Program-made: the position numbers and the translations under genes
Assembly (NCBI GenBank): GCA_040755395.1
Contig: JBFMAX010000001.1
Span: forward strand, 372,001 to 436,000
Direction of reading: 5' to 3'
DNA: 64,000 nt
DNA from: Nitrospirota bacterium
Lineage (GTDB): Bacteria; Nitrospirota; Nitrospiria; Nitrospirales; Nitrospiraceae
Notes under the pieces: generated by a model
Databases searched by the model: none
Told to the model about the DNA's origin: nothing
The model's input: the letters and a program-made list of their open reading frames with translations, nothing else
Shown here: one piece after another, positions 1 to 64,000 of the stretch
Layout: each line of letters starts with the position of its first letter
Position numbering within the stretch: position 1 is the first letter of the stretch

Positions 1-87
1 CAGCGGGGTCCCTACACCGGGCGGGGTGCGAGGACGAGCGGGCTGGTCGGTGACAGGACCCGCCTCCGGATTTCGGACACTAAAACT
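1..87. other. Window edge without a recognisable gene
   Basis: The short stretch downstream of the ychF stop codon shows no coding pattern and no clear terminator hairpin followed by T residues. Confidence 0.5.
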
Positions 88-1179
88 TCACACATTGAAC
101 CGGAAATACACCACATCCCCTTCTTTGATCACGTAGTCCCGCCCTTCCAGCCGAAATAATCCCTTCTCCCGCACCTTCGCCTCCGAGCCGCAGGCGATCA
201 AATCGTCGTAGTGGTAGACCTCCGCGCGGATGAAGCCGCGCTCCATGTCGGAGTGAATTTTGCCGGCCGCCTCCGGCGCCTTCGTCCCCTTGCGGATCGG
301 CCAGGCCCGCGCTTCCACTTCGCCGGCCGTGAAGAAGGTGATGAGGTTCAACAACTCGTAGGCGACGGCGGTGAGCCGCACGAGGCCGGACTGGGCCAGG
401 CCCAGGTCCTTCAAAAAGGCGGCGCGATCCGGCTCGGGCAGGGTGGAGATCTCCGCTTCGATCTGGCCGCAGATGAGCACCACCTTGGCGCCTCGCTTGT
501 CGGCCAGCTCCTGCACCGCCCGCACATGCGGATGCTCCGCCGTCGTGCCTTCCTTCACGTTGGCGACGAACAACACCGGTTTGGCGCTCAGAAGCTGCAG
601 CTCGTTCAGCATGGCCCGTTCGTCCGGCGAGAAGGCATGATTCCCCAGCCATTCGCCCTTGTTGAGCAGGTTGGTGAGCCTCTGCACGACAGCCAGTTCC
701 TTGCCGGCCTGCCCCTCGCCCGATTTGGCGCGCTTCTCCACCCGTTGCCGGCGACGGTCCAAGGTCTCCAGATCGGCCAAGATCAGCTCGGTCTCGATCG
801 TCTCGACATCGCGCTGCGGGTTGACCTCACCGCCGACGTGGACGACGTCCGGGTCCTCGAAGCAGCGCACGACGTGCATGAGCGCGTCCACTTCCCGAAT
901 CTGGGCGAGAAACTGATTGCCCAACCCTTGGCCTTCGCTCGCCCCCTGGACCAACCCGGCGATGTCCCGCACCTCCAGCGTGCTCGGCGTCTTCTTCCTG
1001 GATTGAAAAATCTCGACCAGCTTGTCCAGACGCGGGTCCGGCACCGGGGCGATCCCGACGTTGGTCTCCACGGTCGAGAAGGGATAGTTGGCGACGACCG
1101 CCCCCGCGCCGACCAGCGCATTGAAGACGGTCGACTTCCCCACGTTCGGTAAGCCGATCATGCCGCAACACAAACCCAT
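88..1179 (-). CDS. ychF: Ribosome-binding ATPase YchF (Obg family)
   Basis: Cytoplasmic P-loop ATPase of the Obg/YchF family that binds ribosomes and is linked to stress and translation control. The Walker A loop GLPNVGKST is at residues 9-17. The G4 position reads NVKE instead of the GTPase NKxD, which is the known reason YchF prefers ATP. A helical insertion follows, and a C-terminal TGS domain ends in VVYFRFNV. The length of 363 residues is normal. The ATG lies just after a heptamer repeat, with pth upstream in the same direction, as in many bacteria. Confidence 0.96.
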   Translation of the reverse strand: MGLCCGMIGLPNVGKSTVFNALVGAGAVVANYPFSTVETNVGIAPVPDPRLDKLVEIFQSRKKTPSTLEVRDIAGLVQGASEGQGLGNQFLAQIREVDALMHVVRCFEDPDVVHVGGEVNPQRDVETIETELILADLETLDRRRQRVEKRAKSGEGQAGKELAVVQRLTNLLNKGEWLGNHAFSPDERAMLNELQLLSAKPVLFVANVKEGTTAEHPHVRAVQELADKRGAKVVLICGQIEAEISTLPEPDRAAFLKDLGLAQSGLVRLTAVAYELLNLITFFTAGEVEARAWPIRKGTKAPEAAGKIHSDMERGFIRAEVYHYDDLIACGSEAKVREKGLFRLEGRDYVIKEGDVVYFRFNV

Positions 1180-1190
1180 GCTCTTAACCC

Positions 1191-1290
1191 GATGAGGAAT
1201 GAGAAATTAGAAATGAGGAATGGTCATGAAACATCCACCAATTCCATTGATCGACGGCCCGGAGCGTTTCACATTCCTCATTCCTCATTC
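1191..1290. repeat. Heptamer inverted-array element between pth and ychF
   Basis: The left arm (1191-1223) reads in 7-base steps such as ATGAGGA, ATGAGAA, ATTAGAA, ATGAGGA. The right arm (1272-1290) is CATTCCT, CATTCCT, CATTCGC, complementary to the left. The right arm forms the last codons and stop of pth. It could fold into a hairpin after pth, but no T-run follows. Confidence 0.7.
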
Positions 1291-1862
1291 GCGTCCTCGC
1301 GCTCTCGCACGTTAAATTCATTCATCGCCGCGGCGACTCCTTTGACCACGATGCATTCCAGCGCCTGCACGGCGCGGTCCAGGACCGGCTCGATCCGGGC
1401 CCGCTCATCGCGCGAGAAGGGTTCCAACACATAGTCGGCCGAGTCCTGGCCCGGAGCCGGGCGCCCGATGCCGATCTTGAGGCGAGTGAAGTTCGGCGTG
1501 TCCAGCGCGGCCAGAATCGAGCGCAGGCCGTTGTGGCCGCCGTGGCCTCCGGCTTGTTTGATCCTCAGCCGGCCGAGTTCCAGATCCAAGTCGTCGTGGA
1601 TGACGATGAGCTGCTCAGGGGAGAGACCTAACTCGTGCAGCAGGGCCTTGAGTGGAGGGCCCGTGACGTTCATCCAGTCGAGACGGCCCGCAAGCTCGAC
1701 GGACTCCGAACCGACCGTTCCCGCGCCTCGTACGGCGATCCCGTGCCGCCGAAGACGAATCGACCACCGGGCCGCCGCCCGCTCGAGGACCCAGATGCCG
1801 ATGTTGTGGCGCGTATGGGCGTAGGCTGCTCCGGGATTCCCGAGCCCGACGATGAGGCGCAA
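1278..1862 (-). CDS. pth: Peptidyl-tRNA hydrolase
   Basis: Releases peptides from peptidyl-tRNA that has dropped off ribosomes, in the cytoplasm. The signature GLGNPGxxYxxTRHNxG is at residues 6-22 with the catalytic His in TRHN. A second family block HDDLDLELGRLRIKQAGGHGGHNG includes the catalytic Asp and the substrate-binding Asn. The length of 194 residues is normal. It starts two bases after rplY ends, the usual rplY-pth pairing. The C-terminal residues ANEE are encoded by a heptamer repeat arm. Confidence 0.96.
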   Translation of the reverse strand: MRLIVGLGNPGAAYAHTRHNIGIWVLERAAARWSIRLRRHGIAVRGAGTVGSESVELAGRLDWMNVTGPPLKALLHELGLSPEQLIVIHDDLDLELGRLRIKQAGGHGGHNGLRSILAALDTPNFTRLKIGIGRPAPGQDSADYVLEPFSRDERARIEPVLDRAVQALECIVVKGVAAAMNEFNVREREDANEE

Positions 1863-1864
1863 CG

Positions 1865-2635
1865 CTACTTCTTCTTTTCAGGTTCTTTCTTTTCGGCTTT
1901 CGGCGCTTCTTTGGCGGGCTCTTTCTTTTCGCTGGCTTTCGCTTCGGCCGCGGGAGCCGCCGCTTTTTCGGCCCCTTCGACCGGCGCCTCTTCCTTCCCT
2001 TTCCCGATCACCTCGGGCTCCTTGCCCGGCTCCGCTGCGCCGCTGGTGAGCAGCGCTTCCAGCTTGGCTTCGGACATCGGGGCCGCGACGCTCACGACCA
2101 TCTGATCGGCATCGTCCAGGAACCTGACGCCTTCGACTTTGGGCACCTCCCGGACGTGGATCCCCTGGCCGATCGCCAACTGGGAGGCGTCCACCTGAAT
2201 CGCGTCGGGCAGGGCCGAGGGCAGACACTCGACGTACAGCTCACGCAAATTGTGGTGGAGCACGCCGCCTTCCTTCACACCGGCCGGCACGCCGCCGATG
2301 AGCTGCACCGGCACTTTGACCCGGATGGGCTTATCCATCGACACTTCGAACAAATCCGCGTGCAACACCTCGCCCGTCACGGGGTCGACTTGAAAGTCCC
2401 GCAGCAGCGCCGTCCGTTTGGCTTTGGCCTTCGCGCCATTCACCGTGAGCGAGATGAGCGCGGTCGTGCCGGCATGGGAACGCAGAATGGTGGTGAGATC
2501 GTCCGGCTTCATCGTGAGCAGAAGACATTCCCCTTGCCCGTACAGCACCGCCGGCACGCGACCGCTGCGCCGGAGCTGCCGCGCTGCACCCTTGCCGGAC
2601 CGTTCTCGCACTTCAACCGCCAGATCGAATTTCAT
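1865..2635 (-). CDS. rplY: 50S ribosomal protein L25/CTC (TL5 type)
   Basis: Binds 5S rRNA in the large ribosomal subunit. Residues 1-95 form the L25 beta-barrel (start MKFDLAVEVRERSGKGAARQ), followed by the CTC/TL5 C-terminal domain (about 100-190). It then has a low-complexity tail of about 50 residues rich in Ala, Glu and Lys, ending EKKEPEKKK. The tail is longer than in Escherichia coli L25 and resembles tails of general stress CTC proteins. It sits directly upstream of pth in the same operon. Confidence 0.93.
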   Translation of the reverse strand: MKFDLAVEVRERSGKGAARQLRRSGRVPAVLYGQGECLLLTMKPDDLTTILRSHAGTTALISLTVNGAKAKAKRTALLRDFQVDPVTGEVLHADLFEVSMDKPIRVKVPVQLIGGVPAGVKEGGVLHHNLRELYVECLPSALPDAIQVDASQLAIGQGIHVREVPKVEGVRFLDDADQMVVSVAAPMSEAKLEALLTSGAAEPGKEPEVIGKGKEEAPVEGAEKAAAPAAEAKASEKKEPAKEAPKAEKKEPEKKK

Positions 2636-2653
2636 GTGATTTCTCCCCCAACA

Positions 2654-2728
2654 AGCAAATAGCCGCTAGCGAGTAGCCGATGGCTCGGAATCTTCCAGCT
2701 GTCCGCTGCCCGCTATTCGCTATTGGCT
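2654..2728. repeat. Heptamer inverted-array element, AGC-class
   Basis: The left arm reads AGCAAAT, AGCCGCT, AGCGAGT, AGCCGAT in 7-base steps. The right arm (2694-2728) reads GCTGTCC, GCTGCCC, GCTATTC, GCTATTG. The arms are mutually complementary. It fills the gap between prs and rplY. Confidence 0.7.
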
Positions 2729-2733
2729 TCCGA

Positions 2734-3675
2734 TTACGCAAAGAGCGAACTGACCGACTCCTCTTCGTGGATCCGCGTGATGGCTTCGCCGAGCAGCGGC
2801 GCGACGGAGAGCAAGTGCAGCTTCGGGCACAGCCGCTCTTTTTCTTTCAACGGAATCGTATTGGTGACCACAATTTCCCGTAAACAGGACTGTTGCAGCC
2901 GATCCAGGGCCGGCCCCGAGAGCACCGGATGGGTGCAGGCCGCCCAGACCTCCCGCGCCCCCTTTTCGGCGCAGGCCTGCGCGCCCTGGACGATGGTGCC
3001 CGCCGTGTCGATCATGTCGTCGAGGAGCAGCGCGCTTTTACCCTCGACATCGCCGATGATGTTCATGATCTGCGCCTGGTTCGGTCCCTCCCGTCGCTTG
3101 TCGATGATGGCGAGGTTGGCTTGGAGCCGCTTGGCGAAGGCCCGCGCCCGTTCCACGCCGCCCGCGTCGGGCGACACGACCACGAGGTCCGCCACACCGC
3201 GCTTGTTGATGTATTCCAACAGCACCGGCGTGGCATAGAGGTGGTCCACCGGGATGTTGAAAAAGCCCTGAATCTGTCCCGCATGGAGATCCATCGTCAG
3301 CACGCGATCGGCCCCCGCGGTCGTGATGAGATCGGCGACGAGCTTCGCCGAGATCGGCACGCGCGGCTGATCTTTTCGGTCCTGGCGCGCATAGCCGAAA
3401 TACGGAATGACGGCCGTGATCCGGCTGGCCGACGAGCGTTTGAGGGCGTCGATCATGATCAACAACTCCATGATCGAATCGTTGACCGGCGCGCAGCAGG
3501 ATTGCACGACGAAGACATCCGCTCCGCGGACGTTTTCCTCGATTTTCACCCGCACTTCCCCGTCGCTGAAGGAGGAGACCGTCGCCTCACCCAACCGAAT
3601 CCCCAGATACGCGCAAATCTCTTGCGCGAGCGCAGGATTGGCATTGCCGGTAAACAGCTTGAGCGCCTTGTTCAT
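2734..3675 (-). CDS. prs: Ribose-phosphate pyrophosphokinase
   Basis: Makes PRPP from ribose-5-phosphate and ATP for nucleotide, His and Trp synthesis. It starts with the typical [15 protein letters not shown]. The flexible-loop segment [10 protein letters not shown] and the PRPP-binding loop [13 protein letters not shown] are both present, as is the Mg-binding [11 protein letters not shown]. The length of 313 residues is normal. The ispE-prs-rplY-pth order is a common bacterial arrangement. A sigma70-like promoter overlaps the end of ispE and gives a leader of about 150 bases. Confidence 0.97.
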
Positions 3676-3826
3676 CGTGGTACCTCGAACGCTGTGAGAA
3701 GCCGTCGGATCGTTCAGAAGTCGCGAGATGTTCTTCTGCTGGGCGGGCCCGGCGGGTCTCGGCGTAACGCCCCGCCTCCCTCTTGTCTCTTCGTTGCGTT
3801 CTCGAGGAAGCCGGTTAGGGGATTGA

Positions 3827-3856
3827 ACTCTAACGAAAAGCGCTGCCGGTTGTCAA
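3827..3856 (-). promoter_or_regulatory. Probable sigma70 promoter of prs
   Basis: Minus strand: -35 TTGACA (3851-3856), 18-bp spacer, -10 TAGAGT (3827-3832). The predicted leader of about 150 nt up to prs contains a GC-rich potential stem around 3740-3775. Seen by eye only. Confidence 0.55.
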
Positions 3857-4791
3857 CCAACGCGAAGCGACGCCGTCGTTGGCGCGCTCTGACAAGACAG
3901 GGCCTCGGTGCAGGCCTGAACGGCATAGGCCCGGCACCATTCGAACCGGCCCATCGTCGCCTGCGCCTGCCGGGCCGTCGTCTCGTCGCGAAAGACGCCG
4001 AATACGGTCGAGCCGCTGCCGGACAGCAGCGCCGCCTCCGCGCCTTGCGAAAGCAGCCGCGTTTTGATCGTGCGGAGCACGCCGTACTCAGGGAACACCG
4101 CCGCCTCAAAGTCGTTCTCGGCCAGCGGCAACAGATCCTCCCAGGTCACGGCTTCACGCGCTTCCATAGCCCGCAAGGCGCCGGAGAGCGACGGCGCGCT
4201 GGAACGTGTGGCCGAGAGCCGTTGATAGGCCCAGCGCGTCTCGATCGGGAATCCAGGGGTGACCAAGACAACCCACCGTTCACCCGCCAATCGGAGCGGT
4301 TTGACGGCTTCCCCGCGGCCGGTCACCAGAGCGCTCGGGGCGAAGAAGAAAAACGGCACGTCGCTCCCCAACTGTTGACCCAACTCCGCCATGTGGGCGA
4401 CCGTCCACCCCAGACCCAGAAGACGATTCACCCCCAGCATCGTCGCGGCGGCGTCGCTGCTCCCCCCGCCGAGCCCGGCGCCGTAGGGAATCCGCTTCAT
4501 GAGCTCGATCTCCAGTCCGACGTTCAGGCCGGCCCGCTCCAGCGCCAGCGCCGCGGCGCGATAGACCAAATTCCGATGGTCCGTGGGCAGCGTCGCGTCG
4601 TCGCATCGGAGCGCCACCCCCGCTGTGTCGTGCCTGACCCGCAACCGCACCTCATCTTCCAGCGCGACGGTCTGCATCACCGACCAGAGATTGTGATAAC
4701 CGTCCGGCCGTCGATCCAGCACGCGCAAGATCACGTTGATCTTCGCCGGCGCGGCGACCCGCGCCTCTTTTTCTTCCACCGTCGCCCTCAT
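3853..4791 (-). CDS. ispE: 4-diphosphocytidyl-2-C-methyl-D-erythritol kinase
   Basis: GHMP kinase of the non-mevalonate (MEP) isoprenoid pathway that phosphorylates CDP-methylerythritol. The N-terminal motif APAKINVILRVLDRRPDGYH (with the catalytic region) and the ATP-binding glycine loop PYGAGLGGGSSDAA are clear. A C-terminal GSGSTVFGV block is also typical. The length of 312 residues is normal. It supplies isoprenoid precursors used by the polyprenyl synthase near the right end. Start chosen at the ATG giving MRATVEEKEARVAAPAKIN. Confidence 0.95.
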   Translation of the reverse strand: MRATVEEKEARVAAPAKINVILRVLDRRPDGYHNLWSVMQTVALEDEVRLRVRHDTAGVALRCDDATLPTDHRNLVYRAAALALERAGLNVGLEIELMKRIPYGAGLGGGSSDAAATMLGVNRLLGLGWTVAHMAELGQQLGSDVPFFFFAPSALVTGRGEAVKPLRLAGERWVVLVTPGFPIETRWAYQRLSATRSSAPSLSGALRAMEAREAVTWEDLLPLAENDFEAAVFPEYGVLRTIKTRLLSQGAEAALLSGSGSTVFGVFRDETTARQAQATMGRFEWCRAYAVQACTEALSCQSAPTTASLRVG

Positions 4792-4806
4792 TCACCCTCA
4801 TCGCTC

Positions 4807-4900
4807 GTGAACCGTGAACCGTTCGTCAGCATGGATTTCTGATCCTTCTTGCACTTCACATTTCACGTTTCACGTTTCACGCTTCACGCTTCACGTCTTA
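4807..4900. repeat. Heptamer inverted-array element, CGTGAAA/TTCACGT class
   Basis: The left arm has CGTGAAC, CGTGAAC, CGTTCGT (4807-4826). The right arm (4852-4900) has TTCACAT, TTCACGT, TTCACGT, TTCACGC, TTCACGC, TTCACGT, an unbroken 7-bp period. It lies between ispE and pilR and touches the pilR stop codon. Confidence 0.8.
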
Positions 4901-6277
4901 GTCCTTTCCCCCCTTGATCGCGTACTTTTCCAACCGATAGCGGAAGGACCGCGTGTTCAGCTTCAGCAGGCGGGCGGCCTTTTTCTTAACCCAGTTGGCC
5001 CGTTCCAGGGCTTTCAACAGTAATTCCTTCTCAATGGAATTGATCATCGCCTCCAAATCGAGCCCGTCCTCCGGCAGATCGGTCGGATACGTCTGCGGCT
5101 GCGTCATTGGACGGTGCAGCCAGCCGCGGATCTCCTCATCGGTCACCGACTGGCCGGATGAAAAAGCCACCACCCGCTCGATCAGATTTTCCAGTTCGCG
5201 GACGTTGCCTCTCCATTCGTGCGCCAGGAGCGCCCGCATGGCCTCGCCGGTGATGGCGGGAACGGGCTTTCCGCTTTCGCGGGCAAACTTGTCCAGAAAG
5301 TGCTGGACCAGGAGCGGAATATCCCCCGTTCTGAGCCGCAGGGGCGGCAGGACGATGGGGATCACGTCCAACCGATAATACAAATCCTCGCGGAACGTGC
5401 CTTCGGCCACCGCTTTCTCCAGATCCTTGTTCGTGGCGGCGATGATCCGCACGTCCACCTTCACGTCCTGCGTCCCGCCGACCCGGCGAAATTCACGCTC
5501 CTGAATGACCCGCAAGAGCTTCACCTGGGTGGCCGGCGAGGTGTCTCCGATTTCGTCCAGGAAGACCGTGCCGCCGTTCGCCACCTCGAACAGACCGGCC
5601 TTGTTCGAGACCGCTCCGGTGAACGAGCCCTTCATGTGACCGAACAACTCGCTCTCCAGCAGGGTCTCCGGCACCGCGCTGCAATTGACCGTCACGAAGG
5701 GCATCGGCGCGCGAGCGCTATTGTAATGGATGGCTCGCGCGATCAACTCTTTCCCGGTTCCGCTTTCTCCGAAGATGAGCACGTTGCTCTTGGAATCGGC
5801 CACCTTGCGCACGACATCGAAGACCTTTTGCATGGCTTCGCTTTGTCCGATGATCTGCGCGAAGGAGGACTGGCTGGCCATCTCGCGCTTGAGCAGCATG
5901 TTCTCGGTCGACAGCCGACGCCGCTCCAGCGCGTTGCGGATGATGAGCTGGACTTCGTCTACCTGGAACGGTTTGGTCAGATAGTCGTAGGCGCCGTGCT
6001 TCATGGCCTCGACGGCCGACTCCGCCGACGCGAACGCGGTGATCACCAGCACCACCGTGTCCGGCGAGGAGGCCTTGACCGCCTTGAGCACGTCGAGCCC
6101 GCCCACCTTGGGCATTTTGAGATCGGTGATCACGAGGTCGAAGATTTCCTTCCCGAGGTGGGCGATCGCCTCGTCGCCGTCGGAGGCCGTCGTCACCGTA
6201 TATCCGGCCCGTTTGAGCATGATGCTCAGGACGTCGCGCATGCTCTGTTCATCGTCGACGACTAGGATCTTTTCCAC
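4898..6277 (-). CDS. pilR: Sigma54-dependent response regulator, PilR/NtrC type
   Basis: Response regulator that activates sigma54 promoters, probably pilin genes. Domains: receiver (1-120) with phospho-acceptor Asp in [13 protein letters not shown]+ domain (about 145-375) with Walker A GESGTGKE, sigma54-contact loop GSFTGA, Walker [13 protein letters not shown]-terminal Fis-type helix-turn-helix ([21 protein letters not shown]). The loop reads GSFTGA rather than GAFTGA, which I also recall in PilR-like regulators. It overlaps pilS by 16 bases, so the two are translationally linked. No sigma54 target promoter was found in this window. Confidence 0.9.
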
Positions 6278-7956
6278 GGTCCCCTACCTTCGTGCCACAG
6301 CCTTGGTCCGGCCTCGGCCGACCTCGGCAGGCACACCGTAAACCGAGAGCCCTTGCCTTCCCGGCTGTCGACCTTGATCCAGCCGCCGTGCAGATCCACG
6401 ATCCGATGCACGGCGGCCAGGCCGAGTCCGGAACCTTCTTTTTTCGTCGTGAAGAACGGCAGGAAGATCTTGTCCAGGTTGCCCTTCGGAATCCCCATCC
6501 CCGTATCCTGGAACGCGATCTCGATCACCTCACCGCTGCGCCCGCCCGCATCGACGCGTCGACAACCGGTGGAAATGGTCAATTCTCCGCCTGACGGCAT
6601 CGCTTCAAACGCGTTTGTCGCCAGATTCCAGAAGACCTGCTTCAGTTGGTCCTGATCGGCCTTGATCGTTAAGGGGCCCTGGGCCAAGGACGTCGACATC
6701 GTGATGTCGGTCTTGGTCCGCGCTTCGTGCGCGATGAGGTCGAGCGTGTCCGTCAGGACTTTGTTCACGTCGCACTCCGCCAGATTGAGGGCGGGCGGCC
6801 GCGCGTACAACAGAAATTCGGTGATGATCGTGTCCAGTCTCGTCGCTTCCCGGACGGCGATATCCATGAGCCGCCGGCTGGTCTCGTCGGACGCGACGTC
6901 TTTGCGCAGCATCTGCATCGCGCCGGCCAGCGCGCCCAGGGGGTTCCTGATCTCGTGGGCCATGCCGGCGGACATCTCGCCCAGCGTGGCGAGCCATTCC
7001 CGTCGACGCATCTCTTCTTCCATGTCTCGAATCTCGGTCAGGTCCTTGAACACGCCGACCAGGCCGGTCTGTTCACCCTGCTCCTGGAGCGGCGACAGCG
7101 TCATGCCGAGGATCAAGCGGCGGCCGTCCGCGCGTTTGCACTCGACTTCGAACCGGGAACAGGCGAAGAGATCCTCCGCTCCTTCCTCCGACCGATGATT
7201 CGGATGCCAATTGAAGATTTCCTGCCAGGGTCGGTTCTTGACCTGTTCGAGACTATAACCGGTCGCTTCCTGGGCGGCGCGGTTGAACGAGGTGATCAAT
7301 CCCGCCGCATCCGTCGTGAAGACGCCGCTGCTGATGCTCTGGACGATGTTCTCGTGGAACGCCTGGAACCTGGTCAGCCCTTGCTCCTTTTCCCTCAGGC
7401 GCAAGTCCGCCCGATTGAGCTGATCGACGAGCGCGCCGCTGAGGAACCCGACCACCAGGAACGCCAGCGCATAGACCCCGAAGTTCTGGAGCGTCTCCGC
7501 CGCGGACAGACGCGAGGGATGCAACCAGCCGAGCGGCTCCAGCACGCCGTACAACTGCAGATTGGCCATGACGCCGAACAGGATGACGCAGAGTCCCGCC
7601 GTCACCAATCCGACCCGCCGGCGCGGCACGAGGCTGGCCAGCGTCACCGTGATCACGTAGAGCACGGCAAAGGGACTTTCGACCCCGCCGGTCCTGGCGA
7701 CCAGCACGGTCTCCAGAACGAAATCGACTCCGATCTGCAGCCAGGCGAAGAACGTCAACGACCGGGGAGTGGACAGTTGCCGGAGGATGATCACATACGG
7801 AATCGTGATCGCATACGTGAACGCGATCAGGGCGTAAAAGGTGGGAACGCGCTCGCCTCTGGCGACCTGGAACGTCAGTGAAAGGCCCAGCAGGAGCGTG
7901 ACCACCACGACCCGCAGGGCCATCAACCAATGGAGTCTTGTCCTCAGATCGTCCAT
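6262..7956 (-). CDS. pilS: PAS-containing sensor histidine kinase, PilS type
   Basis: Inner-membrane histidine kinase, partner of the adjacent PilR. About six hydrophobic helices lie within residues 8-178, followed by a PAS domain (about 205-320) and a HisKA domain with MAHEIRNPLGAL (H-box). The HATPase domain has N-box NLATNAFEAMPSGG, G1 DTGMGIP and G2 GSGLGLA. This matches PilS, which reads pilin levels in the membrane. Sequence and gene order (pilC, pilS, pilR) agree. The signal sensed cannot be read from the sequence. Confidence 0.88.
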   Translation of the reverse strand: MDDLRTRLHWLMALRVVVVTLLLGLSLTFQVARGERVPTFYALIAFTYAITIPYVIILRQLSTPRSLTFFAWLQIGVDFVLETVLVARTGGVESPFAVLYVITVTLASLVPRRRVGLVTAGLCVILFGVMANLQLYGVLEPLGWLHPSRLSAAETLQNFGVYALAFLVVGFLSGALVDQLNRADLRLREKEQGLTRFQAFHENIVQSISSGVFTTDAAGLITSFNRAAQEATGYSLEQVKNRPWQEIFNWHPNHRSEEGAEDLFACSRFEVECKRADGRRLILGMTLSPLQEQGEQTGLVGVFKDLTEIRDMEEEMRRREWLATLGEMSAGMAHEIRNPLGALAGAMQMLRKDVASDETSRRLMDIAVREATRLDTIITEFLLYARPPALNLAECDVNKVLTDTLDLIAHEARTKTDITMSTSLAQGPLTIKADQDQLKQVFWNLATNAFEAMPSGGELTISTGCRRVDAGGRSGEVIEIAFQDTGMGIPKGNLDKIFLPFFTTKKEGSGLGLAAVHRIVDLHGGWIKVDSREGKGSRFTVCLPRSAEAGPRLWHEGRGPWKRS

Positions 7957-8210
7957 GCATCCAGCGGGCTGCCTGTCCGGAAACGGTGGTCGGCGACATC
8001 ACGGTGTCGGGTCGTCGATCTCGTGATGCTCCGCGCGGGCCGAAGCCGGGGACCGGAAGACTGCTCCGCTCATGGAACTGAGGCAGGATCCCTTCGGAGG
8101 CCATTGCGGTCAGACCCGGCTGCGACCGCCGATCCCATCGACTCGGAGGAGGGTGAACAAGGCTTCTGCCCCGGCGTCACGCGACCGCGCGGTTCCAGGC
8201 CAACGGACGG

Positions 8211-9428
8211 TTATCCGATCGCCGACGCCATCTGGAAGATCGGCAGATACATCGCGATCACGATGAAGCCGATCACCGTCCCCAGAAACACCATCATCAT
8301 CGGCTCGAGCAGCGCGGTCAATGACGCGACGGCTTGATCGACTTCATCCTCATAGAAGTCGGCGATCTTGCCGAGCATGGCGTCGAGCGCGCCAGTCGAT
8401 TCGCCGACCGCGATCATGTGAGTCACCATCTTGGGAAACGTCTCGCTTTTTGCAAGCGGTTCGGCGATGGTCTTTCCGCCGCTGATGCTCACCCGGGCTC
8501 CCATGATCGCCTCTTCGATGACTTTGTTCCCGGAGGTTTTGGCGCAGATAATGAGGCCGTCCAGCAGGGGTACGCCGCTGGTGATCAGCGTCCCGAGCGT
8601 CCTGGTGAATTTGGCGACCGAGGCTTTGCGGATCAAATCGCCGAATACCGGTGTCTTCAGCAGCAAACGGTCGATGACCAGCTTGCCTTTCGGCGTTCCG
8701 TAGTATTTCTTGATGCCGTAAATCGCCAGGACCATGCCGATCGCCATATAGATGATGTAGGACTGGACGAAATTGCTCATATCGATCACGAGCTGCGTCG
8801 GACCCGGCAGACCCATTTTCCCGCCGGACATTTCCGCGAACATCTTGGCGAAGATGGGAATCACCCAGATCATCAGCACGGTGATGACGATGCCGGCGAC
8901 GCCCAGGATGGCGGCGGGGTAGACCATGGCCGACTTGATCTGTCCCTTCAGCTTCATGGCCTTTTCGATGTGTTTGGCCAAACGGGTCAAGATGGTGTCC
9001 AACAGGCCGCCGACTTCGCCCGCGTGAATCATGTTCACGTACAAGTCGTCGAAGACCTTGGGATGTTTCCTTAACGCGTCGGAGAAGGTCGATCCGCCTT
9101 CCACGTCGACCTTGACTTCCCCGATGGTCTTGGCCAGCACCTTGTTTTCCGACTGGGTCGAAAGGATATCCAGACATTGAATCAACGGAAGGCCGGCGTT
9201 GATCATGGTGCCGAATTGGCGGGTAAACACGACCAGATCCTTGTCGGTGATCGCGGACCCGAATGAAAGATTCAGCCCGCCTTTCTTGCCCGCTTTTTCT
9301 TCCAGACTGGTGACGATGACGTTCTGCTTGCGCAGTTGCTCGACGGCTTCGTCGCGGGTTTTGGCCGTCAATTCGCCTTTGCGGACCGTGCCCGTTCTGG
9401 TTCTGCCGACGTATGCGAAGGTGCTCAT
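8211..9428 (-). CDS. pilC: Type IV pilus inner-membrane platform protein PilC (T2SS F family)
   Basis: Inner-membrane platform of the type IV pilus or type II secretion machine. Two T2SSF domains are visible: about residues 70-195 (FTRQFGTMINAGLPLIQCLD) and 275-395 (FTRTLGTLITSGVPLLDGL), each followed by hydrophobic helices. The length of 405 residues is normal. A 254-base gap separates it from pilS, where I see no gene. pilB, pilT and pilA are not in the window. It has its own promoter. Confidence 0.93.
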   Translation of the reverse strand: MSTFAYVGRTRTGTVRKGELTAKTRDEAVEQLRKQNVIVTSLEEKAGKKGGLNLSFGSAITDKDLVVFTRQFGTMINAGLPLIQCLDILSTQSENKVLAKTIGEVKVDVEGGSTFSDALRKHPKVFDDLYVNMIHAGEVGGLLDTILTRLAKHIEKAMKLKGQIKSAMVYPAAILGVAGIVITVLMIWVIPIFAKMFAEMSGGKMGLPGPTQLVIDMSNFVQSYIIYMAIGMVLAIYGIKKYYGTPKGKLVIDRLLLKTPVFGDLIRKASVAKFTRTLGTLITSGVPLLDGLIICAKTSGNKVIEEAIMGARVSISGGKTIAEPLAKSETFPKMVTHMIAVGESTGALDAMLGKIADFYEDEVDQAVASLTALLEPMMMVFLGTVIGFIVIAMYLPIFQMASAIG

Positions 9429-9499
9429 CTGGTGATCTCGACCCGGTGGCTCTTCGGTGGATCAGAAACGCTCTTCGGAAGAACGTGGATGTGAAACGA

Positions 9500-9528
9500 A
9501 GTCTACTGGACGACCTGGGGCTTGTCAA
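9500..9528 (-). promoter_or_regulatory. Probable sigma70 promoter of pilC-pilS-pilR
   Basis: Minus strand: -35 TTGACA (9523-9528), 17-bp spacer, -10 TAGACT (9500-9505). The predicted leader is about 65 nt. Confidence 0.65.
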
Positions 9529-9589
9529 AACAAATGCCGAATCGCGCGCGCTCGCGGCGCCGGACGCGTGAAGCGACCGCACGACCCGG

Positions 9590-10126
9590 TCACGCCCCGC
9601 TGGCGCTGACATGAACATAACCGCGGTAGAGATAGTGGAAGCCCGACGTCAATGTCAGCGCCACCATCAAGTACAGCAGCGGTTGGAGGAGCCCGAGATC
9701 CATCTGCCTCGAGGCCAGGAAGACCGCGAGAATGATATAGGCGAGTTGAAAGAGCGTCGTGCCTTTTCCCAGGATCGTCGGGGAAATATCGACCCGCGAA
9801 TCGGTGAGTTGCGCCAACACGGTGCCGGCCATCAGAATCAGATCCCGACTGACGACCACGATGGCGATCCACGAGGGAATCAGATGCATCACCGCCAGCG
9901 TCACGAACCCCGACGTCAGCAGCAGCTTGTCGGCCAGCGGATCCAGGAACGCGCCCAACCTGGTGCGTTGGTTGGCGACCCTGGCGATGGTCCCGTCGAG
10001 CCCGTCCGTCACGCCGGCCAACAGCAGGACCATAAGGGCGTGGTCGTATCGTTCGTAGACCAGGAACCCGACGTACACGGGGATCAGGAGAATGCGCAGG
10101 ATCGTCAGGCTGTTGGGAATGTTCAT
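9590..10126 (-). CDS. pgsA: CDP-diacylglycerol-glycerol-3-phosphate 3-phosphatidyltransferase family
   Basis: Integral membrane enzyme of the CDP-alcohol phosphatidyltransferase family. It most likely makes phosphatidylglycerophosphate, the first step to phosphatidylglycerol. The family motif DGxxARxxxxxxxxGxxxDxxxD is intact (DGLDGTIARVAN, then GAFLDPLADK). The length of 178 residues and four to five hydrophobic helices fit PgsA. The start MNIPNSLTILRI is typical of the family. Exact head-group acceptor is inferred from length and N-terminus. Confidence 0.85.
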   Translation of the reverse strand: MNIPNSLTILRILLIPVYVGFLVYERYDHALMVLLLAGVTDGLDGTIARVANQRTRLGAFLDPLADKLLLTSGFVTLAVMHLIPSWIAIVVVSRDLILMAGTVLAQLTDSRVDISPTILGKGTTLFQLAYIILAVFLASRQMDLGLLQPLLYLMVALTLTSGFHYLYRGYVHVSASGA

Positions 10127-10185
10127 GGCGTCGCTTGAGGCCGCCGGCGGCGCGTTGCGCTCGTCATCCGTCGAGAAGCGGGGTC

Positions 10186-10215
10186 ATCTTAGGGACCGGG
10201 CCGGAACCTTGTCAA
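10186..10215 (-). promoter_or_regulatory. Probable sigma70 promoter of pgsA
   Basis: Minus strand: -35 TTGACA (10210-10215), 18-bp spacer, -10 TAAGAT (10186-10191). Divergent from the promoter at 10221-10249, the two lying 5 bp apart. Confidence 0.6.
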
Positions 10216-10220
10216 CGCGG

Positions 10221-10249
10221 TTGCAGTCGACCGGACAGGCACCTATAAT
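10221..10249 (+). promoter_or_regulatory. Strong sigma70 promoter of the small protein at 10294
   Basis: -35 TTGCAG (10221-10226), 17-bp spacer, perfect -10 TATAAT (10244-10249). The predicted leader of about 38 nt carries a good ribosome binding site GGAGGT. Confidence 0.75.
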
Positions 10250-10293
10250 TTGCCGTTGGTGCGCGCCGGATCGCGCACATGGAGGTCAACACG

Positions 10294-10611
10294 ATGAGCA
10301 CCCTGCCGCTGATGTTCAAGAAAGAAGGCCTGGTCGAACGCTATCAGATCGAAGGGGTCGACCCGAGCGATCGGTATTTTAGCCGCTCGATCCTGGTCAA
10401 TCGGACCGCCAACGGCTATTTCGCCAAAGTCATGTACGAAGCGCTCGCCGTTGAGGGACAGACCCACCCCTCGATCGCGGCGGCGGTGAAAGACGTCGTG
10501 GACAAGTTGAGGGCGCTGGGGTTCCGGCGGATGAGGACCAGGCCCAACTTCAAAGGTCGCCGCTACCTCGCCGAAAAGGAAACGTGGACCGACTACCCGG
10601 ACGAAGCCTAA
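10294..10611 (+). CDS. Conserved hypothetical small protein
   Basis: Cytoplasmic protein of 105 residues with no signal peptide or membrane helix, not recognised. It is mixed charged, with a C-terminal stretch of basic residues (RRMRTRPNFKGRRYLAEKE). I chose the second ATG because GGAGGT lies seven bases before it; the first ATG (10279) is part of that site's context. It has its own near-consensus promoter, so it is probably well expressed. It is convergent with the serine hydrolase gene. Confidence 0.75.
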   Translation: MSTLPLMFKKEGLVERYQIEGVDPSDRYFSRSILVNRTANGYFAKVMYEALAVEGQTHPSIAAAVKDVVDKLRALGFRRMRTRPNFKGRRYLAEKETWTDYPDEA

Positions 10612-10662
10612 ACAGCGAGCAGCGAATAGTTGGAAGCTACTGGCTGCCCGCTACTAGCTCAT
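10609..10662. repeat. Heptamer inverted array, AGC class
   Basis: Seven-base units AGCGAGC, AGCGAAT, AGTTGGA, then AGCTACT, GGCTGCC, CGCTACT, AGCTC. The two halves are complementary. It lies at the convergent ends of two genes and includes the serine hydrolase stop, so it may act as a bidirectional terminator. Confidence 0.65.
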
Positions 10663-11779
10663 AAAAGATCAGGTCGTGAATGAAAGGACGGAAGCGCTGA
10701 ATGTGAGTGTTCCGGCGGGTCGGGTGGACGCGGTTTGACAGCAACACCACTTCCAGCTCCCGGGTCGGATCGATCCAGAGCGAGGTGCCTGTATACCCTA
10801 GGTGCCCGAACGACAGCGGGGAAAATCGGCTCCCTGACGACGACGGCACCGAAGGCGTATCCCAGCCCAGCGCCCAGCTCGATTGCGGGATGCGATCCTG
10901 CCGGGTCACGAATCGGCGCACCAGCTTCGGCTCGAACAGGCTCGGCCGCCCATGGTAGGCATCGAGCCAAGCGCCGGACACCGCTAACACCGCCTTCGCC
11001 GTCCCGAACAGTCCCGCATGGCCGGCCGCGCCGCCCAGCGCGTAGGCGTTTTCATCGTGCACCTCCCCGCGCAGAACCCGTCCTCTCCATGCATCGCGCT
11101 CGGTCGCGGCGACCGCATTCTGCTCGGCCACAACCCTGCCGCCCACCGCTATTCCTCTGTCCGTAAGCGTCGCAAACCCCAACGGCTCGGCTCCGAGCGG
11201 GTTGAACAGGTATTCCCGGCAAAAAGTCGCCAGCGACTGCCCGCTCAGACGTTCCACGATGAAGCCGAGCAACATGAATCCCAGGTCGCTGTAAAGACTC
11301 CGCTCTCCGACGGTATGCAGCAAAACTTCGTCGCGGATGTAACCCAACACCGCCCGTCCGGCGGCCTCGCTGCCCAAAAAGCCCGGGGTGAGGCGATCCT
11401 GTTCCGCCACCCGCTCGTAATAGGGTCTCCACGCCGGCAACCCGGAGCTGTGCGTCAGCAGATGAAAGACCGTCGCGCCGCCGATCGGGGAGCCCTTGAG
11501 TTCGGGAAGCAGATCATCGAGGCGACGATCGAGCGCCAGCCGGCCGTGCTGAACCAACCAGAGAACGGAAGTGGTCGTGGCGAGCGGTTTGGTCAAGGAC
11601 GCGAGATCATAGATCGTCTGTACCTGCGCCGGCGAGCCCGGCGGCTCCGACGAAACCCGACCGACGGCCCGGTGATAGGCCGGCCGCCCCCGCAGGCGCA
11701 CCGCCAGCACTGCGCCGGGAAATACGCCCTCCTCCACGGCGGTTTCGAGCGCGCGGCCCACCGGATCGGTTCCGCTCAT
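10637..11779 (-). CDS. Serine hydrolase, class C beta-lactamase/PBP-like family
   Basis: Penicillin-binding-protein-like serine hydrolase of 380 residues from the ATG at MSGTDPVGRALE, which has AAAGGG upstream. The SxxK motif is SLTK (Ser61, Lys64), a Tyr-based second motif occurs at YSDLGF, and the C-terminal HxGYTGT replaces KTG, as in esterase/D-aminopeptidase-like members. No signal peptide is visible, so it may be cytoplasmic. It follows divIVA at the end of the cell-wall cluster, so a role in peptidoglycan turnover is possible but not shown. Confidence 0.82.
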   Translation of the reverse strand: MSGTDPVGRALETAVEEGVFPGAVLAVRLRGRPAYHRAVGRVSSEPPGSPAQVQTIYDLASLTKPLATTTSVLWLVQHGRLALDRRLDDLLPELKGSPIGGATVFHLLTHSSGLPAWRPYYERVAEQDRLTPGFLGSEAAGRAVLGYIRDEVLLHTVGERSLYSDLGFMLLGFIVERLSGQSLATFCREYLFNPLGAEPLGFATLTDRGIAVGGRVVAEQNAVAATERDAWRGRVLRGEVHDENAYALGGAAGHAGLFGTAKAVLAVSGAWLDAYHGRPSLFEPKLVRRFVTRQDRIPQSSWALGWDTPSVPSSSGSRFSPLSFGHLGYTGTSLWIDPTRELEVVLLSNRVHPTRRNTHIQRFRPFIHDLIFYELVAGSQ

Positions 11780-11908
11780 GAGACCCTTTCGCGATGGCCG
11801 GGAAGACCCGGAGGTCGAGACTGTCTCGCCGTTCCGGCTCGGGAGGACGCGCACGGCGGCGCGAAGCAGGGCGGCTGTGGAATGACCTGCTCGGAGGGCG
11901 ACGGTCCC

Positions 11909-12415
11909 TCAGTGGCTGGAATCACCGGCGAGCTTTTCATCCGGAGCGGCCTGGTCGGGATGGTACGCCTCCCCTTCCTCGATCTCCAGCATCCGTTCGA
12001 ACGTGCGGATCGTGGCGCGCAGCCGCTCGATCATCAACAACCGCTGCTTCCGCAGTTCGGTGAGGTCACGTTGCGTATCGGCCAGTTCCGCCCGGGCCTG
12101 CCGAAGCACCTCCGCGGCTTTCACCTCGGCTTCTTTGAGCACCAACTCGGCGTCCCGCTGCGCCGAGCGCTTCATCTCGTCGGCCAGCGATTGCGCGGAC
12201 ACCAGCGCGTGCGACAGCGTCGCTTCCGTTTTTTTCACCTCGGCCAGTTGCTGTTCGACGAAGGCGAGTTTCTCCCGCAGCACGGCGTTGTCCCGATTGA
12301 GGGCTTCGACGGTCTGCGCGATGTCCTCCAAAAACCGATTGACCTCCTGGCGGTCATAGCCTCTGAACGCGACCCGGAAGACCATTTGCTGGATATCGAG
12401 CGGTGTGATCTTCAT
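11909..12415 (-). CDS. divIVA: DivIVA-domain coiled-coil protein
   Basis: Membrane-curvature-binding, pole- or septum-localised scaffold. Residues 1-30 hold the DivIVA N-terminal domain (MKITPLDIQQMVFRVAFRGYDRQEVNRF) with the conserved FRGYD. Residues 30-145 form a long coiled coil rich in Glu, Ala, Arg and Leu, and the tail is acidic. The length of 168 residues fits short DivIVA/GpsB-like forms. It is the last gene of the yggS-proC-yggT-divIVA tail, a conserved dcw neighbour. A Gram-negative-type envelope with DivIVA is not unusual in deep lineages. Confidence 0.9.
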   Translation of the reverse strand: MKITPLDIQQMVFRVAFRGYDRQEVNRFLEDIAQTVEALNRDNAVLREKLAFVEQQLAEVKKTEATLSHALVSAQSLADEMKRSAQRDAELVLKEAEVKAAEVLRQARAELADTQRDLTELRKQRLLMIERLRATIRTFERMLEIEEGEAYHPDQAAPDEKLAGDSSH

Positions 12416-12433
12416 GAGATTTCCCCCGCAGAG

Positions 12434-12736
12434 TTATTCGATGTGCATACGCGTCGCCATCTCGAACAACGACCGCACGAGCGCATACTGAAGGAAGACA
12501 ATGATCAGGATCGCCACCACCGGAGAGAGATCGATGCCCATCCTCCACCCGAGCCACCGGCGGATCGGAGCGAGCACGGGCTCCGTGGCCCGTTCCAGAA
12601 ATTGCACGATCGGGTTCCAGGGATCGGGATTCACCCAGGAAATCAGCGCTCGCGCGATAATGACATACATATAGAGTGTGAGGACCCAATCCGCCACATG
12701 GGCGATCCCTTCCAGCACGTTGGCCGCCACGAACAT
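12434..12736 (-). CDS. yggT: YggT family membrane protein
   Basis: Small integral membrane protein (100 residues) with two hydrophobic segments (about 5-35 and 68-90) and the conserved linker ARALISWVNPDPWNPIVQFL. The family is linked to division and osmotic tolerance, but its activity is unclear. The start codon overlaps the proC stop by one base (TGATG), and divIVA follows after 18 bases, the classical yggS-proC-yggT-divIVA block. Confidence 0.9.
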   Translation of the reverse strand: MFVAANVLEGIAHVADWVLTLYMYVIIARALISWVNPDPWNPIVQFLERATEPVLAPIRRWLGWRMGIDLSPVVAILIIVFLQYALVRSLFEMATRMHIE

Positions 12737-13554
12737 CAGCGTCCCAGATCCTCCGACCGCCGTGTGGCCGCTTCCACGGCGGCGATCAAACAGGCCCGCA
12801 CGCCGCCGCTCTCCAACCGATGGAGCCCGGCGATCGTCGTTCCTCCGGGAGAGGCCACCCGGTTCTTGAGCGCGCCCGGATGTTCATCCGTCTCCAGCAG
12901 CATGCGGGCGGCGCCTAACAGCGTCTGGGCGGCCAGCAGTTCCGCTACGGCCCGCGGTAGCCCCATCTTCACGCCGCCGTCCGCCAGGGCTTCGATCGCG
13001 ACGAACGCGTAGGCCGGTCCGCTGCCGCTCAAGCCCGTGACCGCATCCATCAACCGCTCCTCCACCGTCACGACTCGACCGACGGATTCAAACAGCGCTT
13101 TCGCAATCCGGCTGTCTTCTTCGCCCACTCCAGGACCGTCGCTCAAGGCCGTCATGCCTTCCCGAACCAGCGCCGGCGCATTGGGCATCGCCCGGATGAT
13201 TCTCGCCTGCTGCGGCACCCGGCCGGCGATCCATCGGACGGAGATGCCGGCCGCAATCGAGATGACCAGACGGCCGGGCAAGGCAGGAGCGAGTTCGCTT
13301 AGCACGTCGGCCAGAACCTGGGGCTTCACGGCCAGGACGACCACATCGCCCCATCGCGCCGCCGCCAGGTTGCTCGAGCCGACCCGCACGCCGAACCGCC
13401 GCTTCATGACGTCCAGGCGCGCGGCGTCCGGGTCGGTCGCCCACACACGGTTCGGCTCGCAGGCCCGCGAAGAGAGCAACCCTCCGACCAGAGCCTCGGC
13501 CATCTGGCCGGCGCCGATGAACGCGAGTTGCTTCCCGTCCATGACATCAGGCAT
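12736..13554 (-). CDS. proC: Pyrroline-5-carboxylate reductase
   Basis: Last step of proline synthesis, using NAD(P)H. An N-terminal Rossmann fold is seen as LAFIGAGQMAEALVGG, and the C-terminal signature LSGSGPAYAFVAIEALADGGVKMGL (in pieces) is typical of ProC. I chose the ATG at 13554 because GGAG lies six bases before it inside the yggS stop region; the two genes overlap by 8 bases. An ATG 12 bases further in is the alternative. The result is 272 residues, normal length. Confidence 0.93.
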   Translation of the reverse strand: MPDVMDGKQLAFIGAGQMAEALVGGLLSSRACEPNRVWATDPDAARLDVMKRRFGVRVGSSNLAAARWGDVVVLAVKPQVLADVLSELAPALPGRLVISIAAGISVRWIAGRVPQQARIIRAMPNAPALVREGMTALSDGPGVGEEDSRIAKALFESVGRVVTVEERLMDAVTGLSGSGPAYAFVAIEALADGGVKMGLPRAVAELLAAQTLLGAARMLLETDEHPGALKNRVASPGGTTIAGLHRLESGGVRACLIAAVEAATRRSEDLGR

Positions 13555-14260
13555 GACGCGCTCCGAAAATCGCCGTACCGATCCGCACCATCGTCGCACC
13601 TTCTTCGACCGCGACCTCGTAATCGTGCGACATCCCCATCGAGAGTTCGTCCATGCTGATCCGCTCCAGACCGGGACGCGCCAGCGACTGAGCCAGCTCC
13701 CGGAGCCTCCGAAAATACGGGCGCGCGTCTTCCGGATCGGCCGACGGCGGTGGAATCGTCATCAGTCCCCGGATGAGCAAGTGCGGCATGGCATTCAGCT
13801 CCGGGAGGACTTCCGCCACAGCACCCGGGGCGAACCCTCCTTTGCTGGCCTCTCCGCCGATGTTGATCTCCAGCAAGACCGGCTGGCTGATCCCGGCCTG
13901 TTCCGCCCGGCGGTTGATCTCCGCCGCCAGTTCCACGCTGTCCAGCGAATGAATGAGCTCGAAGACCCCGACGACCGCCTTGGCCTTCCGCCGCTGCAAC
14001 CGGCCGATGAAGTGCCAGCGCGCCAGCCCGTGGCCGATCTGTTCGATTTTCTCCAGCGCTTCCTGCAATCGATTCTCGCCGAACTCGGTCAGACCTGCGG
14101 CCATCGCTTCGCGCAGGCGGGGCGCGGGGACCGTTTTGGTCGCGCCGATCAGCCGGATGCGGTCGGGTTGACGCCGGACGCGCTCAGCGGCGCGGCGAAT
14201 GTTCTCGAGGACGGTCCGGATGTTTCGGGCGATCGCATGGGACTCAGGCGCATCCGTCAA
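13547..14260 (-). CDS. yggS: YggS/PLPBP family pyridoxal phosphate homeostasis protein
   Basis: Fold-type III PLP-binding protein, single TIM-barrel, that buffers PLP and affects amino-acid pools. The PLP lysine is in LIGATKTVP (near residue 42). The blocks GENRLQEALEKI and WHFIGRLQRRKAK and the C-terminal MGMSHDYEVAVEEGATMVRIGTAIFG (in parts) match the family. Length 237 residues. It overlaps proC and probably belongs to the same transcript as pgeF and ftsZ upstream. Confidence 0.93.
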   Translation of the reverse strand: MTDAPESHAIARNIRTVLENIRRAAERVRRQPDRIRLIGATKTVPAPRLREAMAAGLTEFGENRLQEALEKIEQIGHGLARWHFIGRLQRRKAKAVVGVFELIHSLDSVELAAEINRRAEQAGISQPVLLEINIGGEASKGGFAPGAVAEVLPELNAMPHLLIRGLMTIPPPSADPEDARPYFRRLRELAQSLARPGLERISMDELSMGMSHDYEVAVEEGATMVRIGTAIFGARHA

Positions 14261-14390
14261 CGGAATCGACCATCAGCCGCGCAGGGATACCCGCCGGTTC
14301 GCCGACCGGTCCTGCATCGGCACAAGCTGGCATGTGCTGTCATTGTACCGGAAGCCCGGCGTGTTTGTCAGGATTTCACGTCGCACGGTT

Positions 14391-15098
14391 CTACCTGCCG
14401 CGTCGGCGCAGGAGGACGATGCCGCTGACCATCGTGCCGTTCACGGTCCCCTCGCGACGATACGAGTGGAACAGGTCGGGATGGCAGACCGTGCAGACGT
14501 TCACGCTGTGGATCCTTTCTTCCTCGACGCCGACCGATCGGGCCTGTTGCCGCACCAACTCCCGCAGGTTCAGCATCGCTTTGCCGCTCCCGCGCTCGCG
14601 CACCACGGAGCGCCATCCGCGAAAGCCCGCTCTCAACCGAGCCAGGACCGGCTCGTCCACTTCGTAGCAGCAGGGTCCGACCGCAGGACCGATGCCCATC
14701 TGAACCGAAGAAGGCTCGGACCCGAACCGTCGCTTCATCGCCTCCAGTGTCTTGGGGACAATGCCCGCGACGGCGCCGCGCCAGCCGGTGTGGACGGCGG
14801 CCACGACGCCGCGCCTCCGGTCATGCAACAAGACCGGCACACAGTCGGCCGTGCGGACCGTCAGCAGCACGCCCGGTTGATCGGTGATCAGGGCGTCCCA
14901 GCCGCCGTCGAATGTGTCGCCGGCCCGCAAGGGCCGATCGATGACCAACGCGTCGGTCCCGTGCACCTGTTTTACCGACACCGTTGTCAAGCCGCCGTCC
15001 GTTTCAATCCGCTCCGGCTGTCTGCGCGTACCGAAGAAGTGGCGCACACCGTCACGCGCCGTGGCAAAGGCCGGCAATGTGATCACCAAAGTCCGCAT
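14391..15098 (-). CDS. pgeF: Peptidoglycan editing factor PgeF (polyphenol oxidase family, YfiH)
   Basis: Multicopper-oxidase-like fold enzyme that removes mis-incorporated residues from UDP-MurNAc peptides, cytoplasmic. Conserved zinc-site residues are visible in KQVHGTDALV, RTADCVPVLL and HTGWRGAVAG, and the later IGPAVGPCCYEVDEPV. Length 235 residues. It follows ftsZ in the dcw cluster, a common position in Gram-negative bacteria. Confidence 0.92.
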   Translation of the reverse strand: MRTLVITLPAFATARDGVRHFFGTRRQPERIETDGGLTTVSVKQVHGTDALVIDRPLRAGDTFDGGWDALITDQPGVLLTVRTADCVPVLLHDRRRGVVAAVHTGWRGAVAGIVPKTLEAMKRRFGSEPSSVQMGIGPAVGPCCYEVDEPVLARLRAGFRGWRSVVRERGSGKAMLNLRELVRQQARSVGVEEERIHSVNVCTVCHPDLFHSYRREGTVNGTMVSGIVLLRRRGR

Positions 15099-15154
15099 CT
15101 CCGCACGGTCCCCATGAGCCTTCGGCTTACCCGCACAGCATGAAAAATGTCCCC

Positions 15155-15298
15155 GGCGAGTAGCGAACAGCTAACAGCGAGCAGCGCCGAGCGACTCGCT
15201 GCTGGCTATTCTCTGTTCGCTATTTTCAATGCGGGCTCACTGAGCGCTCGTCATGCGACGTCCTTTTCCCGTTGACCAATGACCAACGACGGTTGGCG
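15155..15298. repeat. Two heptamer array classes between ftsZ and pgeF
   Basis: 15155-15226: AGC-class arms (GGCGAGT, AGCGAAC, AGCTAAC, AGCGAGC, then the complementary half ending GCTATTC, TCTGTTC, GCTATTT). 15270-15298: a second class with GTTGACC, AATGACC, AACGACG, GTTGG, resembling elements at 42527-42615 and 44450-44552. A 202-base gap with no gene. Confidence 0.65.
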
Positions 15299-15300
15299 AA

Positions 15301-16497
15301 TCAGTCAGCCTGCTTGCGCAGGAACGTCGGGACGTCCCACTCGTCATCGGCCATCAAGCTGAGCCGTTCCTGCGCTTCCCGTTGCTCGCTCAATTTCCGA
15401 AGAAACGCCGGTCGGTCCAGGTCCCGATGCGGCAGGTCCGGCCCTCCCGCGTGGACGCCGGCCAACACCTGTTGGGCGGTGCGAGGACTTCTCGCCGCCA
15501 CCCGCTCGGCGGCCGCGACGGCGGGTTTGGCGTGCTGCTCGTCCCGCTCGAACCCGGTGGCGATGACGGTCACGACCAGGTCGTCGCCCATATCCGGATT
15601 GATCACCTGGCCGACGATGATGTTGGCTTCCGCGTCGGCGGCTTCCTTGATGATCGACGCCACTTCATCCACCTCGTGCAGCGACAGGTTGGGCCCGCCC
15701 GTGATATTGAGCAGAACCCCGCGCGCCCCCTCGACGCCGCCGTCCTCGAGCAACGGGCTGGAGATCGCTTTCTGGGCGGCTTCCATCGCGCGATTGGCGC
15801 CGCGCGACACGCCCATGCCCATGACCGCCCGACCCGTGTGGCTCATCACCGTCCGCACATCGGCGAAATCTACGTTGACGTGACCGGTCGTGGTGATGAC
15901 GTCGGCGATGCCCTGAATCGCCTGTCGCAGGACATCGTCCGCGACCTTGAACGCCTCGAGCAACGGGGTGGCCTTGTCCACAATGCTCAACAGACGCTGG
16001 TTCGGAATGACCAGGAGCGTATCGACATGCCGGCGCAGGTCGCGCAGCCCCTCTTCGGCGTAGGCCATCCGCCGGTGTCCCTCATATTGGAACGGCTTGG
16101 TCACCACGGCGACCGTCAGGATCCCCAGTTCTCGGGCGATGCCCGCGACGATGGGCGCCGCGCCCGTGCCGGTCCCGCCTCCCATGCCCGCGGTCACGAA
16201 GACCATGTCGGCCCCTTCCAGCGCCTCCCGAATTTGGTTCTGGCTTTCCAAGGCCGATTCCTTGCCGATTTCGGGCTTGGCGCCGGCGCCCAAGCCTCTG
16301 GTCCGTTCCGGCCCGAGCTGAATCTTAAAGGGAGCGTGGGCGCGTTCGAGCGCCTGTACGTCCGTGTTGGCGGCGATGAATTCCACCCGGCTCAACCCGG
16401 CTCCGATCATGGTATTAACCGCGTTGCAGCCGGCGCCGCCTACGCCGATGACCTTGATCCTGACCGGCGTAAGGATATCCTCCTGAAATGCAAACAT
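15301..16497 (-). CDS. ftsZ: Cell division protein FtsZ
   Basis: Tubulin-like GTPase forming the Z-ring. GTP-binding signature [10 protein letters not shown] is at about residues 104-113, and [10 protein letters not shown] at the N-terminus and the T7 catalytic loop [10 protein letters not shown] are intact. After a variable linker the C-terminal peptide [13 protein letters not shown] (386-398) binds FtsA. A second, similar segment, [10 protein letters not shown], occurs at 359-368, giving an apparent duplicate of this peptide. Length 398 residues. It follows ftsA by 51 bases. Confidence 0.97.
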
Positions 16498-16548
16498 CGC
16501 GACACCTCCCTTTGTGCGATGCGCCCGCTCGAAAGCTCGCAGGCGAGG

Positions 16549-17784
16549 TTAAAAAAACTCGAACATCCACGACCGCATGCGCTCGAAGACCCGCCCCAGG
16601 GGACGCCCGCGCCGCAGCCCGGCGGTTTCCAATTCTTCGGCGTGGTGCCGGGCGTGCAACAACAGGCCCACCCCCGTCGCATGCATCGGATTGCTGACGA
16701 TGTCCCGTAACCCGCCGACCCCGCCGGGCGTTCCCCGCCTCGCCGGCAGGTTCAGCACTTTCTCCGCCGCGTCCGGCATGCCTTCCAGCAGCGAGGTGCC
16801 CCCGGTGATCACCACGCCCGCGCCCAACATTCCCTCGTACCCGGCCCTGGCGATCTCGCGCTTCACCAGATCGAACATCTCCTCCACGCGCGGCTCGAGA
16901 ATGTCGGCGATGTCCCGCCGCGACACGGTCCGCGGCGGCCGGTCGCCGACCGAGGGCACCTCCACCATTTGATGGCCGTGGATCAACTCATTCCTCGCGA
17001 TCCCGTGCTGGATCTTGATCTTCTCCGCCTCGGTCTGCGAGGTGAGGAGCCCGATGGCCAGATCCTTGGTCAGGTTCTGTCCGCCGATCGGCAGGATCGC
17101 CGTGTGTCGAATGCTGCCGTCCAGGAAAATGGCGAGGTCCGTGGTGCCGCCGCCGAGATCCACCATCGCGACGCCCAATTCGCGCTCTTCCGGGCTCAGC
17201 ACCGCTTCGCTGGAGGCCAACGGCTGGAGAATGATGTCCACCACATCCAGGCCGGCCCGGTTCACGCTCTTGATGATGTTCTGCGCGGAGGTGACCGCGC
17301 CCGTGATCACATGCACGTTCACTTCCAACCGGTTACCGGACATGCCCAGCGGTTCGCGGACGCCGTCCTGGTCGTCCACCATGAACTCCCTGGGGAGCAC
17401 GTGCAGGATGCGTCGCTCGTGGGGAATGACCGCCAACGTGCGGGCGCTTTCCACCGCCCGCTGGATGTCCTCGCGCGTCACCTCCCCCTTCTTCAACGCC
17501 ACCACGCCTTTGCAGTTCTCTCCCGAAATATGACTGCCCGCGATGCCGGTGTAGACCGAATTGATCTGAACGGCGGCCATCAGCTCCGCCTCCTCGACCG
17601 CCTTCTTGATCGACTCGACGGTGCTTTCGATATTGACTACGACCCCCTTGCGCAGACCGCGCGATGGACTGGACCCGACTCCGATGATGTTCAGCGCGCC
17701 GTCATCCGTCACTTCGGCGACAATGGCGCAGATCTTGGTCGTCCCGATATCCAGCCCCACGAGGATCTGGTCTCGTTTCGGCAC
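16549..17784 (-). CDS. ftsA: Cell division protein FtsA
   Basis: Actin-like ATPase that tethers FtsZ filaments to the inner membrane. Actin-fold blocks are visible: GLDIGTTKICAIVAE (phosphate 1), MVDLGGGTTDLAIF (phosphate 2) and GVVITGGTSLLEGM (adenosine). The SHS2/1C domain lies between residues about 85-160. The last residues, GRVFERMRSWMFEFF, form the expected amphipathic membrane-targeting helix. It starts three bases after ftsQ ends. Confidence 0.96.
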   Translation of the reverse strand: MPKRDQILVGLDIGTTKICAIVAEVTDDGALNIIGVGSSPSRGLRKGVVVNIESTVESIKKAVEEAELMAAVQINSVYTGIAGSHISGENCKGVVALKKGEVTREDIQRAVESARTLAVIPHERRILHVLPREFMVDDQDGVREPLGMSGNRLEVNVHVITGAVTSAQNIIKSVNRAGLDVVDIILQPLASSEAVLSPEERELGVAMVDLGGGTTDLAIFLDGSIRHTAILPIGGQNLTKDLAIGLLTSQTEAEKIKIQHGIARNELIHGHQMVEVPSVGDRPPRTVSRRDIADILEPRVEEMFDLVKREIARAGYEGMLGAGVVITGGTSLLEGMPDAAEKVLNLPARRGTPGGVGGLRDIVSNPMHATGVGLLLHARHHAEELETAGLRRGRPLGRVFERMRSWMFEFF

Positions 17785-17787
17785 CGC

Positions 17788-18663
17788 TTACCCCCTTTCT
17801 CGGACGATCACGCGACCGGAATAGCGCAGGTCGATCTCGCTGGGCCCGCGCCCGTCTTCGTCGAACGTCACGGAGCGGAGCGCCGGTCTGATCTTTCGGA
17901 ACCGCTCCCATTGCTCGTCAACTGGAGACCGTCCGAATTGGAATCGCACGCCGTGGACGGAGGCGACAAGATTGGCCGGATTCCCGACGTCCACCTCCAC
18001 CCGGCCGCCGAGCGTCTGGGCCACCAGGTTCGCCAGGTCGACGCCGGCCTTCGTCGCGCGGCGGGCGGCGGGATCGCCGTGCAAGAGGCCCTTGGAATCG
18101 ATCCCGGTCAGCAACGGAAGCGTCGGCTCGTCGCCGCCTCCCAACTTCGACAACACATGTCCTTCGTCATCCGTGAGCCAACCTCCCGAGGCCGTCCTGA
18201 CAACCGCCGCCGGCTTGCGTTCGGCGACCGTCACTTGCAACTCATGGAACGGCACACGCCGAATCTCCACCGTTTTGATCCAGGGATGCGCGGTGAGCCG
18301 ATCAGCCAGTTCCTGCGGGTGCACGGAAAACAGCGTCGCGTCTTCCTTCAGCGACAGCCGATCGAGAATCTCCTGCCTGGTCACGCGATCAAGCCCCTGC
18401 ACCGTCACGGCCTGGATTGCGAACCATTGGCGGATGACCGGACCGGCCGCCCGCGACACAACGGAAGTTCCCCACACGGCCAATCCGCTCAGTATCAGCC
18501 ACCCGGCGAACCGAAGCCCCCGGCGAAGCGAACGGCGTCGCTCCTCGCGCCTCCGCTCCCAGGCCGCGCTTCCTGGTTCAGGCCCGCGACCGTGCCGTTG
18601 ATTCGGTCTGGGCCCCTCCGCCGGCTTCTTCCGCCCCCGCAGTGAGATGCGTTTCTTGGTCAT
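17788..18663 (-). CDS. ftsQ: Cell division protein FtsQ
   Basis: Bitopic divisome protein. A basic cytoplasmic N-terminus with many Arg is followed by one membrane helix (FAGWLILSGLAVWGTSVVS), a POTRA domain (AIQAVTVQGLDRVTRQEIL and on) and the FtsQ beta-domain. I chose the ATG at 18663 because AGGACA precedes it and it does not overlap ddl; GTG/ATG starts up to 33 bases upstream are possible. About 291 residues. Confidence 0.9.
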   Translation of the reverse strand: MTKKRISLRGRKKPAEGPRPNQRHGRGPEPGSAAWERRREERRRSLRRGLRFAGWLILSGLAVWGTSVVSRAAGPVIRQWFAIQAVTVQGLDRVTRQEILDRLSLKEDATLFSVHPQELADRLTAHPWIKTVEIRRVPFHELQVTVAERKPAAVVRTASGGWLTDDEGHVLSKLGGGDEPTLPLLTGIDSKGLLHGDPAARRATKAGVDLANLVAQTLGGRVEVDVGNPANLVASVHGVRFQFGRSPVDEQWERFRKIRPALRSVTFDEDGRGPSEIDLRYSGRVIVRERG

Positions 18664-18683
18664 GGACTCGAGTGTCCTGGCCC

Positions 18684-19652
18684 TCATCCGGTCCAAACTC
18701 GCCGATGCGCGGCGCGTCTGAGCGCAGACTCGAGAATCCGCTCGGTCAAGGCGTCATAGTCGATCCCGGCCTCGGCCGCCGCCATCGGCAGCAGGCTCGT
18801 CTCCGTCATGCCCGGGATCGTGTTGAGCTCCAGCACGTAGGGACGTCCGCGCGGCGTGACGCGGAAATCCACCCGCACCGCGCCCTCACAGCCGAACACC
18901 TCGTAGGTCTTCACCGCCAACTCTCGCAGTCGGCGGGTCACGTTCGCCGACAGGGGGGCCGGACACAGGTACCGGGTCTTCCCTTTCTGGTATTTGGCGG
19001 CGTAGTCGTAGAACCCGCTCGGCGCCACGATCTCCACCGCCGGCAGGGCGGAGACCTTTTCCTCTCCTTCACCGAGCAGAGAGACCGTGATTTCGTGTCC
19101 CGGAATGTAGGCCTCCACCAGCGCCCGCCGGTCGTACCGATGGGCGAGCGCCAGCGCGTCCTTCCACTGCGATGGTTTGCGGACGACGCTCACCCCGATG
19201 GTCGATCCCTGCGAAGCCGGTTTCACGACGACGGGCCATGTCAACTTGGCCGAACGGAGGACGCGCCCGCTCGACATCGCGTCGCCTCGCTTAACTACCG
19301 TTCCCGGAGGCACCGGCACACCGTGTTGGGTCAGCAGCGCTTTGGCCGTCACCTTGTCCATCCCCATCGCGCTCGCCAGCACCCCGCACCCCGTGTAGGG
19401 CATGCCGATCGTTTCCAGGAATCCTTGGATCGCGCCGTCTTCGCCGCCCGGACCGTGGAGCGCCAAAAAGGCCAGCTCGATCTTGTGTTCCTGCAGATCC
19501 TTGTAGAGAGACGGCCCGACATCGATCGGCACCGCATCATAACCGCGCCGGACCAGAGCCCGGTGGACGGCTTGGCCGGTCCGGAGCGAGACTTCCCGCT
19601 CGGAGGACTGGCCTCCCATCAGCACGCCGATACGGGCTCTGGTCAGCGGCAT
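18684..19652 (-). CDS. ddl: D-alanine-D-alanine ligase
   Basis: ATP-grasp ligase making D-Ala-D-Ala for the peptidoglycan pentapeptide. N-terminal GVLMGGQSSEREVSLRTG carries the catalytic Glu, the middle has PVVVKPASQGSTIGV (ATP-binding Lys and Ser loop), and the C-terminus has LELNTIPGMTETSLLPMAA (Mg-binding). The start at MPLTRARIG was chosen; upstream in-frame codons come from a nonamer repeat array and are not part of the family. 322 residues. Confidence 0.95.
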   Translation of the reverse strand: MPLTRARIGVLMGGQSSEREVSLRTGQAVHRALVRRGYDAVPIDVGPSLYKDLQEHKIELAFLALHGPGGEDGAIQGFLETIGMPYTGCGVLASAMGMDKVTAKALLTQHGVPVPPGTVVKRGDAMSSGRVLRSAKLTWPVVVKPASQGSTIGVSVVRKPSQWKDALALAHRYDRRALVEAYIPGHEITVSLLGEGEEKVSALPAVEIVAPSGFYDYAAKYQKGKTRYLCPAPLSANVTRRLRELAVKTYEVFGCEGAVRVDFRVTPRGRPYVLELNTIPGMTETSLLPMAAAEAGIDYDALTERILESALRRAAHRRVWTG

Positions 19653-19658
19653 ACTCAC

Positions 19659-19779
19659 CGGTTCGTCGAGTTTGTCTGGTTCATCTGGTTTGTTTGGTTG
19701 CGAGGCGGCCCTGTTTCTCCGACTCGGATGTTCTCCCGGCATCTCAGCACGAAACAAACCCGATCAACCAAACACACCT
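19659..19779. repeat. Nonamer inverted array between murB and ddl
   Basis: The left arm uses 9-base steps GGTTCGTCG, AGTTTGTCT, GGTTCATCT, GGTTTGTTT, GGTTGCGAG. The right arm (19751-19779) contains AACAAACCC, GATCAACCA, AACACACC, complementary in kind. Same layout as the element at 26074-26155. Confidence 0.65.
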
Positions 19780-19791
19780 CTGCGCCCGTCT

Positions 19792-20739
19792 CTACGTTTG
19801 GCCAACGATCTTCAATTCCAATTCCAGGGTGACGCCGGTCCGCCGTTCCACTTCGCGGCCGACTTTCTTGATCAACGCGATCACGTCCGCCGCCCGCGCC
19901 TGTCCCCGGTTCACGATGAAGTTGCCGTGCTTCTCGGACACCTGGGCGTCGCCGATGCGCGCTCCCTTGAGCCCCGCCGCCTCGATCAGCTTCCCGGCCG
20001 GCTCTTTTCCAGGGTTTTTGAACACGCAGCCGGCGTTGGGCAGCGTCAACGGCTGCGTGTCCTTGCGATAACGCAGGTAGTCTTTGACCACCCGCTCGAT
20101 CTCCTGGCGGGAACCGGGCTTGAGCTGAAGCCACACGCCCACGACGATTCCTTTCGGCAACTTCGCGCGTCGGTAGCCGAATTCAATGTGCGACGCGGGG
20201 CGCTCGACGAGGCGCCCCTTGGGATCTACGATCCGCACCGCTTTCACCGCCGATTGCATTTCACCGAGCCTCGTGCCCGCGTTCATCACCACGCAGCCCG
20301 CCACCGTGCCGGGGATTCCCGCCGCCCATTCGAGCCCCGAGAGCGAACGGCGGATCGCATGGCCGATCAGCGTCGGCATGCCGACGCCCCCTTCCGCATA
20401 GACGATGTGATGCGGCTCGTCCTTGATCGCCCTGAGCCGGGACAGACTGACGACCACGCCGCGGATGCCCTTGTCCCGCACCAGCAGGTTGGTCCCGCCG
20501 ATGACGAAGATCGGAACCTTGGCCGCGGTCGCCTGTCTCGCCAACCGGCAGACGTCTTCGACATCGGCCGGCTCCACGAGCACATCCGCCGGCCCTCCGA
20601 TCTTGAACGAGGTGTAGTCCCGCAGCGGCGCATGAAATTTCACCATGCCCTTGATGCCGGCGACGACCGCGCGAAGGTCGCGCATCGGCGGGCTCCCAGA
20701 CCGTTTCGATCGCCCGCGACGCCGGTCCATGACCGTCAT
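19792..20739 (-). CDS. murB: UDP-N-acetylenolpyruvoylglucosamine reductase
   Basis: FAD enzyme that reduces UDP-GlcNAc-enolpyruvate to UDP-MurNAc. FAD-binding block FVIGGGTNLLV-like ([13 protein letters not shown]) and the substrate block [14 protein letters not shown] are clear. The proton-donor region reads NAGCVFKNP, with Cys where many MurB have Ser. The ATG at 20739 overlaps the murC stop as ATGA, so translation is coupled. 315 residues. Confidence 0.94.
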
Positions 20740-22130
20740 GGTTGAGCCGATGATGCCAATCGATCCAACAATCCCAGTCCGGCTTTCCAGATATCTCCGG
20801 CGCCCAGCGTGATGACGAGATCGCCCGGCTTGAGCACCGGCAGCACCTGATCCGGTAGCGTCTCTTTCCGTTCCACCCAGATCACCGAGGGATGGCCGGC
20901 GGCCCGCACGGTGGCCGCCAACTTCTCGCCGGACACGCCGGGGATCGGCTGCTCGCCCGCCGCATAGATGTCCGTCACGAACAGCACATCGGCCCGGTCG
21001 AAGGCATGGGCGAACTCGTCGATCAGGTCCCGCGTGCGGGTGTACCGATGCGGCTGAAAGAGCACGATCACCCGGCGGTCCCAACCCTGCTTCGCCGCGG
21101 CCAGCGTCGCCTTGATTTCCGTGGGGTGATGGCCGTAGTCGTCCACCACCATGACCCCACCCTGCTCGCCCCGCAGGTGGAAGCGGCGTTCCACCCCGGT
21201 GAAGGCGGCCAGTCCCTTGCGGATCAGGTCGATCGGCACGTCGAGTTCCATCCCGACCGCGATGGCCGCCAGCGCGTTGGAGACGTTGTGCACGCCCGGC
21301 GTCGCCAAGCGGAAGGGCCCGAGATTTTTTCCGCGGAAATACGCCCGAAACTCGGCGCCCCATTGCTTCAACGCAATGTCCGTCGCCCGAAAGTCCGGCG
21401 GCGCGCCTTCCTGCTCCTGCAATCCGTAGGTCTGGTAGCGCTTCACGACCCGAGGCAGGAGCGACCGGATCCGCTGGTCATCGGTGCAGAGGACCGCTAA
21501 TCCGTAGAACGGGACTTTGTTGATGAACTCCAGAAAGCTCTCGTTGAGCCGCTCCATCGAGCCGTAATGATCGAGATGCTCCCGGTCGATGTTCGTCACC
21601 GCGACGATGGTCGGCGACAGCCTCAGGAAAGAGCCGTCGCTTTCGTCCGCTTCGGCCACGAGGAGATCCCCGCGCCCCAGGCGCGCGTGGCTGCCGAGCG
21701 CGTTCACTTTGCCGCCGATGACGATCGTCGGGTCGAGTCCGCCCTGCGCCAGCACGCTCGCGACCATCGAGGTCGTCGTGGTTTTGCCGTGCGCGCCGGC
21801 GATCGCGATGCCGTACTTCAACCGCATCAGTTCGGCCAGCATTTCGGCGCGCGGAATGACCGGAATCTTCCTGACCCTGGCTTCCGCCACTTCGGGATTG
21901 GTCGGGGCGACGGCCGAAGAAATCACCACCACCTGCGCCTCACCCACGTTGGACGCCTGGTGGCCGATGAAGATGCGGCCGCCGAGCTCCTGCAGTCGCC
22001 TGGTCGTTTCGGATTCATGGAGATCGGAGCCCGTCACCTTGTAGCCCAACGTCAGGAGGACCTCGGCGATGCCGCTCATGCCGGCTCCGCCGATCCCCAC
22101 CAGATGAATATGTTGCGTCTTCCTGAACAT
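20736..22130 (-). CDS. murC: UDP-N-acetylmuramate-L-alanine ligase
   Basis: First amino-acid-adding Mur ligase. The Rossmann start [20 protein letters not shown], the ATP loop [12 protein letters not shown] and the central-domain block DESDGSFL are typical of MurC. The start [12 protein letters not shown] was chosen; upstream in-frame codons do not match the family. 464 residues. It overlaps murB by 4 bases and follows murG by 61 bases. Confidence 0.96.
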
Positions 22131-22191
22131 GGACACCCGGCTTACCAACCTACGACCGCTGCGGCCCTCGTCCGACCGCATAAAAACCTGC

Positions 22192-23400
22192 TCACGTGCT
22201 CCTCGCTCCAACAGACCGGTCGGTCTCATGATCTCCCCCCGTCAGCGCGTAACATTCCTTCACGATCGCCGCCGCCGCATCGGTTCGCCCCATCGCCAGG
22301 CTCCTGGCGCTCATCCGGGTCAACCGTTCCGGATCCTGCAACAGCTCCTTGATCGCCCGCGCCAGTTTCGGTCCGGTCAGCTCCGCCTGAGTCAGCACGA
22401 CGGCCGCCCCGGCCGACTCCATGACCTGCGCGTTGCGCGCCTGGTGGTTGTAGATCGCCTGCGGGAGCGGGATCAGAATCGCAGGCCTGCCGCAGGCGGT
22501 GACCTCGGCGATGGTGATGGCGCCGGCACGGGAAACCACCAGGTCGGCCGCGCGCAAGACCCGCGGCATGTCGTAGAGGAACGGCACGACCTCCGCACGG
22601 AATCCCGCCGTTTGATAGGCGGCGCTGACCCGGGTATGGTCCGCGTCTCCCGTCTGGTGCGTCACCGCAAGGCGCTCTCGCATGTCCGCCAAGTCCGGCA
22701 ACGCCTCGATCATCGCCGAGTTAATGGCCTTCGCTCCCTGGCTTCCGCCGAAAATCAGCAGGCGGAAGGCACAAGGCTCGCGGCTAGGGGAGACAGATTC
22801 AGCGCTCATAGCCAGCTCTCTTGCTTGCCGCTCGCCCCTCGCCGGGGACCCGTTGCTCCGAAGAATGCAACGGGTGCCCCCCTCGCCTTCTTCATAGAAC
22901 CCGCGCCGGATCGGCGTTCCGACCACCCGGACCTTCGACGGCGCAAAGGCCCCGGCCGCGGACTCGAAGGCCAGAAACACCCGCTGCGCGAAAGGCCCCA
23001 GGACTGTGTTCGCCATGCCGGGAGAGGCGTTGGGTTCCAAAATGACCCGCGGGATGCCCAACAGAAAGGCCGCCACGAGCACCGCCGGACTGGTATACCC
23101 GCCCACGCCGATGACGAGGTCCGCCCGCCGTCGGCACAGGATGCCGATCGACTGGCAGATGCCGATCGGGAGGGACAGCAGGGCCGTCGCCGCCTGAACG
23201 AATCCCCGCCCCATCACCGGCTTGGCCTTGATGAGCCGTAACTCGAAGCCCTCGTGCGCCAAGACCTTCGATTCGATGCCTCGCGCCGTGCCGACGAAGA
23301 GGATGCCGGTGTGCGGATCCCGCTGCAGGAATTCGCGGGCGAGGGCCACGGCCGGATAGAGGTGGCCGCCCGTCCCGCCTGCCGCGATCACGATGTTCAT
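22192..23400 (-). CDS. murG: UDP-GlcNAc transferase MurG with an in-frame insertion
   Basis: Peripheral membrane glycosyltransferase that adds GlcNAc to lipid I, making lipid II. Family blocks: [15 protein letters not shown] (1st G loop), [33 protein letters not shown] and [10 protein letters not shown]. Between the two lobes, residues about 172-211 (nucleotides about 22768-22887) are extra compared with the family. That piece is encoded by a heptamer inverted array plus a 9-bp-stem hairpin, in frame. Length 402 instead of about 360. The start overlaps the ftsW stop by one base. Confidence 0.94.
22768..22887. repeat. Heptamer array plus hairpin inserted in murG
   Basis: Left arm units AAGGCAC, AAGGCTC, GCGGCTA, GGGGAGA; right arm CTCTTGC, TTGCCGC, TCGCCCC, TCGCC. 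Next to it a perfect 9-bp stem ACCCGTTGC / GCAACGGGT (22848-22856 and 22867-22875) that recurs in the element at 60131-60410. Confidence 0.75.
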
Positions 23401-24605
23401 CAGCCGCCCGATCCGTTCCCATAGCCGCTCCGGTGCCCGCCAGCCTGCCGGCCTCCCTGTCGATCACGGGAAATGCTGAGCAGCAGACCGACGCCGACCA
23501 GATTGACCACCAGCGACGAGCCTCCATAACTCACGAAAGGCAAGGTCAACCCCTTCGTCGGCAACAGCCCGGTGGCGACGCCAGCGTTGATCAGCGCCTG
23601 GATGCCGACCAGAAGCGTGATCCCCATCCCCAGATGCCGGCCGAACGGCATCCGCGCCCGTCCTGCGATCTGAAATCCCTTCAGCAGGAAGATCGCGAAC
23701 AGCAGAATGATCGCCGATGTGCCGATCAACCCCAATTCCTCGCCGACCAACGCCAGCACAAAATCCGTGTGGGCTTCCGGAAGAAAGAAGAGTTTTTGCT
23801 TGCCTTCTCCCAATCCGACGCCGAAGGGACCGCCGCTGCCGAACGCCAGAAACGACTGGGTGACCTGAAAGCCGGCGTCGGAGGCGTCCTTCCATGGAGA
23901 GAGAAACGTCAACAGCCGTTGGCGCCGGTAACTCGACCCCAGCACCAACGCCAAGCCGACCGGCAGGGCGCAGAGAATCAGACCCATCAGATGCATCAGT
24001 CGTGCCCCGCCCAAGAACAACATCCCCACCGTCGCCAGTCCCATCACGACGACAGTCCCCAGGTCTGGCTGCAGCAGCACCAACCCGCTCAGCACGCCGA
24101 CGACGATCAGCGGCGGCAGGAACCCCTTGGCGAACACGCGAATCTTGTCCTCTTTTTTCGCCAGATACGCCGCCAGGTAGATCACCGAGACCAGCTTGAC
24201 GATCTCCGCCGGTTGCACCGAAATCGGCCCCAGCCGCAGCCAGCGCCTCGCCCCCTTGGCCACAACGCCGACCGAGGGGATCAACACCAAGATCAAGAGC
24301 ACGGCCGAAAGCCCCAGAATCGGCAGGGCCAACTTCCGCCAGACCGCGTAGTCGATGCGGGAAGCCACGTGCAGCAGCGCGAAGCCGAAGGCCAGCCAGG
24401 CCACCTGCCGCTTCAGGAAATAGCCGGGATCCTGGAACCGGTTCCCTGCCACGACCGCGCTCGCGCTGAACACCATGACGAGTCCGAGCAGCGCGAGCAC
24501 CGCCGTGATGACCAGCAGGGTACGGTCCACGGGAACCCGCTTGCGGATTTTCCGACCGGACGACGGCCACGGAAGCGCCAGTGTGCCGGCTGTTTTTTGC
24601 GACAT
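23400..24605 (-). CDS. ftsW: Peptidoglycan glycosyltransferase FtsW (SEDS family)
   Basis: Septal SEDS glycan polymerase in the inner membrane, about ten helices. Typical blocks are VMVFSASAVVA near the N-terminus, GARRWLRLGPISVQPAEIVK, LLQPDLGTVVV and the C-terminal GLTLPFVSYGGSSLVVN. Asp and Glu expected at the catalytic periplasmic face lie in HTDFVLALVGEELGL. 401 residues. It ends with a Gly/Arg-rich tail. Works with FtsI downstream in the pathway. Confidence 0.95.
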   Translation of the reverse strand: MSQKTAGTLALPWPSSGRKIRKRVPVDRTLLVITAVLALLGLVMVFSASAVVAGNRFQDPGYFLKRQVAWLAFGFALLHVASRIDYAVWRKLALPILGLSAVLLILVLIPSVGVVAKGARRWLRLGPISVQPAEIVKLVSVIYLAAYLAKKEDKIRVFAKGFLPPLIVVGVLSGLVLLQPDLGTVVVMGLATVGMLFLGGARLMHLMGLILCALPVGLALVLGSSYRRQRLLTFLSPWKDASDAGFQVTQSFLAFGSGGPFGVGLGEGKQKLFFLPEAHTDFVLALVGEELGLIGTSAIILLFAIFLLKGFQIAGRARMPFGRHLGMGITLLVGIQALINAGVATGLLPTKGLTLPFVSYGGSSLVVNLVGVGLLLSISRDRQGGRQAGGHRSGYGNGSGG

Positions 24606-24643
24606 TCATGCGCCTCTCAACACGTCGCGCGTCACGCGACAAG

Positions 24644-26071
24644 TCATGGTAATGCGTTGACCAGCGCCTTGAACCGCCGGCCGCGGTCCTGATAGTCGGC
24701 GAACATGTCGAAGCTCGCGCAGGCCGGCGAGAGCAACACCACGTCCCCCGGGCTCGCTCCCCGCGCAGCTACTTCCACGGCTTCGCGCAGCGTGGCGGCA
24801 TGGCTCACGCGATCGAACTCCCCCAATGCTTCCTGAATACGCGGCGCCGCCTCGCCGATCAGAATGACCTGTTTGACGCGAGCCCGTACGGGCTGCCGAA
24901 GTTTCGAAAAGTCCGCGCCCTTGTCGCGCCCGCCGGCGATGAGCCAGACCGGTTGGTCCAGACTTTCGAGCGCTTTCACCGTCGCATCGACGTTGGTTCC
25001 CTTCGAGTCGTTCACGAACCGGACGCCGCCGCGCTCGCGCACGAACTCCAACGCATGTTCGAGGCCGGGAAAGGTCCGCAGCACGCGGCGAACCGCATCA
25101 AGTGGACAGCCGCACAGCAGCGCGAAGCTGACGGCCGCGAGCGCGTTCTCGAGATTGTGCGCGCCGAGCAGTTTCAGCTCGGTCCGCCGGCAGACTTCCT
25201 GCCTCCGTCCCGTGACCGTGGACACGATCAGATCGCCTGCCAGAAACGTTCCGCCGTCGAAGTCCTCGCCGATCGCCCTGGTCCGGCTAAAGCCGAGCGC
25301 CTTCGCGCGAGTCCGAGCCCGCAGACGCGCCACTCGCTCGTCGTCGAGGTTGAACAGCGAATAATCGCCGGCCGTTTGGTTGTCGAACATCCTGGCCTTG
25401 GTTGCGACATACTCATCCACCGACTCGTAACGGTCCATGTGATCCAACGTGACGTTCAGCAGCGCGGCCACCCAGGGATGAAAGCGCTCGACGGTTTCCA
25501 ACTGGAAGCTGGAGACTTCCACGACCAGAAAGTCATAGGGAGATGCCTCCCCGCCCGTCCGGTACGCCGCGAGCGCGGCCTCGCTCAGAGCCGTTCCGAT
25601 ATTCCCCCCGACGAACACCCGCTTGCCGCTTGCCGCCAGGAACTCGCCGATCAACGTGACCGTGGTGCTTTTCCCGTTCGTTCCCGTCACGGCCAGGATG
25701 GGCGCCGTGAGAAAGCGGGAGGCCAGCTCGAGTTCGCCGATGACCTGCACGCCGCGGGCGCGGGCTTGTTGCAATTCGCCGGCGCGGGACGGCACGCCGG
25801 GGCTGATCACGATCAGTTCGGGCGACTCGAACGCCGATCCATAGTCCGCCCCCGCTCGAACCGTGACCGCGCCGGAATCCAGCTCGGCAAGCGCGCGTTC
25901 CAGCTCGTTCCGCTCCTTCCGGTCCGCGACGGTCACCCGCGCTCCGGCGGCGAGGAGCAACCGGGCCGCAGCGACCCCGCTCCTGGCCAGCCCGACCACT
26001 GTGACGGCTTTGCCGGCGAGGTCCTGCACCGTGGTTGCGACGTTCGCGATATTTGGCTTTGCGGCGGGCAT
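24644..26071 (-). CDS. murD: UDP-N-acetylmuramoylalanine-D-glutamate ligase
   Basis: Second Mur ligase, adding D-Glu. N-terminal [20 protein letters not shown] loop [13 protein letters not shown] and central [19 protein letters not shown] are typical MurD blocks. The C-terminal [19 protein letters not shown] matches as well. 475 residues. A nonamer repeat array lies between it and mraY. Confidence 0.95.
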
Positions 26072-26073
26072 GC

Positions 26074-26155
26074 TGGTCTATCCGGTCTATCCGGTCTATC
26101 CGGTCTGTCTGGTTTGTTCGGTTTTACGCTCCAACCAAAGAAACCAGACCAACCT
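26074..26155. repeat. Nonamer inverted array between mraY and murD
   Basis: Left arm: GGTCTATCC three times, then GGTCTGTCT, GGTTTGTTC, GGTTTTACG (9-base period). Right arm (26130-26155): CCAACCAAAG, AAACCAGACC, AACC, complementary. Longest exact tandem repeat noticed in the window. Confidence 0.75.
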
Positions 26156-26157
26156 CC

Positions 26158-27234
26158 TCACCGTAACTTCAACGTGCTCAGGCTCAGCAGCGCGAGCAGG
26201 ATCGCGATGATCCACAGTCGGACCACGACTTTCGGCTCCTCCCAGCCCTTCATCTCGAAATGGTGGTGAATCGGCGCCATCAGAAAAATCCGCTTGCCCC
26301 GCGACTTGAAAGAGAGGACCTGGAAGATCACGGAGATCGCCTCGATCACGAACACACCGCCGACCATGAGCAACAACAGCTCATGCTTGCTGATCACCGC
26401 CACGGTCCCCAGAGCCGCGCCCAACGGCAGCGAGCCGACATCGCCCATAAAGACCGACGCCGGATACGTGTTGAACCAGAGGAACCCCAGGCTCGCTCCC
26501 AGAATCGCGGCCGTGAACACGGCGATTTCGCCCGCGCCCTCGATATGCGGAATGAGCAGATATTCCGACATGATCCGGTTGCCGGTCACGTAGGCCACGA
26601 TCGTATAGGCCAGCGCGGCGATCATCACGGGACCAATGGCCAAGCCGTCCAAGCCGTCGGTGAGGTTGACGGCGTTGGAGGCGCCCACGATGACCAAGAT
26701 CGCGAAGGGGACGTACAGCCATCCCAAGTCCGGCGTGAAGTTCTTGAAGAAGGGCACGCTGAGCTTGGTGGTATAGCCCGGCAGGGAGTACAGGAACAGG
26801 CTGATGCCCAAGGCGACCAGGATCTGCGCGGTGAATTTTTGCGCGGCGGTGAGCCCCTTGGATCGGGTCTTGACGAACTTGAGGTAGTCGTCCACGAAGC
26901 CGACCGCGCCGAAGCCGGTCGTGGCGATGACGACCAGCCACACATAGCGGTTGGTGAGATCCGCCCAGAGCAAGGTGGAGAGGACGACGGCGAACAGAAT
27001 CAGCAGACCGCCCATGGTCGGCGTCCCGCTTTTCGCCAGGTGCCGTTTGGGTCCGTCGTCCCTCACCTGTTGCCCCAATTTGATTTCCTGCAGCTTGCGG
27101 ATGAGCCAGGGCGCCAGCACGAACGCGATCAAGAACGCCGTCACCGCCGCATAGATGATGCGGAAGCTGAGATAGCGAAAGACGTTCAGGAAGGAAAATT
27201 CCGTGTGCAGGGGATACAGCCAGTTGTACAGCAT
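26158..27234 (-). CDS. mraY: Phospho-N-acetylmuramoyl-pentapeptide transferase
   Basis: Polytopic membrane enzyme forming lipid I from UDP-MurNAc-pentapeptide and undecaprenyl phosphate. Signature [14 protein letters not shown], catalytic Asp regions FVDDYLKF and [13 protein letters not shown], and the late [12 protein letters not shown] block are all intact. About ten helices. 358 residues, normal. Located 17 bases after murF. Confidence 0.97.
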
Positions 27235-27251
27235 GGGGAATCGGCGCTACC

Positions 27252-28712
27252 TCATCGCCTCTTGCGCGGCCTCCGTCCCGATCCGGTCAAGATCTGAACG
27301 ACTTGCTCCATCTTCATGCCCCGCGAGGCTTTTACCAGCACGACATCGCCTTTCCTGACCAGAGACTTCACGGCAACCGCCGCGGCGCCGGCGTCCGGCA
27401 CCTCCAGGATACGGTCCGATGCCATTCCGCCCCGCCTCGCGCCCTCCGCGAGACTCCGTCCGAGCGCGCCGCAGGCGACGAGCAGCGAAATGTTCCGCTC
27501 CGCCAGAAAGGCGCCGACGTCTTGATGCAACGCCCGGGTTTCCGGTCCCAGCTCGAGCATGTCCCCCAACACCGCGATTGTCCGCCTGGAAGAACCGAGC
27601 TCAGCCAACAATTGAATGGCCGCCTTCATCGATGCCGGATTGGCGTTGTAACAGTCGTTGATGACCTGCACGCCGTTGCGCTCGGCGACCTGCGACCGCA
27701 TCGCTGCGGGGCGGAACCGAGCCAATCCCTGCGCGATCGTCGCGCCGCCCAGCGACAGCACGTGGCCCACCGCCGCCGCCGCCAAAGTGTTCGAGACGTT
27801 GTGCGCCCCATGGGCCCGAAGCGCGACCGCCGCAGGGCGGGCCTTGCCCGGAAGCGTCAACCGGAATGCGGCGCCCTTGCGCTCATCCGTCCGCACATCC
27901 AGGGCCCGCACATCCGCCTTCGGCGAGAGTCCGAACGACACGACTCGGCATCGGGCCCGCGAGGCGAGATAGTCGAAGTAGGGATCGTCGGCGTTCAGGA
28001 CGACCGCGCCGTCCGGCGGCAGCAGATCCAGCAATTCGGCTTTGGCCTGGGCCGACGCGTCCAGGCTGCCGAAGAACTCCAAATGGTCGGGGCCGATGTT
28101 CGTGATCAACCCGATCGTCGGCCGTACGATCTCGCAGAGCCTGGTGGTCTGCCCCTTCTGGTCGACGCCCATCTCGATCACCGCGGCTCCATGCCGCGGC
28201 GCCAAACGGAACAAGGTCTGCGGAACTCCGATGCGGTTGTTCAAATTGCCTTCGGTTTTCAGGACCGTCCAGCGCCGAGCCAGGACGCCGGCGACCATGT
28301 CCTTGGTGGTGGTCTTGCCGTTGCTCCCGGTGACCGCGACGACGGGAATCGTGAAGCGGCTGCGATGATGGGCGGCCAGTTGCTGATAGGCGAACAGGGT
28401 GTCCCGGACGCCGAGCAGTAGCGGCTCCGCCTTCTTCGTCTCCTGCCGGCTGGAGTTCGTGATGTCGGCGGCCACAGGGCGATAGCGGTCCTCGACGATC
28501 GCCCCGACCGCGCCCTGACGGAGTGCGGCTTCGACAAACTGATGGCCGTCGAACCGCTCTCCCTTCAACGCGACAAAGAGATCGCCGGAACGGACGGATC
28601 GGGAATCGGTGCAGAGCCGCGCGATGCGCCGTTTGAGCCAGTTCTCGCTCCGCCCGGCGAGCACTTTCACGCTAATCACTTCCAGCAATTCTTCGATGGT
28701 GAAGAGCGACAT
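27252..28712 (-). CDS. murF: UDP-MurNAc-tripeptide-D-alanyl-D-alanine ligase
   Basis: Adds D-Ala-D-Ala to complete the pentapeptide. ATP loop AVTGSNGKTTTKDM, central IGPDHLEFFGS and C-terminal VINDCYNANPASMKAA are family hallmarks. I chose the ATG of MSLFTIEELLE; the longer reading frame upstream is not conserved. 486 residues. Follows murE by about 50 bases. Confidence 0.96.
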   Translation of the reverse strand: MSLFTIEELLEVISVKVLAGRSENWLKRRIARLCTDSRSVRSGDLFVALKGERFDGHQFVEAALRQGAVGAIVEDRYRPVAADITNSSRQETKKAEPLLLGVRDTLFAYQQLAAHHRSRFTIPVVAVTGSNGKTTTKDMVAGVLARRWTVLKTEGNLNNRIGVPQTLFRLAPRHGAAVIEMGVDQKGQTTRLCEIVRPTIGLITNIGPDHLEFFGSLDASAQAKAELLDLLPPDGAVVLNADDPYFDYLASRARCRVVSFGLSPKADVRALDVRTDERKGAAFRLTLPGKARPAAVALRAHGAHNVSNTLAAAAVGHVLSLGGATIAQGLARFRPAAMRSQVAERNGVQVINDCYNANPASMKAAIQLLAELGSSRRTIAVLGDMLELGPETRALHQDVGAFLAERNISLLVACGALGRSLAEGARRGGMASDRILEVPDAGAAAVAVKSLVRKGDVVLVKASRGMKMEQVVQILTGSGRRPRKRR

Positions 28713-28761
28713 GAGGAATTCTTGAACTCGGCCCGTCGGGACGCCGGGCGGCGGCGCTGAA

Positions 28762-30267
28762 TCAGCCCGAGCGCACCTTGAGGATGGCCTCTCTCGCCAC
28801 CTCGCGATCGTCAAAGTGAAATTTGGTGGTGCCGATGATCTGGTAATCTTCGTGCCCTTTCCCGGCGATCAGCACCATGTCTCCCGACCGAGCCTCGCGG
28901 ATCGCCACCTCGATGGCCTGCCGGCGGTCCGCGATCATGTCGTACCGGACCCCGGTTTTGGCCGACAGCGCCTCGCGGACTCCGACCTCCACCTCTCGCA
29001 GGATCGCCATGGGATCTTCGGTGCGCGGATTGTCCGAGGTCAGCACCACGACATCGCTGTACCGGACGGCCGCGCGCCCCATCTTGGGACGTTTCCCACG
29101 ATCCCGGTCGCCGCCGCAGCCGAAGACCGTGATGATCCGGCCGGTCTTGAGCGACTGCGCCGCCGTCAGGAGCCGCACCAGCGCATCCTCCGTATGGGCG
29201 TAGTCCACAACGACCGTGAAGTCCTGTCCGGCCTCGACGCGCTCGAACCGGCCGGGGACGTCGCGCACCCGTTCGAGGCCCTGGCGAATGTCGTCCGGCG
29301 AAAGCCCTTCCTGCAGAGCGACCCCGATGGCCGCCAGCACGTTGTACACGTTGTGCTCTCCGACCAATCGACTTTCGACCTGGAACCTGCCTCCCGGCGT
29401 GGCGACCGTGAACGTCGTACCGGCCAGAGACAGACGCACGTCCTCGGCGCGGATGTCCGACCGGTTTCGGATGGAATACGTCCAGACAGGAACGGCGCAG
29501 GCGGCGCGAACGAGTTCCCCTCGCGGATCATCCACGTTCACCACGGCCCGCTTGGACGTTTTCTTCGTCCCGCCGACGGAGAGACCGGTGAAGAGCTTCA
29601 ATTTGGCCTGAAAGTAATCTTCCATGTCCTTGTGGAAGTCGAGATGGTCCTGCGTCAGGTTGGTGAAGACCGCGACGTCAAACTCGCAACCGACGGTGCG
29701 ATCGAGAGCGAGCGCGTGCGAGGACACTTCCATCACCGCGGAGTCCAACCCGGCGCCGACCATGCGGGCCAACAGAGCCTGTAAATCCAGCGCGCCGGGT
29801 GTCGTGTGGAAGGCAGGGATCGTCTCGGTTCCGATCTGATACGCCACCGTCCCGATCACCCCGACCCGCCGGCCGACCGCCTGCAGAAGCGTTTTGCAGA
29901 CATAGGTGACGGTCGTCTTGCCGTTCGTCCCGGTCACCCCGATCATGCGAAGGCGGACGGACGGGTCGCCATGGAACCGGCTTCCCAGCAAACCCAGTGC
30001 CAGGCGGGAATCCTTCACGCGAACCAGCGGAACGTCGCATCCGGTCAGCTCCCGTTGCGCCACCACGGCGCCAGCCCCGGACCGCATCGCCGCGGGGACG
30101 TACTCATGGCCGTCCACCCGTTCGCCTTTGACGGCGACAAACAAGGCTCCCGGCTTCACACGGCGCGAATCGTCGGTCACATCGGCGACCGGCACCCGCA
30201 GGTCGCCTTTTCGCTCGACGATCTGAAGTCGGTCTTTCAGCGGCTCGATCAGTTCCTCCAGCGTCAT
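28762..30267 (-). CDS. murE: UDP-MurNAc-L-Ala-D-Glu-meso-diaminopimelate ligase
   Basis: Third Mur ligase. ATP loop GVTGTNGKTTVTYV, central TNLTQDHLDFHKDME, and the substrate motif DNPRTEDP. The DNPR motif selects meso-diaminopimelate over lysine, so this organism has a Gram-negative-type cross-link. 501 residues. It starts 34 bases after ftsI ends. Confidence 0.96.
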   Translation of the reverse strand: MTLEELIEPLKDRLQIVERKGDLRVPVADVTDDSRRVKPGALFVAVKGERVDGHEYVPAAMRSGAGAVVAQRELTGCDVPLVRVKDSRLALGLLGSRFHGDPSVRLRMIGVTGTNGKTTVTYVCKTLLQAVGRRVGVIGTVAYQIGTETIPAFHTTPGALDLQALLARMVGAGLDSAVMEVSSHALALDRTVGCEFDVAVFTNLTQDHLDFHKDMEDYFQAKLKLFTGLSVGGTKKTSKRAVVNVDDPRGELVRAACAVPVWTYSIRNRSDIRAEDVRLSLAGTTFTVATPGGRFQVESRLVGEHNVYNVLAAIGVALQEGLSPDDIRQGLERVRDVPGRFERVEAGQDFTVVVDYAHTEDALVRLLTAAQSLKTGRIITVFGCGGDRDRGKRPKMGRAAVRYSDVVVLTSDNPRTEDPMAILREVEVGVREALSAKTGVRYDMIADRRQAIEVAIREARSGDMVLIAGKGHEDYQIIGTTKFHFDDREVAREAILKVRSG

Positions 30268-30301
30268 GGCCCATTCCCCGAGAACTCCCGACCCCCGCCG
30301 C

Positions 30302-32011
30302 TCACATCGCCATCGCCAACTTGACCGTCTCGTTGGACGTCACGCCGAGGTACGGCAGCACTTGCTCGGCGACCCGGCGGAAGACGGGAGCCGCGACGGC
30401 CCCGCCCCAGGCTTCCGTCTGCGGCTCATCGATGACGACGATCATCGCCAGGCGAGGGTCGTCGGCCGGCACGTATCCGACGAACGATCCGACGAACTGC
30501 GTTGACGAATAGGCGCCGGTCCTGGGATCGATCTTCTGCGCCGTACCAGTTTTTCCCGCGACACGAAAGCCGGGAATCGCCGCCTTCGTCCCCGTCCCCT
30601 GCGCCACGACTCCCTCGAGGATACGGCTTAGCGTGCCGGCCGTTTCCGCGGAGATGACCCGCCGCCTGACTTGCGGGGCACCCTGCTTCACCAGACGGCC
30701 CCCGGCGTCGCGGATCTCGGACACGATGTACGGCTTCATCAGGAGGCCCCCATTGGCCACCGCCGAAACCGCGGCGATCAGTTGCAGCGGTGTCACGCCG
30801 ATCTCTTGTCCCATCGCGATGGACGCGAGCGAACGGCGTCCCCAGCTACGCGGATGCTTCAGGAGCCCGGTCGCTTCGCCGGGCAGGTCGATGTCCGTGC
30901 GTTCGCCGAACCCGAAGGCTTGCAGGTACCGGTAGAATCGGTTCTCCCCCAAGGCCATGGCCGCCTTCGCGGCCCCGATGTTGCTCGATCGTTGAATGAC
31001 CTGGGCAAAGGTCATCCAGCCCGACTTCTCATGGTCGTGGATGATCGTGTTCGCGACCGTCATCCGCCCGTGTTCGCCGAATACCAAGGACCCGGGCGTC
31101 ATGACCTTTTCTTCAAGCGCGGCGGCGCCGACGATTACTTTCATCGTCGAGCCCGGCTCATAGGCGTCCGTCAGCGCCTTGTTGCGCCATCGATCGGGAG
31201 ACAGCGCCGCAACGGCGTTCGGATCGAAGCGAGGACTGACGGCGAGGGCCAGCACCGCCCCGGTCCGCGGCTCCATGGCGACGAGGATGCCCGACTTCGC
31301 ATGCGCGGCGTTGACGGCCGCTTCCAGCTCCTTCTCCGCCACATACTGAATGACCTCATCGATCGTCAGCGTGAGACTGTGGCCGGAGGCCGGCGTCTGC
31401 TCCCTCAGGTCCTTCGGGAACACGGTGCGCCCCAGCGCATCGCGCTGCAGCACGACCATCCGCTTTTCCCCGTGCAGATAGGTTTCATACCGACGCTCCA
31501 GGCCCTCCAATCCTTGCCCGTCCATTCCGGCGAACCCCAGCACGTGAGAGAGCAGCGGGCCCTTGGGATAAAAGCGGCGACCCTCCATGACGATACCGAT
31601 TCCGTCGAGGGGCATCCGCTCCAATCTCCGACCCTGATCCGGATCCAGCTTGCGCGCCAGCCAGACGAAGCTGCGGTCCTGTTTGAGCTTCCGTTCGATC
31701 TCGGCGGCCCGGACGTGGAGGACGGGGGACAGGTAGCGGGCCACCCCGCTCGGGTTATCCAGCGAAGCCGGCACCCCGAACACCGACGGCACCTCGACGT
31801 TGATGGCGAGCACTTTCCCGTGTCGGTCGTAAATGGCGCCCCGCGGTCCTTCCAGCGTGACCGTCTTGCTGTGCTGTCGATCCGCTTTCACGGTCAGCTC
31901 GGCCGCCTGCAACACTTGCAGGTTGAACAACCGGATCAGGACGACGGCAAACCCGGCCATGAATACCAGCGCGACCGCGAACCGCCGCCCCCGATAAGAA
32001 GAACCTGTCAC
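30302..32011 (-). CDS. ftsI: Peptidoglycan D,D-transpeptidase FtsI (PBP3)
   Basis: Class B penicillin-binding protein for septal cross-linking, anchored by one helix near the N-terminus (VALVFMAGFAVVLIRLF). A PBP dimer domain precedes the transpeptidase domain with motifs SxxK (GSTMK), SxN (SSN in QRSSNIGAAK) and KTG (AGKTGTAQK). No PASTA domain. The start is a GTG placed directly after the ftsL stop codon. 569 residues. Confidence 0.94.
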   Translation of the reverse strand: MTGSSYRGRRFAVALVFMAGFAVVLIRLFNLQVLQAAELTVKADRQHSKTVTLEGPRGAIYDRHGKVLAINVEVPSVFGVPASLDNPSGVARYLSPVLHVRAAEIERKLKQDRSFVWLARKLDPDQGRRLERMPLDGIGIVMEGRRFYPKGPLLSHVLGFAGMDGQGLEGLERRYETYLHGEKRMVVLQRDALGRTVFPKDLREQTPASGHSLTLTIDEVIQYVAEKELEAAVNAAHAKSGILVAMEPRTGAVLALAVSPRFDPNAVAALSPDRWRNKALTDAYEPGSTMKVIVGAAALEEKVMTPGSLVFGEHGRMTVANTIIHDHEKSGWMTFAQVIQRSSNIGAAKAAMALGENRFYRYLQAFGFGERTDIDLPGEATGLLKHPRSWGRRSLASIAMGQEIGVTPLQLIAAVSAVANGGLLMKPYIVSEIRDAGGRLVKQGAPQVRRRVISAETAGTLSRILEGVVAQGTGTKAAIPGFRVAGKTGTAQKIDPRTGAYSSTQFVGSFVGYVPADDPRLAMIVVIDEPQTEAWGGAVAAPVFRRVAEQVLPYLGVTSNETVKLAMAM

Positions 32012-32344
32012 CTACCGCACCCTTCTCAACGCGTCGCTCTTGGCCAGCCGGATTTCGAACTCCGCCGGTGCGGCGGGCGACGGCGCCTCAGGTTCCAACC
32101 GGACCAGCACCACCTGATCCTGCCGAGGCGGAACCATTCCCAATTTTTCCGTCGCCACCTTCGCGATCCGTGCCGGCGACGTGAGCGACGAGACTCTGAC
32201 CTGCAATTCATCCCGCTCCCGTTCGAGACGGACTTTGTCCGATTTCAGCCGCTCGATGTGATAGCCGAGCCTCACGATGTCGACCCGTTCCCACACAAAC
32301 GCGAGCAGGAGCGACATGGCCGCCAGGAGCGTCAACGTTTTCAT
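32012..32344 (-). CDS. ftsL: Cell division protein FtsL
   Basis: Small bitopic divisome protein. One helix at residues 3-17 (TLTLLAAMSLLLAFV) is followed by a coiled coil (about 28-60) and a short periplasmic tail with the conserved KLGMVPP. Its position between rsmH and ftsI confirms the call. 110 residues. It forms the FtsQBL-type complex with FtsQ; no ftsB is in this cluster. Confidence 0.9.
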   Translation of the reverse strand: MKTLTLLAAMSLLLAFVWERVDIVRLGYHIERLKSDKVRLERERDELQVRVSSLTSPARIAKVATEKLGMVPPRQDQVVLVRLEPEAPSPAAPAEFEIRLAKSDALRRVR

Positions 32345-32356
32345 CGGCGCATCTCC

Positions 32357-33286
32357 TTATGGCAGACGCTCGGCCGCGCGCAGCTTGGCGCTGCGGGACC
32401 GAGGGTTCCGACTTCTTTCCTCCTCGGTCGCCGTCCGCGGCTTTTTGGTCAGAACGGCCAACCGGGCATCCGGTCTCCGCGATAACGACCGGAACGTCTC
32501 TTTCACAATGCGATCCTCCAGCGAGTGGAACGCAATCACGCACAGCCGTCCCTTGGGAGCCAGCACGTCGGCGGCGTCGCGGATCGCGGGACCGAGCACG
32601 GCCAACTCCTGATTCACGGCGATCCGCAGCGCTTGAAACGTGCGCGTCGCGCAATGAATGCGCCCATGAGCGTAGGAAGCCGGCACGGCCTGTGTGATCA
32701 CGCCGACCAGCTCGGACGTGGTGCGAAGCGGTCTTCTTTCGCGGGCCCGCACGACGGCTCTCGCGATCCGCCGCGCAAAGCGCTCTTCGCCGTAGCGATA
32801 AATCACATCCGCCAGGTCGCGCTCGGACAGGCGGTTGACAAGTTCTTCCGCGGTCGTGCCGCCTGCTCGATCCATACGCATGTCGAGGGGGCCGTCCGCC
32901 AGGAAGCTGAATCCTCGCTCGGGCCGGTCGAGCTGAACCGAGGAGACCCCGAGATCGAACACCACTCCGTCCACCTTCTCTATGGCCAGCGAACGCAGAC
33001 AGTGCTTCAGATCGCTGAAGTTCGTTTTCACGAGATGCGTCCTGGCCTCGAATGGCCGGAGTCTCTGCCGCGCGGCCGCAATGGCGTCGTCATCGCGGTC
33101 CATTCCAATCACCATGCCGTCCGGTCCGCAGCGCTCAAGGATCGCAGCCGCGAACCCGCCTTGCCCGACTGTGCAGTCGAGATATCGCCCCCCCGGACGG
33201 CATACCAGATAGGCCAAGACCTCTTGCAGCATGACCGGAACATGGCCGTAATCTTCGGCACTTATGTTTTCTCCACTCTCATCCAC
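32357..33286 (-). CDS. rsmH: 16S rRNA (cytosine(1402)-N(4))-methyltransferase RsmH
   Basis: S-adenosylmethionine methyltransferase acting on 16S rRNA. Typical blocks are GHVPVMLQEVLAYL at the start, YLDCTVGQGGFAAAIL (SAM-binding), VDGVVFDLGVSSVQLDRPERGFSF (in parts) and CVIAFHSLEDRIVK. The GTG at 33316 would lie inside the -10 box, so it cannot be the start; I chose the GTG at 33286 with GGGAAG just before it. About 309 residues. Confidence 0.9.
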   Translation of the reverse strand: MDESGENISAEDYGHVPVMLQEVLAYLVCRPGGRYLDCTVGQGGFAAAILERCGPDGMVIGMDRDDDAIAAARQRLRPFEARTHLVKTNFSDLKHCLRSLAIEKVDGVVFDLGVSSVQLDRPERGFSFLADGPLDMRMDRAGGTTAEELVNRLSERDLADVIYRYGEERFARRIARAVVRARERRPLRTTSELVGVITQAVPASYAHGRIHCATRTFQALRIAVNQELAVLGPAIRDAADVLAPKGRLCVIAFHSLEDRIVKETFRSLSRRPDARLAVLTKKPRTATEEERSRNPRSRSAKLRAAERLP

Positions 33287-33296
33287 TTCTTCCCAC
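33272..33296 (-). promoter_or_regulatory. MraZ-box-like triple repeat
   Basis: On the minus strand GTGGG, GTGGA, GTGGA occur with exactly 10-bp spacing (GTGG at 33293-33296, 33283-33286 and 33273-33276), just downstream of the dcw promoter. Known MraZ operators are three TGGGN-type repeats separated by 5 bp at this place. mraZ itself is not adjacent. Confidence 0.6.
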
Positions 33297-33307
33297 TTTC
33301 CGGGTGG

Positions 33308-33335
33308 AGTATACACGCCGGCAAAGACTTGTCAA
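33308..33335 (-). promoter_or_regulatory. Strong sigma70 promoter of the dcw operon
   Basis: Minus strand: consensus -35 TTGACA (33330-33335), 16-bp spacer, -10 TATACT (33308-33313). Predicted start of transcription near 33301, before rsmH. Confidence 0.8.
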
Positions 33336-33669
33336 CAGAAATTTCATAGGCTTGGAAACATTTTTGAGAGTCTGCCTCTTCACGAACCAAACACGCCGGT
33401 CTCCGCAGTTTTCAATTCAGGGCTCTTTCCTGCTTCACATCAAACACTCCTCCTTAAACACTCCTCCTTACCCATCCCCGCATGGGCCGGAAATCCGGCC
33501 TGGCCAAACTCGCCGCCCGCCGTTTCAGACGTCAGATTCTTGCGCTCGGTATGATGAGCCGCGAGGAAAGGAAATCGAGAAGTTGGAACGATCCGGATCG
33601 TTGGAGAGAAGAAAAGGTCCATGACCGCGACCCCGCTGTTCAGGGACATCGCGAAAAGAGAGTGTTCCT
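33336..33669. other. Intergenic region between asnS and the dcw promoter
   Basis: No gene seen. It contains a 14-bp direct repeat AAACACTCCTCCTT in tandem (about 33437-33466) and a perfect 16-bp palindrome AACGATCCGGATCGTT (33587-33602) near the end of asnS, which may be a terminator stem or a binding site. Confidence 0.6.
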
Positions 33670-34962
33670 TCAGGGATAGAGCTTATACAACATGCGGGGG
33701 AAAGGAATCGTCTCGCGCACGTGGTCGAGACCGCAAATCCAGGCAACCGCGCGCTCGATCCCCATACCGAACCCGGCATGAGGCACGGAGCCGAAACGCC
33801 GCAAGTCGAGATACCACCGGAACGCTTCTTCGGGCAGCTTATGTTCACGAATACGCGCCAGGAGCTTGTCATATTCGTGGATACGCTGCCCACCGCCGAT
33901 GATCTCGCCGTACCCTTCCGGCGCCAACACATCCATACAGAGCGCCAGTTCGGGCCTCGCAGGATCGTTCTGCATATAGAAGGCCTTCAACGCGGTGGGA
34001 TAGCGGTGCACGACAACCGGTCGATCGAACTCGTTCGATAACAGGGTTTCCTCGTCGCCGCCGAAATCGTCTCCATATTGAATCGGATTGCCCTTTGTTC
34101 GGAGCAATGAGACGGCTTCCTCATAAGTGATGCGGGGGAAGGGAGGCTTCACCCGCTCGAGTTTGCCGACATCGCGCTCCAGTGTCGCCAGTTCCGCGCG
34201 GCGAGCGGAGAGAACCCGCTCCACAATATACGTCAGGAACTCTTCAGCCAGATCCATCATGTCCGGCAACTCGGCGAAGGCGACTTCCGGCTCGACCATC
34301 CAAAACTCCATCAAATGCCGCCGCGTCTTCGATTTTTCCGCCCGAAACGTCGGTCCAAAGCAATAGACCTTGCCGAACGCAGCCGCGGTCGCTTCGCTGT
34401 AAAGCTGCCCGCTCTGGGTGAGATAGGCGGTCTCGTCGAAATATTGAGTCTGAAACAGCGTCGTAGTCCCTTCGCACGCGTTCGGAGTAAAGATCGGCGC
34501 ATCGACCAGCACAAAGCCTCGTTCGTCAAAAAAGGTCCGGCACGCGCGTATGATTTCATGCCGAATTCTAAGAACGGCGTGCTGGCGGCTGGACCTCAGC
34601 CAGAGATGCCGGTGCTCCATCAGGAACCCGACGCCGTGTTCCTTGGGTTGAATCGGAAACGGTTCGGCGATCTGGACCGGCTCGATCCGCGAGACGTCCA
34701 GTTCATACCCGCCGGGCGCCCGCGGGTCTTGCCGCAGCCGGCCGGTCACAATCAGCGAAGACTCTTGAGTGAGTTGGGCGGAGATGCCGAACTGCTCCTC
34801 CCCCACGGCCCCCTTGCTGACGACCGCTTGCAGGTCGCCGGTCCCGTCCCGGACGATGAGAAAATGCAGCTTGCCGCTCTCGCGACGGTGCCTCAGCCAC
34901 CCGCGGATCGTCACTTCCCGGCCGGCATAACGAGCCACATCTTCAATGTAGATCACCGTCAT
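33670..34962 (-). CDS. asnS: Asparaginyl-tRNA synthetase
   Basis: Class IIb tRNA synthetase. An N-terminal OB-fold for the anticodon ([21 protein letters not shown]) is followed by the catalytic domain with motif 2 [16 protein letters not shown] and motif 3 [16 protein letters not shown]. The ending [10 protein letters not shown] is typical of AsnRS (R-x-x-x). The start at 34962 has GAGG five bases before it. 430 residues. Confidence 0.95.
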
Positions 34963-35008
34963 ATTGCCTCGCGAACCCCTGATTTTACGGGACCTTTTCG
35001 GCGCTCGC

Positions 35009-35038
35009 AGCCTATCTGATTCGTGCAAAGCATTTCAA
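35009..35038 (-). promoter_or_regulatory. Possible promoter of asnS
   Basis: Minus strand: -35 TTGAAA (35033-35038), 18-bp spacer, -10 TAGGCT (35009-35014). The -10 is a weak match. Confidence 0.4.
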
Positions 35039-35061
35039 GGGTGGCGGAAATCGAGGTTTCG

Positions 35062-35091
35062 TTGACTTTTCCCAAAGGCGGGCGCCACAAT
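35062..35091 (+). promoter_or_regulatory. Possible promoter of the repeat protein at 35170
   Basis: -35 TTGACT (35062-35067), 18-bp spacer, -10 CACAAT (35086-35091). Leader of about 72 nt. Confidence 0.45.
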
Positions 35092-35169
35092 GCCCATCGA
35101 GCAACGCTGTGCACGGATCGAGCGCGGGCGATCTCTCGGTCTTTGTTCTGTCTTTCACGGGGGCGGTCG

Positions 35170-36216
35170 ATGTTTCTCCTGTGGGCCTTTCTCATCGTGA
35201 GCGGACTTGCCCTGGACAGTGCCGTTGCCGCTCCGCCCATTGACTATTGCTCCGAACGCACACCGGACCAGCAGCTCGGCGCCGCGCTGCACCCGGAGCG
35301 AAAGTCGGGCCCTGTTCCTGAGCCCGGCTGTGTCCCTCTGGTGGAAAAGAGGGAGAAAAAGCGCACGCGGGAAGATTCAGGAACGGATGTCGAAAAGCCC
35401 CGGCGCGAACTCAAGATCGAACATCTTGAAGGCGAGGTCACGGTGTTCCTTGAAACCTATCGAAGGTTTCTGGATTGCTGCAAAACGGACCCGGCGGAGC
35501 TCGAGACGATCGAAGATCTCGGCGACGAAGTAGCGGATCTGTTGGCGATGGCGCAATCCAAACTTTTCAGCGAACAGCTCAAACTCCGAGGGTTCACCTT
35601 TCGCGATTTGATTGCTCCCGTCGCCAAGGCCAGGGCCGACCTCCAGAAACTCAGGCACCGGCTGGAACGGATCGGCGAGCTCCGCGATCAGCGCAGCACA
35701 CTCGATTTTGAAGGGGCCGGGAAAGTCGATCTGGAGATTCGAGCCCTTGAGGAGTCGATCCAGCAGGAGTTTCGCCCGGTCCAACTCCCTTCCGGCCCGA
35801 AGACCGGTCTGACGATCGGCTCCACACCCGCAACCGGGACAGAAATCGGAAAGACCCCGAAGACCGGAACGAGCATCGGATCGGCAGGACTGAACGTCAA
35901 CGAAGGAGGACTCGGGCTTACGCCCAAGACCGGCCGAGAAATCGGGGCAACAGGCCCGACAGGATTCGAAATCGGCAATGCGCCTCGCGCAGGGCCGGCG
36001 GTCGGAGAATCGACCCTCAACAGCGATCCGTCCGCCGTAGGTTCCACGCTTCCCCGCTCGATGGTCGGATCCGATCTGCAGGACTCGACCGTGGACTCGA
36101 GTCTTGGTTCGTCGACGATCGGCTCCGATCTGCCGGACTCCACGATCAATTCGACACTCGGCGGATTTTCCGTCGGTTCGTCGCTCCAAAACCGCAGCAC
36201 GCGCCCCGAGCCATAA
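35170..36216 (+). CDS. Secreted protein with a C-terminal 9-residue repeat
   Basis: Not recognised by family. Residues 1-20 form a signal peptide (MFLLWAFLIVSGLALDSAVAA). The middle (about 90-200) is charged and helical, probably coiled coil. From about residue 205 the protein becomes a low-complexity repeat: first units like PKTGLTIGS, TPATGTEIGK, TPKTGTSIGS, later TLPRSMVGS, DLQDSTVDS, SLGSSTIGS, DLPDSTINS, TLGGFSVGS. The period is about 9 residues with alternating Ser/Thr and Ile/Val, suggesting a stacked beta structure. The start was chosen at the signal-peptide Met; upstream codons in the frame are not protein-like. 348 residues. Confidence 0.75.
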   Translation: MFLLWAFLIVSGLALDSAVAAPPIDYCSERTPDQQLGAALHPERKSGPVPEPGCVPLVEKREKKRTREDSGTDVEKPRRELKIEHLEGEVTVFLETYRRFLDCCKTDPAELETIEDLGDEVADLLAMAQSKLFSEQLKLRGFTFRDLIAPVAKARADLQKLRHRLERIGELRDQRSTLDFEGAGKVDLEIRALEESIQQEFRPVQLPSGPKTGLTIGSTPATGTEIGKTPKTGTSIGSAGLNVNEGGLGLTPKTGREIGATGPTGFEIGNAPRAGPAVGESTLNSDPSAVGSTLPRSMVGSDLQDSTVDSSLGSSTIGSDLPDSTINSTLGGFSVGSSLQNRSTRPEP

Positions 36217-36233
36217 CAACATCCGGCCGGCAA

Positions 36234-37307
36234 TTATTCAGCGGCCTTCACCGACGGCATCGGCTCCCACGTCTCGCCGCCGTCACGGCTGCGATACAGA
36301 CCGCTCCCGTTGGTCCCCACGAAGAAGGTCTTCGGATCGATCGGGCTTTGGGCGATCGAGCGCACGTTCAGCGTCGCCAAACCCGTGTTGAGCGTTTTCC
36401 ACGTCGCGCCGCGATCCTCACTCCGAAATACCCCTTCGCGACCGATCACGTACAGCACGCCGGCACGGGATCGGTCGAGCAGCATGGAAATGATCATCTG
36501 GTCCGGCAGCGACTTCCCGATACGAGTCCAGGACTGAGCCGCATCGGTCGACTTATAGAGCCCACTCAACGTGGCGGCGTACACCGTATTGGGTTCGTAG
36601 GGATCCACGTGGATCGCCGTCACATTCAACGCGCGGGAGGATTTCACCAGCTCCGGCGGCACCAGGCCGTTGTTGACTTTTTCCCAATGCGCGGCCCGAT
36701 CGACGGATTTATACACGCCGCCGCTCGTTCCCGCATACATGATCGACGGGCGGGTCGGATCGAGGCAAAGGCTGACGACCATCAACACTTCCTTCATCCC
36801 GTTCATCCGCTTCTCCCAGGTCTCCCCGCCGTTTGTTGACTCGAACACTCCCATCGTCGTGGCCGCAAAGAGATGCGTATTGTCGGTCGGGTCGAACACG
36901 AACTGATTCACCACGGACGTAATCGTCGCATCGTCCAACCCCGCCCGCTGGGACACCCACCGCTGTCCTCCGTCGTAGCTCTTGTACACCGCGTCGCCTT
37001 TGGTTCCGGCGTAGACCGTCGCGGGATAGACCGGATCGACGGCCATCGAGATCACCCGGGAATGACTCATGCCTCGCGAGATGTTCTGCCAGGTCTTCCC
37101 GCCGTCCCGGGTCTTATAGATGTAGTCGTTCGTCGCGACGTATATGATGTTGGGATTCGTCGGATGGAGCTGAATGACCACGATCGGATCGCTCCGGCTG
37201 CAGCCGGCTAGCGCGACGGCGGAGAAGCACAAGATCGCGAGCATCCTCTTGAGGAGGGAATCGCAAGCGGGAGCCGCCGGTGCTGGGAAAGGCGAGAAAG
37301 AATGCAC
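36234..37307 (-). CDS. BNR/sortilin-like repeat lipoprotein
   Basis: Exported beta-propeller protein. A lipoprotein signal ends at LSAVALAGC-type lipobox (VALAGC). At least six Asp-box/BNR repeats of the SxDGGxTW type follow (KTRDGGKTW, KSYDGGQRW, ESTNGGETW, RSEDRGATW, RSRDGGETW). Such propellers resemble the photosystem II assembly factor Ycf48 and sialidase-like proteins; the substrate is unknown. Start at 37307 gives a long signal; an internal Met at 37244 directly before the hydrophobic stretch is the alternative. Confidence 0.8.
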   Translation of the reverse strand: MHSFSPFPAPAAPACDSLLKRMLAILCFSAVALAGCSRSDPIVVIQLHPTNPNIIYVATNDYIYKTRDGGKTWQNISRGMSHSRVISMAVDPVYPATVYAGTKGDAVYKSYDGGQRWVSQRAGLDDATITSVVNQFVFDPTDNTHLFAATTMGVFESTNGGETWEKRMNGMKEVLMVVSLCLDPTRPSIMYAGTSGGVYKSVDRAAHWEKVNNGLVPPELVKSSRALNVTAIHVDPYEPNTVYAATLSGLYKSTDAAQSWTRIGKSLPDQMIISMLLDRSRAGVLYVIGREGVFRSEDRGATWKTLNTGLATLNVRSIAQSPIDPKTFFVGTNGSGLYRSRDGGETWEPMPSVKAAE

Positions 37308-37395
37308 GCTCGAACCCGAGGCGTACGTCGCCGTCTTACGTCGAAGGGAAGCACACGACTGAGAACACGGTTGGGATCTGTTCCGGCATGCCGGC

Positions 37396-37893
37396 TCAAC
37401 GGTAATTCACAAACTGGAGATCGATGCCGAACTCTTTCTGCTTGAGCAATGCGATCGTCGCCTGCAGTTCGTCTTTGCTCTTGCTCAGGACCCGCACGTG
37501 ATCGCCTTGGATCTGCGCCTGGACCTTGAGCTTGGCGTCGCGAATCTCTTTGGAGATTTCCTTGGCCTTTTCCGAAGGAATCCCGCTCTGGATCGTAATC
37601 ACCTGCCGCACGGTTCCGCCGAGCGCCTCCTCGACTTTCCCGTAGTTCAACGCCTTCAGCGAGACGTTGCGCTTGACGCATTTGGTTTTCAGGATTTCCA
37701 GCACGGCCTTGAGCCTATACTCGTCGTCCGACGCCACGGTCAGCTTCTTGTCTTTCTCCTCCAGCGTCAATTCGGTCTTGGAGTTCTTGAAGTCGAACCG
37801 CTGCCGAATCTCCTTCAGAGTTTGATCCACCGCGTTCTTCATTTCCTGCATGTCGACTTGCGACACGACATCGAATGAAAACTGATCGGCCAC
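37396..37893 (-). CDS. yajQ: YajQ family nucleotide-binding protein
   Basis: Small cytoplasmic protein of the UPF0234 family, shown in Xanthomonas to bind cyclic di-GMP. The start SFDVVSQVDMQEMKNAVDQ and the ending FGIDLQFVNYR are nearly universal in the family. 165 residues. It lies 18 bases after cstA and may share its transcript. PilZ at 55636 is another possible c-di-GMP receptor in the window. Confidence 0.93.
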   Translation of the reverse strand: MADQFSFDVVSQVDMQEMKNAVDQTLKEIRQRFDFKNSKTELTLEEKDKKLTVASDDEYRLKAVLEILKTKCVKRNVSLKALNYGKVEEALGGTVRQVITIQSGIPSEKAKEISKEIRDAKLKVQAQIQGDHVRVLSKSKDELQATIALLKQKEFGIDLQFVNYR

Positions 37894-37911
37894 CGGAAAG
37901 CCTCCTCCGTT

Positions 37912-39903
37912 TTAACAACATCCGTTGATTGGAAACTGCGCCCCGCCGCATGCCGTCGGATGCGCCCGCGCGGCTGACCCGCCGCCGATGACGACCACCT
38001 CACTGCTCGTGAAGGGCCGTTTCAAGACCAGATACCCGTACCACTGCGTCGCGCTGTCCGTTAACACAATCATCGCCAACAGCGCCACGGTCGCGACCAG
38101 CGCGGCATCGAGATACAACGCGAACGCCTGTCCCGCCGCGCTCACTGCGGCCGCTTTCCCCAGAAACAGGCCGAACATTTCATAACAGCCGGTCAGCGTG
38201 ATGGCGCCGACAAAGACCATCGGAATCGAGGTCACCCATAGGAAGCGCCACTTCCGCATCTTGATCAACACCGTCGTTCCGATGCACAGCGCCAAGGTCC
38301 CCAGCAACTGATTCGCCGCACCGAACATCGGCCAGATCGTCGAGATGCTGCCGGTGCCGATGAGATACCCCCAGGCCGCCACGACCGCGGCGCTGCTGGC
38401 GATCACCCCCGGCCACCAGCCAATGTGACGCAACGGCGCGTAGAAGCGTCCGCCCAACTCTTGGATCAGATACCGCGCCACCCGCGTGCCGGTGTCGATC
38501 GTCGTCAGGATGAACAGAGCTTCAAACACCAACGCGAACTGATACCAATACGCCATCAAGCCGGCCATGCCGGGCAAGGCCGCGAAGATGGACGCCATGC
38601 CGACCGCCAAGGACACGGCTCCGCCGGGCCGTCCGGCGACCTCGACTTCGACCATCTGCGAGAGTTCCTGAATGCGCGCGACGGGAAACCCCATCGCGGC
38701 CAGCGCATCCGCGGACAGCGTCGTGTTGATCGCCAGGTAGTCGCCGGGGATCAGCACCGACGCCGCGATCAACGCCATCACGCCGACGAAACTCTCGAGC
38801 AGCATCGCGCCGTACCCCACTGGGGCGTGGGACTCGCGCTCGATCATCTTCGGCGTCGTGCCCGATGAGACCAACGAATGGAAGCCGGAGATCGCCCCGC
38901 AGGCGATCGTGATAAAGAGGAACGGAAACAACGCGCCGGGAATGATCGGCCCGCCGCCGTGAGCGAACGCCGTGACGCGCGGCATCTCGACCGTCGGCGC
39001 CATCATCATCACGCCTAGGCCGAGCAACGCCACGACGCCCAGTTTCATAAACGTCGACAGATACCCCCGGGGCACGAGCAACATCCACCCGGGCAGAACC
39101 GAGGCGAGAAACCCGTAGCCGGCCAACAACCACACCAGCGTGGACCGTTCATATTCGAACCAGTGCGCGACCGGCGACTGCGCCACAACCCGCCCGACGA
39201 TCACCGATACGATCAACAGCGCCACGCCCAGCGCCGACACCTCACCCACCCGGCCGGGGCGGAACCTCTGGAGATAATACCCCATAAGGAAGCCGATCGG
39301 GATCGTCATCGCGATGGTGAAGGTCCCCCACCCATTGCGATACAAGGCGTTCACGACCGCGAATCCGAGACCCGCCAACGCCACGACGACGATAAACAGC
39401 ACGGCCACCGCCGTCGCCGTGCCGGTGACGGCCCCCAATTCGTCGCGCGCGATCTCCGGCAGCGAGCGGCCGTTCCGCCGCATCGAGGCGACCAGAATGA
39501 TGAAGTCCTGCACCGCGCCGGCCAGCACGGCGCCGATCACCAGCCAGAGAAATCCGGGCAGAAAACCGAACTGCGCCGCGAGCACCGGTCCCAGCAGCGG
39601 CCCCGCTCCGGCGATCGCCGCGAAATGATGGCCGAACAGGATGTACTTGTTGGTGGGATGAAAGTTGACGCCGTCGTTCAATCGATGCGCCGGGGTGATG
39701 CGCAAATCATTCAGTTCGACGACCCGGCTCGCGAGCCAGCGGCCGTAAAACCGAAACGCCAGCACATAGAAGCAGGCGGCCGCGACAACCAGCCAGAGCC
39801 CGTTCACCTTTTCGCCGGGGTTGACGATGCCGGCGACAAAGCCGAACGCGGCGGCGCATATCACCGCCGTCAAAGCCCAGACGAGCGTCCTCAGAGCCTT
39901 CAT
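37912..39903 (-). CDS. cstA: Carbon starvation protein CstA
   Basis: Large inner-membrane transporter (about 16 or more helices) of the CstA/BtsT family, which takes up pyruvate or peptides. The diagnostic block FGHHFAAIAGAGPLLGPVLAAQFG and the DFIILVASMRRNGRSL segment are present. The ATG at 39903 gives 663 residues; the longer frame upstream is not conserved. A promoter whose -10 box lies 7 bases before the ATG suggests a leaderless transcript. Confidence 0.93.
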   Translation of the reverse strand: MKALRTLVWALTAVICAAAFGFVAGIVNPGEKVNGLWLVVAAACFYVLAFRFYGRWLASRVVELNDLRITPAHRLNDGVNFHPTNKYILFGHHFAAIAGAGPLLGPVLAAQFGFLPGFLWLVIGAVLAGAVQDFIILVASMRRNGRSLPEIARDELGAVTGTATAVAVLFIVVVALAGLGFAVVNALYRNGWGTFTIAMTIPIGFLMGYYLQRFRPGRVGEVSALGVALLIVSVIVGRVVAQSPVAHWFEYERSTLVWLLAGYGFLASVLPGWMLLVPRGYLSTFMKLGVVALLGLGVMMMAPTVEMPRVTAFAHGGGPIIPGALFPFLFITIACGAISGFHSLVSSGTTPKMIERESHAPVGYGAMLLESFVGVMALIAASVLIPGDYLAINTTLSADALAAMGFPVARIQELSQMVEVEVAGRPGGAVSLAVGMASIFAALPGMAGLMAYWYQFALVFEALFILTTIDTGTRVARYLIQELGGRFYAPLRHIGWWPGVIASSAAVVAAWGYLIGTGSISTIWPMFGAANQLLGTLALCIGTTVLIKMRKWRFLWVTSIPMVFVGAITLTGCYEMFGLFLGKAAAVSAAGQAFALYLDAALVATVALLAMIVLTDSATQWYGYLVLKRPFTSSEVVVIGGGSAARAHPTACGGAQFPINGCC

Positions 39904-39910
39904 GCGACGT

Positions 39911-39938
39911 ATCCTAACAAGGCGTCGAACACCTGTAA
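39911..39938 (-). promoter_or_regulatory. Promoter of cstA, probably leaderless
   Basis: Minus strand: -35 TTACAG (39933-39938), 16-bp spacer, -10 TAGGAT (39911-39916). Only 7 bases separate the -10 box from the cstA ATG, and no ribosome binding site fits between them. Confidence 0.5.
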
Positions 39939-40035
39939 ACGGGGACAGGAGACATGAGGAAGGAAAGAATGGCGGCGGTGCAACGAAACGGAGTCGGATC
40001 AGTGGCTTCCGCGCCCGCACATCCAGCGCGCGGAG

Positions 40036-41031
40036 TTATGACCGGATCGGTGCCGGCTCCTTCCGATATCCTAATGCAGCGAGACACAACAACCCGATCG
40101 CAATCCACACCAACTCCCGAAATCGCCGCAACAGGGCGAAGGTCATGCCGGTCACTTCGTCGTATCCGAAGGCGGTGAGGAGCAGCAGGTTGCCGCCGTC
40201 CTGGGCGCCCAGGCTGCCGGGGATGAAGAACGTCCCGCCTTTGATGAAGACGGAGAGCGCGCCGATGGAGACGGCCGAGAGAAGCTCCGCCGGCCCGCCC
40301 AGATAGTCAATCATGACGTACACCTCCAACGCCTCGGCGAGCCACCCCAGGAAGAACATGCCCGTCGAGGAATAGAACCCGCGCCGGTTGTGGGAATAGA
40401 ATTCGAGGATCGTCCTGTCCAGGGACCGCAGCTTGTCCTCACGCGCTTCAAGATAGGCGATGCTGACGCCGGCCTTCCGCAGCATCGTCAGCAGCCACGT
40501 AAAGACGCCCCGGCGTTGTACGACGATGAACGCCGCCGCGCCGAACGCGAGCAGGCCGACGCTCACGAAAGCCGCCAGCACGGTTTGCCCGGACGAACTC
40601 GACCCGTCGAGCAGCCAGAACGCGAGCGCCACGCCGAGGAGAATGAACAGCACCTGCGCGATCGTCATCGTGGTCTTGGCGATCACGACCGACGCAAGCC
40701 CCTCCACCATCGAGACTCGATACCGCTTGAGGAAATACGCCTTGAGCGGCTCGCCGCCGACGTAGGCCGTCGGGGTGGTCATGTTCACGACCTCGCCGGC
40801 CGTCCGGATCGCCAGCAATCGCCAGAACGGCACGGCAACCGCACGGGACCCGAGCGTCAGGCGCCAGCCATACGCTTCGAGTACATACATCAACACTGAA
40901 GGAAGGAGCATGACGAGCAAGGCGCCGGGACCGAGCTGGGCCGCCGCGTTGTAGATTCGAGCAGGCCCGATATGCCACACGAGCGCAACGAGCGCGAGGA
41001 GACCGAGGAGCAGGAGGAAGAGTTTAACCAC
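40036..41031 (-). CDS. HpnL-like/lysylphosphatidylglycerol synthase TM-domain protein
   Basis: Integral membrane protein of the LPG-synthase transmembrane family (about seven helices, 331 residues). The block AGEVVNMTTPTAYVGGEPLKAYFL is shared with the hopanoid-associated HpnL proteins, and GGTFFIPGSLGAQDGGNLLL is typical of the family. Family members often flip or transfer lipid-linked groups. It overlaps the upstream CDP-alcohol phosphatidyltransferase gene by 8 bases, so it likely acts on that enzyme's lipid product. Flippase role is inferred. Confidence 0.8.
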   Translation of the reverse strand: MVKLFLLLLGLLALVALVWHIGPARIYNAAAQLGPGALLVMLLPSVLMYVLEAYGWRLTLGSRAVAVPFWRLLAIRTAGEVVNMTTPTAYVGGEPLKAYFLKRYRVSMVEGLASVVIAKTTMTIAQVLFILLGVALAFWLLDGSSSSGQTVLAAFVSVGLLAFGAAAFIVVQRRGVFTWLLTMLRKAGVSIAYLEAREDKLRSLDRTILEFYSHNRRGFYSSTGMFFLGWLAEALEVYVMIDYLGGPAELLSAVSIGALSVFIKGGTFFIPGSLGAQDGGNLLLLTAFGYDEVTGMTFALLRRFRELVWIAIGLLCLAALGYRKEPAPIRS

Positions 41032-42493
41032 GCGAGCCCAGCGAAGGGCGGATGACCCACGCCATGATCATCCAGAACACCGTCGACCCGATCGCCGCCA
41101 GCCACAAGAACCAGTCAAGCTTGCCGATCAGCGCAAAGAGCAGCACGACCACCGAGAAATCGCGGCTGGCCACGTTCTTGAGCATGAAGTCCGACCAGGC
41201 CGCTTGGACGGGATTGTTCCAACCGCGCGTCGAACGGATCTTCTGCGCGCGGCTCACGAGCCAGAACGAGCAGGCGTTCCCCAGCACCGCGGCGGCGCCC
41301 AAGACCAAGGGGATCCACGCGCCGTCGCTTCCGCCGTGTTGGGTATACGCACCCCAGGCGATGCCGGCGAAGATCGCCATGTGGACGACGTTGTCGGCCG
41401 CGATGTCCAGCCAGGCGCCGAACGGCGACTCGGCGAAGGTCAGCCGAGCCACTTCGCCGTCGCAGCAATCGATGACCGCGGCCAGTTGGAAGAGCAGCGC
41501 GGCGATCACGCCGGCCGCGTAGCCGCCGACGGCGAAACACGCCGCCGCCGCCAGCCCGATGACCGTGGAGACGATCGTGACGGCGTTGGGGGAGAGCCGC
41601 AGCGCGAGAAACAGCTTGGTGAAGAGCTTCGAGACCTTCCGGTTGAAGTAGCGATCAACGAAGCCTTCGAATTCGCCCGTCAAGGAGCTGAAGAGGGTCT
41701 GCTCGGCCGCTTTCACGCCGGACGCATCTCGCACATCCTGATACCACTGCCCGGGACCCGCTTGAGCGGGCATGACTCTGACCCGGCCGTCGAGGGCGGC
41801 CTGCTCCAGAATACGCCTGATCGGATGGGGCGTGGACGGTCTCGAGACGGCCGCCTGACTCGAGCGGGAACTCGACGACAGACTCGGCTGGAGCGCGGTG
41901 CCGAGCAGGCCGGCCGGCAAAACCAGGAGATCGGCTGCGACGCAACTTTCGGTCGGTTCATCGGGGGCAGCCAGCGCGACCAAGCGATCCGCTTCATATC
42001 GGACGGGAGGGTTGCCGGGGCTCCCCCGTCGCCACGAGCCTTCGGCGTCGAGAACGACCAGCGTGACCTCCCCGTCCTGCAGCCTCTCGCGCAGCCGTTC
42101 GATCAGTCCTTTGGAAAAGACCGCCTGCGTGCTCGCAATCAGGCAAAACCCTTTGACGTCCTCGGCCAGCGCCTCCCAGGTTCGCGGATCGTCGGGCGGA
42201 AACTCGCGCACCGGCCGCCACCGCACCGGAACGGTCACCGCCGGGCCCCGACGTAACGCCCGCTTGAGCGCCTCCTCTTCGCGGCCGGCAAGGACGATCA
42301 GTTGATTCACCCCCGCACGCTCAAGCGTCAAGACCGCGCGCTGAAACAGCGTGAGTCCTCCGACCTTGGTCAGCGGACCGATGCCCTCGGACAGGCCCCG
42401 TTTCCCATCGGCGAACACGCCCGCCGTGGTCACCAGAATCGCCGTCGTCAGCCCCTGCACGTCCGTTCGCTTCTGAACTGCGCTTTCACCCAT
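41024..42493 (-). CDS. Nucleotidyltransferase-like/CDP-alcohol phosphatidyltransferase fusion
   Basis: Two domains. Residues 15-260 resemble a sugar/choline nucleotidyltransferase but the usual GxGxR loop is degenerate (VTTAGVFADGKRG, then PLTKVGG), so activity there is doubtful. Residues 275-485 are a membrane CDP-alcohol phosphatidyltransferase with five to six helices and intact motif DCCDGEVARL ... GAWLDIAAD. The layout is like the inositol-phosphate cytidylyltransferase/DIPP synthase fusions. In this operon a role in transferring a CMP-activated head group (CMP-aminoethylphosphonate?) to lipid is inferred. It follows a cytidylyltransferase after a heptamer array. 489 residues. Confidence 0.82.
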   Translation of the reverse strand: MGESAVQKRTDVQGLTTAILVTTAGVFADGKRGLSEGIGPLTKVGGLTLFQRAVLTLERAGVNQLIVLAGREEEALKRALRRGPAVTVPVRWRPVREFPPDDPRTWEALAEDVKGFCLIASTQAVFSKGLIERLRERLQDGEVTLVVLDAEGSWRRGSPGNPPVRYEADRLVALAAPDEPTESCVAADLLVLPAGLLGTALQPSLSSSSRSSQAAVSRPSTPHPIRRILEQAALDGRVRVMPAQAGPGQWYQDVRDASGVKAAEQTLFSSLTGEFEGFVDRYFNRKVSKLFTKLFLALRLSPNAVTIVSTVIGLAAAACFAVGGYAAGVIAALLFQLAAVIDCCDGEVARLTFAESPFGAWLDIAADNVVHMAIFAGIAWGAYTQHGGSDGAWIPLVLGAAAVLGNACSFWLVSRAQKIRSTRGWNNPVQAAWSDFMLKNVASRDFSVVVLLFALIGKLDWFLWLAAIGSTVFWMIMAWVIRPSLGSRG

Positions 42494-42526
42494 ACGAGAA
42501 GCCGTCCAGGATCAACAGGTAAAAAC

Positions 42527-42615
42527 CGTCATTGGTCAAGGGTCACTGGTTGGTGATCGGGCATGGGCGGCGGGCCTTTCTTTTCTCCATAGACTATTGA
42601 CCAATGACCATTGGC
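42527..42615. repeat. Heptamer inverted array, GTCATTG class
   Basis: The left arm reads GTCATTG, GTCAAGG, GTCACTG, GTTGGTG (42527-42561). The right arm reads GACTATT, GACCAAT, GACCATT (42590-42615). It lies inside the candidate phosphonate operon. Confidence 0.75.
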
Positions 42616-42626
42616 TTTCTTGGACC

Positions 42627-43349
42627 TTATTCCAGCATCGGCAAGATGTCCCGTTCCGCCCGCACGACATCTTCCGGGAAATCGATCTCGGTCCAAGGCA
42701 GACCGCCGATTTTCTCGTGCCCCACCTTCACGTCCTGAAAGAATTGCAGCAGGCCGTCTTCGTACTCCATGTCCCACAGGTCGCGATCCACATAACCCTT
42801 GAGCGAGTTCACCAAGTGTTGCGCGTCGCCGTGTCGGACTTTCAGGAACCCCACGCCCTCCCCCGCGTAATCGTACTGCGACGGCATCTTCTTGGTCAGC
42901 GCGATCACCCGCCCGCCGCGCACCACGACCATGCATTCCTCTCCCTGCTGCTTGACCGTCTCGTCCATCAGCAACGCGTTGGGCCACGGCGAGTGGACCA
43001 GCCGGCGGAGGATCTCCCGATGAAACAGCACGTCCGCATCCATGATGAGCGCGTCGTCGTCCAGTTCCGTCCGGGCCAGCCACAGAGACGAGATGCTGCC
43101 GCGGTGATACTGCTCGTTGACGAGGTAGGTAACGGCCACGCCGCAACAGGTCGATCCCGCCACGGCCCGGATCATCTCCCGCTTATACCCGACGACGATC
43201 GTCGCTCGCCTGACGCCCAAGCCCGCCAACGTGTCCAGGTACCGAAGAAGGAGCGCGCGTCCGCCGAATTCGATGAGGCACTTCGGACGATGCTGCGTAA
43301 TGGTCCAGAGCCGCTTGCCGACTCCGGCCGCGAGGATGACGGCTTTCAT
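42627..43349 (-). CDS. LicC/PntC-like phosphocholine/aminoethylphosphonate cytidylyltransferase
   Basis: NTP transferase of 240 residues with an intact GxGKR loop (ILAAGVGKRLW) and PKCL, metal-binding Asp pair MDADVLF and the family-specific WTEIDFPEDVVRAE near the end. This resembles LicC-type cytidylyltransferases. In Treponema, PntC is such a domain fused to an aminoethylphosphonate transaminase; here the same two functions are adjacent genes sharing an ATGA overlap (43346-43349). Likely activity: CTP plus aminoethylphosphonate to CMP-aminoethylphosphonate. The substrate is inferred from context. Confidence 0.8.
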   Translation of the reverse strand: MKAVILAAGVGKRLWTITQHRPKCLIEFGGRALLLRYLDTLAGLGVRRATIVVGYKREMIRAVAGSTCCGVAVTYLVNEQYHRGSISSLWLARTELDDDALIMDADVLFHREILRRLVHSPWPNALLMDETVKQQGEECMVVVRGGRVIALTKKMPSQYDYAGEGVGFLKVRHGDAQHLVNSLKGYVDRDLWDMEYEDGLLQFFQDVKVGHEKIGGLPWTEIDFPEDVVRAERDILPMLE

Positions 43350-44440
43350 GTGCGGACGGCCGCGCTCTCCAGAACGCGCTCGAAGGCTTGGAGAAACCCT
43401 TCGATCTGCTGAGGCGTCAGGGCGCCCATGTTCGCGACGCGGAAAATCTTGCTTTCCAGCTGCCCCTGACCGGCGTAAATCACGTAGCCTTGCTCTTTCA
43501 GCCGATCGTGCAGAGTCTGATAGGCCAAGCCGGCGGGGAGATAGTAGGACGTGATCGTGTTGGATTGCAGCTCCGGCGCGAGAACCGGCTTGATCCCCAG
43601 GGCGCTCATCCGCCGGCGGATGAGCGCCGCGGCTTTTCCGTAACGTTGAATCCGGTTCGCGACCCCTTCTTCCAGCAGTTCATTCAACGCCTCGTCGAAG
43701 GCGTAATACAACTGGACCGCCGGCGTGAAGGGAATGGCTTCTTGACCGTCTTCGTCGAAATAATGAATGAGATGCAGGTACCAGGATCGCTTCGGATAGC
43801 TCTTCAACCGCTCCATGAATCCCCGGCGGACCAAGACGAAGGACACCCCGGGGAACCCCTGGATGCATTTCCCCGCTGTCCCCGCCACCATATAGATATG
43901 TGACCCGGCGATATCCAGCGGCTCGCCCGCCAGGCCGCTCACGGAATCAAGAATGAAGACACGATTCTGGCTGTCCACCACGTCCGCGATCTCTTTGACC
44001 GGGTTGATCAAGCCGGTCGTCGTCTCGTGGTGCACCATGGCGACCGCGTGCACCTCGGGATGCTGCCGGAGCGCCAGCCGGAGCTTTTCCGGATCGGGCC
44101 GCATCCCCCACTCCAGCTTAAACTCGGAGACACCGAGGCGGTGGAGGCCGACCATGTTGGAAATCCGCTCCCCGTAGACCCCGTTGTTGATGACGAGGAC
44201 TCGCTTCCCGTGCGGAATCGAGGACAGGACCGCCGACTCGACCGCGGCGGTGCCCGATCCGGTCAGGACGATCGCCGCATATTCGGATTCGGCGCCCGGC
44301 ACGAACGCCTTGAGGAGCTTGTGGCGGATGCCGCGCAGCAGCTCCACGAACTCGGACTCGCGATGGCAGATATCCGGGCGGTGCAGCGCCTGCCGCACGC
44401 GCTCGGACACGTTGACGGGACCGGGATTCAGCAAAATCAC
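43346..44440 (-). CDS. 2-aminoethylphosphonate-pyruvate transaminase-like (PhnW type)
   Basis: Class V PLP aminotransferase, 364 residues. PLP lysine is Lys191 in TAGKCIQGFPGVSFVL, closely matching the KCIQGVPG of PhnW; the PLP-binding Asp is in FILDSVSGLAG (Asp165). GSGTAAVESAVLS and LLNPGPVNVSERV also fit. In a biosynthetic cluster it would run from phosphonoacetaldehyde plus alanine (or another donor) to 2-aminoethylphosphonate. It lies between the decarboxylase and the cytidylyltransferase genes. Alternatively it could act on sulfoacetaldehyde. Confidence 0.85.
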   Translation of the reverse strand: MILLNPGPVNVSERVRQALHRPDICHRESEFVELLRGIRHKLLKAFVPGAESEYAAIVLTGSGTAAVESAVLSSIPHGKRVLVINNGVYGERISNMVGLHRLGVSEFKLEWGMRPDPEKLRLALRQHPEVHAVAMVHHETTTGLINPVKEIADVVDSQNRVFILDSVSGLAGEPLDIAGSHIYMVAGTAGKCIQGFPGVSFVLVRRGFMERLKSYPKRSWYLHLIHYFDEDGQEAIPFTPAVQLYYAFDEALNELLEEGVANRIQRYGKAAALIRRRMSALGIKPVLAPELQSNTITSYYLPAGLAYQTLHDRLKEQGYVIYAGQGQLESKIFRVANMGALTPQQIEGFLQAFERVLESAAVRT

Positions 44441-44449
44441 TGCGAACCT

Positions 44450-44552
44450 CCGTCAAATGTCATTGGTCAACCGTCAAGCGTGCCACGAGAGCCATGCCCA
44501 AACCTGTTGACCGCGCTTCACCCTTGACGAATGACCATCGACGTATGACGTC
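44450..44552. repeat. Heptamer inverted array between transaminase and decarboxylase
   Basis: The left arm reads GTCAAAT, GTCATTG, GTCAACC, GTCAAGC. The right arm reads TTGACGA, ATGACCA, TCGACGT, ATGACGT. Same class as 42527-42615. Confidence 0.7.
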
Positions 44553-45171
44553 ATTCTATCGCTTTCATAAACCGCCTGGTGATCTCCGGCGGCTCCAGCA
44601 TCACCCGGCCCGCGTCCTCCGCCAGCTCGTTGACCTTCACGAGCAGAAAACTCGGGCCGTCTTTCCCGAGCATGTCCTTGAACTCGTACACGAGATCTTC
44701 GCGTTCGCGCACCCGTTCGACGTTCACATACCCGGCGGCTTTGGCCACCAGGTCCAGCCGCACGACGTTCGAGATCGTCGGCTGGTTGCCCGTGCTGCCG
44801 TACACTTCGTTGTCGAAGACGACATGGATAAAGTTCTTGGGCCGCAACGCGGCGACCGTCGCCAACGTGCCCATGCCCATCAGGACATTCCCGTCGCCGT
44901 CGAAAATCACGACCTGTTTGTTCGGTTTCGCCAAGGCCACGCCCAATCCGATGGCCGGCGCCACTCCCATCGATCCGATCATATAGAAATGAGTCGGACG
45001 ATCGGCGATCTTGAACGCCTCGCGTGACGGAAATCCGTTGCAAATAATCACCGGCTGGTCGGTGAGCAACTCCAACACCGCCGCGATCGCCTGGGCCCGG
45101 CTGATCAACGTCCCCTGTTCAGGCCTCATTGTCAGCTTGTTCCCCCGACCGTCGCGCAACTGGAGCGCCAC
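44551..45171 (-). CDS. Phosphonopyruvate/sulfopyruvate decarboxylase, beta (TPP-binding) subunit
   Basis: C-terminal half of a TPP enzyme. The TPP-diphosphate motif runs from FDGDGNVLMGMGTLATVA to HVVFDNEVYGSTG (GDG ... N). 206 residues from a GTG start; an internal ATG at 45129 is possible. Usual phosphonopyruvate decarboxylase is one chain of about 380 residues; a split into two subunits is typical of sulfopyruvate decarboxylase ComDE. Context with the mutase argues for phosphonopyruvate. 46 bases after the alpha subunit. Confidence 0.85.
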   Translation of the reverse strand: MALQLRDGRGNKLTMRPEQGTLISRAQAIAAVLELLTDQPVIICNGFPSREAFKIADRPTHFYMIGSMGVAPAIGLGVALAKPNKQVVIFDGDGNVLMGMGTLATVAALRPKNFIHVVFDNEVYGSTGNQPTISNVVRLDLVAKAAGYVNVERVREREDLVYEFKDMLGKDGPSFLLVKVNELAEDAGRVMLEPPEITRRFMKAIE

Positions 45172-45216
45172 CGCATTTCCGGATTCCCGCGCGTCTCGCC
45201 ATTCCAGCCCGTTCTC

Positions 45217-45735
45217 TCACGGCTGCAACCCTTTCACCACTCCCTTCTGGATCAGCAGGGCCACCGGGATACGCCGTTCCATGAAGGTCTCCGCCACCCA
45301 CTTCAGATCATCCATGACCGTCTGTTCCGACAGCGTCCGATGCGGGATCCGCACCGTGTCCAGCAGTTGCGTCATGGTCTGCCCCATGACCAAGTGTTCC
45401 GGCGCGTCTTTCCCTTGGAAGCCCCGCCACGAGACGATCAAGATACAGGGTTGACGGTAGATCAGATTGAGCGACATCAGGGTGTTCAGCGAAGTGCCCA
45501 GCCCGGAGTTCTGCATCAACACGGCCGGAATCCTGCCCGCCATGTAGGCGCCGGCCGCCATCGCGACGGCCTCGTCTTCCCGGACAGCCGGCACATAGAC
45601 GCGCCGCTCCATTAATTCGGCGATGATCCCGCCCAGGATGGAATCCGGCACACCGGTGAAGAAATTGACCCCTCTATCCTGGAGCGCCTGAACGAACGCA
45701 TCGCTTTCAATCACGTCCACGCCACCGGGGTACAA
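45217..45735 (-). CDS. Phosphonopyruvate/sulfopyruvate decarboxylase, alpha subunit
   Basis: N-terminal (PYR) half of a TPP decarboxylase. TPP-activating Glu is in PAVREDEAVAMAAGAYMAG, and LMQNSGLGTSLNTLMSL matches both Ppd and ComD. The WRGFQGKDAPEH segment is closer to ComD-like alpha subunits. 172 residues. The start shown is a TTG; GTG codons slightly downstream are alternatives, and no good ribosome binding site decides. First gene of the minus-strand operon behind a near-consensus promoter. Confidence 0.85.
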   Translation of the reverse strand: MYPGGVDVIESDAFVQALQDRGVNFFTGVPDSILGGIIAELMERRVYVPAVREDEAVAMAAGAYMAGRIPAVLMQNSGLGTSLNTLMSLNLIYRQPCILIVSWRGFQGKDAPEHLVMGQTMTQLLDTVRIPHRTLSEQTVMDDLKWVAETFMERRIPVALLIQKGVVKGLQP

Positions 45736-45769
45736 ACCGCATCGTCAACCCGCCCCCAAAGCGGGTCGC

Positions 45770-45798
45770 ATTATAGCCAAGCACCGGAGCATTCTCAA
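45770..45798 (-). promoter_or_regulatory. Strong sigma70 promoter of the decarboxylase/transaminase operon
   Basis: Minus strand: -35 TTGAGA (45793-45798), 17-bp spacer, perfect -10 TATAAT (45770-45775). The leader contains a short stem ACCCGC / GCGGGT (45749-45767). Confidence 0.8.
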
Positions 45799-45809
45799 CC
45801 GAGCGCAGT

Positions 45810-45851
45810 TGCGTTGCCGTCACGACCATGCTAGCGTGCTGCTGCAACGCA
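45810..45851. promoter_or_regulatory. Inverted repeat upstream of the first paralog
   Basis: Perfect 8-bp arms TGCGTTGC (45810-45817) and GCAACGCA (45844-45851) flank 26 bases in the divergent region. Could be an operator or an mRNA stem; no regulator is assigned. Confidence 0.4.
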
Positions 45852-45864
45852 GGAGCGTGGCTGC

Positions 45865-46413
45865 ATGTTCCTGGTCAGACAAGTTCGCGCCAGCGTCGCA
45901 CTGACCTGCAGTCTGATCACCGTCGGATGGCTTATCCCGCAGTTCAGCCTCCTGCCGGCCCGCGCCGTCGTCACGATGGTGAACGACCCCAAAGGCTTTC
46001 ATGACATTCCCTGGGGCCTCCCGCTGGCAAATCTTCCGAACCTCAAGCTGATCCACTCCGGCACGCTGATTCAGGATTACGAACTGAAAGACGGCTCGCC
46101 TACGCTGGGCGACACGCCGGTCGACAGCATGCGATTCTCCGCCGTCGAGGGGAAGTTCGCGCGGGTCATGATCCGCTACCGCGGGCAGAAAACACATGAG
46201 CAAGTGCTGACCTATCTGCAAAACCGCTTCGGCCGAATCGAGCGCATTCCGGGTCAGATGGTGCGCGGCTTGACCCAGCAATACACCTGGCGGGGCACGG
46301 ATACGGAGATCAATCTGACGTATGAGGCGAACGGCGAGCGCGGCTTCGTGTTCTTCGAGAGCCGCACGCTTGCGCCCCGGTTCAACGAAGGGATGTCGGA
46401 GACCGGGGAATGA
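45865..46413 (+). CDS. Secreted IPWG-motif protein, paralog 1
   Basis: Not assigned to a named family. 182 residues with a signal peptide (about 1-33) and one domain of about 145 residues with the blocks NDPKGFHDIPWG, VDSMRFSAVEGKFARV, YLQNRFG, PGQMVRG and FVFFESR. It shares these with the next two genes and is the most diverged of the three. AGGAG precedes the ATG at 11 bases. It is divergent from the decarboxylase operon. Confidence 0.75.
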   Translation: MFLVRQVRASVALTCSLITVGWLIPQFSLLPARAVVTMVNDPKGFHDIPWGLPLANLPNLKLIHSGTLIQDYELKDGSPTLGDTPVDSMRFSAVEGKFARVMIRYRGQKTHEQVLTYLQNRFGRIERIPGQMVRGLTQQYTWRGTDTEINLTYEANGERGFVFFESRTLAPRFNEGMSETGE

Positions 46414-46492
46414 ATTGCCTGACGGCGGAACCGATGCCGGGCTTCTGAAGCCTGTTCCGAAGCGCGGGAAAACCCAACGACAGGGGGCAGAT

Positions 46493-47095
46493 ATGGACGC
46501 TTCATTGACTCGTCGCCTCGTCAAGCGCCTGTTCACACCCTGCGGCCAAGCCCGGCCTCCATACACGGCCGGCTTACGGATCCGGTTCTGCTTCGCCGGA
46601 TTTCTCCTCCTCACTGCATCACCGGCCGGCGCCGTGCCCATGACCAATGACCCCAAAGGGTTCGAAGGCATCCCCTGGGGCGCCGCCTTCTCCGAGACCG
46701 CGAACTTTGTGGTCGCCGAAGAAGCAGGGCGCATCAAGGGCTATGAGCTCAAGGGCGGGCCCCCGCCTCTAGGCCCCGCCCCAGTGGACTCCATGCGGTT
46801 CATGACCGTCGACGGGAAGTTTGCAAGGGTCATCGTCAAGTATCACGGAAGCGACACCCACCGGAAAGTCGTCGGCTATCTCCAGGCGAAGTTCGGCCCT
46901 CTCGATGCGTCGCCGGGACAAATCGCCGGCGGCGCGTTTCAAGAGTACGCGTGGCAGGGCGAGGAAAGTCAGATCAGCCTGACCTATAATAAGCGACGGG
47001 ACCTGGGGGTCATTTTCTTTGAAAGCCGTGCCCTTGCCCCCTCCTTCGCCGAAGGCATGATGCCGATCCCCGATCTCGGCGGCGCGACGTTTTGA
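46493..47095 (+). CDS. Secreted IPWG-motif protein, paralog 2
   Basis: 200 residues. Start at the ATG preceded by CAGGGGG, six bases before it; the longer frame upstream overlaps paralog 1 and is not protein-like. Signal peptide about 1-43 (FAGFLLLTASPAGA). Mature part: PMTNDPKGFEGIPWGAAFSET, VDSMRFMTVDGKFARVIV, YLQAKFGPLD, SPGQIAGGAF, GVIFFESRAL. Very close to paralog 3 (signal end to IPWG almost identical), so this is a recent duplication. Confidence 0.78.
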   Translation: MDASLTRRLVKRLFTPCGQARPPYTAGLRIRFCFAGFLLLTASPAGAVPMTNDPKGFEGIPWGAAFSETANFVVAEEAGRIKGYELKGGPPPLGPAPVDSMRFMTVDGKFARVIVKYHGSDTHRKVVGYLQAKFGPLDASPGQIAGGAFQEYAWQGEESQISLTYNKRRDLGVIFFESRALAPSFAEGMMPIPDLGGATF

Positions 47096-47168
47096 TCGAT
47101 TGTCGCGAAGACACGCGGGGGCTTGTCTTCTTCATTATTTTCATTCCGCAACGGACGGAGGTGGGGTC

Positions 47169-47753
47169 ATGAATACCTTGTCGATTCCGCGACCTTTCAC
47201 TCGAGCGGACACGGCCCTCGCCCAGGCGGCACGCTCACGGACAACCGGCCCCCTGTTCCTTTTCCTCGTCGGGCTGGCGTCCCTCCTTCTCGAATCACCG
47301 GCCGGCGCCGTGCCCATGACCAACGACCCCAAAGGGTTCGAAGGCATCCCCTGGGGCGCGACATTCTCGGAAACGGCCACGTTCGTGAAAGTCGAAGAAA
47401 GCGGGCGGTTCCAGACCTACGAATTGAAATCGGGGACGCCGCCGCTTGGCGGGGCCCCGGTGGACTCGATGCGGTTTACGACCGTGGACGGAAAATTCGC
47501 CCGCGTCACGGTCCGCTACCATGGCCAGGCCGAGCACGACCGAATCATGGCGTACCTCGAATCCCAGTACGGTCCGCTGGACCGGACACCTGGTCAGATC
47601 GCGGCCGGCGCCGTGCAGCTCTACTCCTGGAGCGGACCGACGACCGAAGTCACGCTCCGCTACCGGGGGCGGGAGAATCAAGGCATTATTTTCTTCGAGA
47701 GCCAGTCGCTGCGTTCATCCTTCACCGAAGGCGCTTCCGCCACCGCGCAGTGA
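47169..47753 (+). CDS. Secreted IPWG-motif protein, paralog 3
   Basis: 194 residues from the ATG preceded by GGAGGTGGGG. Signal peptide ends at LESPAGA. Same domain as paralogs 1 and 2: NDPKGFEGIPWG, VDSMRFTTVDGKFARVTV, YLESQYGPLD, TPGQIAAGAV, GIIFFESQSL. Function unknown. Its position directly upstream of the mutase gene links the family to the phosphonate region by location only. Confidence 0.78.
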   Translation: MNTLSIPRPFTRADTALAQAARSRTTGPLFLFLVGLASLLLESPAGAVPMTNDPKGFEGIPWGATFSETATFVKVEESGRFQTYELKSGTPPLGGAPVDSMRFTTVDGKFARVTVRYHGQAEHDRIMAYLESQYGPLDRTPGQIAAGAVQLYSWSGPTTEVTLRYRGRENQGIIFFESQSLRSSFTEGASATAQ

Positions 47754-47792
47754 GAGGCGCGCGCCGCAGCGCCGGCCGGGCGAAACTTTTCA

Positions 47793-47821
47793 TTGACAAG
47801 CGGCGAGCGTTTTCGCAAGAT
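47793..47821 (+). promoter_or_regulatory. Promoter of the mutase gene, probably leaderless
   Basis: Consensus -35 TTGACA (47793-47798), 17-bp spacer, -10 CAAGAT (47816-47821, weak). Eight bases then lead straight to the ATG at 47830, with no ribosome binding site between. Confidence 0.6.
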
Positions 47822-47829
47822 GCGGCCCC

Positions 47830-49509
47830 ATGCACAACGCGACGAAGCTCCGCCGCCTCTTGCAACGTCCGGGTATCATCAAAGCCGTCGGCGCCCACGA
47901 CGCCCTCAGCGCGAAGCTGATCGAACAGGCGGGCTTCGACGCCATCTGGGCCAGCGGGTTCGCCATCTCCGCCTCCCTTAAGTGCCTCCCCGACGCGAGC
48001 TTCATCACCTCGACCGAGCAGCTCGAGGTCGAGCGTCATATCGCCGAGGCCGTCACCATTCCGATCATCGCCGACTGCGACACGGGCTACGGAAACGCGC
48101 TGAACGTGATGCGGACCGTCACCGACCGGGAACGGGCCGGCGTGGCGGCCATCTGCATCGAGGACAACGTGTACCCCAAACGGTGCAGCTTCTACGCCGG
48201 CGTCCGCCGTGAACTGGTTCCTATCGAGGAGCACTGTGGAAAGATCAAGGCCGCCAAGGCCGCGCAGACGGTGCCGGATTTCGCGGTGATCGCCAGGACC
48301 GAAGCACTGATCGCCGGTTGGGGACGGGAGGAAGCGCTGAAGCGGGCCGAGGCTTACGCGGAAGCGGGGGCCGACGCGGTGCTCATCCACTCGAAGTCGC
48401 CGACCTTCGACGAACTCAAAGCGGTCGCGAAAGCCTGGTCCGGCCGCGTCCCGCTGGTCGTCGTGCCGACGATCTTCGATCAGGTGACCGCCGCCGAACT
48501 CGAAGACGCCGGCTTCAAGATCGTGATCTACGCCAACCAACTGGTTCGGGCCGGCATCAAAGCCATGCGGGACACGCTCGACATCATCAAACGGGACACC
48601 AGGCCCGGATCGGTCAACGACCGCATCGTCAAGCTCAAGGAAGTTTACGACATCGTCGGCGTGCCGCAGATGGAAGAGGACGAGCGGCGCTTCCTGCCGG
48701 TCGGCGGCGAGAAGATCACCGCCGTCATCGCGGCGGCCGGCTTCGAGAAGCAGTTGCTGCCGCTGATCGAGGACAAGCCCAAGTGCCTCCTGGACATCAA
48801 AGGCAAGACCATTCTCGAACGGCAGGTCGCCGCGCTGAACGAGTGCAACATCAAGGACATCGCCCTGATCAGGGGATACAAGAAGGAAGCCATCACCCTG
48901 CCCAACATCCGGTATTACGACAACGATCGATATGAAGAGACCGGCGAACTCCATTCGCTCTTCTGCGCCGAGAACGAGATGAAGGGCCGGACGATCATTC
49001 TGTACGGCGACATCATTTTTGAAACCGCGGTGCTGGAGAAACTCCTCAAGAGCCCGGCGGACATCACGCTGGTGGTGGACTTGGCCTGGCATGACGAGAA
49101 GCAGCGGGGAGGGCCGCCGATCCACCTCAACCCGGACCTGGTGATGCTGCAGGATCCGCCGGGGAAGAGCTACCTGTTTCGCTACGTCATGCCGGACGAA
49201 CAGAATCGCGTCGTCAAAATCGGCCAGCACTTGCCGCCCGACCAGGCGCATGCCGAGTTCATCGGGATGGCGATGTTCTCGGAGAACGGCATCAAAGCCT
49301 TCACCGAGTGCTACCGCCGGGCGTCGGTCACGTACCGGTCCAAGGGCTTCCACGAGGCCGGCAGCTTCCTCAAAGCCTCGTTCACCGACCTGATTCAAGA
49401 ACTCATCGACACCGGCCACACGGTCAATTGCGTCCCCATCTTCAAGGGTTGGATGGAAGTGGACTCCTTCGAGGAATACCAGAAGGCCTGGGCGAAACTG
49501 CGCCAATAA
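47830..49509 (+). CDS. PEP mutase-like domain fused to a nucleotidyltransferase domain
   Basis: 559 residues. Residues 1-275 are an isocitrate-lyase/PEP-mutase barrel: AGFDAIWASGF (Ser42-Gly43), Asp55, ADCDTGYGNA (Asp82, Asp84), Arg156 in VIARTEALIAGWG. The signature loop reads EDNVYPKRCS (111-120), not the diagnostic EDKxxxxxNS of PEP mutase; Asn is replaced by Cys as in methylisocitrate lyase (KRCGH), but GH is absent. Residues 296-559 are an NTP transferase with PKCLL and GDIIF, but its nucleotide loop is degenerate (AAAGFEKQLLP). Domain order is mutase first, opposite to Fom1 of fosfomycin synthesis as I recall it. Predicted first enzyme of the pathway, PEP to phosphonopyruvate. Confidence 0.8.
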   Translation: MHNATKLRRLLQRPGIIKAVGAHDALSAKLIEQAGFDAIWASGFAISASLKCLPDASFITSTEQLEVERHIAEAVTIPIIADCDTGYGNALNVMRTVTDRERAGVAAICIEDNVYPKRCSFYAGVRRELVPIEEHCGKIKAAKAAQTVPDFAVIARTEALIAGWGREEALKRAEAYAEAGADAVLIHSKSPTFDELKAVAKAWSGRVPLVVVPTIFDQVTAAELEDAGFKIVIYANQLVRAGIKAMRDTLDIIKRDTRPGSVNDRIVKLKEVYDIVGVPQMEEDERRFLPVGGEKITAVIAAAGFEKQLLPLIEDKPKCLLDIKGKTILERQVAALNECNIKDIALIRGYKKEAITLPNIRYYDNDRYEETGELHSLFCAENEMKGRTIILYGDIIFETAVLEKLLKSPADITLVVDLAWHDEKQRGGPPIHLNPDLVMLQDPPGKSYLFRYVMPDEQNRVVKIGQHLPPDQAHAEFIGMAMFSENGIKAFTECYRRASVTYRSKGFHEAGSFLKASFTDLIQELIDTGHTVNCVPIFKGWMEVDSFEEYQKAWAKLRQ

Positions 49510-49580
49510 CCTCCGCTCCATCTCCTCGTCTGCGCCCCCGCTCTCTCCACGATTTCGGCTGCATCCGATCGTGCCGCTGC

Positions 49581-49610
49581 TTGTTCCGCTCGCGATCCCT
49601 GTGATAGCAT
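49581..49610 (+). promoter_or_regulatory. Probable promoter of the tetR-RND operon
   Basis: -35 TTGTTC (49581-49586), 18-bp spacer, -10 TAGCAT (49605-49610). The predicted transcription start lies inside the palindromic operator. Confidence 0.5.
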
Positions 49611-49611
49611 G

Positions 49612-49635
49612 CGGTGAGTAAACACTTACTCACCG
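49612..49635. promoter_or_regulatory. TetR-type operator
   Basis: Perfect inverted repeat CGGTGAGTAA (49612-49621), 4-bp spacer, TTACTCACCG (49626-49635), seven bases before the tetR start. Position suggests autorepression of tetR and the exporter. Confidence 0.8.
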
Positions 49636-49642
49636 ACATTAC

Positions 49643-50296
49643 ATGCCCAGACACGCACGTCTCGCGGCCTTGCGCCCTTCGGGTCAGGAACGGCAGGCCA
49701 GCCTCATCGCCGCCGCGACGTCGCTCTTCGCCGCCAAGGGCTTCAAGGGGACGACCACCAAAGAGATCGCCAAGGCCGCCGGGGTGAGCGAAGCGCTGGT
49801 GTTCAAGTACTTCCCGACCAAGCGCGCGCTCTATGCCGCGATCCTGGCCGAGAAGGCGAGTCTCTCCGAGTTGCTCGAGGCGGTGGATGAGGCGGCGCGG
49901 AAGCGCGACGATGCCAGGGTCTTTACGCTGATCGCCGGCTACCGCATCCGGCCCGGCGCCGATCCGACCTTGATGCGCCTGCTGCTCTTCAGCGCGCTGG
50001 AGGGACACGAGCTGTCGGACATGTTTTTCAGCAAGCACCATCGCGTCTTTTACGACTACCTGGCGGGATACATCAGGCAACGGATCAGGGACGGCGAGTT
50101 CCGCAACGTGGATCCGCTTCTGGCCGCACGAGCGTTCATCGGCATGATCGTGTACCATCGGCTGCTGCATGAGATCTTCCATGTTCCCATGCAGCGCCCG
50201 CACGACGAGATCGTCTCCACCTACGTGACCTTGTTTCTCGACGGGCTGCGGGCCCGCCGATCAAACGGCAGGACGCCTCGTCGCAGGCTGCCATGA
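49643..50296 (+). CDS. TetR/AcrR family transcriptional regulator
   Basis: 217 residues. N-terminal DNA-binding domain with helix-turn-helix TTKEIAKAAGVSEALVFKYFPTKRALYAAIL (in pieces, about residues 33-62), followed by a ligand-binding all-helical domain. It sits directly behind a perfect operator and its stop overlaps the start of the membrane fusion protein gene as ATGA, so it most likely represses this exporter operon. The inducer is unknown. Confidence 0.92.
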   Translation: MPRHARLAALRPSGQERQASLIAAATSLFAAKGFKGTTTKEIAKAAGVSEALVFKYFPTKRALYAAILAEKASLSELLEAVDEAARKRDDARVFTLIAGYRIRPGADPTLMRLLLFSALEGHELSDMFFSKHHRVFYDYLAGYIRQRIRDGEFRNVDPLLAARAFIGMIVYHRLLHEIFHVPMQRPHDEIVSTYVTLFLDGLRARRSNGRTPRRRLP

Positions 50297-51483
50297 ATCG
50301 TATCAGGCAACATCCGATCCTGACCCTCGCGGGGCTGCTGATCGCGGTCGTCGCGGTGCTGGTCGTCTTCCGTCTGAGCAGCAGCAGCGCAAAGGGCGAC
50401 GGACGGAAGGGCCGCGTGATCACGGTCGGGACGATCACGCCGATCCGGCAGGATTTGGACGTGCGGCTCACCTACACGGCGGATCTCACGCCCAATCAGG
50501 TGGTGAACCTGTTTTCACGCGTGGACGGCTATATCGCCAAGATGCACGTGGACAAGGGCGATTTCGTCAAGGCCAATCAGTTGCTGGTCGAAATCGACCA
50601 CACCGACTTCGTTCACGCGGTCAACCAGGCCAAGGCCAACCTGGCCGCGGCCCGCGCGCGGGTCGCGCAACAGGAGGCCGCCCTCCGCAACGCCACGCTG
50701 ACCCTCGACCGCATGCAAGCCCTCATCAAGGACCAGTTCGTCTCTCAACAGGATCTGGACAACGCGCAGGTCAATTACGACGCGGCGGTCGCGCAGACGG
50801 ACACGCTTCGCGCGCAGGTCCGGCAGATGGAGGTCGCGCTGGCCCAAGCCGAGACCAACCTGACGTATTCCTACATCCGCGCCCCCTTCACCGGCTACGT
50901 GGCCGAGCGGAATTTGGATCCCGGCGCCTACGTCAGCGGGGCGACCGCCAGCACCAGCACCTTTTCGCGGGGAATCCTCAGTCTGCACGACATCGAGACC
51001 GTGCGGACGTTGATCGAGGTGGTGGAGAAGGACGTCCCGCTGGTGCGGATCGGACAAAAAGCGGAGATCAGGGCCGAGGCGTATCCGGACCGGATCTTCG
51101 AGGGCACCGTCACGCGGGTCGTCCAGGCGTTGAACCGCGCGACGCGCACGATGACCGTGGAGGTCGACCTGCCCAATCCCGATCACGCGCTTAAAGGCGG
51201 CATGTTCGCCCGCGTCGAAGTGATCGTCGGCACGCATCGGAACGCCGTGCAGATTCCGCTGGACGCGCTGACCCGTCTTGAAGACCTTCAATACGTCTAC
51301 GTCGTCCGCGAGGGCAAAGCCCGCCGCGTGCCGGTGGAGGTCGGCAGCCGCGTCGAGACCCGCATCGAGGTGACGAAAGGCCTGACCGGCGACGAGGAGA
51401 TCATCGTCTCGGGGAAGGACCTCGTCACGGACGGCACCGCGGTCCAGACCAAACCGCTTGATACCGTGAAACGTGAGACGTAA
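50293..51483 (+). CDS. RND efflux periplasmic adaptor (membrane fusion protein)
   Basis: 396 residues. One N-terminal membrane anchor (about 9-28), biotinyl/lipoyl half-motifs around GYIAKMHVDKGDFVKANQLL and SYIRAPFTGYVAERNLDPGAYV, a long coiled-coil hairpin between them (about 115-195), then beta-barrel and membrane-proximal domains. No lipobox. It links the inner-membrane RND pump to an outer-membrane channel that is not encoded here. Confidence 0.93.
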   Translation: MNRIRQHPILTLAGLLIAVVAVLVVFRLSSSSAKGDGRKGRVITVGTITPIRQDLDVRLTYTADLTPNQVVNLFSRVDGYIAKMHVDKGDFVKANQLLVEIDHTDFVHAVNQAKANLAAARARVAQQEAALRNATLTLDRMQALIKDQFVSQQDLDNAQVNYDAAVAQTDTLRAQVRQMEVALAQAETNLTYSYIRAPFTGYVAERNLDPGAYVSGATASTSTFSRGILSLHDIETVRTLIEVVEKDVPLVRIGQKAEIRAEAYPDRIFEGTVTRVVQALNRATRTMTVEVDLPNPDHALKGGMFARVEVIVGTHRNAVQIPLDALTRLEDLQYVYVVREGKARRVPVEVGSRVETRIEVTKGLTGDEEIIVSGKDLVTDGTAVQTKPLDTVKRET

Positions 51484-51556
51484 AACGTGAAACGTAAAAA
51501 GGACAGAATTGCATCTCACGCTTCACGCCTTACGCCTCACGCGTCACGCGTCACGT
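51465..51556. repeat. Heptamer inverted array between adaptor and pump genes
   Basis: Left arm (51465-51500): CGTGAAA, CGTGAGA, CGTAAAA, CGTGAAA, CGTAAAA, overlapping the adaptor stop codon. Right arm (51513-51556): CTCACGC, TTCACGC, CTTACGC, CTCACGC, GTCACGC, GTCACGT. Complementary arms between two genes expected to be co-transcribed; the pump ATG follows 7 bases later with no ribosome binding site. Confidence 0.85.
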
Positions 51557-51563
51557 CTTCTGT

Positions 51564-54500
51564 ATGTGGCTGACTCTTCTAGCGCTCAGGAACCGCGTCG
51601 GGATCTTGATGCTGTCGCTGGCGATGGTCGTGTTGGGCGCGACCTCGCTGGAACGCCTACCGGTCGATCTCTTTCCCAACATCCAGGTGCCGGTCGCCTT
51701 CGTCGGCGTGATCTATAAAGGCGCGCCGCCGATCGACATCGAACAGAGCGTCGTCTATCCCATCGAGAAAGCCGTCAGCTCCGCCTCCAACGTCGAGCAC
51801 GTGGAATCGTTCTCCAAGCAGGGCATCGGGGCGGTCCAGATTTGGTTCAACTGGGGGGCCGATATCAACGTCGGCCAGATGGAAGTGATGCAGCGCGTCA
51901 CCCAGATTTTGAACCAGCTTCCACCCGGCATTCTGCAGCCGTTCATCGTCAAGTTCGACGTGTCCAACATCCCCGTGGCGCTCGTGACGGTCTCCGGCGG
52001 CAACCTGGACGAGCGCGCGCTGTATGACCTGGCCTATAACACCATCGCCCCGCAGATCGAACAGATCGCCAACGTCGCCGCGGCGACGGTCGAGGGCGGC
52101 AAGATCCGCCAGATCAACATCAATCTTGACCCGGCCCTCTTGCAGGCCAGGGGGTTGTCGATCCTGGACGTGGTCAAGGCCGTCAAGGCGGCGAATCTCA
52201 TCCTGCCGTCGGGCGATATCAAAGCGGGCAATCTGGACTATAACGTCTTCACCAACAATCAGTTCAAGACCGTCGAGCCGATTGCGGACGTCGTCGTCAA
52301 AGTGAACCAGCAGGGAAATCCGGTGCGGGTGCGCGATCTCGGCGTCGTCACGGACTCGTCGGACATTCAAACCAACATCGTGCGCACGGACGGCCAGCGG
52401 TCGGTCTATCTCCGCGTGAACAAGCAGCCGGTCGCCAACACGGTCGAAGTCGTGGACGCGCTCCGGCGGGCGATCCCGAAGATGGTCGGCATTCCGCCCG
52501 GGGTGAAGCTGGGTATCTCGTTCGATCAGTCCGTGTACATCCGGCAATCGATCAAGAATCTCGGCGAACAGGCCCTGCACGGGTCCGTGCTCGCCGCGGC
52601 CGTGATCCTCGTCTTCTTGCGCAACCTGACCAGCACGCTCATCATCTCCGTCGCCATCCCGCTCTCCATCATGGTGACGTTCATCGTGCTCTACTTTACG
52701 GGCCAGACGCTCAATGTCTTCACGTTGGGCGGGCTCGCGTTGGGCGTCGGTCGTCTCGTGGACGACTCGATCGTGGAACTGGAGAACATTCAGCGCCACC
52801 TCAACGCCAATCAACGCCGCTGGGAAGCCATTCTCGACGCGGCCCGTGAAGTGGCCATGCCGATTTTCGCGTCGACCGTCACGACCGTCGTCGTCTTCCT
52901 TCCCATTTTTTTCGTCGTGGGCATCGCCAAGCTGCTCCTGATTCCCCTCACGTTGACGATCGCCATCGCGCTGTTCACCTCGTTCTTCGTCTCGCGGACC
53001 GTGACCCCCGCGCTCTGCTACAAATTCCTCAAGCCGGAGCACGAGGCGCACCGCGCGATGCCGGCGTGGTTCGTCCGCGTCATGGACTGGAGCCGCAGCC
53101 GGTACGAAGCGTTGGATCAGGGCTATGAACGGACCTTGCGCTGGGTCCTGGCGCATCGTCGCACGCTGATCGTCACGATCGTCCTGTTGTTCGCCGGTTC
53201 GCTGGCCTTGCTTCCCTTTATCGGGACCGAATTTCTTCCCGTGACGGACGAGAGCCAGTTTCGGATCGTGCTGCGCGCGCCGGTGGGACAACGGGTCGAG
53301 AAGACGGAGCGGCAGGTGGCGGAGGTCGAACGGGTCCTGCGGGAAAACATCCCGCCCGAGGAATTGGAGACCATCGTGTCCAGCACCGGCGTGCTGGCGC
53401 AGGGTCGATCGTCGCTCTTCAACCCCAACACCGGTCCGCATACATCGATCATCCAGGTCTATCTGAAGCCCCCGGACAAGCGGAAACGGAACCAGATCCA
53501 GATCATGAACGACGTGCGGCCCAAGGTGTTGGCGCTCTTTCCCGGCGTCGCGATGTTTTTCGACCCGGGCGGGCTGGTGAAGCGGGTGACCAGTTTCGGA
53601 TCGCAGAAGGCCGTGGACGTGGAAATCTACGGCTATGAGCTGGACAAGGCGCGGGAGGTCATCCGGCAGGTCGAAGCGATCATGCATCAAACGCCCGGTC
53701 TCGCGGATATCGAAGTCAGCCGGGAGGAAAACTATCCCGAAGTGAACGTCCTCGTCGACCGGGAGAAGGCCGCGCTGCTCGGCATCAGCGAGACCGACGT
53801 GGCGAACGCCGTGCTGTTCTCCTTGAACGGAAACGGCCAGACGGACCCGATCATCTACACCGATCCGCAAAACGGCAACGAGTACTATATCAGCGCCTGG
53901 CTCGCCGAAGAATACCGGAAGGACCTGACCGATCTGGAGAACATCGTCCTGACGACCAAGAACGGCGAACCGGTTCTGCTGAAGAACGTGGCGTCGCTGA
54001 AGCTCAACGCGGGGCCCGTGAAGATCGACCGCAAATACTTCCAGCGGGTCGTGCACATCACGGCCAACCCGGTCAACCGCGACCTCGGCTCGATCGCCGC
54101 CGATCTGGAGACCGCCTTCGCCGCGCTGCAATTGCCGCCGGGCTTCAGCATCCGGCTGGCCGGACAGATCCAACAGCAACGGGAAACGTTCGAAGGTCTG
54201 ATTTTCGCGAGCGCCTTGGCGCTGATCCTGGTCTATATGGTGATGGCCGCCCAGTTCAAATCTTTGCTCGATCCCTTCATCATCATGTTCTCCGTCCCGA
54301 TGGGCTTCCCCGGAGTCATCCTGATCCTGTTCCTCACCAATACCACGCTGTCCACCACCTCCATGATGGGGGTCATCATGATGCTGGGCATCGTGGTCTC
54401 GAACGGGGTCCTGCTGGTGGACTACACCAACGTCCTCCGCCGGCGCGGCGTCCCGTTGCACGACGCGGTTCTCCTCGCCGCCCGCACCAGGTTGCGGCCG

Positions 54501-54767
54501 ATCCTCATGACCTCGCTGGCGACGGTCTTCGGCCTCATGCCGATGGCCATCGGATTCGGCACCGGCGGCGAAACCAACGCACCGCTGGCCCGCGCCGTCG
54601 TCGGCGGCCTCAGTGTCTCGACCGTTCTGACGCTGTTCCTGATTCCGACGCTGTACCTGATCCTGGAGGAGCGCTTCCCACGGAGGCTGGAGGAGGAACT
54701 GTCGGACACGAGCGGGAACGGACGATCCCTCCAACCGGGGGAAATTCCTACACCGGCCCTTCGTTGA
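51564..54767 (+). CDS. RND family efflux permease (HAE1-like)
   Basis: 1067 residues, about twelve helices, with two large periplasmic loops. The proton-relay pair is in GVGRLVDDSIVELENI (TM4) and the matching TM10 segment is GIVVSNGVLLVDYTNVLRRRG. The start MWLTLLALRNRVGILML and LPVDLFPNIQVPVA are typical of the AcrB-like family. It exports hydrophobic compounds, cargo unknown. No SD sequence precedes the ATG, which follows a heptamer array. Confidence 0.94.
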   Translation: MWLTLLALRNRVGILMLSLAMVVLGATSLERLPVDLFPNIQVPVAFVGVIYKGAPPIDIEQSVVYPIEKAVSSASNVEHVESFSKQGIGAVQIWFNWGADINVGQMEVMQRVTQILNQLPPGILQPFIVKFDVSNIPVALVTVSGGNLDERALYDLAYNTIAPQIEQIANVAAATVEGGKIRQININLDPALLQARGLSILDVVKAVKAANLILPSGDIKAGNLDYNVFTNNQFKTVEPIADVVVKVNQQGNPVRVRDLGVVTDSSDIQTNIVRTDGQRSVYLRVNKQPVANTVEVVDALRRAIPKMVGIPPGVKLGISFDQSVYIRQSIKNLGEQALHGSVLAAAVILVFLRNLTSTLIISVAIPLSIMVTFIVLYFTGQTLNVFTLGGLALGVGRLVDDSIVELENIQRHLNANQRRWEAILDAAREVAMPIFASTVTTVVVFLPIFFVVGIAKLLLIPLTLTIAIALFTSFFVSRTVTPALCYKFLKPEHEAHRAMPAWFVRVMDWSRSRYEALDQGYERTLRWVLAHRRTLIVTIVLLFAGSLALLPFIGTEFLPVTDESQFRIVLRAPVGQRVEKTERQVAEVERVLRENIPPEELETIVSSTGVLAQGRSSLFNPNTGPHTSIIQVYLKPPDKRKRNQIQIMNDVRPKVLALFPGVAMFFDPGGLVKRVTSFGSQKAVDVEIYGYELDKAREVIRQVEAIMHQTPGLADIEVSREENYPEVNVLVDREKAALLGISETDVANAVLFSLNGNGQTDPIIYTDPQNGNEYYISAWLAEEYRKDLTDLENIVLTTKNGEPVLLKNVASLKLNAGPVKIDRKYFQRVVHITANPVNRDLGSIAADLETAFAALQLPPGFSIRLAGQIQQQRETFEGLIFASALALILVYMVMAAQFKSLLDPFIIMFSVPMGFPGVILILFLTNTTLSTTSMMGVIMMLGIVVSNGVLLVDYTNVLRRRGVPLHDAVLLAARTRLRPILMTSLATVFGLMPMAIGFGTGGETNAPLARAVVGGLSVSTVLTLFLIPTLYLILEERFPRRLEEELSDTSGNGRSLQPGEIPTPALR

Positions 54768-54773
54768 AAGCGG

Positions 54774-55106
54774 CTAACGCACGGTAGGAAACAAGGCCCT
54801 GAGATGGAGCGCCAAGCCGATGTCGCCGGTGATCCGCAAGCGTCCGGACATGGCGACCGAAGCTCCGTCAAGCTGGCCGTTCAAGATCTGAAGACAGTCT
54901 TTACCGGACATGGAGAAGACGACGTGCGGCTCGGGGTGGACGCCCTGGCTGACCGCGCAGGCGCCATCCTGAATCTCCACGTAGTATTGTCCGCCCTGGG
55001 GTCCGCTCAAGTCGAACTGATAGACTGCCGCCAGCCCCTCCGCCGCTTCGGCGTCGAACTTGCCCGGCAGCACGTCGAAAAACTCCTTGACCGTTCGCGG
55101 CTTCAT
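54774..55106 (-). CDS. SCP2 sterol-binding domain protein
   Basis: 110 residues from the ATG of MKPRTVKEFFDVL, with AAGGA upstream; longer frames exist but are not conserved. One SCP2-like hydrophobic-ligand domain: FDVLPGKFDAEAAEGL, YQFDLSGPQGGQYYVEI, and the late VFSMSGKDCLQILNGQLDG. It probably binds lipids or acyl groups. It lies convergent to the RND pump and divergent from the zinc-ribbon gene. Confidence 0.82.
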   Translation of the reverse strand: MKPRTVKEFFDVLPGKFDAEAAEGLAAVYQFDLSGPQGGQYYVEIQDGACAVSQGVHPEPHVVFSMSGKDCLQILNGQLDGASVAMSGRLRITGDIGLALHLRALFPTVR

Positions 55107-55265
55107 CACCCCAGGTCCTTGGACGAGACAGAACGCGGTCCAGCTCGTGCGCTCGGCGAGCGGCCGCATATGGGGCGGCACTATAAAGCAGTGCCCGGAC
55201 CATGTCCAGATTTTGCCGGTATCGGTCGTTGACAAATTCTCGAACCCTTCGCGAGAATGCTTAAC

Positions 55266-55457
55266 ATGGCCGAAGCACAATCCGACCAGCCGGTCGAGCC
55301 GACCGCCTCGCCCGCCGATCTTCCCGATCGGCTTTGCACCTGGTGCAAGGTCCCCATGCAAAAGCGCCTCGTCGGCGGAGGGAAGTTCATCCATTATACG
55401 TGCCCCAAGTGCGTTTTCCAGCATACGACCAAGCACGCCGTTCCCAAAAGCGCGTGA
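55266..55457 (+). CDS. Small zinc-ribbon protein
   Basis: 63 residues from the second ATG (55257 is the first). Two CxxC pairs (LCTWCKVP and YTCPKCVF) about 20 residues apart form a zinc ribbon. Function unknown. It may be cytoplasmic and nucleic-acid- or protein-binding. Confidence 0.65.
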   Translation: MAEAQSDQPVEPTASPADLPDRLCTWCKVPMQKRLVGGGKFIHYTCPKCVFQHTTKHAVPKSA

Positions 55458-55635
55458 TCGCCGGCCGGATGCCTCCGACACGCTCGTGTACGAGACGCGC
55501 TTCTGTCTCTGTCATGCGTTTGACTCACGCAGCACGCCTTAGGTGTAGACCGACAGATTCATAATTGGTACTATACGCAGCCACGGAGGAACCACTCGGC
55601 CCGGCACGAGGAGGCCGAAGCAGACTCGAGGGTTC

Positions 55636-56001
55636 ATGATCGGCTCGGACACGAATCGCGATACAGTCGAGATGTCTTCTTCGCCGCATCGACGACATTG
55701 GCCGCGCGGCGCGTTTGTGACGCCCTGTTCCTATTTTTTGACCGACACGAGCGATCCCGGTTCCGTCAGGTACCTGCAAGGCGACGCGCTCTCGATCAAC
55801 GTCAGTTCCGGCGGCATGTTGTTGCTCGTGGGTCATCCCACACGGGAACGACAGATCCTGGAAATCCGCGTGCCGACGCCGGCCGGTACCACGGCCCCGA
55901 CGCTCGCCGAAGTCCGCTGGACCAAACCAATTCCCGTCGAGGAAGGCGAGAGTCTCTATCTGGCCGGGGTTCGGTTCCTCCTCGCTTCCGCTCAAACATA
56001 G
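55636..56001 (+). CDS. PilZ domain protein
   Basis: 121 residues. Contains the PilZ pattern with RRHWPRGAF and the later NVSSGGMLLLV block, and ends with the VRFLLA beta strand. PilZ domains bind cyclic di-GMP. Single-domain receptor; possible link to the type IV pilus genes is an inference. Confidence 0.75.
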   Translation: MIGSDTNRDTVEMSSSPHRRHWPRGAFVTPCSYFLTDTSDPGSVRYLQGDALSINVSSGGMLLLVGHPTRERQILEIRVPTPAGTTAPTLAEVRWTKPIPVEEGESLYLAGVRFLLASAQT

Positions 56002-56207
56002 GCGACGGCTCGGCCGGTTCCGAGGAAGCCGCGACCGAGACCGCCGAGCGAGTGGATTGCACGCGGCAAGCAGCAGGGGCGAAGACGTTCGTCTCGGCGC
56101 AACGGAGCGCCATCACCCGTTGCTCGGGATAAGGCCGAAGGGCTCCTGAGGCCTGTTCCGGAACGGAAGCCGACTAGAACGGAGAACGGCCTGTTCAACC
56201 GCCGGAG

Positions 56208-56675
56208 TTACGCCACGTCCCGCATGGGCATGGGTTGGTCGACAAAGTGATCCCCGTTGTCGCCGTGATGGGACGGCACGTCGTTGAGTTCATCCAGCAC
56301 AATGACGATGCGCGACTGCAGGAAAGAAAGCCGATTCGGCAGTCCGAACCCGTGAATCTGAACACGCCGCCCGAATTCGCCGATCACCCGCTTGTATTCG
56401 AATTGATCGGGCTGGCCCGACTCGGCCCGGGCTTCCAGGGCGGTTCGCACGATCGCACAGACCTCGGCGAGGACCGGAGGAAGCGCATGATCGGTCGAGT
56501 CCCACGGTCCGACCTGACCGGCCAGGCCCGCAAGTTCCCAAGCCCGGCGATTGACATACAAGATTTTCATCGTCGAAGCGAGCACCAGAATTCCGGGGCT
56601 CCTGGCCTCGCGCGGCAACCGGCCGTTCTGTGTCATGACAGGAAAAGAACCCTTTATGTCGCCCACGGTTCTCAT
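56208..56675 (-). CDS. Stand-alone PAS-like sensor protein
   Basis: 155 residues. Residues about 25-130 look like one PAS domain (PGILVLASTMKILYVNRRAWELAG is the typical first half). No kinase, HTH or GGDEF domain is attached. It may act with a separate regulator. The 280 bases upstream hold a palindromic site and repeats. Confidence 0.65.
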   Translation of the reverse strand: MRTVGDIKGSFPVMTQNGRLPREARSPGILVLASTMKILYVNRRAWELAGLAGQVGPWDSTDHALPPVLAEVCAIVRTALEARAESGQPDQFEYKRVIGEFGRRVQIHGFGLPNRLSFLQSRIVIVLDELNDVPSHHGDNGDHFVDQPMPMRDVA

Positions 56676-56902
56676 TTTGCAATCCCCCCTATGACAGGCC
56701 CTTCATGGCACCGATGGATGAATGGGAAGAACGAGCGCGAATCTTTCGAAGCGACGATGCCCAGCGCCCAACGACTCGATCACGGTCGTGAATCCGGGAC
56801 AGGAAGGAACCAGGAGGAAGCGGCCCGTTGGTGTTCATAACCTGAGGACGCGCTGTTGATAGTGATGGTGACGGTAACAATTCGAGTCAAACCGCACAAC
56901 AC

Positions 56903-56939
56903 TACGTAAGCGTAAGCCTCCCTACAAAAGGGTTACGTA
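56903..56939. promoter_or_regulatory. Possible regulatory palindrome upstream of the PAS gene
   Basis: Perfect 7-bp arms TACGTAA and TTACGTA, with an inner 4-bp stem CCCT (56920-56923) and AGGG (56929-56932). Looks like an operator or an RNA stem; no factor can be named. Confidence 0.45.
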
Positions 56940-56981
56940 CTCGCCTCGGCGCCAAAATGGAAGTATTTTCAGGGGAAAGGG

Positions 56982-57111
56982 GACAGCGAATAGCTGATAG
57001 CGAATAGCCCAGAGCTGTTCCGAAAATAGATCCGAGTCGAGAGGCCCGAGGCTAGGGGTTAGGAGTTGAACCCCTTGCCCCTTGCTTCATGCCTCATGCC
57101 TTTCGCCCATT
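56982..57111. repeat. Heptamer arrays, two classes
   Basis: 56982-57010: AGCGAAT, AGCTGAT, AGCGAAT, AGCCC. 57038-57111: GAGGCCC, GAGGCTA, GGGGTTA, GGAGTTG, then the complementary arm CCCCTTG, CCCCTTG, CTTCATG, CCTCATG, CCTTTCG. Confidence 0.75.
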
Positions 57112-57155
57112 CATGATGTCCCTCCTGCATGGTGACCCGAAGGGCCATTGACCGC

Positions 57156-58277
57156 CTAGTACGTTATGGTCTTCAATGCCGGCGCTTCTCCCGTAGCCGG
57201 CTCCACGCGGAAATTGACTCGTCCGATGATTCGGCCGTCCGCGGTTTCCACGTCAACCCGCCACTCTCCCGGTGCCAGGCGCTGTTTGACGGTATAGGCG
57301 CGGTACCCCGCTTCGCGGCCGCCGGAGATCGTGATCGGGATACGGTCCGCGGTCATAAACGATCGCTTGCCTTTGTCGCCGGTCAGGCGATATTGCCAGT
57401 GATGATAGATCGTCGTCTTGAGATCGACCGGCGCAAAAACGGCGGTAAAGCAGTAGGCCGGGTCCTCTCCGCGGAAGGGGTTGTCCGACCGCTTCCAGAT
57501 TTCATACCAGGGACCCCTCTCAAAAGACAGCTCGTATGCGTCGGCGACCTTCGCCACTCTGTGGTACATCCCGCCGAACTTCATCGAGAGCGGGACCGGC
57601 GGAATCCAGTTCAGAAAATAAAACCCCACCAGGACCCCGATCAGCGCGAGGGCCGGCAGGCCGCTGATCACCGTGTCGCGTGCGTTGCCCTGCGGGTTGT
57701 CTCGATAGACCAGCGCCACGACGCGCAGCGTCACGAGTCCGGAGAGCACGGCGCCGAGTAGGAACACGAACGTGTTCATCATCCCCGTGACGACGGGCAA
57801 AAAAAACGTGAAGAACCCGAAGCAGACGAGCGCGTACAAGCTCACCAGCAGCCGCAGGTTCGCGAGCCGGTCGCGCAGGAATTCGTTCGCGACCAGCAAC
57901 GCGACCAGCAGGCCGAAAAACACCGCGGTGCCGGTCAGCGAGGCGCTCCGCGAGTAGAAGATCGTATAGGCGCTGAACAATCCTCCGAGGAGAAATTGAA
58001 TCGCCATCGGATAATAAGGCCTGGCGCGGAGGACCACGCCGGGGAGATGCCAGCCGGGGACGCCCGCCCCGTCCAGATCCCTGCTCATCCCGACGCGCCC
58101 GACCAGCACGATCAGAAATCCGAGCAGCGCGAGATACAGCAGCAGAATCAAATTGTCGAGCAGCCGGTCGATGCGGGTCAGCGTCACGGTGTCGTAGGTC
58201 ACTCCGGCAAAGAAGAACACGACGGGCAGGAGCGGCTTCGCGAGCGCGGCGCGGACCTTGGCGGCGGGAAGTATCAA
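57156..58277 (-). CDS. Membrane protein with C-terminal DUF2914 domain
   Basis: 373 residues. About eight hydrophobic helices within residues 10-220, then a soluble DUF2914 domain (about 260-365) with HHWQYR, SGGREAGYRAYTVKQRLAPGEWRV (in parts) and a final VNFRVEP strand. Function unknown. Start is a TTG; no better start with an RBS was found. It precedes the next gene by 96 bases. Confidence 0.7.
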   Translation of the reverse strand: MILPAAKVRAALAKPLLPVVFFFAGVTYDTVTLTRIDRLLDNLILLLYLALLGFLIVLVGRVGMSRDLDGAGVPGWHLPGVVLRARPYYPMAIQFLLGGLFSAYTIFYSRSASLTGTAVFFGLLVALLVANEFLRDRLANLRLLVSLYALVCFGFFTFFLPVVTGMMNTFVFLLGAVLSGLVTLRVVALVYRDNPQGNARDTVISGLPALALIGVLVGFYFLNWIPPVPLSMKFGGMYHRVAKVADAYELSFERGPWYEIWKRSDNPFRGEDPAYCFTAVFAPVDLKTTIYHHWQYRLTGDKGKRSFMTADRIPITISGGREAGYRAYTVKQRLAPGEWRVDVETADGRIIGRVNFRVEPATGEAPALKTITY

Positions 58278-58373
58278 GGGCGTTTCAAGCCGGAATCGTT
58301 GGGCACGGATATGGGTAAGGATAGCAGAACGCGCAAGACGGCGGACGACCGAGCAAGAAAGTCGACATCGTTC

Positions 58374-59435
58374 TCAGGCAAAGGGCGGGAGCGGCGCGTA
58401 CGTGACAGGCATGCCCAACAGCCGTTCCAGCCAGCCGGGCATGAGTTCTTCCCCCAACGGTGCCCGGTTCAGACGGACTTCCATCTGAAACCCGGCGTCG
58501 GTCCCCACCAGGCCGACGATGGCCGACGCGTCCTCCCCCTCAGGCAGCAGTTCCTGGGTTGGGAACTCGCACAAGGTGGCATAGAGACGGCCGTGCGGCC
58601 GGATCGCGTCGAGCACTTCCGGCACCTCGTCCAGGGGACAATGGGCGGAGCAGCGATAGGCCAAACGAACGCCTGGCAGGACCGCCTCAAATTCCTGCAA
58701 GGCCTCTTCCGAGAAACCGGTCAGATAGGCGCGGACGCCGGCCGGCTCGCCACCGTGCGTCGCGGCCAGCTTGCTGGCGGGCACAAGAAACTCGTACGGG
58801 TCGGCCGTGTTGTATTCGAACTGGCAGGGCCCGAACGCGTCGGGCCAGGAGCAAAAGAACGGAACGGCCTGATCCGCGACCTGCAGCACGACGCCGCTCT
58901 TTTCGACCGCCGTGCGGATCGGGAGGTCGAGGAGCGTAATGGCTTCCAGGAAGGCCGCGCGCCGCTCCTCGATCCATTGCTCGCGCCGGTCGTCCGCTCG
59001 GGTCTCGCCCGGCGTGACCACTTCGGCCGTGTTCAGACGGACCCGGATGAACGCGTGCAGGTGGCGGAATCCCAGCCAGAACATGCTTCGCCGGTGATGC
59101 AACTCCAGCGGTTCTCGGATCTTCCAGGGATGGCTGATCGAACAGTACGTGCCGACCTCCTGGAATCGCTGATAGACTGTGTGGTACCCCCCGGCCAGGA
59201 GGAAAAAGTCTCCCTGCCATCCTTCCCGCACGTGAACAAGCGTCGCGTCTTCGGTCGACCACGGGTCCAGCCGGTCGAAGTCTTCGGGCGAATCGACCAC
59301 CCATTCTTCGATGTAGCAAATCACGTCCTTGGCCGGCGTCGCCGGCTTTAGCCCCAGCGCCGCCAGTCGTTCTCCGACCTCCAGCACTTCGCCGAACGTC
59401 AGTTTCGAACGGGTTTCCCAGCGCCGTTCACGCAC
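58374..59435 (-). CDS. Conserved hypothetical protein
   Basis: 353 residues, cytoplasmic, not recognised. I chose the GTG at 59435 because AAGGAG precedes it by about 10 bases; longer reading frames run into the lipoprotein gene and are not protein-like. Notable features are four Cys residues in CSISHPW, CSWPDAFGPC and CSAHC. It follows the lipoprotein gene by 38 bases, so the two are probably an operon. Confidence 0.7.
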   Translation of the reverse strand: MRERRWETRSKLTFGEVLEVGERLAALGLKPATPAKDVICYIEEWVVDSPEDFDRLDPWSTEDATLVHVREGWQGDFFLLAGGYHTVYQRFQEVGTYCSISHPWKIREPLELHHRRSMFWLGFRHLHAFIRVRLNTAEVVTPGETRADDRREQWIEERRAAFLEAITLLDLPIRTAVEKSGVVLQVADQAVPFFCSWPDAFGPCQFEYNTADPYEFLVPASKLAATHGGEPAGVRAYLTGFSEEALQEFEAVLPGVRLAYRCSAHCPLDEVPEVLDAIRPHGRLYATLCEFPTQELLPEGEDASAIVGLVGTDAGFQMEVRLNRAPLGEELMPGWLERLLGMPVTYAPLPPFA

Positions 59436-59473
59436 CGGCTCGACTCTCCTTGTCGTCCCGTCTCGCGACGTCG

Positions 59474-60118
59474 TTATTTCAACCGCCAGGCCCCGTTCTC
59501 GATCTTCGTGTCCGCCATGAGGCGATCCAAGCTTTCTTTCAGCGTCTCGTTCAGGAGGCGTTGGACATCCTCCGGATCGAACCAGAAGACGGTCTCGGAG
59601 CGGGACCCGTCCAGGTTCATCGTGGTCGTGCTGCCGTCGACGGCGTTGCGCGCGCGGATGACGAACCTGGTTCCCGTGTTGACAGCCGTGGAGAAAAAGC
59701 GACTCTTGGCGTTGGCGGAGAACTCCATGACTTGTCCGGTGAGGAGAATGTCCGGCTCGCCTTCGGCGGTCGTCACGCCCGGCGTCCTGACGCCGACCTT
59801 CCAGCCCCGCAGTCTGAGATAGTCCGCCAGCGCCTGCGCCGCGACTTCTCCCGGCCTGCCCCCCGGGACGTTGAAATAGGTCACCCCGCCCCAGAGATGC
59901 GTCCGAAGCCCCAGTTTGCTCTTGTCCGCCCGCTTGTCCTCGAACGTCTCCACGACGATCTTCAGCGGCTGAGTATCGACCGGCTGCACGTCCGTGGGCT
60001 TGAATCGCACGTCGAGATTCACGACTTCTCCCGTACCGGCGCAACCGGCCAGCAGCAGAAAGCCCGCCATGACCACGAGTCCGAATCCACCGCGCACCGC
60101 CTCGTCTTTCACGTGCAC
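59474..60118 (-). CDS. Lipoprotein, YajG-like
   Basis: 214 residues with a clear lipoprotein signal: GLVVMAGFLLLAGC (lipobox LLAGC, Cys near 26). The mature part has a ferredoxin-like/YajG style alpha-beta pattern (PLKIVVETFEDKR and later VAAQALADYLRLRGW). The GTG start has AGGAGG just upstream. Outer- or inner-membrane anchored; function unknown. Confidence 0.72.
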   Translation of the reverse strand: MHVKDEAVRGGFGLVVMAGFLLLAGCAGTGEVVNLDVRFKPTDVQPVDTQPLKIVVETFEDKRADKSKLGLRTHLWGGVTYFNVPGGRPGEVAAQALADYLRLRGWKVGVRTPGVTTAEGEPDILLTGQVMEFSANAKSRFFSTAVNTGTRFVIRARNAVDGSTTTMNLDGSRSETVFWFDPEDVQRLLNETLKESLDRLMADTKIENGAWRLK

Positions 60119-60130
60119 CTCCTTCTCCTA

Positions 60131-60410
60131 ACAGGTTGTTGAAAAACTATGTCGGCGCCATCGAACCGCAGGACTCCGGCCGATGACTAACAGAATCAGA
60201 ATAGCCCGCAGGATGTTCAAAAAGGCCGTCGCACCCGCCAGGCGGGTACCCGGGCCGCAGCGAGCGAAGAGGCGAGGCGTACTCGGGGCACCCGTTGCTC
60301 TTCTTGCTGCAACGGGTCCAAGACGTTGAGCCTCTGAGCGTCAGACCCATTGCGCTACAAGAGCAATGGGTACCCCAACAAAGCTGGCGGACTTTTTCAA
60401 CATCCTGCTA
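60131..60410. mobile_element. Palindromic MITE-like repeat element
   Basis: About 280 bp, no coding. Near-identical terminal inverted repeats GCAGGATGTTcAAAAAG (60208-60224) and CTTTTTCAACATCCTGC (60392-60408) and a related outer copy CAGGTTGTTGAAAAA at 60132. Internal hairpins: ACCCGTTGC / GCAACGGGT (60290-60298, 60309-60317) and ACCCATTGC / GCAATGGGT (60345-60353, 60363-60371). The first hairpin also occurs in murG. Confidence 0.75.
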
Positions 60411-60619
60411 AGGGTTGATGCTCGTCGATGAAGGCCCAGTCTACCCAACTCGCCGGAAGGATGACAATTCCGCCTGGATCGGCGGACCGCCTCGCCTCCG
60501 AGGAAGCGCGACTCCACCCGCCTCGGTGACGACGGTCACGAGCAACCGGAGACCGAATCCCGCTTCCATGCGCCCAGTCTAGCCGAGGACGCGGCGGACG
60601 TCCACGGAAGCGTCGGGGA
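60411..60619. other. Non-coding spacer after the MITE-like element
   Basis: About 210 bases between the element and the next gene. No conserved reading frame was recognised. Confidence 0.5.
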
Positions 60620-61267
60620 TCAGGATGAGACGATCGGGAGGATCGCCTGAAAGGTCTCGCATCCGACCCGGGGGAGCATCCCTTGCGCAACGGCGGGATC
60701 GTCGGGAGGAACGAAACGGAGGATCTTGAAGAACGACCGCTCGGCCAGCGCGGCCGCCACGCGGGCCTTCCGGTCATGAGTGATGGGAAGCGTATAGCCC
60801 TCCCCGCGCTTCCATTCCCATAGGGTCGGCGCCAGCGAAAGATGGAGATCCTGCCCCGCGACGCGATGAAACCGATCGAGGAGGTTCCGTTTATACTGTC
60901 TCAACGCTCCGCCCTCCAGGATCAAGGCAAAGGCGAAGTGGTGACCCCACCAAAACAGCGAACGGAAGGTAAATTTCTCGCTGCCGACGAAATGCTTGGG
61001 GTAATCCAGGTATTGATACGGAAAGTCCTCCAGGTGTTCGCCCTTGACGAACTGGCACTTGCGCGGATCGAACCCAGGCGGAGCCAGCAGTGAGGCCTTG
61101 GCCATTTCCGCCTGCAGTTCCTCGTGCACCGCTCCGAGCAACGCCCGCACCTTGCGTGTGATCTCGGCCTTGGCGCGGAAAAAGTGTTCGTCGGCGATCA
61201 ACTCCACTTCTTCGGCCGTGAATCGAAGGGACTTGCCCGTTTCTTTCTCGACTTGTTTCCCGCTCAT
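60620..61267 (-). CDS. Conserved hypothetical protein
   Basis: 215 residues, cytoplasmic, mixed charged with a C-terminal hydrophobic beta pattern. Not recognised. It is rich in aromatic residues (FHRVAGQDLHLSL, LWWGHHFAFALI). The start overlaps the upstream CxxC protein stop as ATGA (61264-61267), so translation is coupled. Function unknown. Confidence 0.7.
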   Translation of the reverse strand: MSGKQVEKETGKSLRFTAEEVELIADEHFFRAKAEITRKVRALLGAVHEELQAEMAKASLLAPPGFDPRKCQFVKGEHLEDFPYQYLDYPKHFVGSEKFTFRSLFWWGHHFAFALILEGGALRQYKRNLLDRFHRVAGQDLHLSLAPTLWEWKRGEGYTLPITHDRKARVAAALAERSFFKILRFVPPDDPAVAQGMLPRVGCETFQAILPIVSS

Positions 61268-61635
61268 CGCTGCTGGGTCTCAAAGGCGGAGACGCTGAGA
61301 TCGTACAGCCGGCGACATGCCCCGCACCGCAGACCGACCGAATCCTGGAGGACGTTCATCTCACGGACCGCCAGCGACGCCGGATGCGCGGAGGCGCAAG
61401 CGGCCAGGCAGTCGACGGGGAGGCGTTCCTCCCGAGCCCGCAGGTTGTCGGCTGTCTGGCTCACCGCCGACGCGCGCACGGTCACGACGCTGACCGTCAA
61501 TCGGTGGACCATGTTGCACGATTCGCAGGCCAGAACGAGGCATTCCCGCTTCTCAAGACGTTTGAGCGACAGGCAAAGCGGGTGCACGGCGAAACATTGT
61601 TGCATGAATGCGCCGCTTTTGAACGTGGGAGCCAT
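61264..61635 (-). CDS. Cysteine-pair protein, hypothetical
   Basis: 123 residues with eight cysteines, including two CxxC pairs (ACESCN and LRCGACRR) about 67 residues apart and extra Cys near VDCLAAC. This suggests one zinc site, perhaps a split zinc ribbon. Coupled to the next gene by ATGA. No family assigned. Confidence 0.6.
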   Translation of the reverse strand: MAPTFKSGAFMQQCFAVHPLCLSLKRLEKRECLVLACESCNMVHRLTVSVVTVRASAVSQTADNLRAREERLPVDCLAACASAHPASLAVREMNVLQDSVGLRCGACRRLYDLSVSAFETQQR

Positions 61636-61744
61636 CGGGAAGACTCACTGCGCAACGGGAGAGCGACCGCGTGATTCGTGACTGAGCGACGAACGACCAA
61701 GCGTTCGGGTCACGGAAGAGCTTTTCCGTTCGTTCACCGGCGTT

Positions 61745-62086
61745 TCAGCCGGCGAACCGGGTCAACCCCAACAGGAGCAGGACCCCGGCCGCATAGGGAA
61801 TGACGCACGAGTAAAGCACGGCGCTCAGGGCGTGCTCCGGCGCAGCCGACCGCGACCGCTGCTCTTGGTAGACGAACTCGTAGGCGAGCACGATGACCGT
61901 AATGGTCAGCACCATGACCCGGCTGGTCCGCGGCCAGGTGTAGTGACCGCTAAGCAGGAAACTGGCGGTGAAAAACCCGCTGGACAGCAGGATCAAAGGA
62001 GCGATGACGAACCGGACCGCCGCAGCGAAAAACGTATGCCATTCCGGGCGGGACGGCGCTCGTCCATGATCCGCCGCAGACATCAT
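61745..62086 (-). CDS. Small membrane protein
   Basis: 113 residues with three hydrophobic helices (about 20-46, 57-73 and 85-108). Not recognised. Its ATG overlaps the stop of the PHD-like gene as ATGA (62083-62086). Confidence 0.6.
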   Translation of the reverse strand: MMSAADHGRAPSRPEWHTFFAAAVRFVIAPLILLSSGFFTASFLLSGHYTWPRTSRVMVLTITVIVLAYEFVYQEQRSRSAAPEHALSAVLYSCVIPYAAGVLLLLGLTRFAG

Positions 62087-62382
62087 GATCCAACGGCGAC
62101 TCGAGCCTTTTCATCGATCGCGCCGGAGGACGCGTGGGGTGCCCCGTCCTCCTGCGCCGCCCGACAGAGCTTGCAGACCCGCGGCCGCATCTTGAGAAAC
62201 TTCACCTTGCCGCTGGCGAGACAACTGTAGTGGACGAACTCGTCGCAGACCGTGCACCTCGACCAGCCGCCGCGGAACAGCGTCTTGTCGCGGTAGAGAC
62301 CTTGGTGACAGACCTTGCAGGAACGCGGCTGAATCCCCAGCAGGAGAGGCTCCCATTCTCCGCCTGCCTTGCGAATGCTCAT
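62083..62382 (-). CDS. Protein with a PHD/C1-like zinc finger
   Basis: 99 residues from the ATG of MSIRKAGG. The pattern C-x2-C-x17-C-x2-C-x4-H-x2-C-x15-C-x2-C (from CKVC to CKLC) exactly matches the PHD-finger spacing C4HC3, and two zinc ions are expected. PHD fingers are common in eukaryotes and rare in bacteria. Coupled to a small membrane protein gene. The -10 box lies eight bases before the start. Alternative: a treble-clef or RING-type variant. Confidence 0.6.
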   Translation of the reverse strand: MSIRKAGGEWEPLLLGIQPRSCKVCHQGLYRDKTLFRGGWSRCTVCDEFVHYSCLASGKVKFLKMRPRVCKLCRAAQEDGAPHASSGAIDEKARVAVGS

Positions 62383-62390
62383 GGCGGCGC

Positions 62391-62420
62391 AGTATACCGA
62401 AGGCATCCCCGAAATAACAA
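62391..62420 (-). promoter_or_regulatory. Promoter of the PHD-like gene, probably leaderless
   Basis: Minus strand: -35 TTGTTA (62415-62420), 18-bp spacer, -10 TATACT (62391-62396). Eight bases before the ATG, no ribosome binding site. Confidence 0.6.
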
Positions 62421-62430
62421 GCGCAGTCCG

Positions 62431-62505
62431 CAGGCAAGGGGCGCGAGGAGAGAGCAAGCGGGAGCAGCCTCTTGCCGCTCGCCTCGAGCTTCTCGCCCGC
62501 TCGTT
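62431..62505. repeat. Heptamer inverted array upstream of the polyprenyl synthase
   Basis: Left arm 62431-62464: CAAGGGG, CGCGAGG, AGAGAGC, AAGCGGG. Right arm 62467-62505: TCTTGCC, GCTCGCC, TCGAGCT, TCTCGCC, CGCTCG. Confidence 0.65.
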
Positions 62506-62508
62506 CGT

Positions 62509-62537
62509 TTGACAGCCTCTCAGCCATTTGCTACCCT
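62509..62537 (+). promoter_or_regulatory. Promoter of the polyprenyl synthase gene
   Basis: -35 TTGACA (62509-62514), 17-bp spacer, -10 TACCCT (62532-62537, weak). Predicted leader about 90 nt. Confidence 0.5.
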
Positions 62538-62632
62538 CACACCGCCCGAACGTCCGCCCAGGATGGATGATACGCATTCCACCGGCGGGCCGGTCTCACC
62601 GTCATTGACTCGCACGGCAGGCTCCACGGCAC

Positions 62633-63523
62633 ATGGACATCCGGCACTACCTCGAGCGGAAGCGCGAGGAAATCGATCGGTTCCTCGATTCCGTCCTCCC
62701 CGGCGCGCAGACCGAGCCCAGGACCCTTCACGAAAGCATGCGGTACAGCGTGTTCGCGGGAGGAAAGCGCATCCGCCCGATTCTCTCGATCGCGGCCGCT
62801 GAGGCCGTCGGCGATCCGCCCGCCGCCGTTCTTCGGATCGCCTCTTCCCTGGAATTGATCCACACCTATTCTCTGATTCATGACGATCTGCCCGCCATGG
62901 ACAACGACGACTATCGGCGCGGGAAACCGACGAACCACAAAGTCTACGGCGAGGCCATGGCGATCCTGGCGGGCGACGCGCTGCTGACGCTGGCGTTCGA
63001 TCTCTGCAGCCGCCCGGATCCGGGCGACGGGCTCGATCCGGCCCGGCAGGTCCGGTTGATCCACGAATTGGCGCTCGGAGCGGGCAACCTCGGCATGGTC
63101 GGCGGCCAGGTGCTGGACATCCAGGCGGAAAACAGGGACATCGACCTGGCGACGCTGCGGTCGATCCACAAGCATAAGACCGGCATGCTCATCCGCGCCG
63201 CCGTGCGCATGGGCGCCATCGCCGCGGCCGCGACACCGGCCCAACTCGACGACCTGACCGCGTACGCCGAGGATATCGGATTGGCGTTTCAGATCGCCGA
63301 CGACGTATTGAACGTGACGGGCACTCGCGAGGAACTCGGCAAGAATCCCAACACCGACGCCCAACGCGGCAAGAAGACATATCCTACCTTTTACGGCGTC
63401 GAGGGCGCCCTCGCGTTGGCCAACGAATGCGTCGAACGCGCGACCGAGCGGCTGGCTTCTCTCGGTCCGTCCGCCGAGCCGCTGCGGGAAATCGCGCGAT
63501 ATATCACGGCGCGGAAGAATTGA
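62633..63523 (+). CDS. Polyprenyl diphosphate synthase (IspA-like)
   Basis: 296 residues. Trans-prenyltransferase making farnesyl or geranylgeranyl diphosphate. First Asp-rich motif is HDDLPAMDNDD, and the second reads DDVLNVTG, with Asn in the third position instead of Asp, so chain-length or Mg binding may differ slightly. GGKRIRP and HKTGMLIRAAV are family blocks. It supplies precursors for undecaprenyl and hopanoid synthesis. Confidence 0.93.
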   Translation: MDIRHYLERKREEIDRFLDSVLPGAQTEPRTLHESMRYSVFAGGKRIRPILSIAAAEAVGDPPAAVLRIASSLELIHTYSLIHDDLPAMDNDDYRRGKPTNHKVYGEAMAILAGDALLTLAFDLCSRPDPGDGLDPARQVRLIHELALGAGNLGMVGGQVLDIQAENRDIDLATLRSIHKHKTGMLIRAAVRMGAIAAAATPAQLDDLTAYAEDIGLAFQIADDVLNVTGTREELGKNPNTDAQRGKKTYPTFYGVEGALALANECVERATERLASLGPSAEPLREIARYITARKN

Positions 63524-63531
63524 CCCTCGTT

Positions 63532-63622
63532 CGTGACACGTATCTCGTGAAGCGCATAATCACTCATCTCGACAATTACTCCCGATCCAGACGCTTCACG
63601 CTTCACGTTTCACGCTTCACGC
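63532..63622. repeat. Heptamer inverted array before hpnA
   Basis: Left arm: CGTGACA, CGTATCT, CGTGAAG, CGCATAA. Right arm: CTTCACG, CTTCACG, TTTCACG, CTTCACG. The hpnA start codon follows directly. Confidence 0.8.
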
Positions 63623-63626
63623 ATTT

Positions 63627-64000
63627 ATGAAAGTTCTCGTCACCGGGGCGACCGGATTCGTGGGGGCGGCCGTGGTCCGCGCGCTGCTGGCGGCCGGCGT
63701 CGAAGTCCGGGTCCTGGCCAGACGCGGGAGCGACTTCACCAACCTCAGCCGATTCAAGCTGGAACACGCGTACGGCGACCTGCGGGACCGGGAGTCCCTC
63801 CGCCGCGCCTTGTCCGGCTGCCAGCGGCTCTATCACGTCGCCGCCCATTATGCGCTCTGGGCCAAGGACCCCTCGATCTTTTACGAGGTCAACGTCGCGG
63901 GCACCCGTAACCTGCTGGAGGCGGCCCGCGAGGTCGGAACCGAACGCATCGTCTATACCAGCACCATCGGCGCCATCGGGTTGCCGCGCGGCGGCGGGAT
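63627..64000 (+). CDS. hpnA: Hopanoid-associated sugar epimerase HpnA, cut by the window end
   Basis: NAD-dependent epimerase of the SDR family, first about 124 residues only. Rossmann start MKVLVTGATGFVGAAVVRALL, and the conserved DLRDRESLRRAL, HVAAHYALWAKDP and NVAGTRNLLEAA match HpnA. Starts 5 bases after the heptamer array, with no ribosome binding site. Truncated by the window, not by mutation. HpnA lies close to hopanoid genes in many genomes; only the polyprenyl synthase is seen here. Confidence 0.88.
   Translation, partial: MKVLVTGATGFVGAAVVRALLAAGVEVRVLARRGSDFTNLSRFKLEHAYGDLRDRESLRRALSGCQRLYHVAAHYALWAKDPSIFYEVNVAGTRNLLEAAREVGTERIVYTSTIGAIGLPRGGG

Follow-up and report, generated by a model that had tools for sequence, protein, structure and literature searches.

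In-frame repeat DNA in the inter-lobe linker of MurG in a Nitrospirota bacterium, probably derived from resident dispersed repeats

The window analysed here, a stretch of 64,000 nucleotides, belongs to a genome of 4.1 Mb (G000), the relatives of which are named Nitrospira or Nitrospirae MAGs. It encodes the peptidoglycan glycosyltransferase MurG within a dcw cluster whose other members are intact, and murG is an essential cell-wall gene. The full-length equivalog match to TIGR01133 scores 295 bits (cut-off 250), and the predicted fold is that of an ordinary MurG, with 3s2u and 1f0k as best Foldseek matches. The frame is open over all 402 codons and the C lobe is well conserved. Between the two lobes lies an insert of 40 stop-free codons, read in frame, the rest of the gene being normal (Table 1). 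The borders of this extra segment had been given exactly in the original prediction, which also placed it correctly, in frame between the two lobes.

Table 1. Features of murG, of its insert and of related hairpins in the window (positions are those of the window).
Feature	Position	Strand	Remarks
murG	22192..23400	-	402 aa; TIGR01133, Pfam GT28 N/C domains, Foldseek
murG N-terminal lobe	22888..23400	-	residues 1-171; alignment with relatives; PF03033
In-frame repeat insert	22768..22887	-	120 bp; residues 172-211; pLDDT < 50 at 172-209
First heptamer unit GGCGAGG	22881..22887	-	upstream of nested hairpin
Nested REP-like hairpin GGGGCACCCGTTGC-ATTCTTCGGA-GCAACGGGTCCCC	22844..22880	-	37 bp; dispersed element
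Heptamers GGCGAGG GGCGAGC GGCAAGC	22823..22843	-	in phase past the hairpin
Decayed inverted (3') heptamer arm TCTCCCCTAGCCGCGAGCCTTGTGCC	22768..22793	-	runs into native codons TTC CGC CTG CTG
murG C-terminal lobe	22195..22767	-	residues 212-402; alignment; PF04101
Second copy of the murG hairpin family	60290..60317		
Third copy, A-T stem variant (ACCCATTGC/GCAATGGGT)	60345..60371		

On the gene strand, the insert reads GGCGAGG, then the hairpin (GGGGCACCCGTTGC ATTCTTCGGA GCAACGGGTCCCC), the in-phase heptamers GGCGAGG GGCGAGC GGCAAGC AAGAGAGC..., the inverted arm TCTCCCCTAGCCGCGAGCCTTGTGCC and finally TTC CGC CTG CTG, which encodes the native residues F R L L. The hairpin is of the form ACCCGTTGC-N10-GCAACGGGT and its stem (22848-22856 / 22867-22875) is a perfect 9-bp pairing that extends through GGGG/CCCC. 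When the hairpin is excluded, identity at lag 7 amounts to 0.51, compared with 0.21-0.32 at other lags, and this value was reached by 0/300 dinucleotide shuffles; with the hairpin included, the lag-7 signal was matched by 11/300 shuffles. The inverted arm, with a palindrome score of 18 versus a shuffle mean of 15.2, is not significant alone. The insert is a composite of two nested repeats, namely a decayed heptamer array interrupted by a hairpin; the heptamer array and the 9-bp hairpin originally described are thus both real, but they are two elements, one inside the other, and not a single one. With the borders chosen, which are uncertain by 1-2 bases in the G and C runs, neither the hairpin (37 bp) nor the remainder (83 bp) is a multiple of three, so the frame could have been kept only if the two came in together or a further indel restored it. 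The insert shows no sign of a target-site duplication.

Further repeats were observed in the window. The second and third hairpins stand in tandem within a longer dispersed repeat (60290-60371), a near-identical copy of which is present on another contig of the genome. Heptamer arrays were found at 4806-4896, 51465-51555 and 63591-63622; inverted arms accompany the first two (CGTGAAC/TTCACGT and CGTGAAA/CTCACGC, respectively). Nine-base tandem arrays (GTTTGTCTG; GGTCTATCC) occupy the murB/ddl and murD/mraY gaps (19670-19699 and 26075-26106) and add a third unit length to those of 7 and 8.

The murG hairpin is a dispersed element. Indeed, a BLAST search with it returned 48 places in G000, and 90 exact matches to the stem pattern were counted there, compared with none to the reversed control pattern. 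At position 5 of the stem, 75 copies from several genomes comprise 38 G-C pairs, 28 A-T pairs, 6 G-T wobbles and 3 mispairs; such paired changes indicate that it is the pairing that is preserved. Heptamer arrays, CCTCTCCCC...GGGGAGAGG palindromes and the loops of other hairpin copies all harbour copies of the element. The distribution of the stem is patchy: it was present in 21 of the 61 genomes searched as relatives and in 10 of the 118 drawn from across the phylum, G000 being included in both. In genomes G206-G258 (family f12), the same hairpin ends enclose longer loops holding an inner stem (GGCCGAAGGCC), and the element family therefore extends past the order. The heptamers are dispersed as well: 42 places in G000 match the murG array of genome G006, and the GGCGAGG type was present in all ten genomes searched. 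In G000, the dispersed copies of the hairpin and of the heptamer arrays lie for the most part between genes, which bears out the description of the insert as an element of intergenic type; the heptamer arrays sampled lie mostly at gene ends or between genes, and 1-2 of the 20 sampled places fall within a conserved gene. Most of the hairpin-spanning ORFs of G000 resemble shadow frames and were left out of the count. Among the first matches of each of 21 genomes, at least five hairpin loci are in frame in conserved genes, all of them from family f2 (5/8).

A link of the hairpin with RAYT/Y1 transposases was considered and rejected: no complete hairpin adjoins any of the four Y1 genes of G000 in the 2.9-3.3-kb loci searched, and a lone half-stem lies near one of these Y1_Tnp genes.

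MurG was found in 171 of 175 genomes of the family, and the match mostly breaks at the linker, as ordinary short linkers do. In the relatives whose linkers were read, mostly 20-24 residues of unconserved sequence separate the last N-lobe motif from FGGSQGA, compared with 51 residues in the window MurG. The net gain is thus about 27-30 residues and not the 40 first proposed. The comparison set consisted of genera other than that of the window genome, and the long linkers encountered in these genera contain different repeats, all in frame. In brief, these include: GGCGAGA/GGCAAGA heptamers with an inverted arm (G019); GGGGCGA units followed by TCACGCY (G006); GCGGAAG/GGCAGAA units with an inverted arm (G030, G198 and G197); the octamer GGGGACGC, also with an inverted arm (G018); a probable array, decayed and weaker (G010); and perhaps an array in G023 and G033. 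A lag-7 signal was detected in the inserts of the window, G019, G006, G030, G198, G010 and, more weakly, G023, and a lag-8 signal in G018; four of the arrays (G019, G030, G198 and G018) are clearly palindromic. Of two ordinary linkers used as controls, one has no period and the other a lag-9 signal, neither of them showing 7 or 8. Between genera, the inserts are unrelated in sequence, length and composition. Most of the family has an ordinary linker and the array-bearing relatives have different arrays, so the outcome named in the original prediction as counting against it, one insert common to all relatives with a conserved protein sequence, was not observed.

The type of array in murG tends to match the genome's own dispersed repeats. 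Indeed, G018 belongs to the same genus as G030, G198 and G197 but has an unrelated array; its octamer occurs at 11 places in G018 itself, at 19 in G019 and at 28 in G010, and at none in G030, G197 and G198, and the G030 heptamer is present in genus mates and hardly elsewhere. For the GGCGAGG type, which all ten genomes searched possess, the match with resident repeats is not specific.

In a MurG tree from which the linker was excluded, the presence of an array requires at least four changes, and the grouping of array-bearing MurGs as one clade is rejected (AU test, p-AU 5.6e-5). The window MurG is sister to 26 ordinary MurGs (support 100/99), and the MurG of G006 is nested in a genus where the linkers of the other two members measure 20 and 25 residues. 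A single ancestral insert was rejected on the basis of the AU test against one clade, with the reservation that gains and losses are not separable on this tree and that loss may still explain the pattern.

Repeats read in frame were also identified in other enzymes by codon views, Pfam and alignment to solved structures. In brief: (i) PepA of G019 has an insertion of 13 residues relative to structure 8pz0, and that of G010 carries a different array in the same loop, where other genera have 13-20 residues; (ii) in Kbl of G040, nine extra residues (THCNQGAMG) form a clean insertion relative to 3tqx; (iii) TruB of G051 contains the hairpin within a larger palindrome, its congener G053 has the palindrome without the hairpin and G043 lacks the palindrome; (iv) PutA of G046 has nested hairpins in the linker between the proline dehydrogenase and aldehyde dehydrogenase domains; (v) LeuRS of G049 (with a small net change), Lhr of G018 (an octamer in frame) and a radical-SAM protein of G043 are further cases; and (vi) in G000 itself, an AddA-like nuclease, HrpB and a secretin-like protein were judged by domain layout rather than by close relatives. 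G051 and G053 form a filled/empty pair in genus g27, differing by 33 bp in frame, with an alignment gap and no clear duplication. The hairpin is read as TRC, THC, PVA or DPL in different genes, and there is no one conserved peptide. That different repeats are found at the same and at other protein sites across genera means that repeat DNA repeatedly turns into protein in these bacteria.

Three observations may be added on these loci. The PepA loop, with its different heptamer arrays in two genera (L152 in G019 and L153 in G010), is a second recurrent site besides murG. The TruB loci of genus g27 (L176, L177, L180 and L181) form a stepwise series comprising a plain linker, a part palindrome, a full palindrome and a palindrome with the ACCCGTTGC hairpin. 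In PutA (L108), a ACCCATTGC hairpin holds a ACCCGTTGC hairpin in its loop, both being read in frame.

Such repeats lend themselves unusually well to being turned into protein. On average, 5.4 of 6 frames are open in the hairpin copies, compared with 4.3 after shuffling. Heptamers of the GGCRAGR type are open in every frame on both strands, while those of the CGTGAAA type are open in one direction only, and TCACGCY arrays lying within genes have the open orientation. The AlphaFold model of the window MurG keeps the MurG fold around a disordered insert: apart from residues 63-65 and the C-terminal tail, pLDDT falls below 50 only at the linker (172-209), which is the only unstructured part between the lobes. 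The tolerance of the inter-domain linker that had been proposed is borne out by this model and by the repeated hits at this site, and MurG with its insert may keep full activity.

Taken together, it is likely that resident dispersed repeat DNA entered the inter-lobe linker of murG and was kept there. A palindromic heptamer array would first have taken over the linker in place of part of the native spacer, and the REP-like hairpin would have been nested inside it afterwards or together with it. The carrier process would probably be hairpin-recognising or replication-coupled. Its retention would be due to a reading frame that stays open and in register, and to its position at a site that tolerates a flexible loop. 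Movement of the hairpin and heptamer elements, as put forward in the original prediction, is strongly suggested, but indirectly for murG itself; the filled/empty pair of TruB involves the same hairpin as murG.

The array could instead have grown in place from a native seed (TTC CGC CTG CTG) by slippage and quasi-palindrome template switching, with lineages drifting to different units and only the hairpin coming from outside. The 3' heptamer arm does continue directly into native FRLL codons that resemble the next heptamers, the period is 7 in every array but one, where it is 8, inverted arms are clear in several of them, and such growth could form heptamer arrays in general. However, it would not explain why one unit recurs at dozens of other positions, the type of array in murG is that of the genome's dispersed repeats and differs among genus mates, and arrays occupy one loop of PepA in two genera; growth in place is regarded as rather improbable. 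It is unlikely that the insert is a selected protein feature, that is, a long flexible linker tuning lobe movement or binding a partner, since most of the family does without it and its sequence, length and composition are unrelated across genera. In genus g19, where an insert is shared, amino-acid changes are nevertheless fewer than silent ones (pN 0.027-0.068 versus pS of about 0.20, similar to the lobes), on tiny counts (2-5 versus 4), which hints that this fixed insert may be mildly constrained and not simply drifting.

A role as RNA, with a hairpin slowing ribosomes between the lobes or stabilising the transcript, appears very unlikely. A strong fold (-57 kcal/mol for the insert) is indeed positioned at the domain border, but it is modestly better than shuffles (z -1.6, with 14/200 as good), the sequences in other genera are quite different, and the hairpin is dispersed genome-wide, mostly outside genes, with no Rfam match in the 19-27 kb region of the window. 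As repetitive DNA can be misplaced by assemblers, an assembly artefact or a dying gene was also considered; it is hardly credible given the open frame of 402 codons, the conserved C lobe, the intact dcw neighbours and the occurrence of inserts of this kind at this site in unrelated assemblies. Entry of resident repeat DNA into the linker is thus the reading retained here. Beyond murG, there is perhaps an even chance that an active, lineage-wide process in Nitrospirota moves hairpin-forming repeats (heptamer arrays and the nested ACCCRTTGC hairpin) repeatedly into a small number of loops where essential enzymes tolerate them; repeat DNA would then continue to supply new disordered protein segments, with the resident family being exchanged over time at the same site.

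Several known systems resemble these elements in part. REP and REPIN sequences are hairpins of 20-40 bp, with GTAG/CGTC superfamilies linked to RAYT (PMC3733652). The Nitrospirota hairpin is REP-like in a broad sense, being a palindrome of 33-40 bp with dozens of dispersed, mostly extragenic copies and compensatory stem changes, but it differs in that copies are in frame inside conserved genes and that no RAYT adjoins; no consistent GTAG or CGTC tag was seen by eye at the hairpin foot in the flanks of 34 copies. MITEs are marked by terminal inverted repeats and a duplicated target site; the element described here is a hairpin in itself, and in the TruB pair the 33-bp gap shows no clear duplication. 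In the account of repeats given for Geobacter metallireducens, tandem heptanucleotide repeats (e.g. four GGACCGG units) amount to 49 copies, located in genes as well as between them; other classes of elements are listed as inverted pairs, and the interpretation given is that of regulatory RNA or binding sites (PMC2700814). The Nitrospirota arrays likewise consist of dispersed tandem 7-nt units, often in inverted pairs, but the unit sequences differ, and that account does not describe repeats inserted in frame into a protein at a single site in different genera. In Borg genes, tandem DNA repeats inside ORFs give rise to disordered protein segments (PMC9879509), as is predicted here; however, Borg repeats are direct, in perfect amino-acid register and carried by archaeal extrachromosomal elements, whereas the 7-nt units of Nitrospirota cycle through all frames, are palindromic and lie in chromosomal housekeeping genes.

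Palindromes that code for protein have been regarded for the most part as peculiar to Rickettsia. The Rickettsia palindromic elements (RPEs), as summarised in PMC10969869 (citing Ogata 2000, 2002), are dispersed palindromes that are translated in frame in conserved genes and also occur between genes; they are about 150 bp long, reside in obligate intracellular hosts and are described there as encoding a conserved peptide. By that description, the repeats found in murG, PepA, TruB, Kbl, LeuRS, PutA, Lhr and AddA are similar, being dispersed, palindromic and in frame in conserved genes. They differ from the RPEs thus summarised in consisting of hairpins of 33-40 bp and heptamer or octamer arrays, often nested, in free-living Nitrospirota, and in being read in different frames with no conserved peptide. 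In the open-access literature searched, neither repeats inserted in frame nor heptamer hairpins were found to have been reported for Nitrospira or Nitrospirota. Automated annotation and structural studies of Nitrospirota proteins can be expected to encounter such repeat-derived inserts, and the same-genus filled/empty pair of TruB, together with the nested copies, makes the old question of whether mobile repeats feed new protein segments directly testable. In summary, an RPE-like outcome is seen in free-living bacteria, where one loop of an essential enzyme holds different repeat families in several genera.
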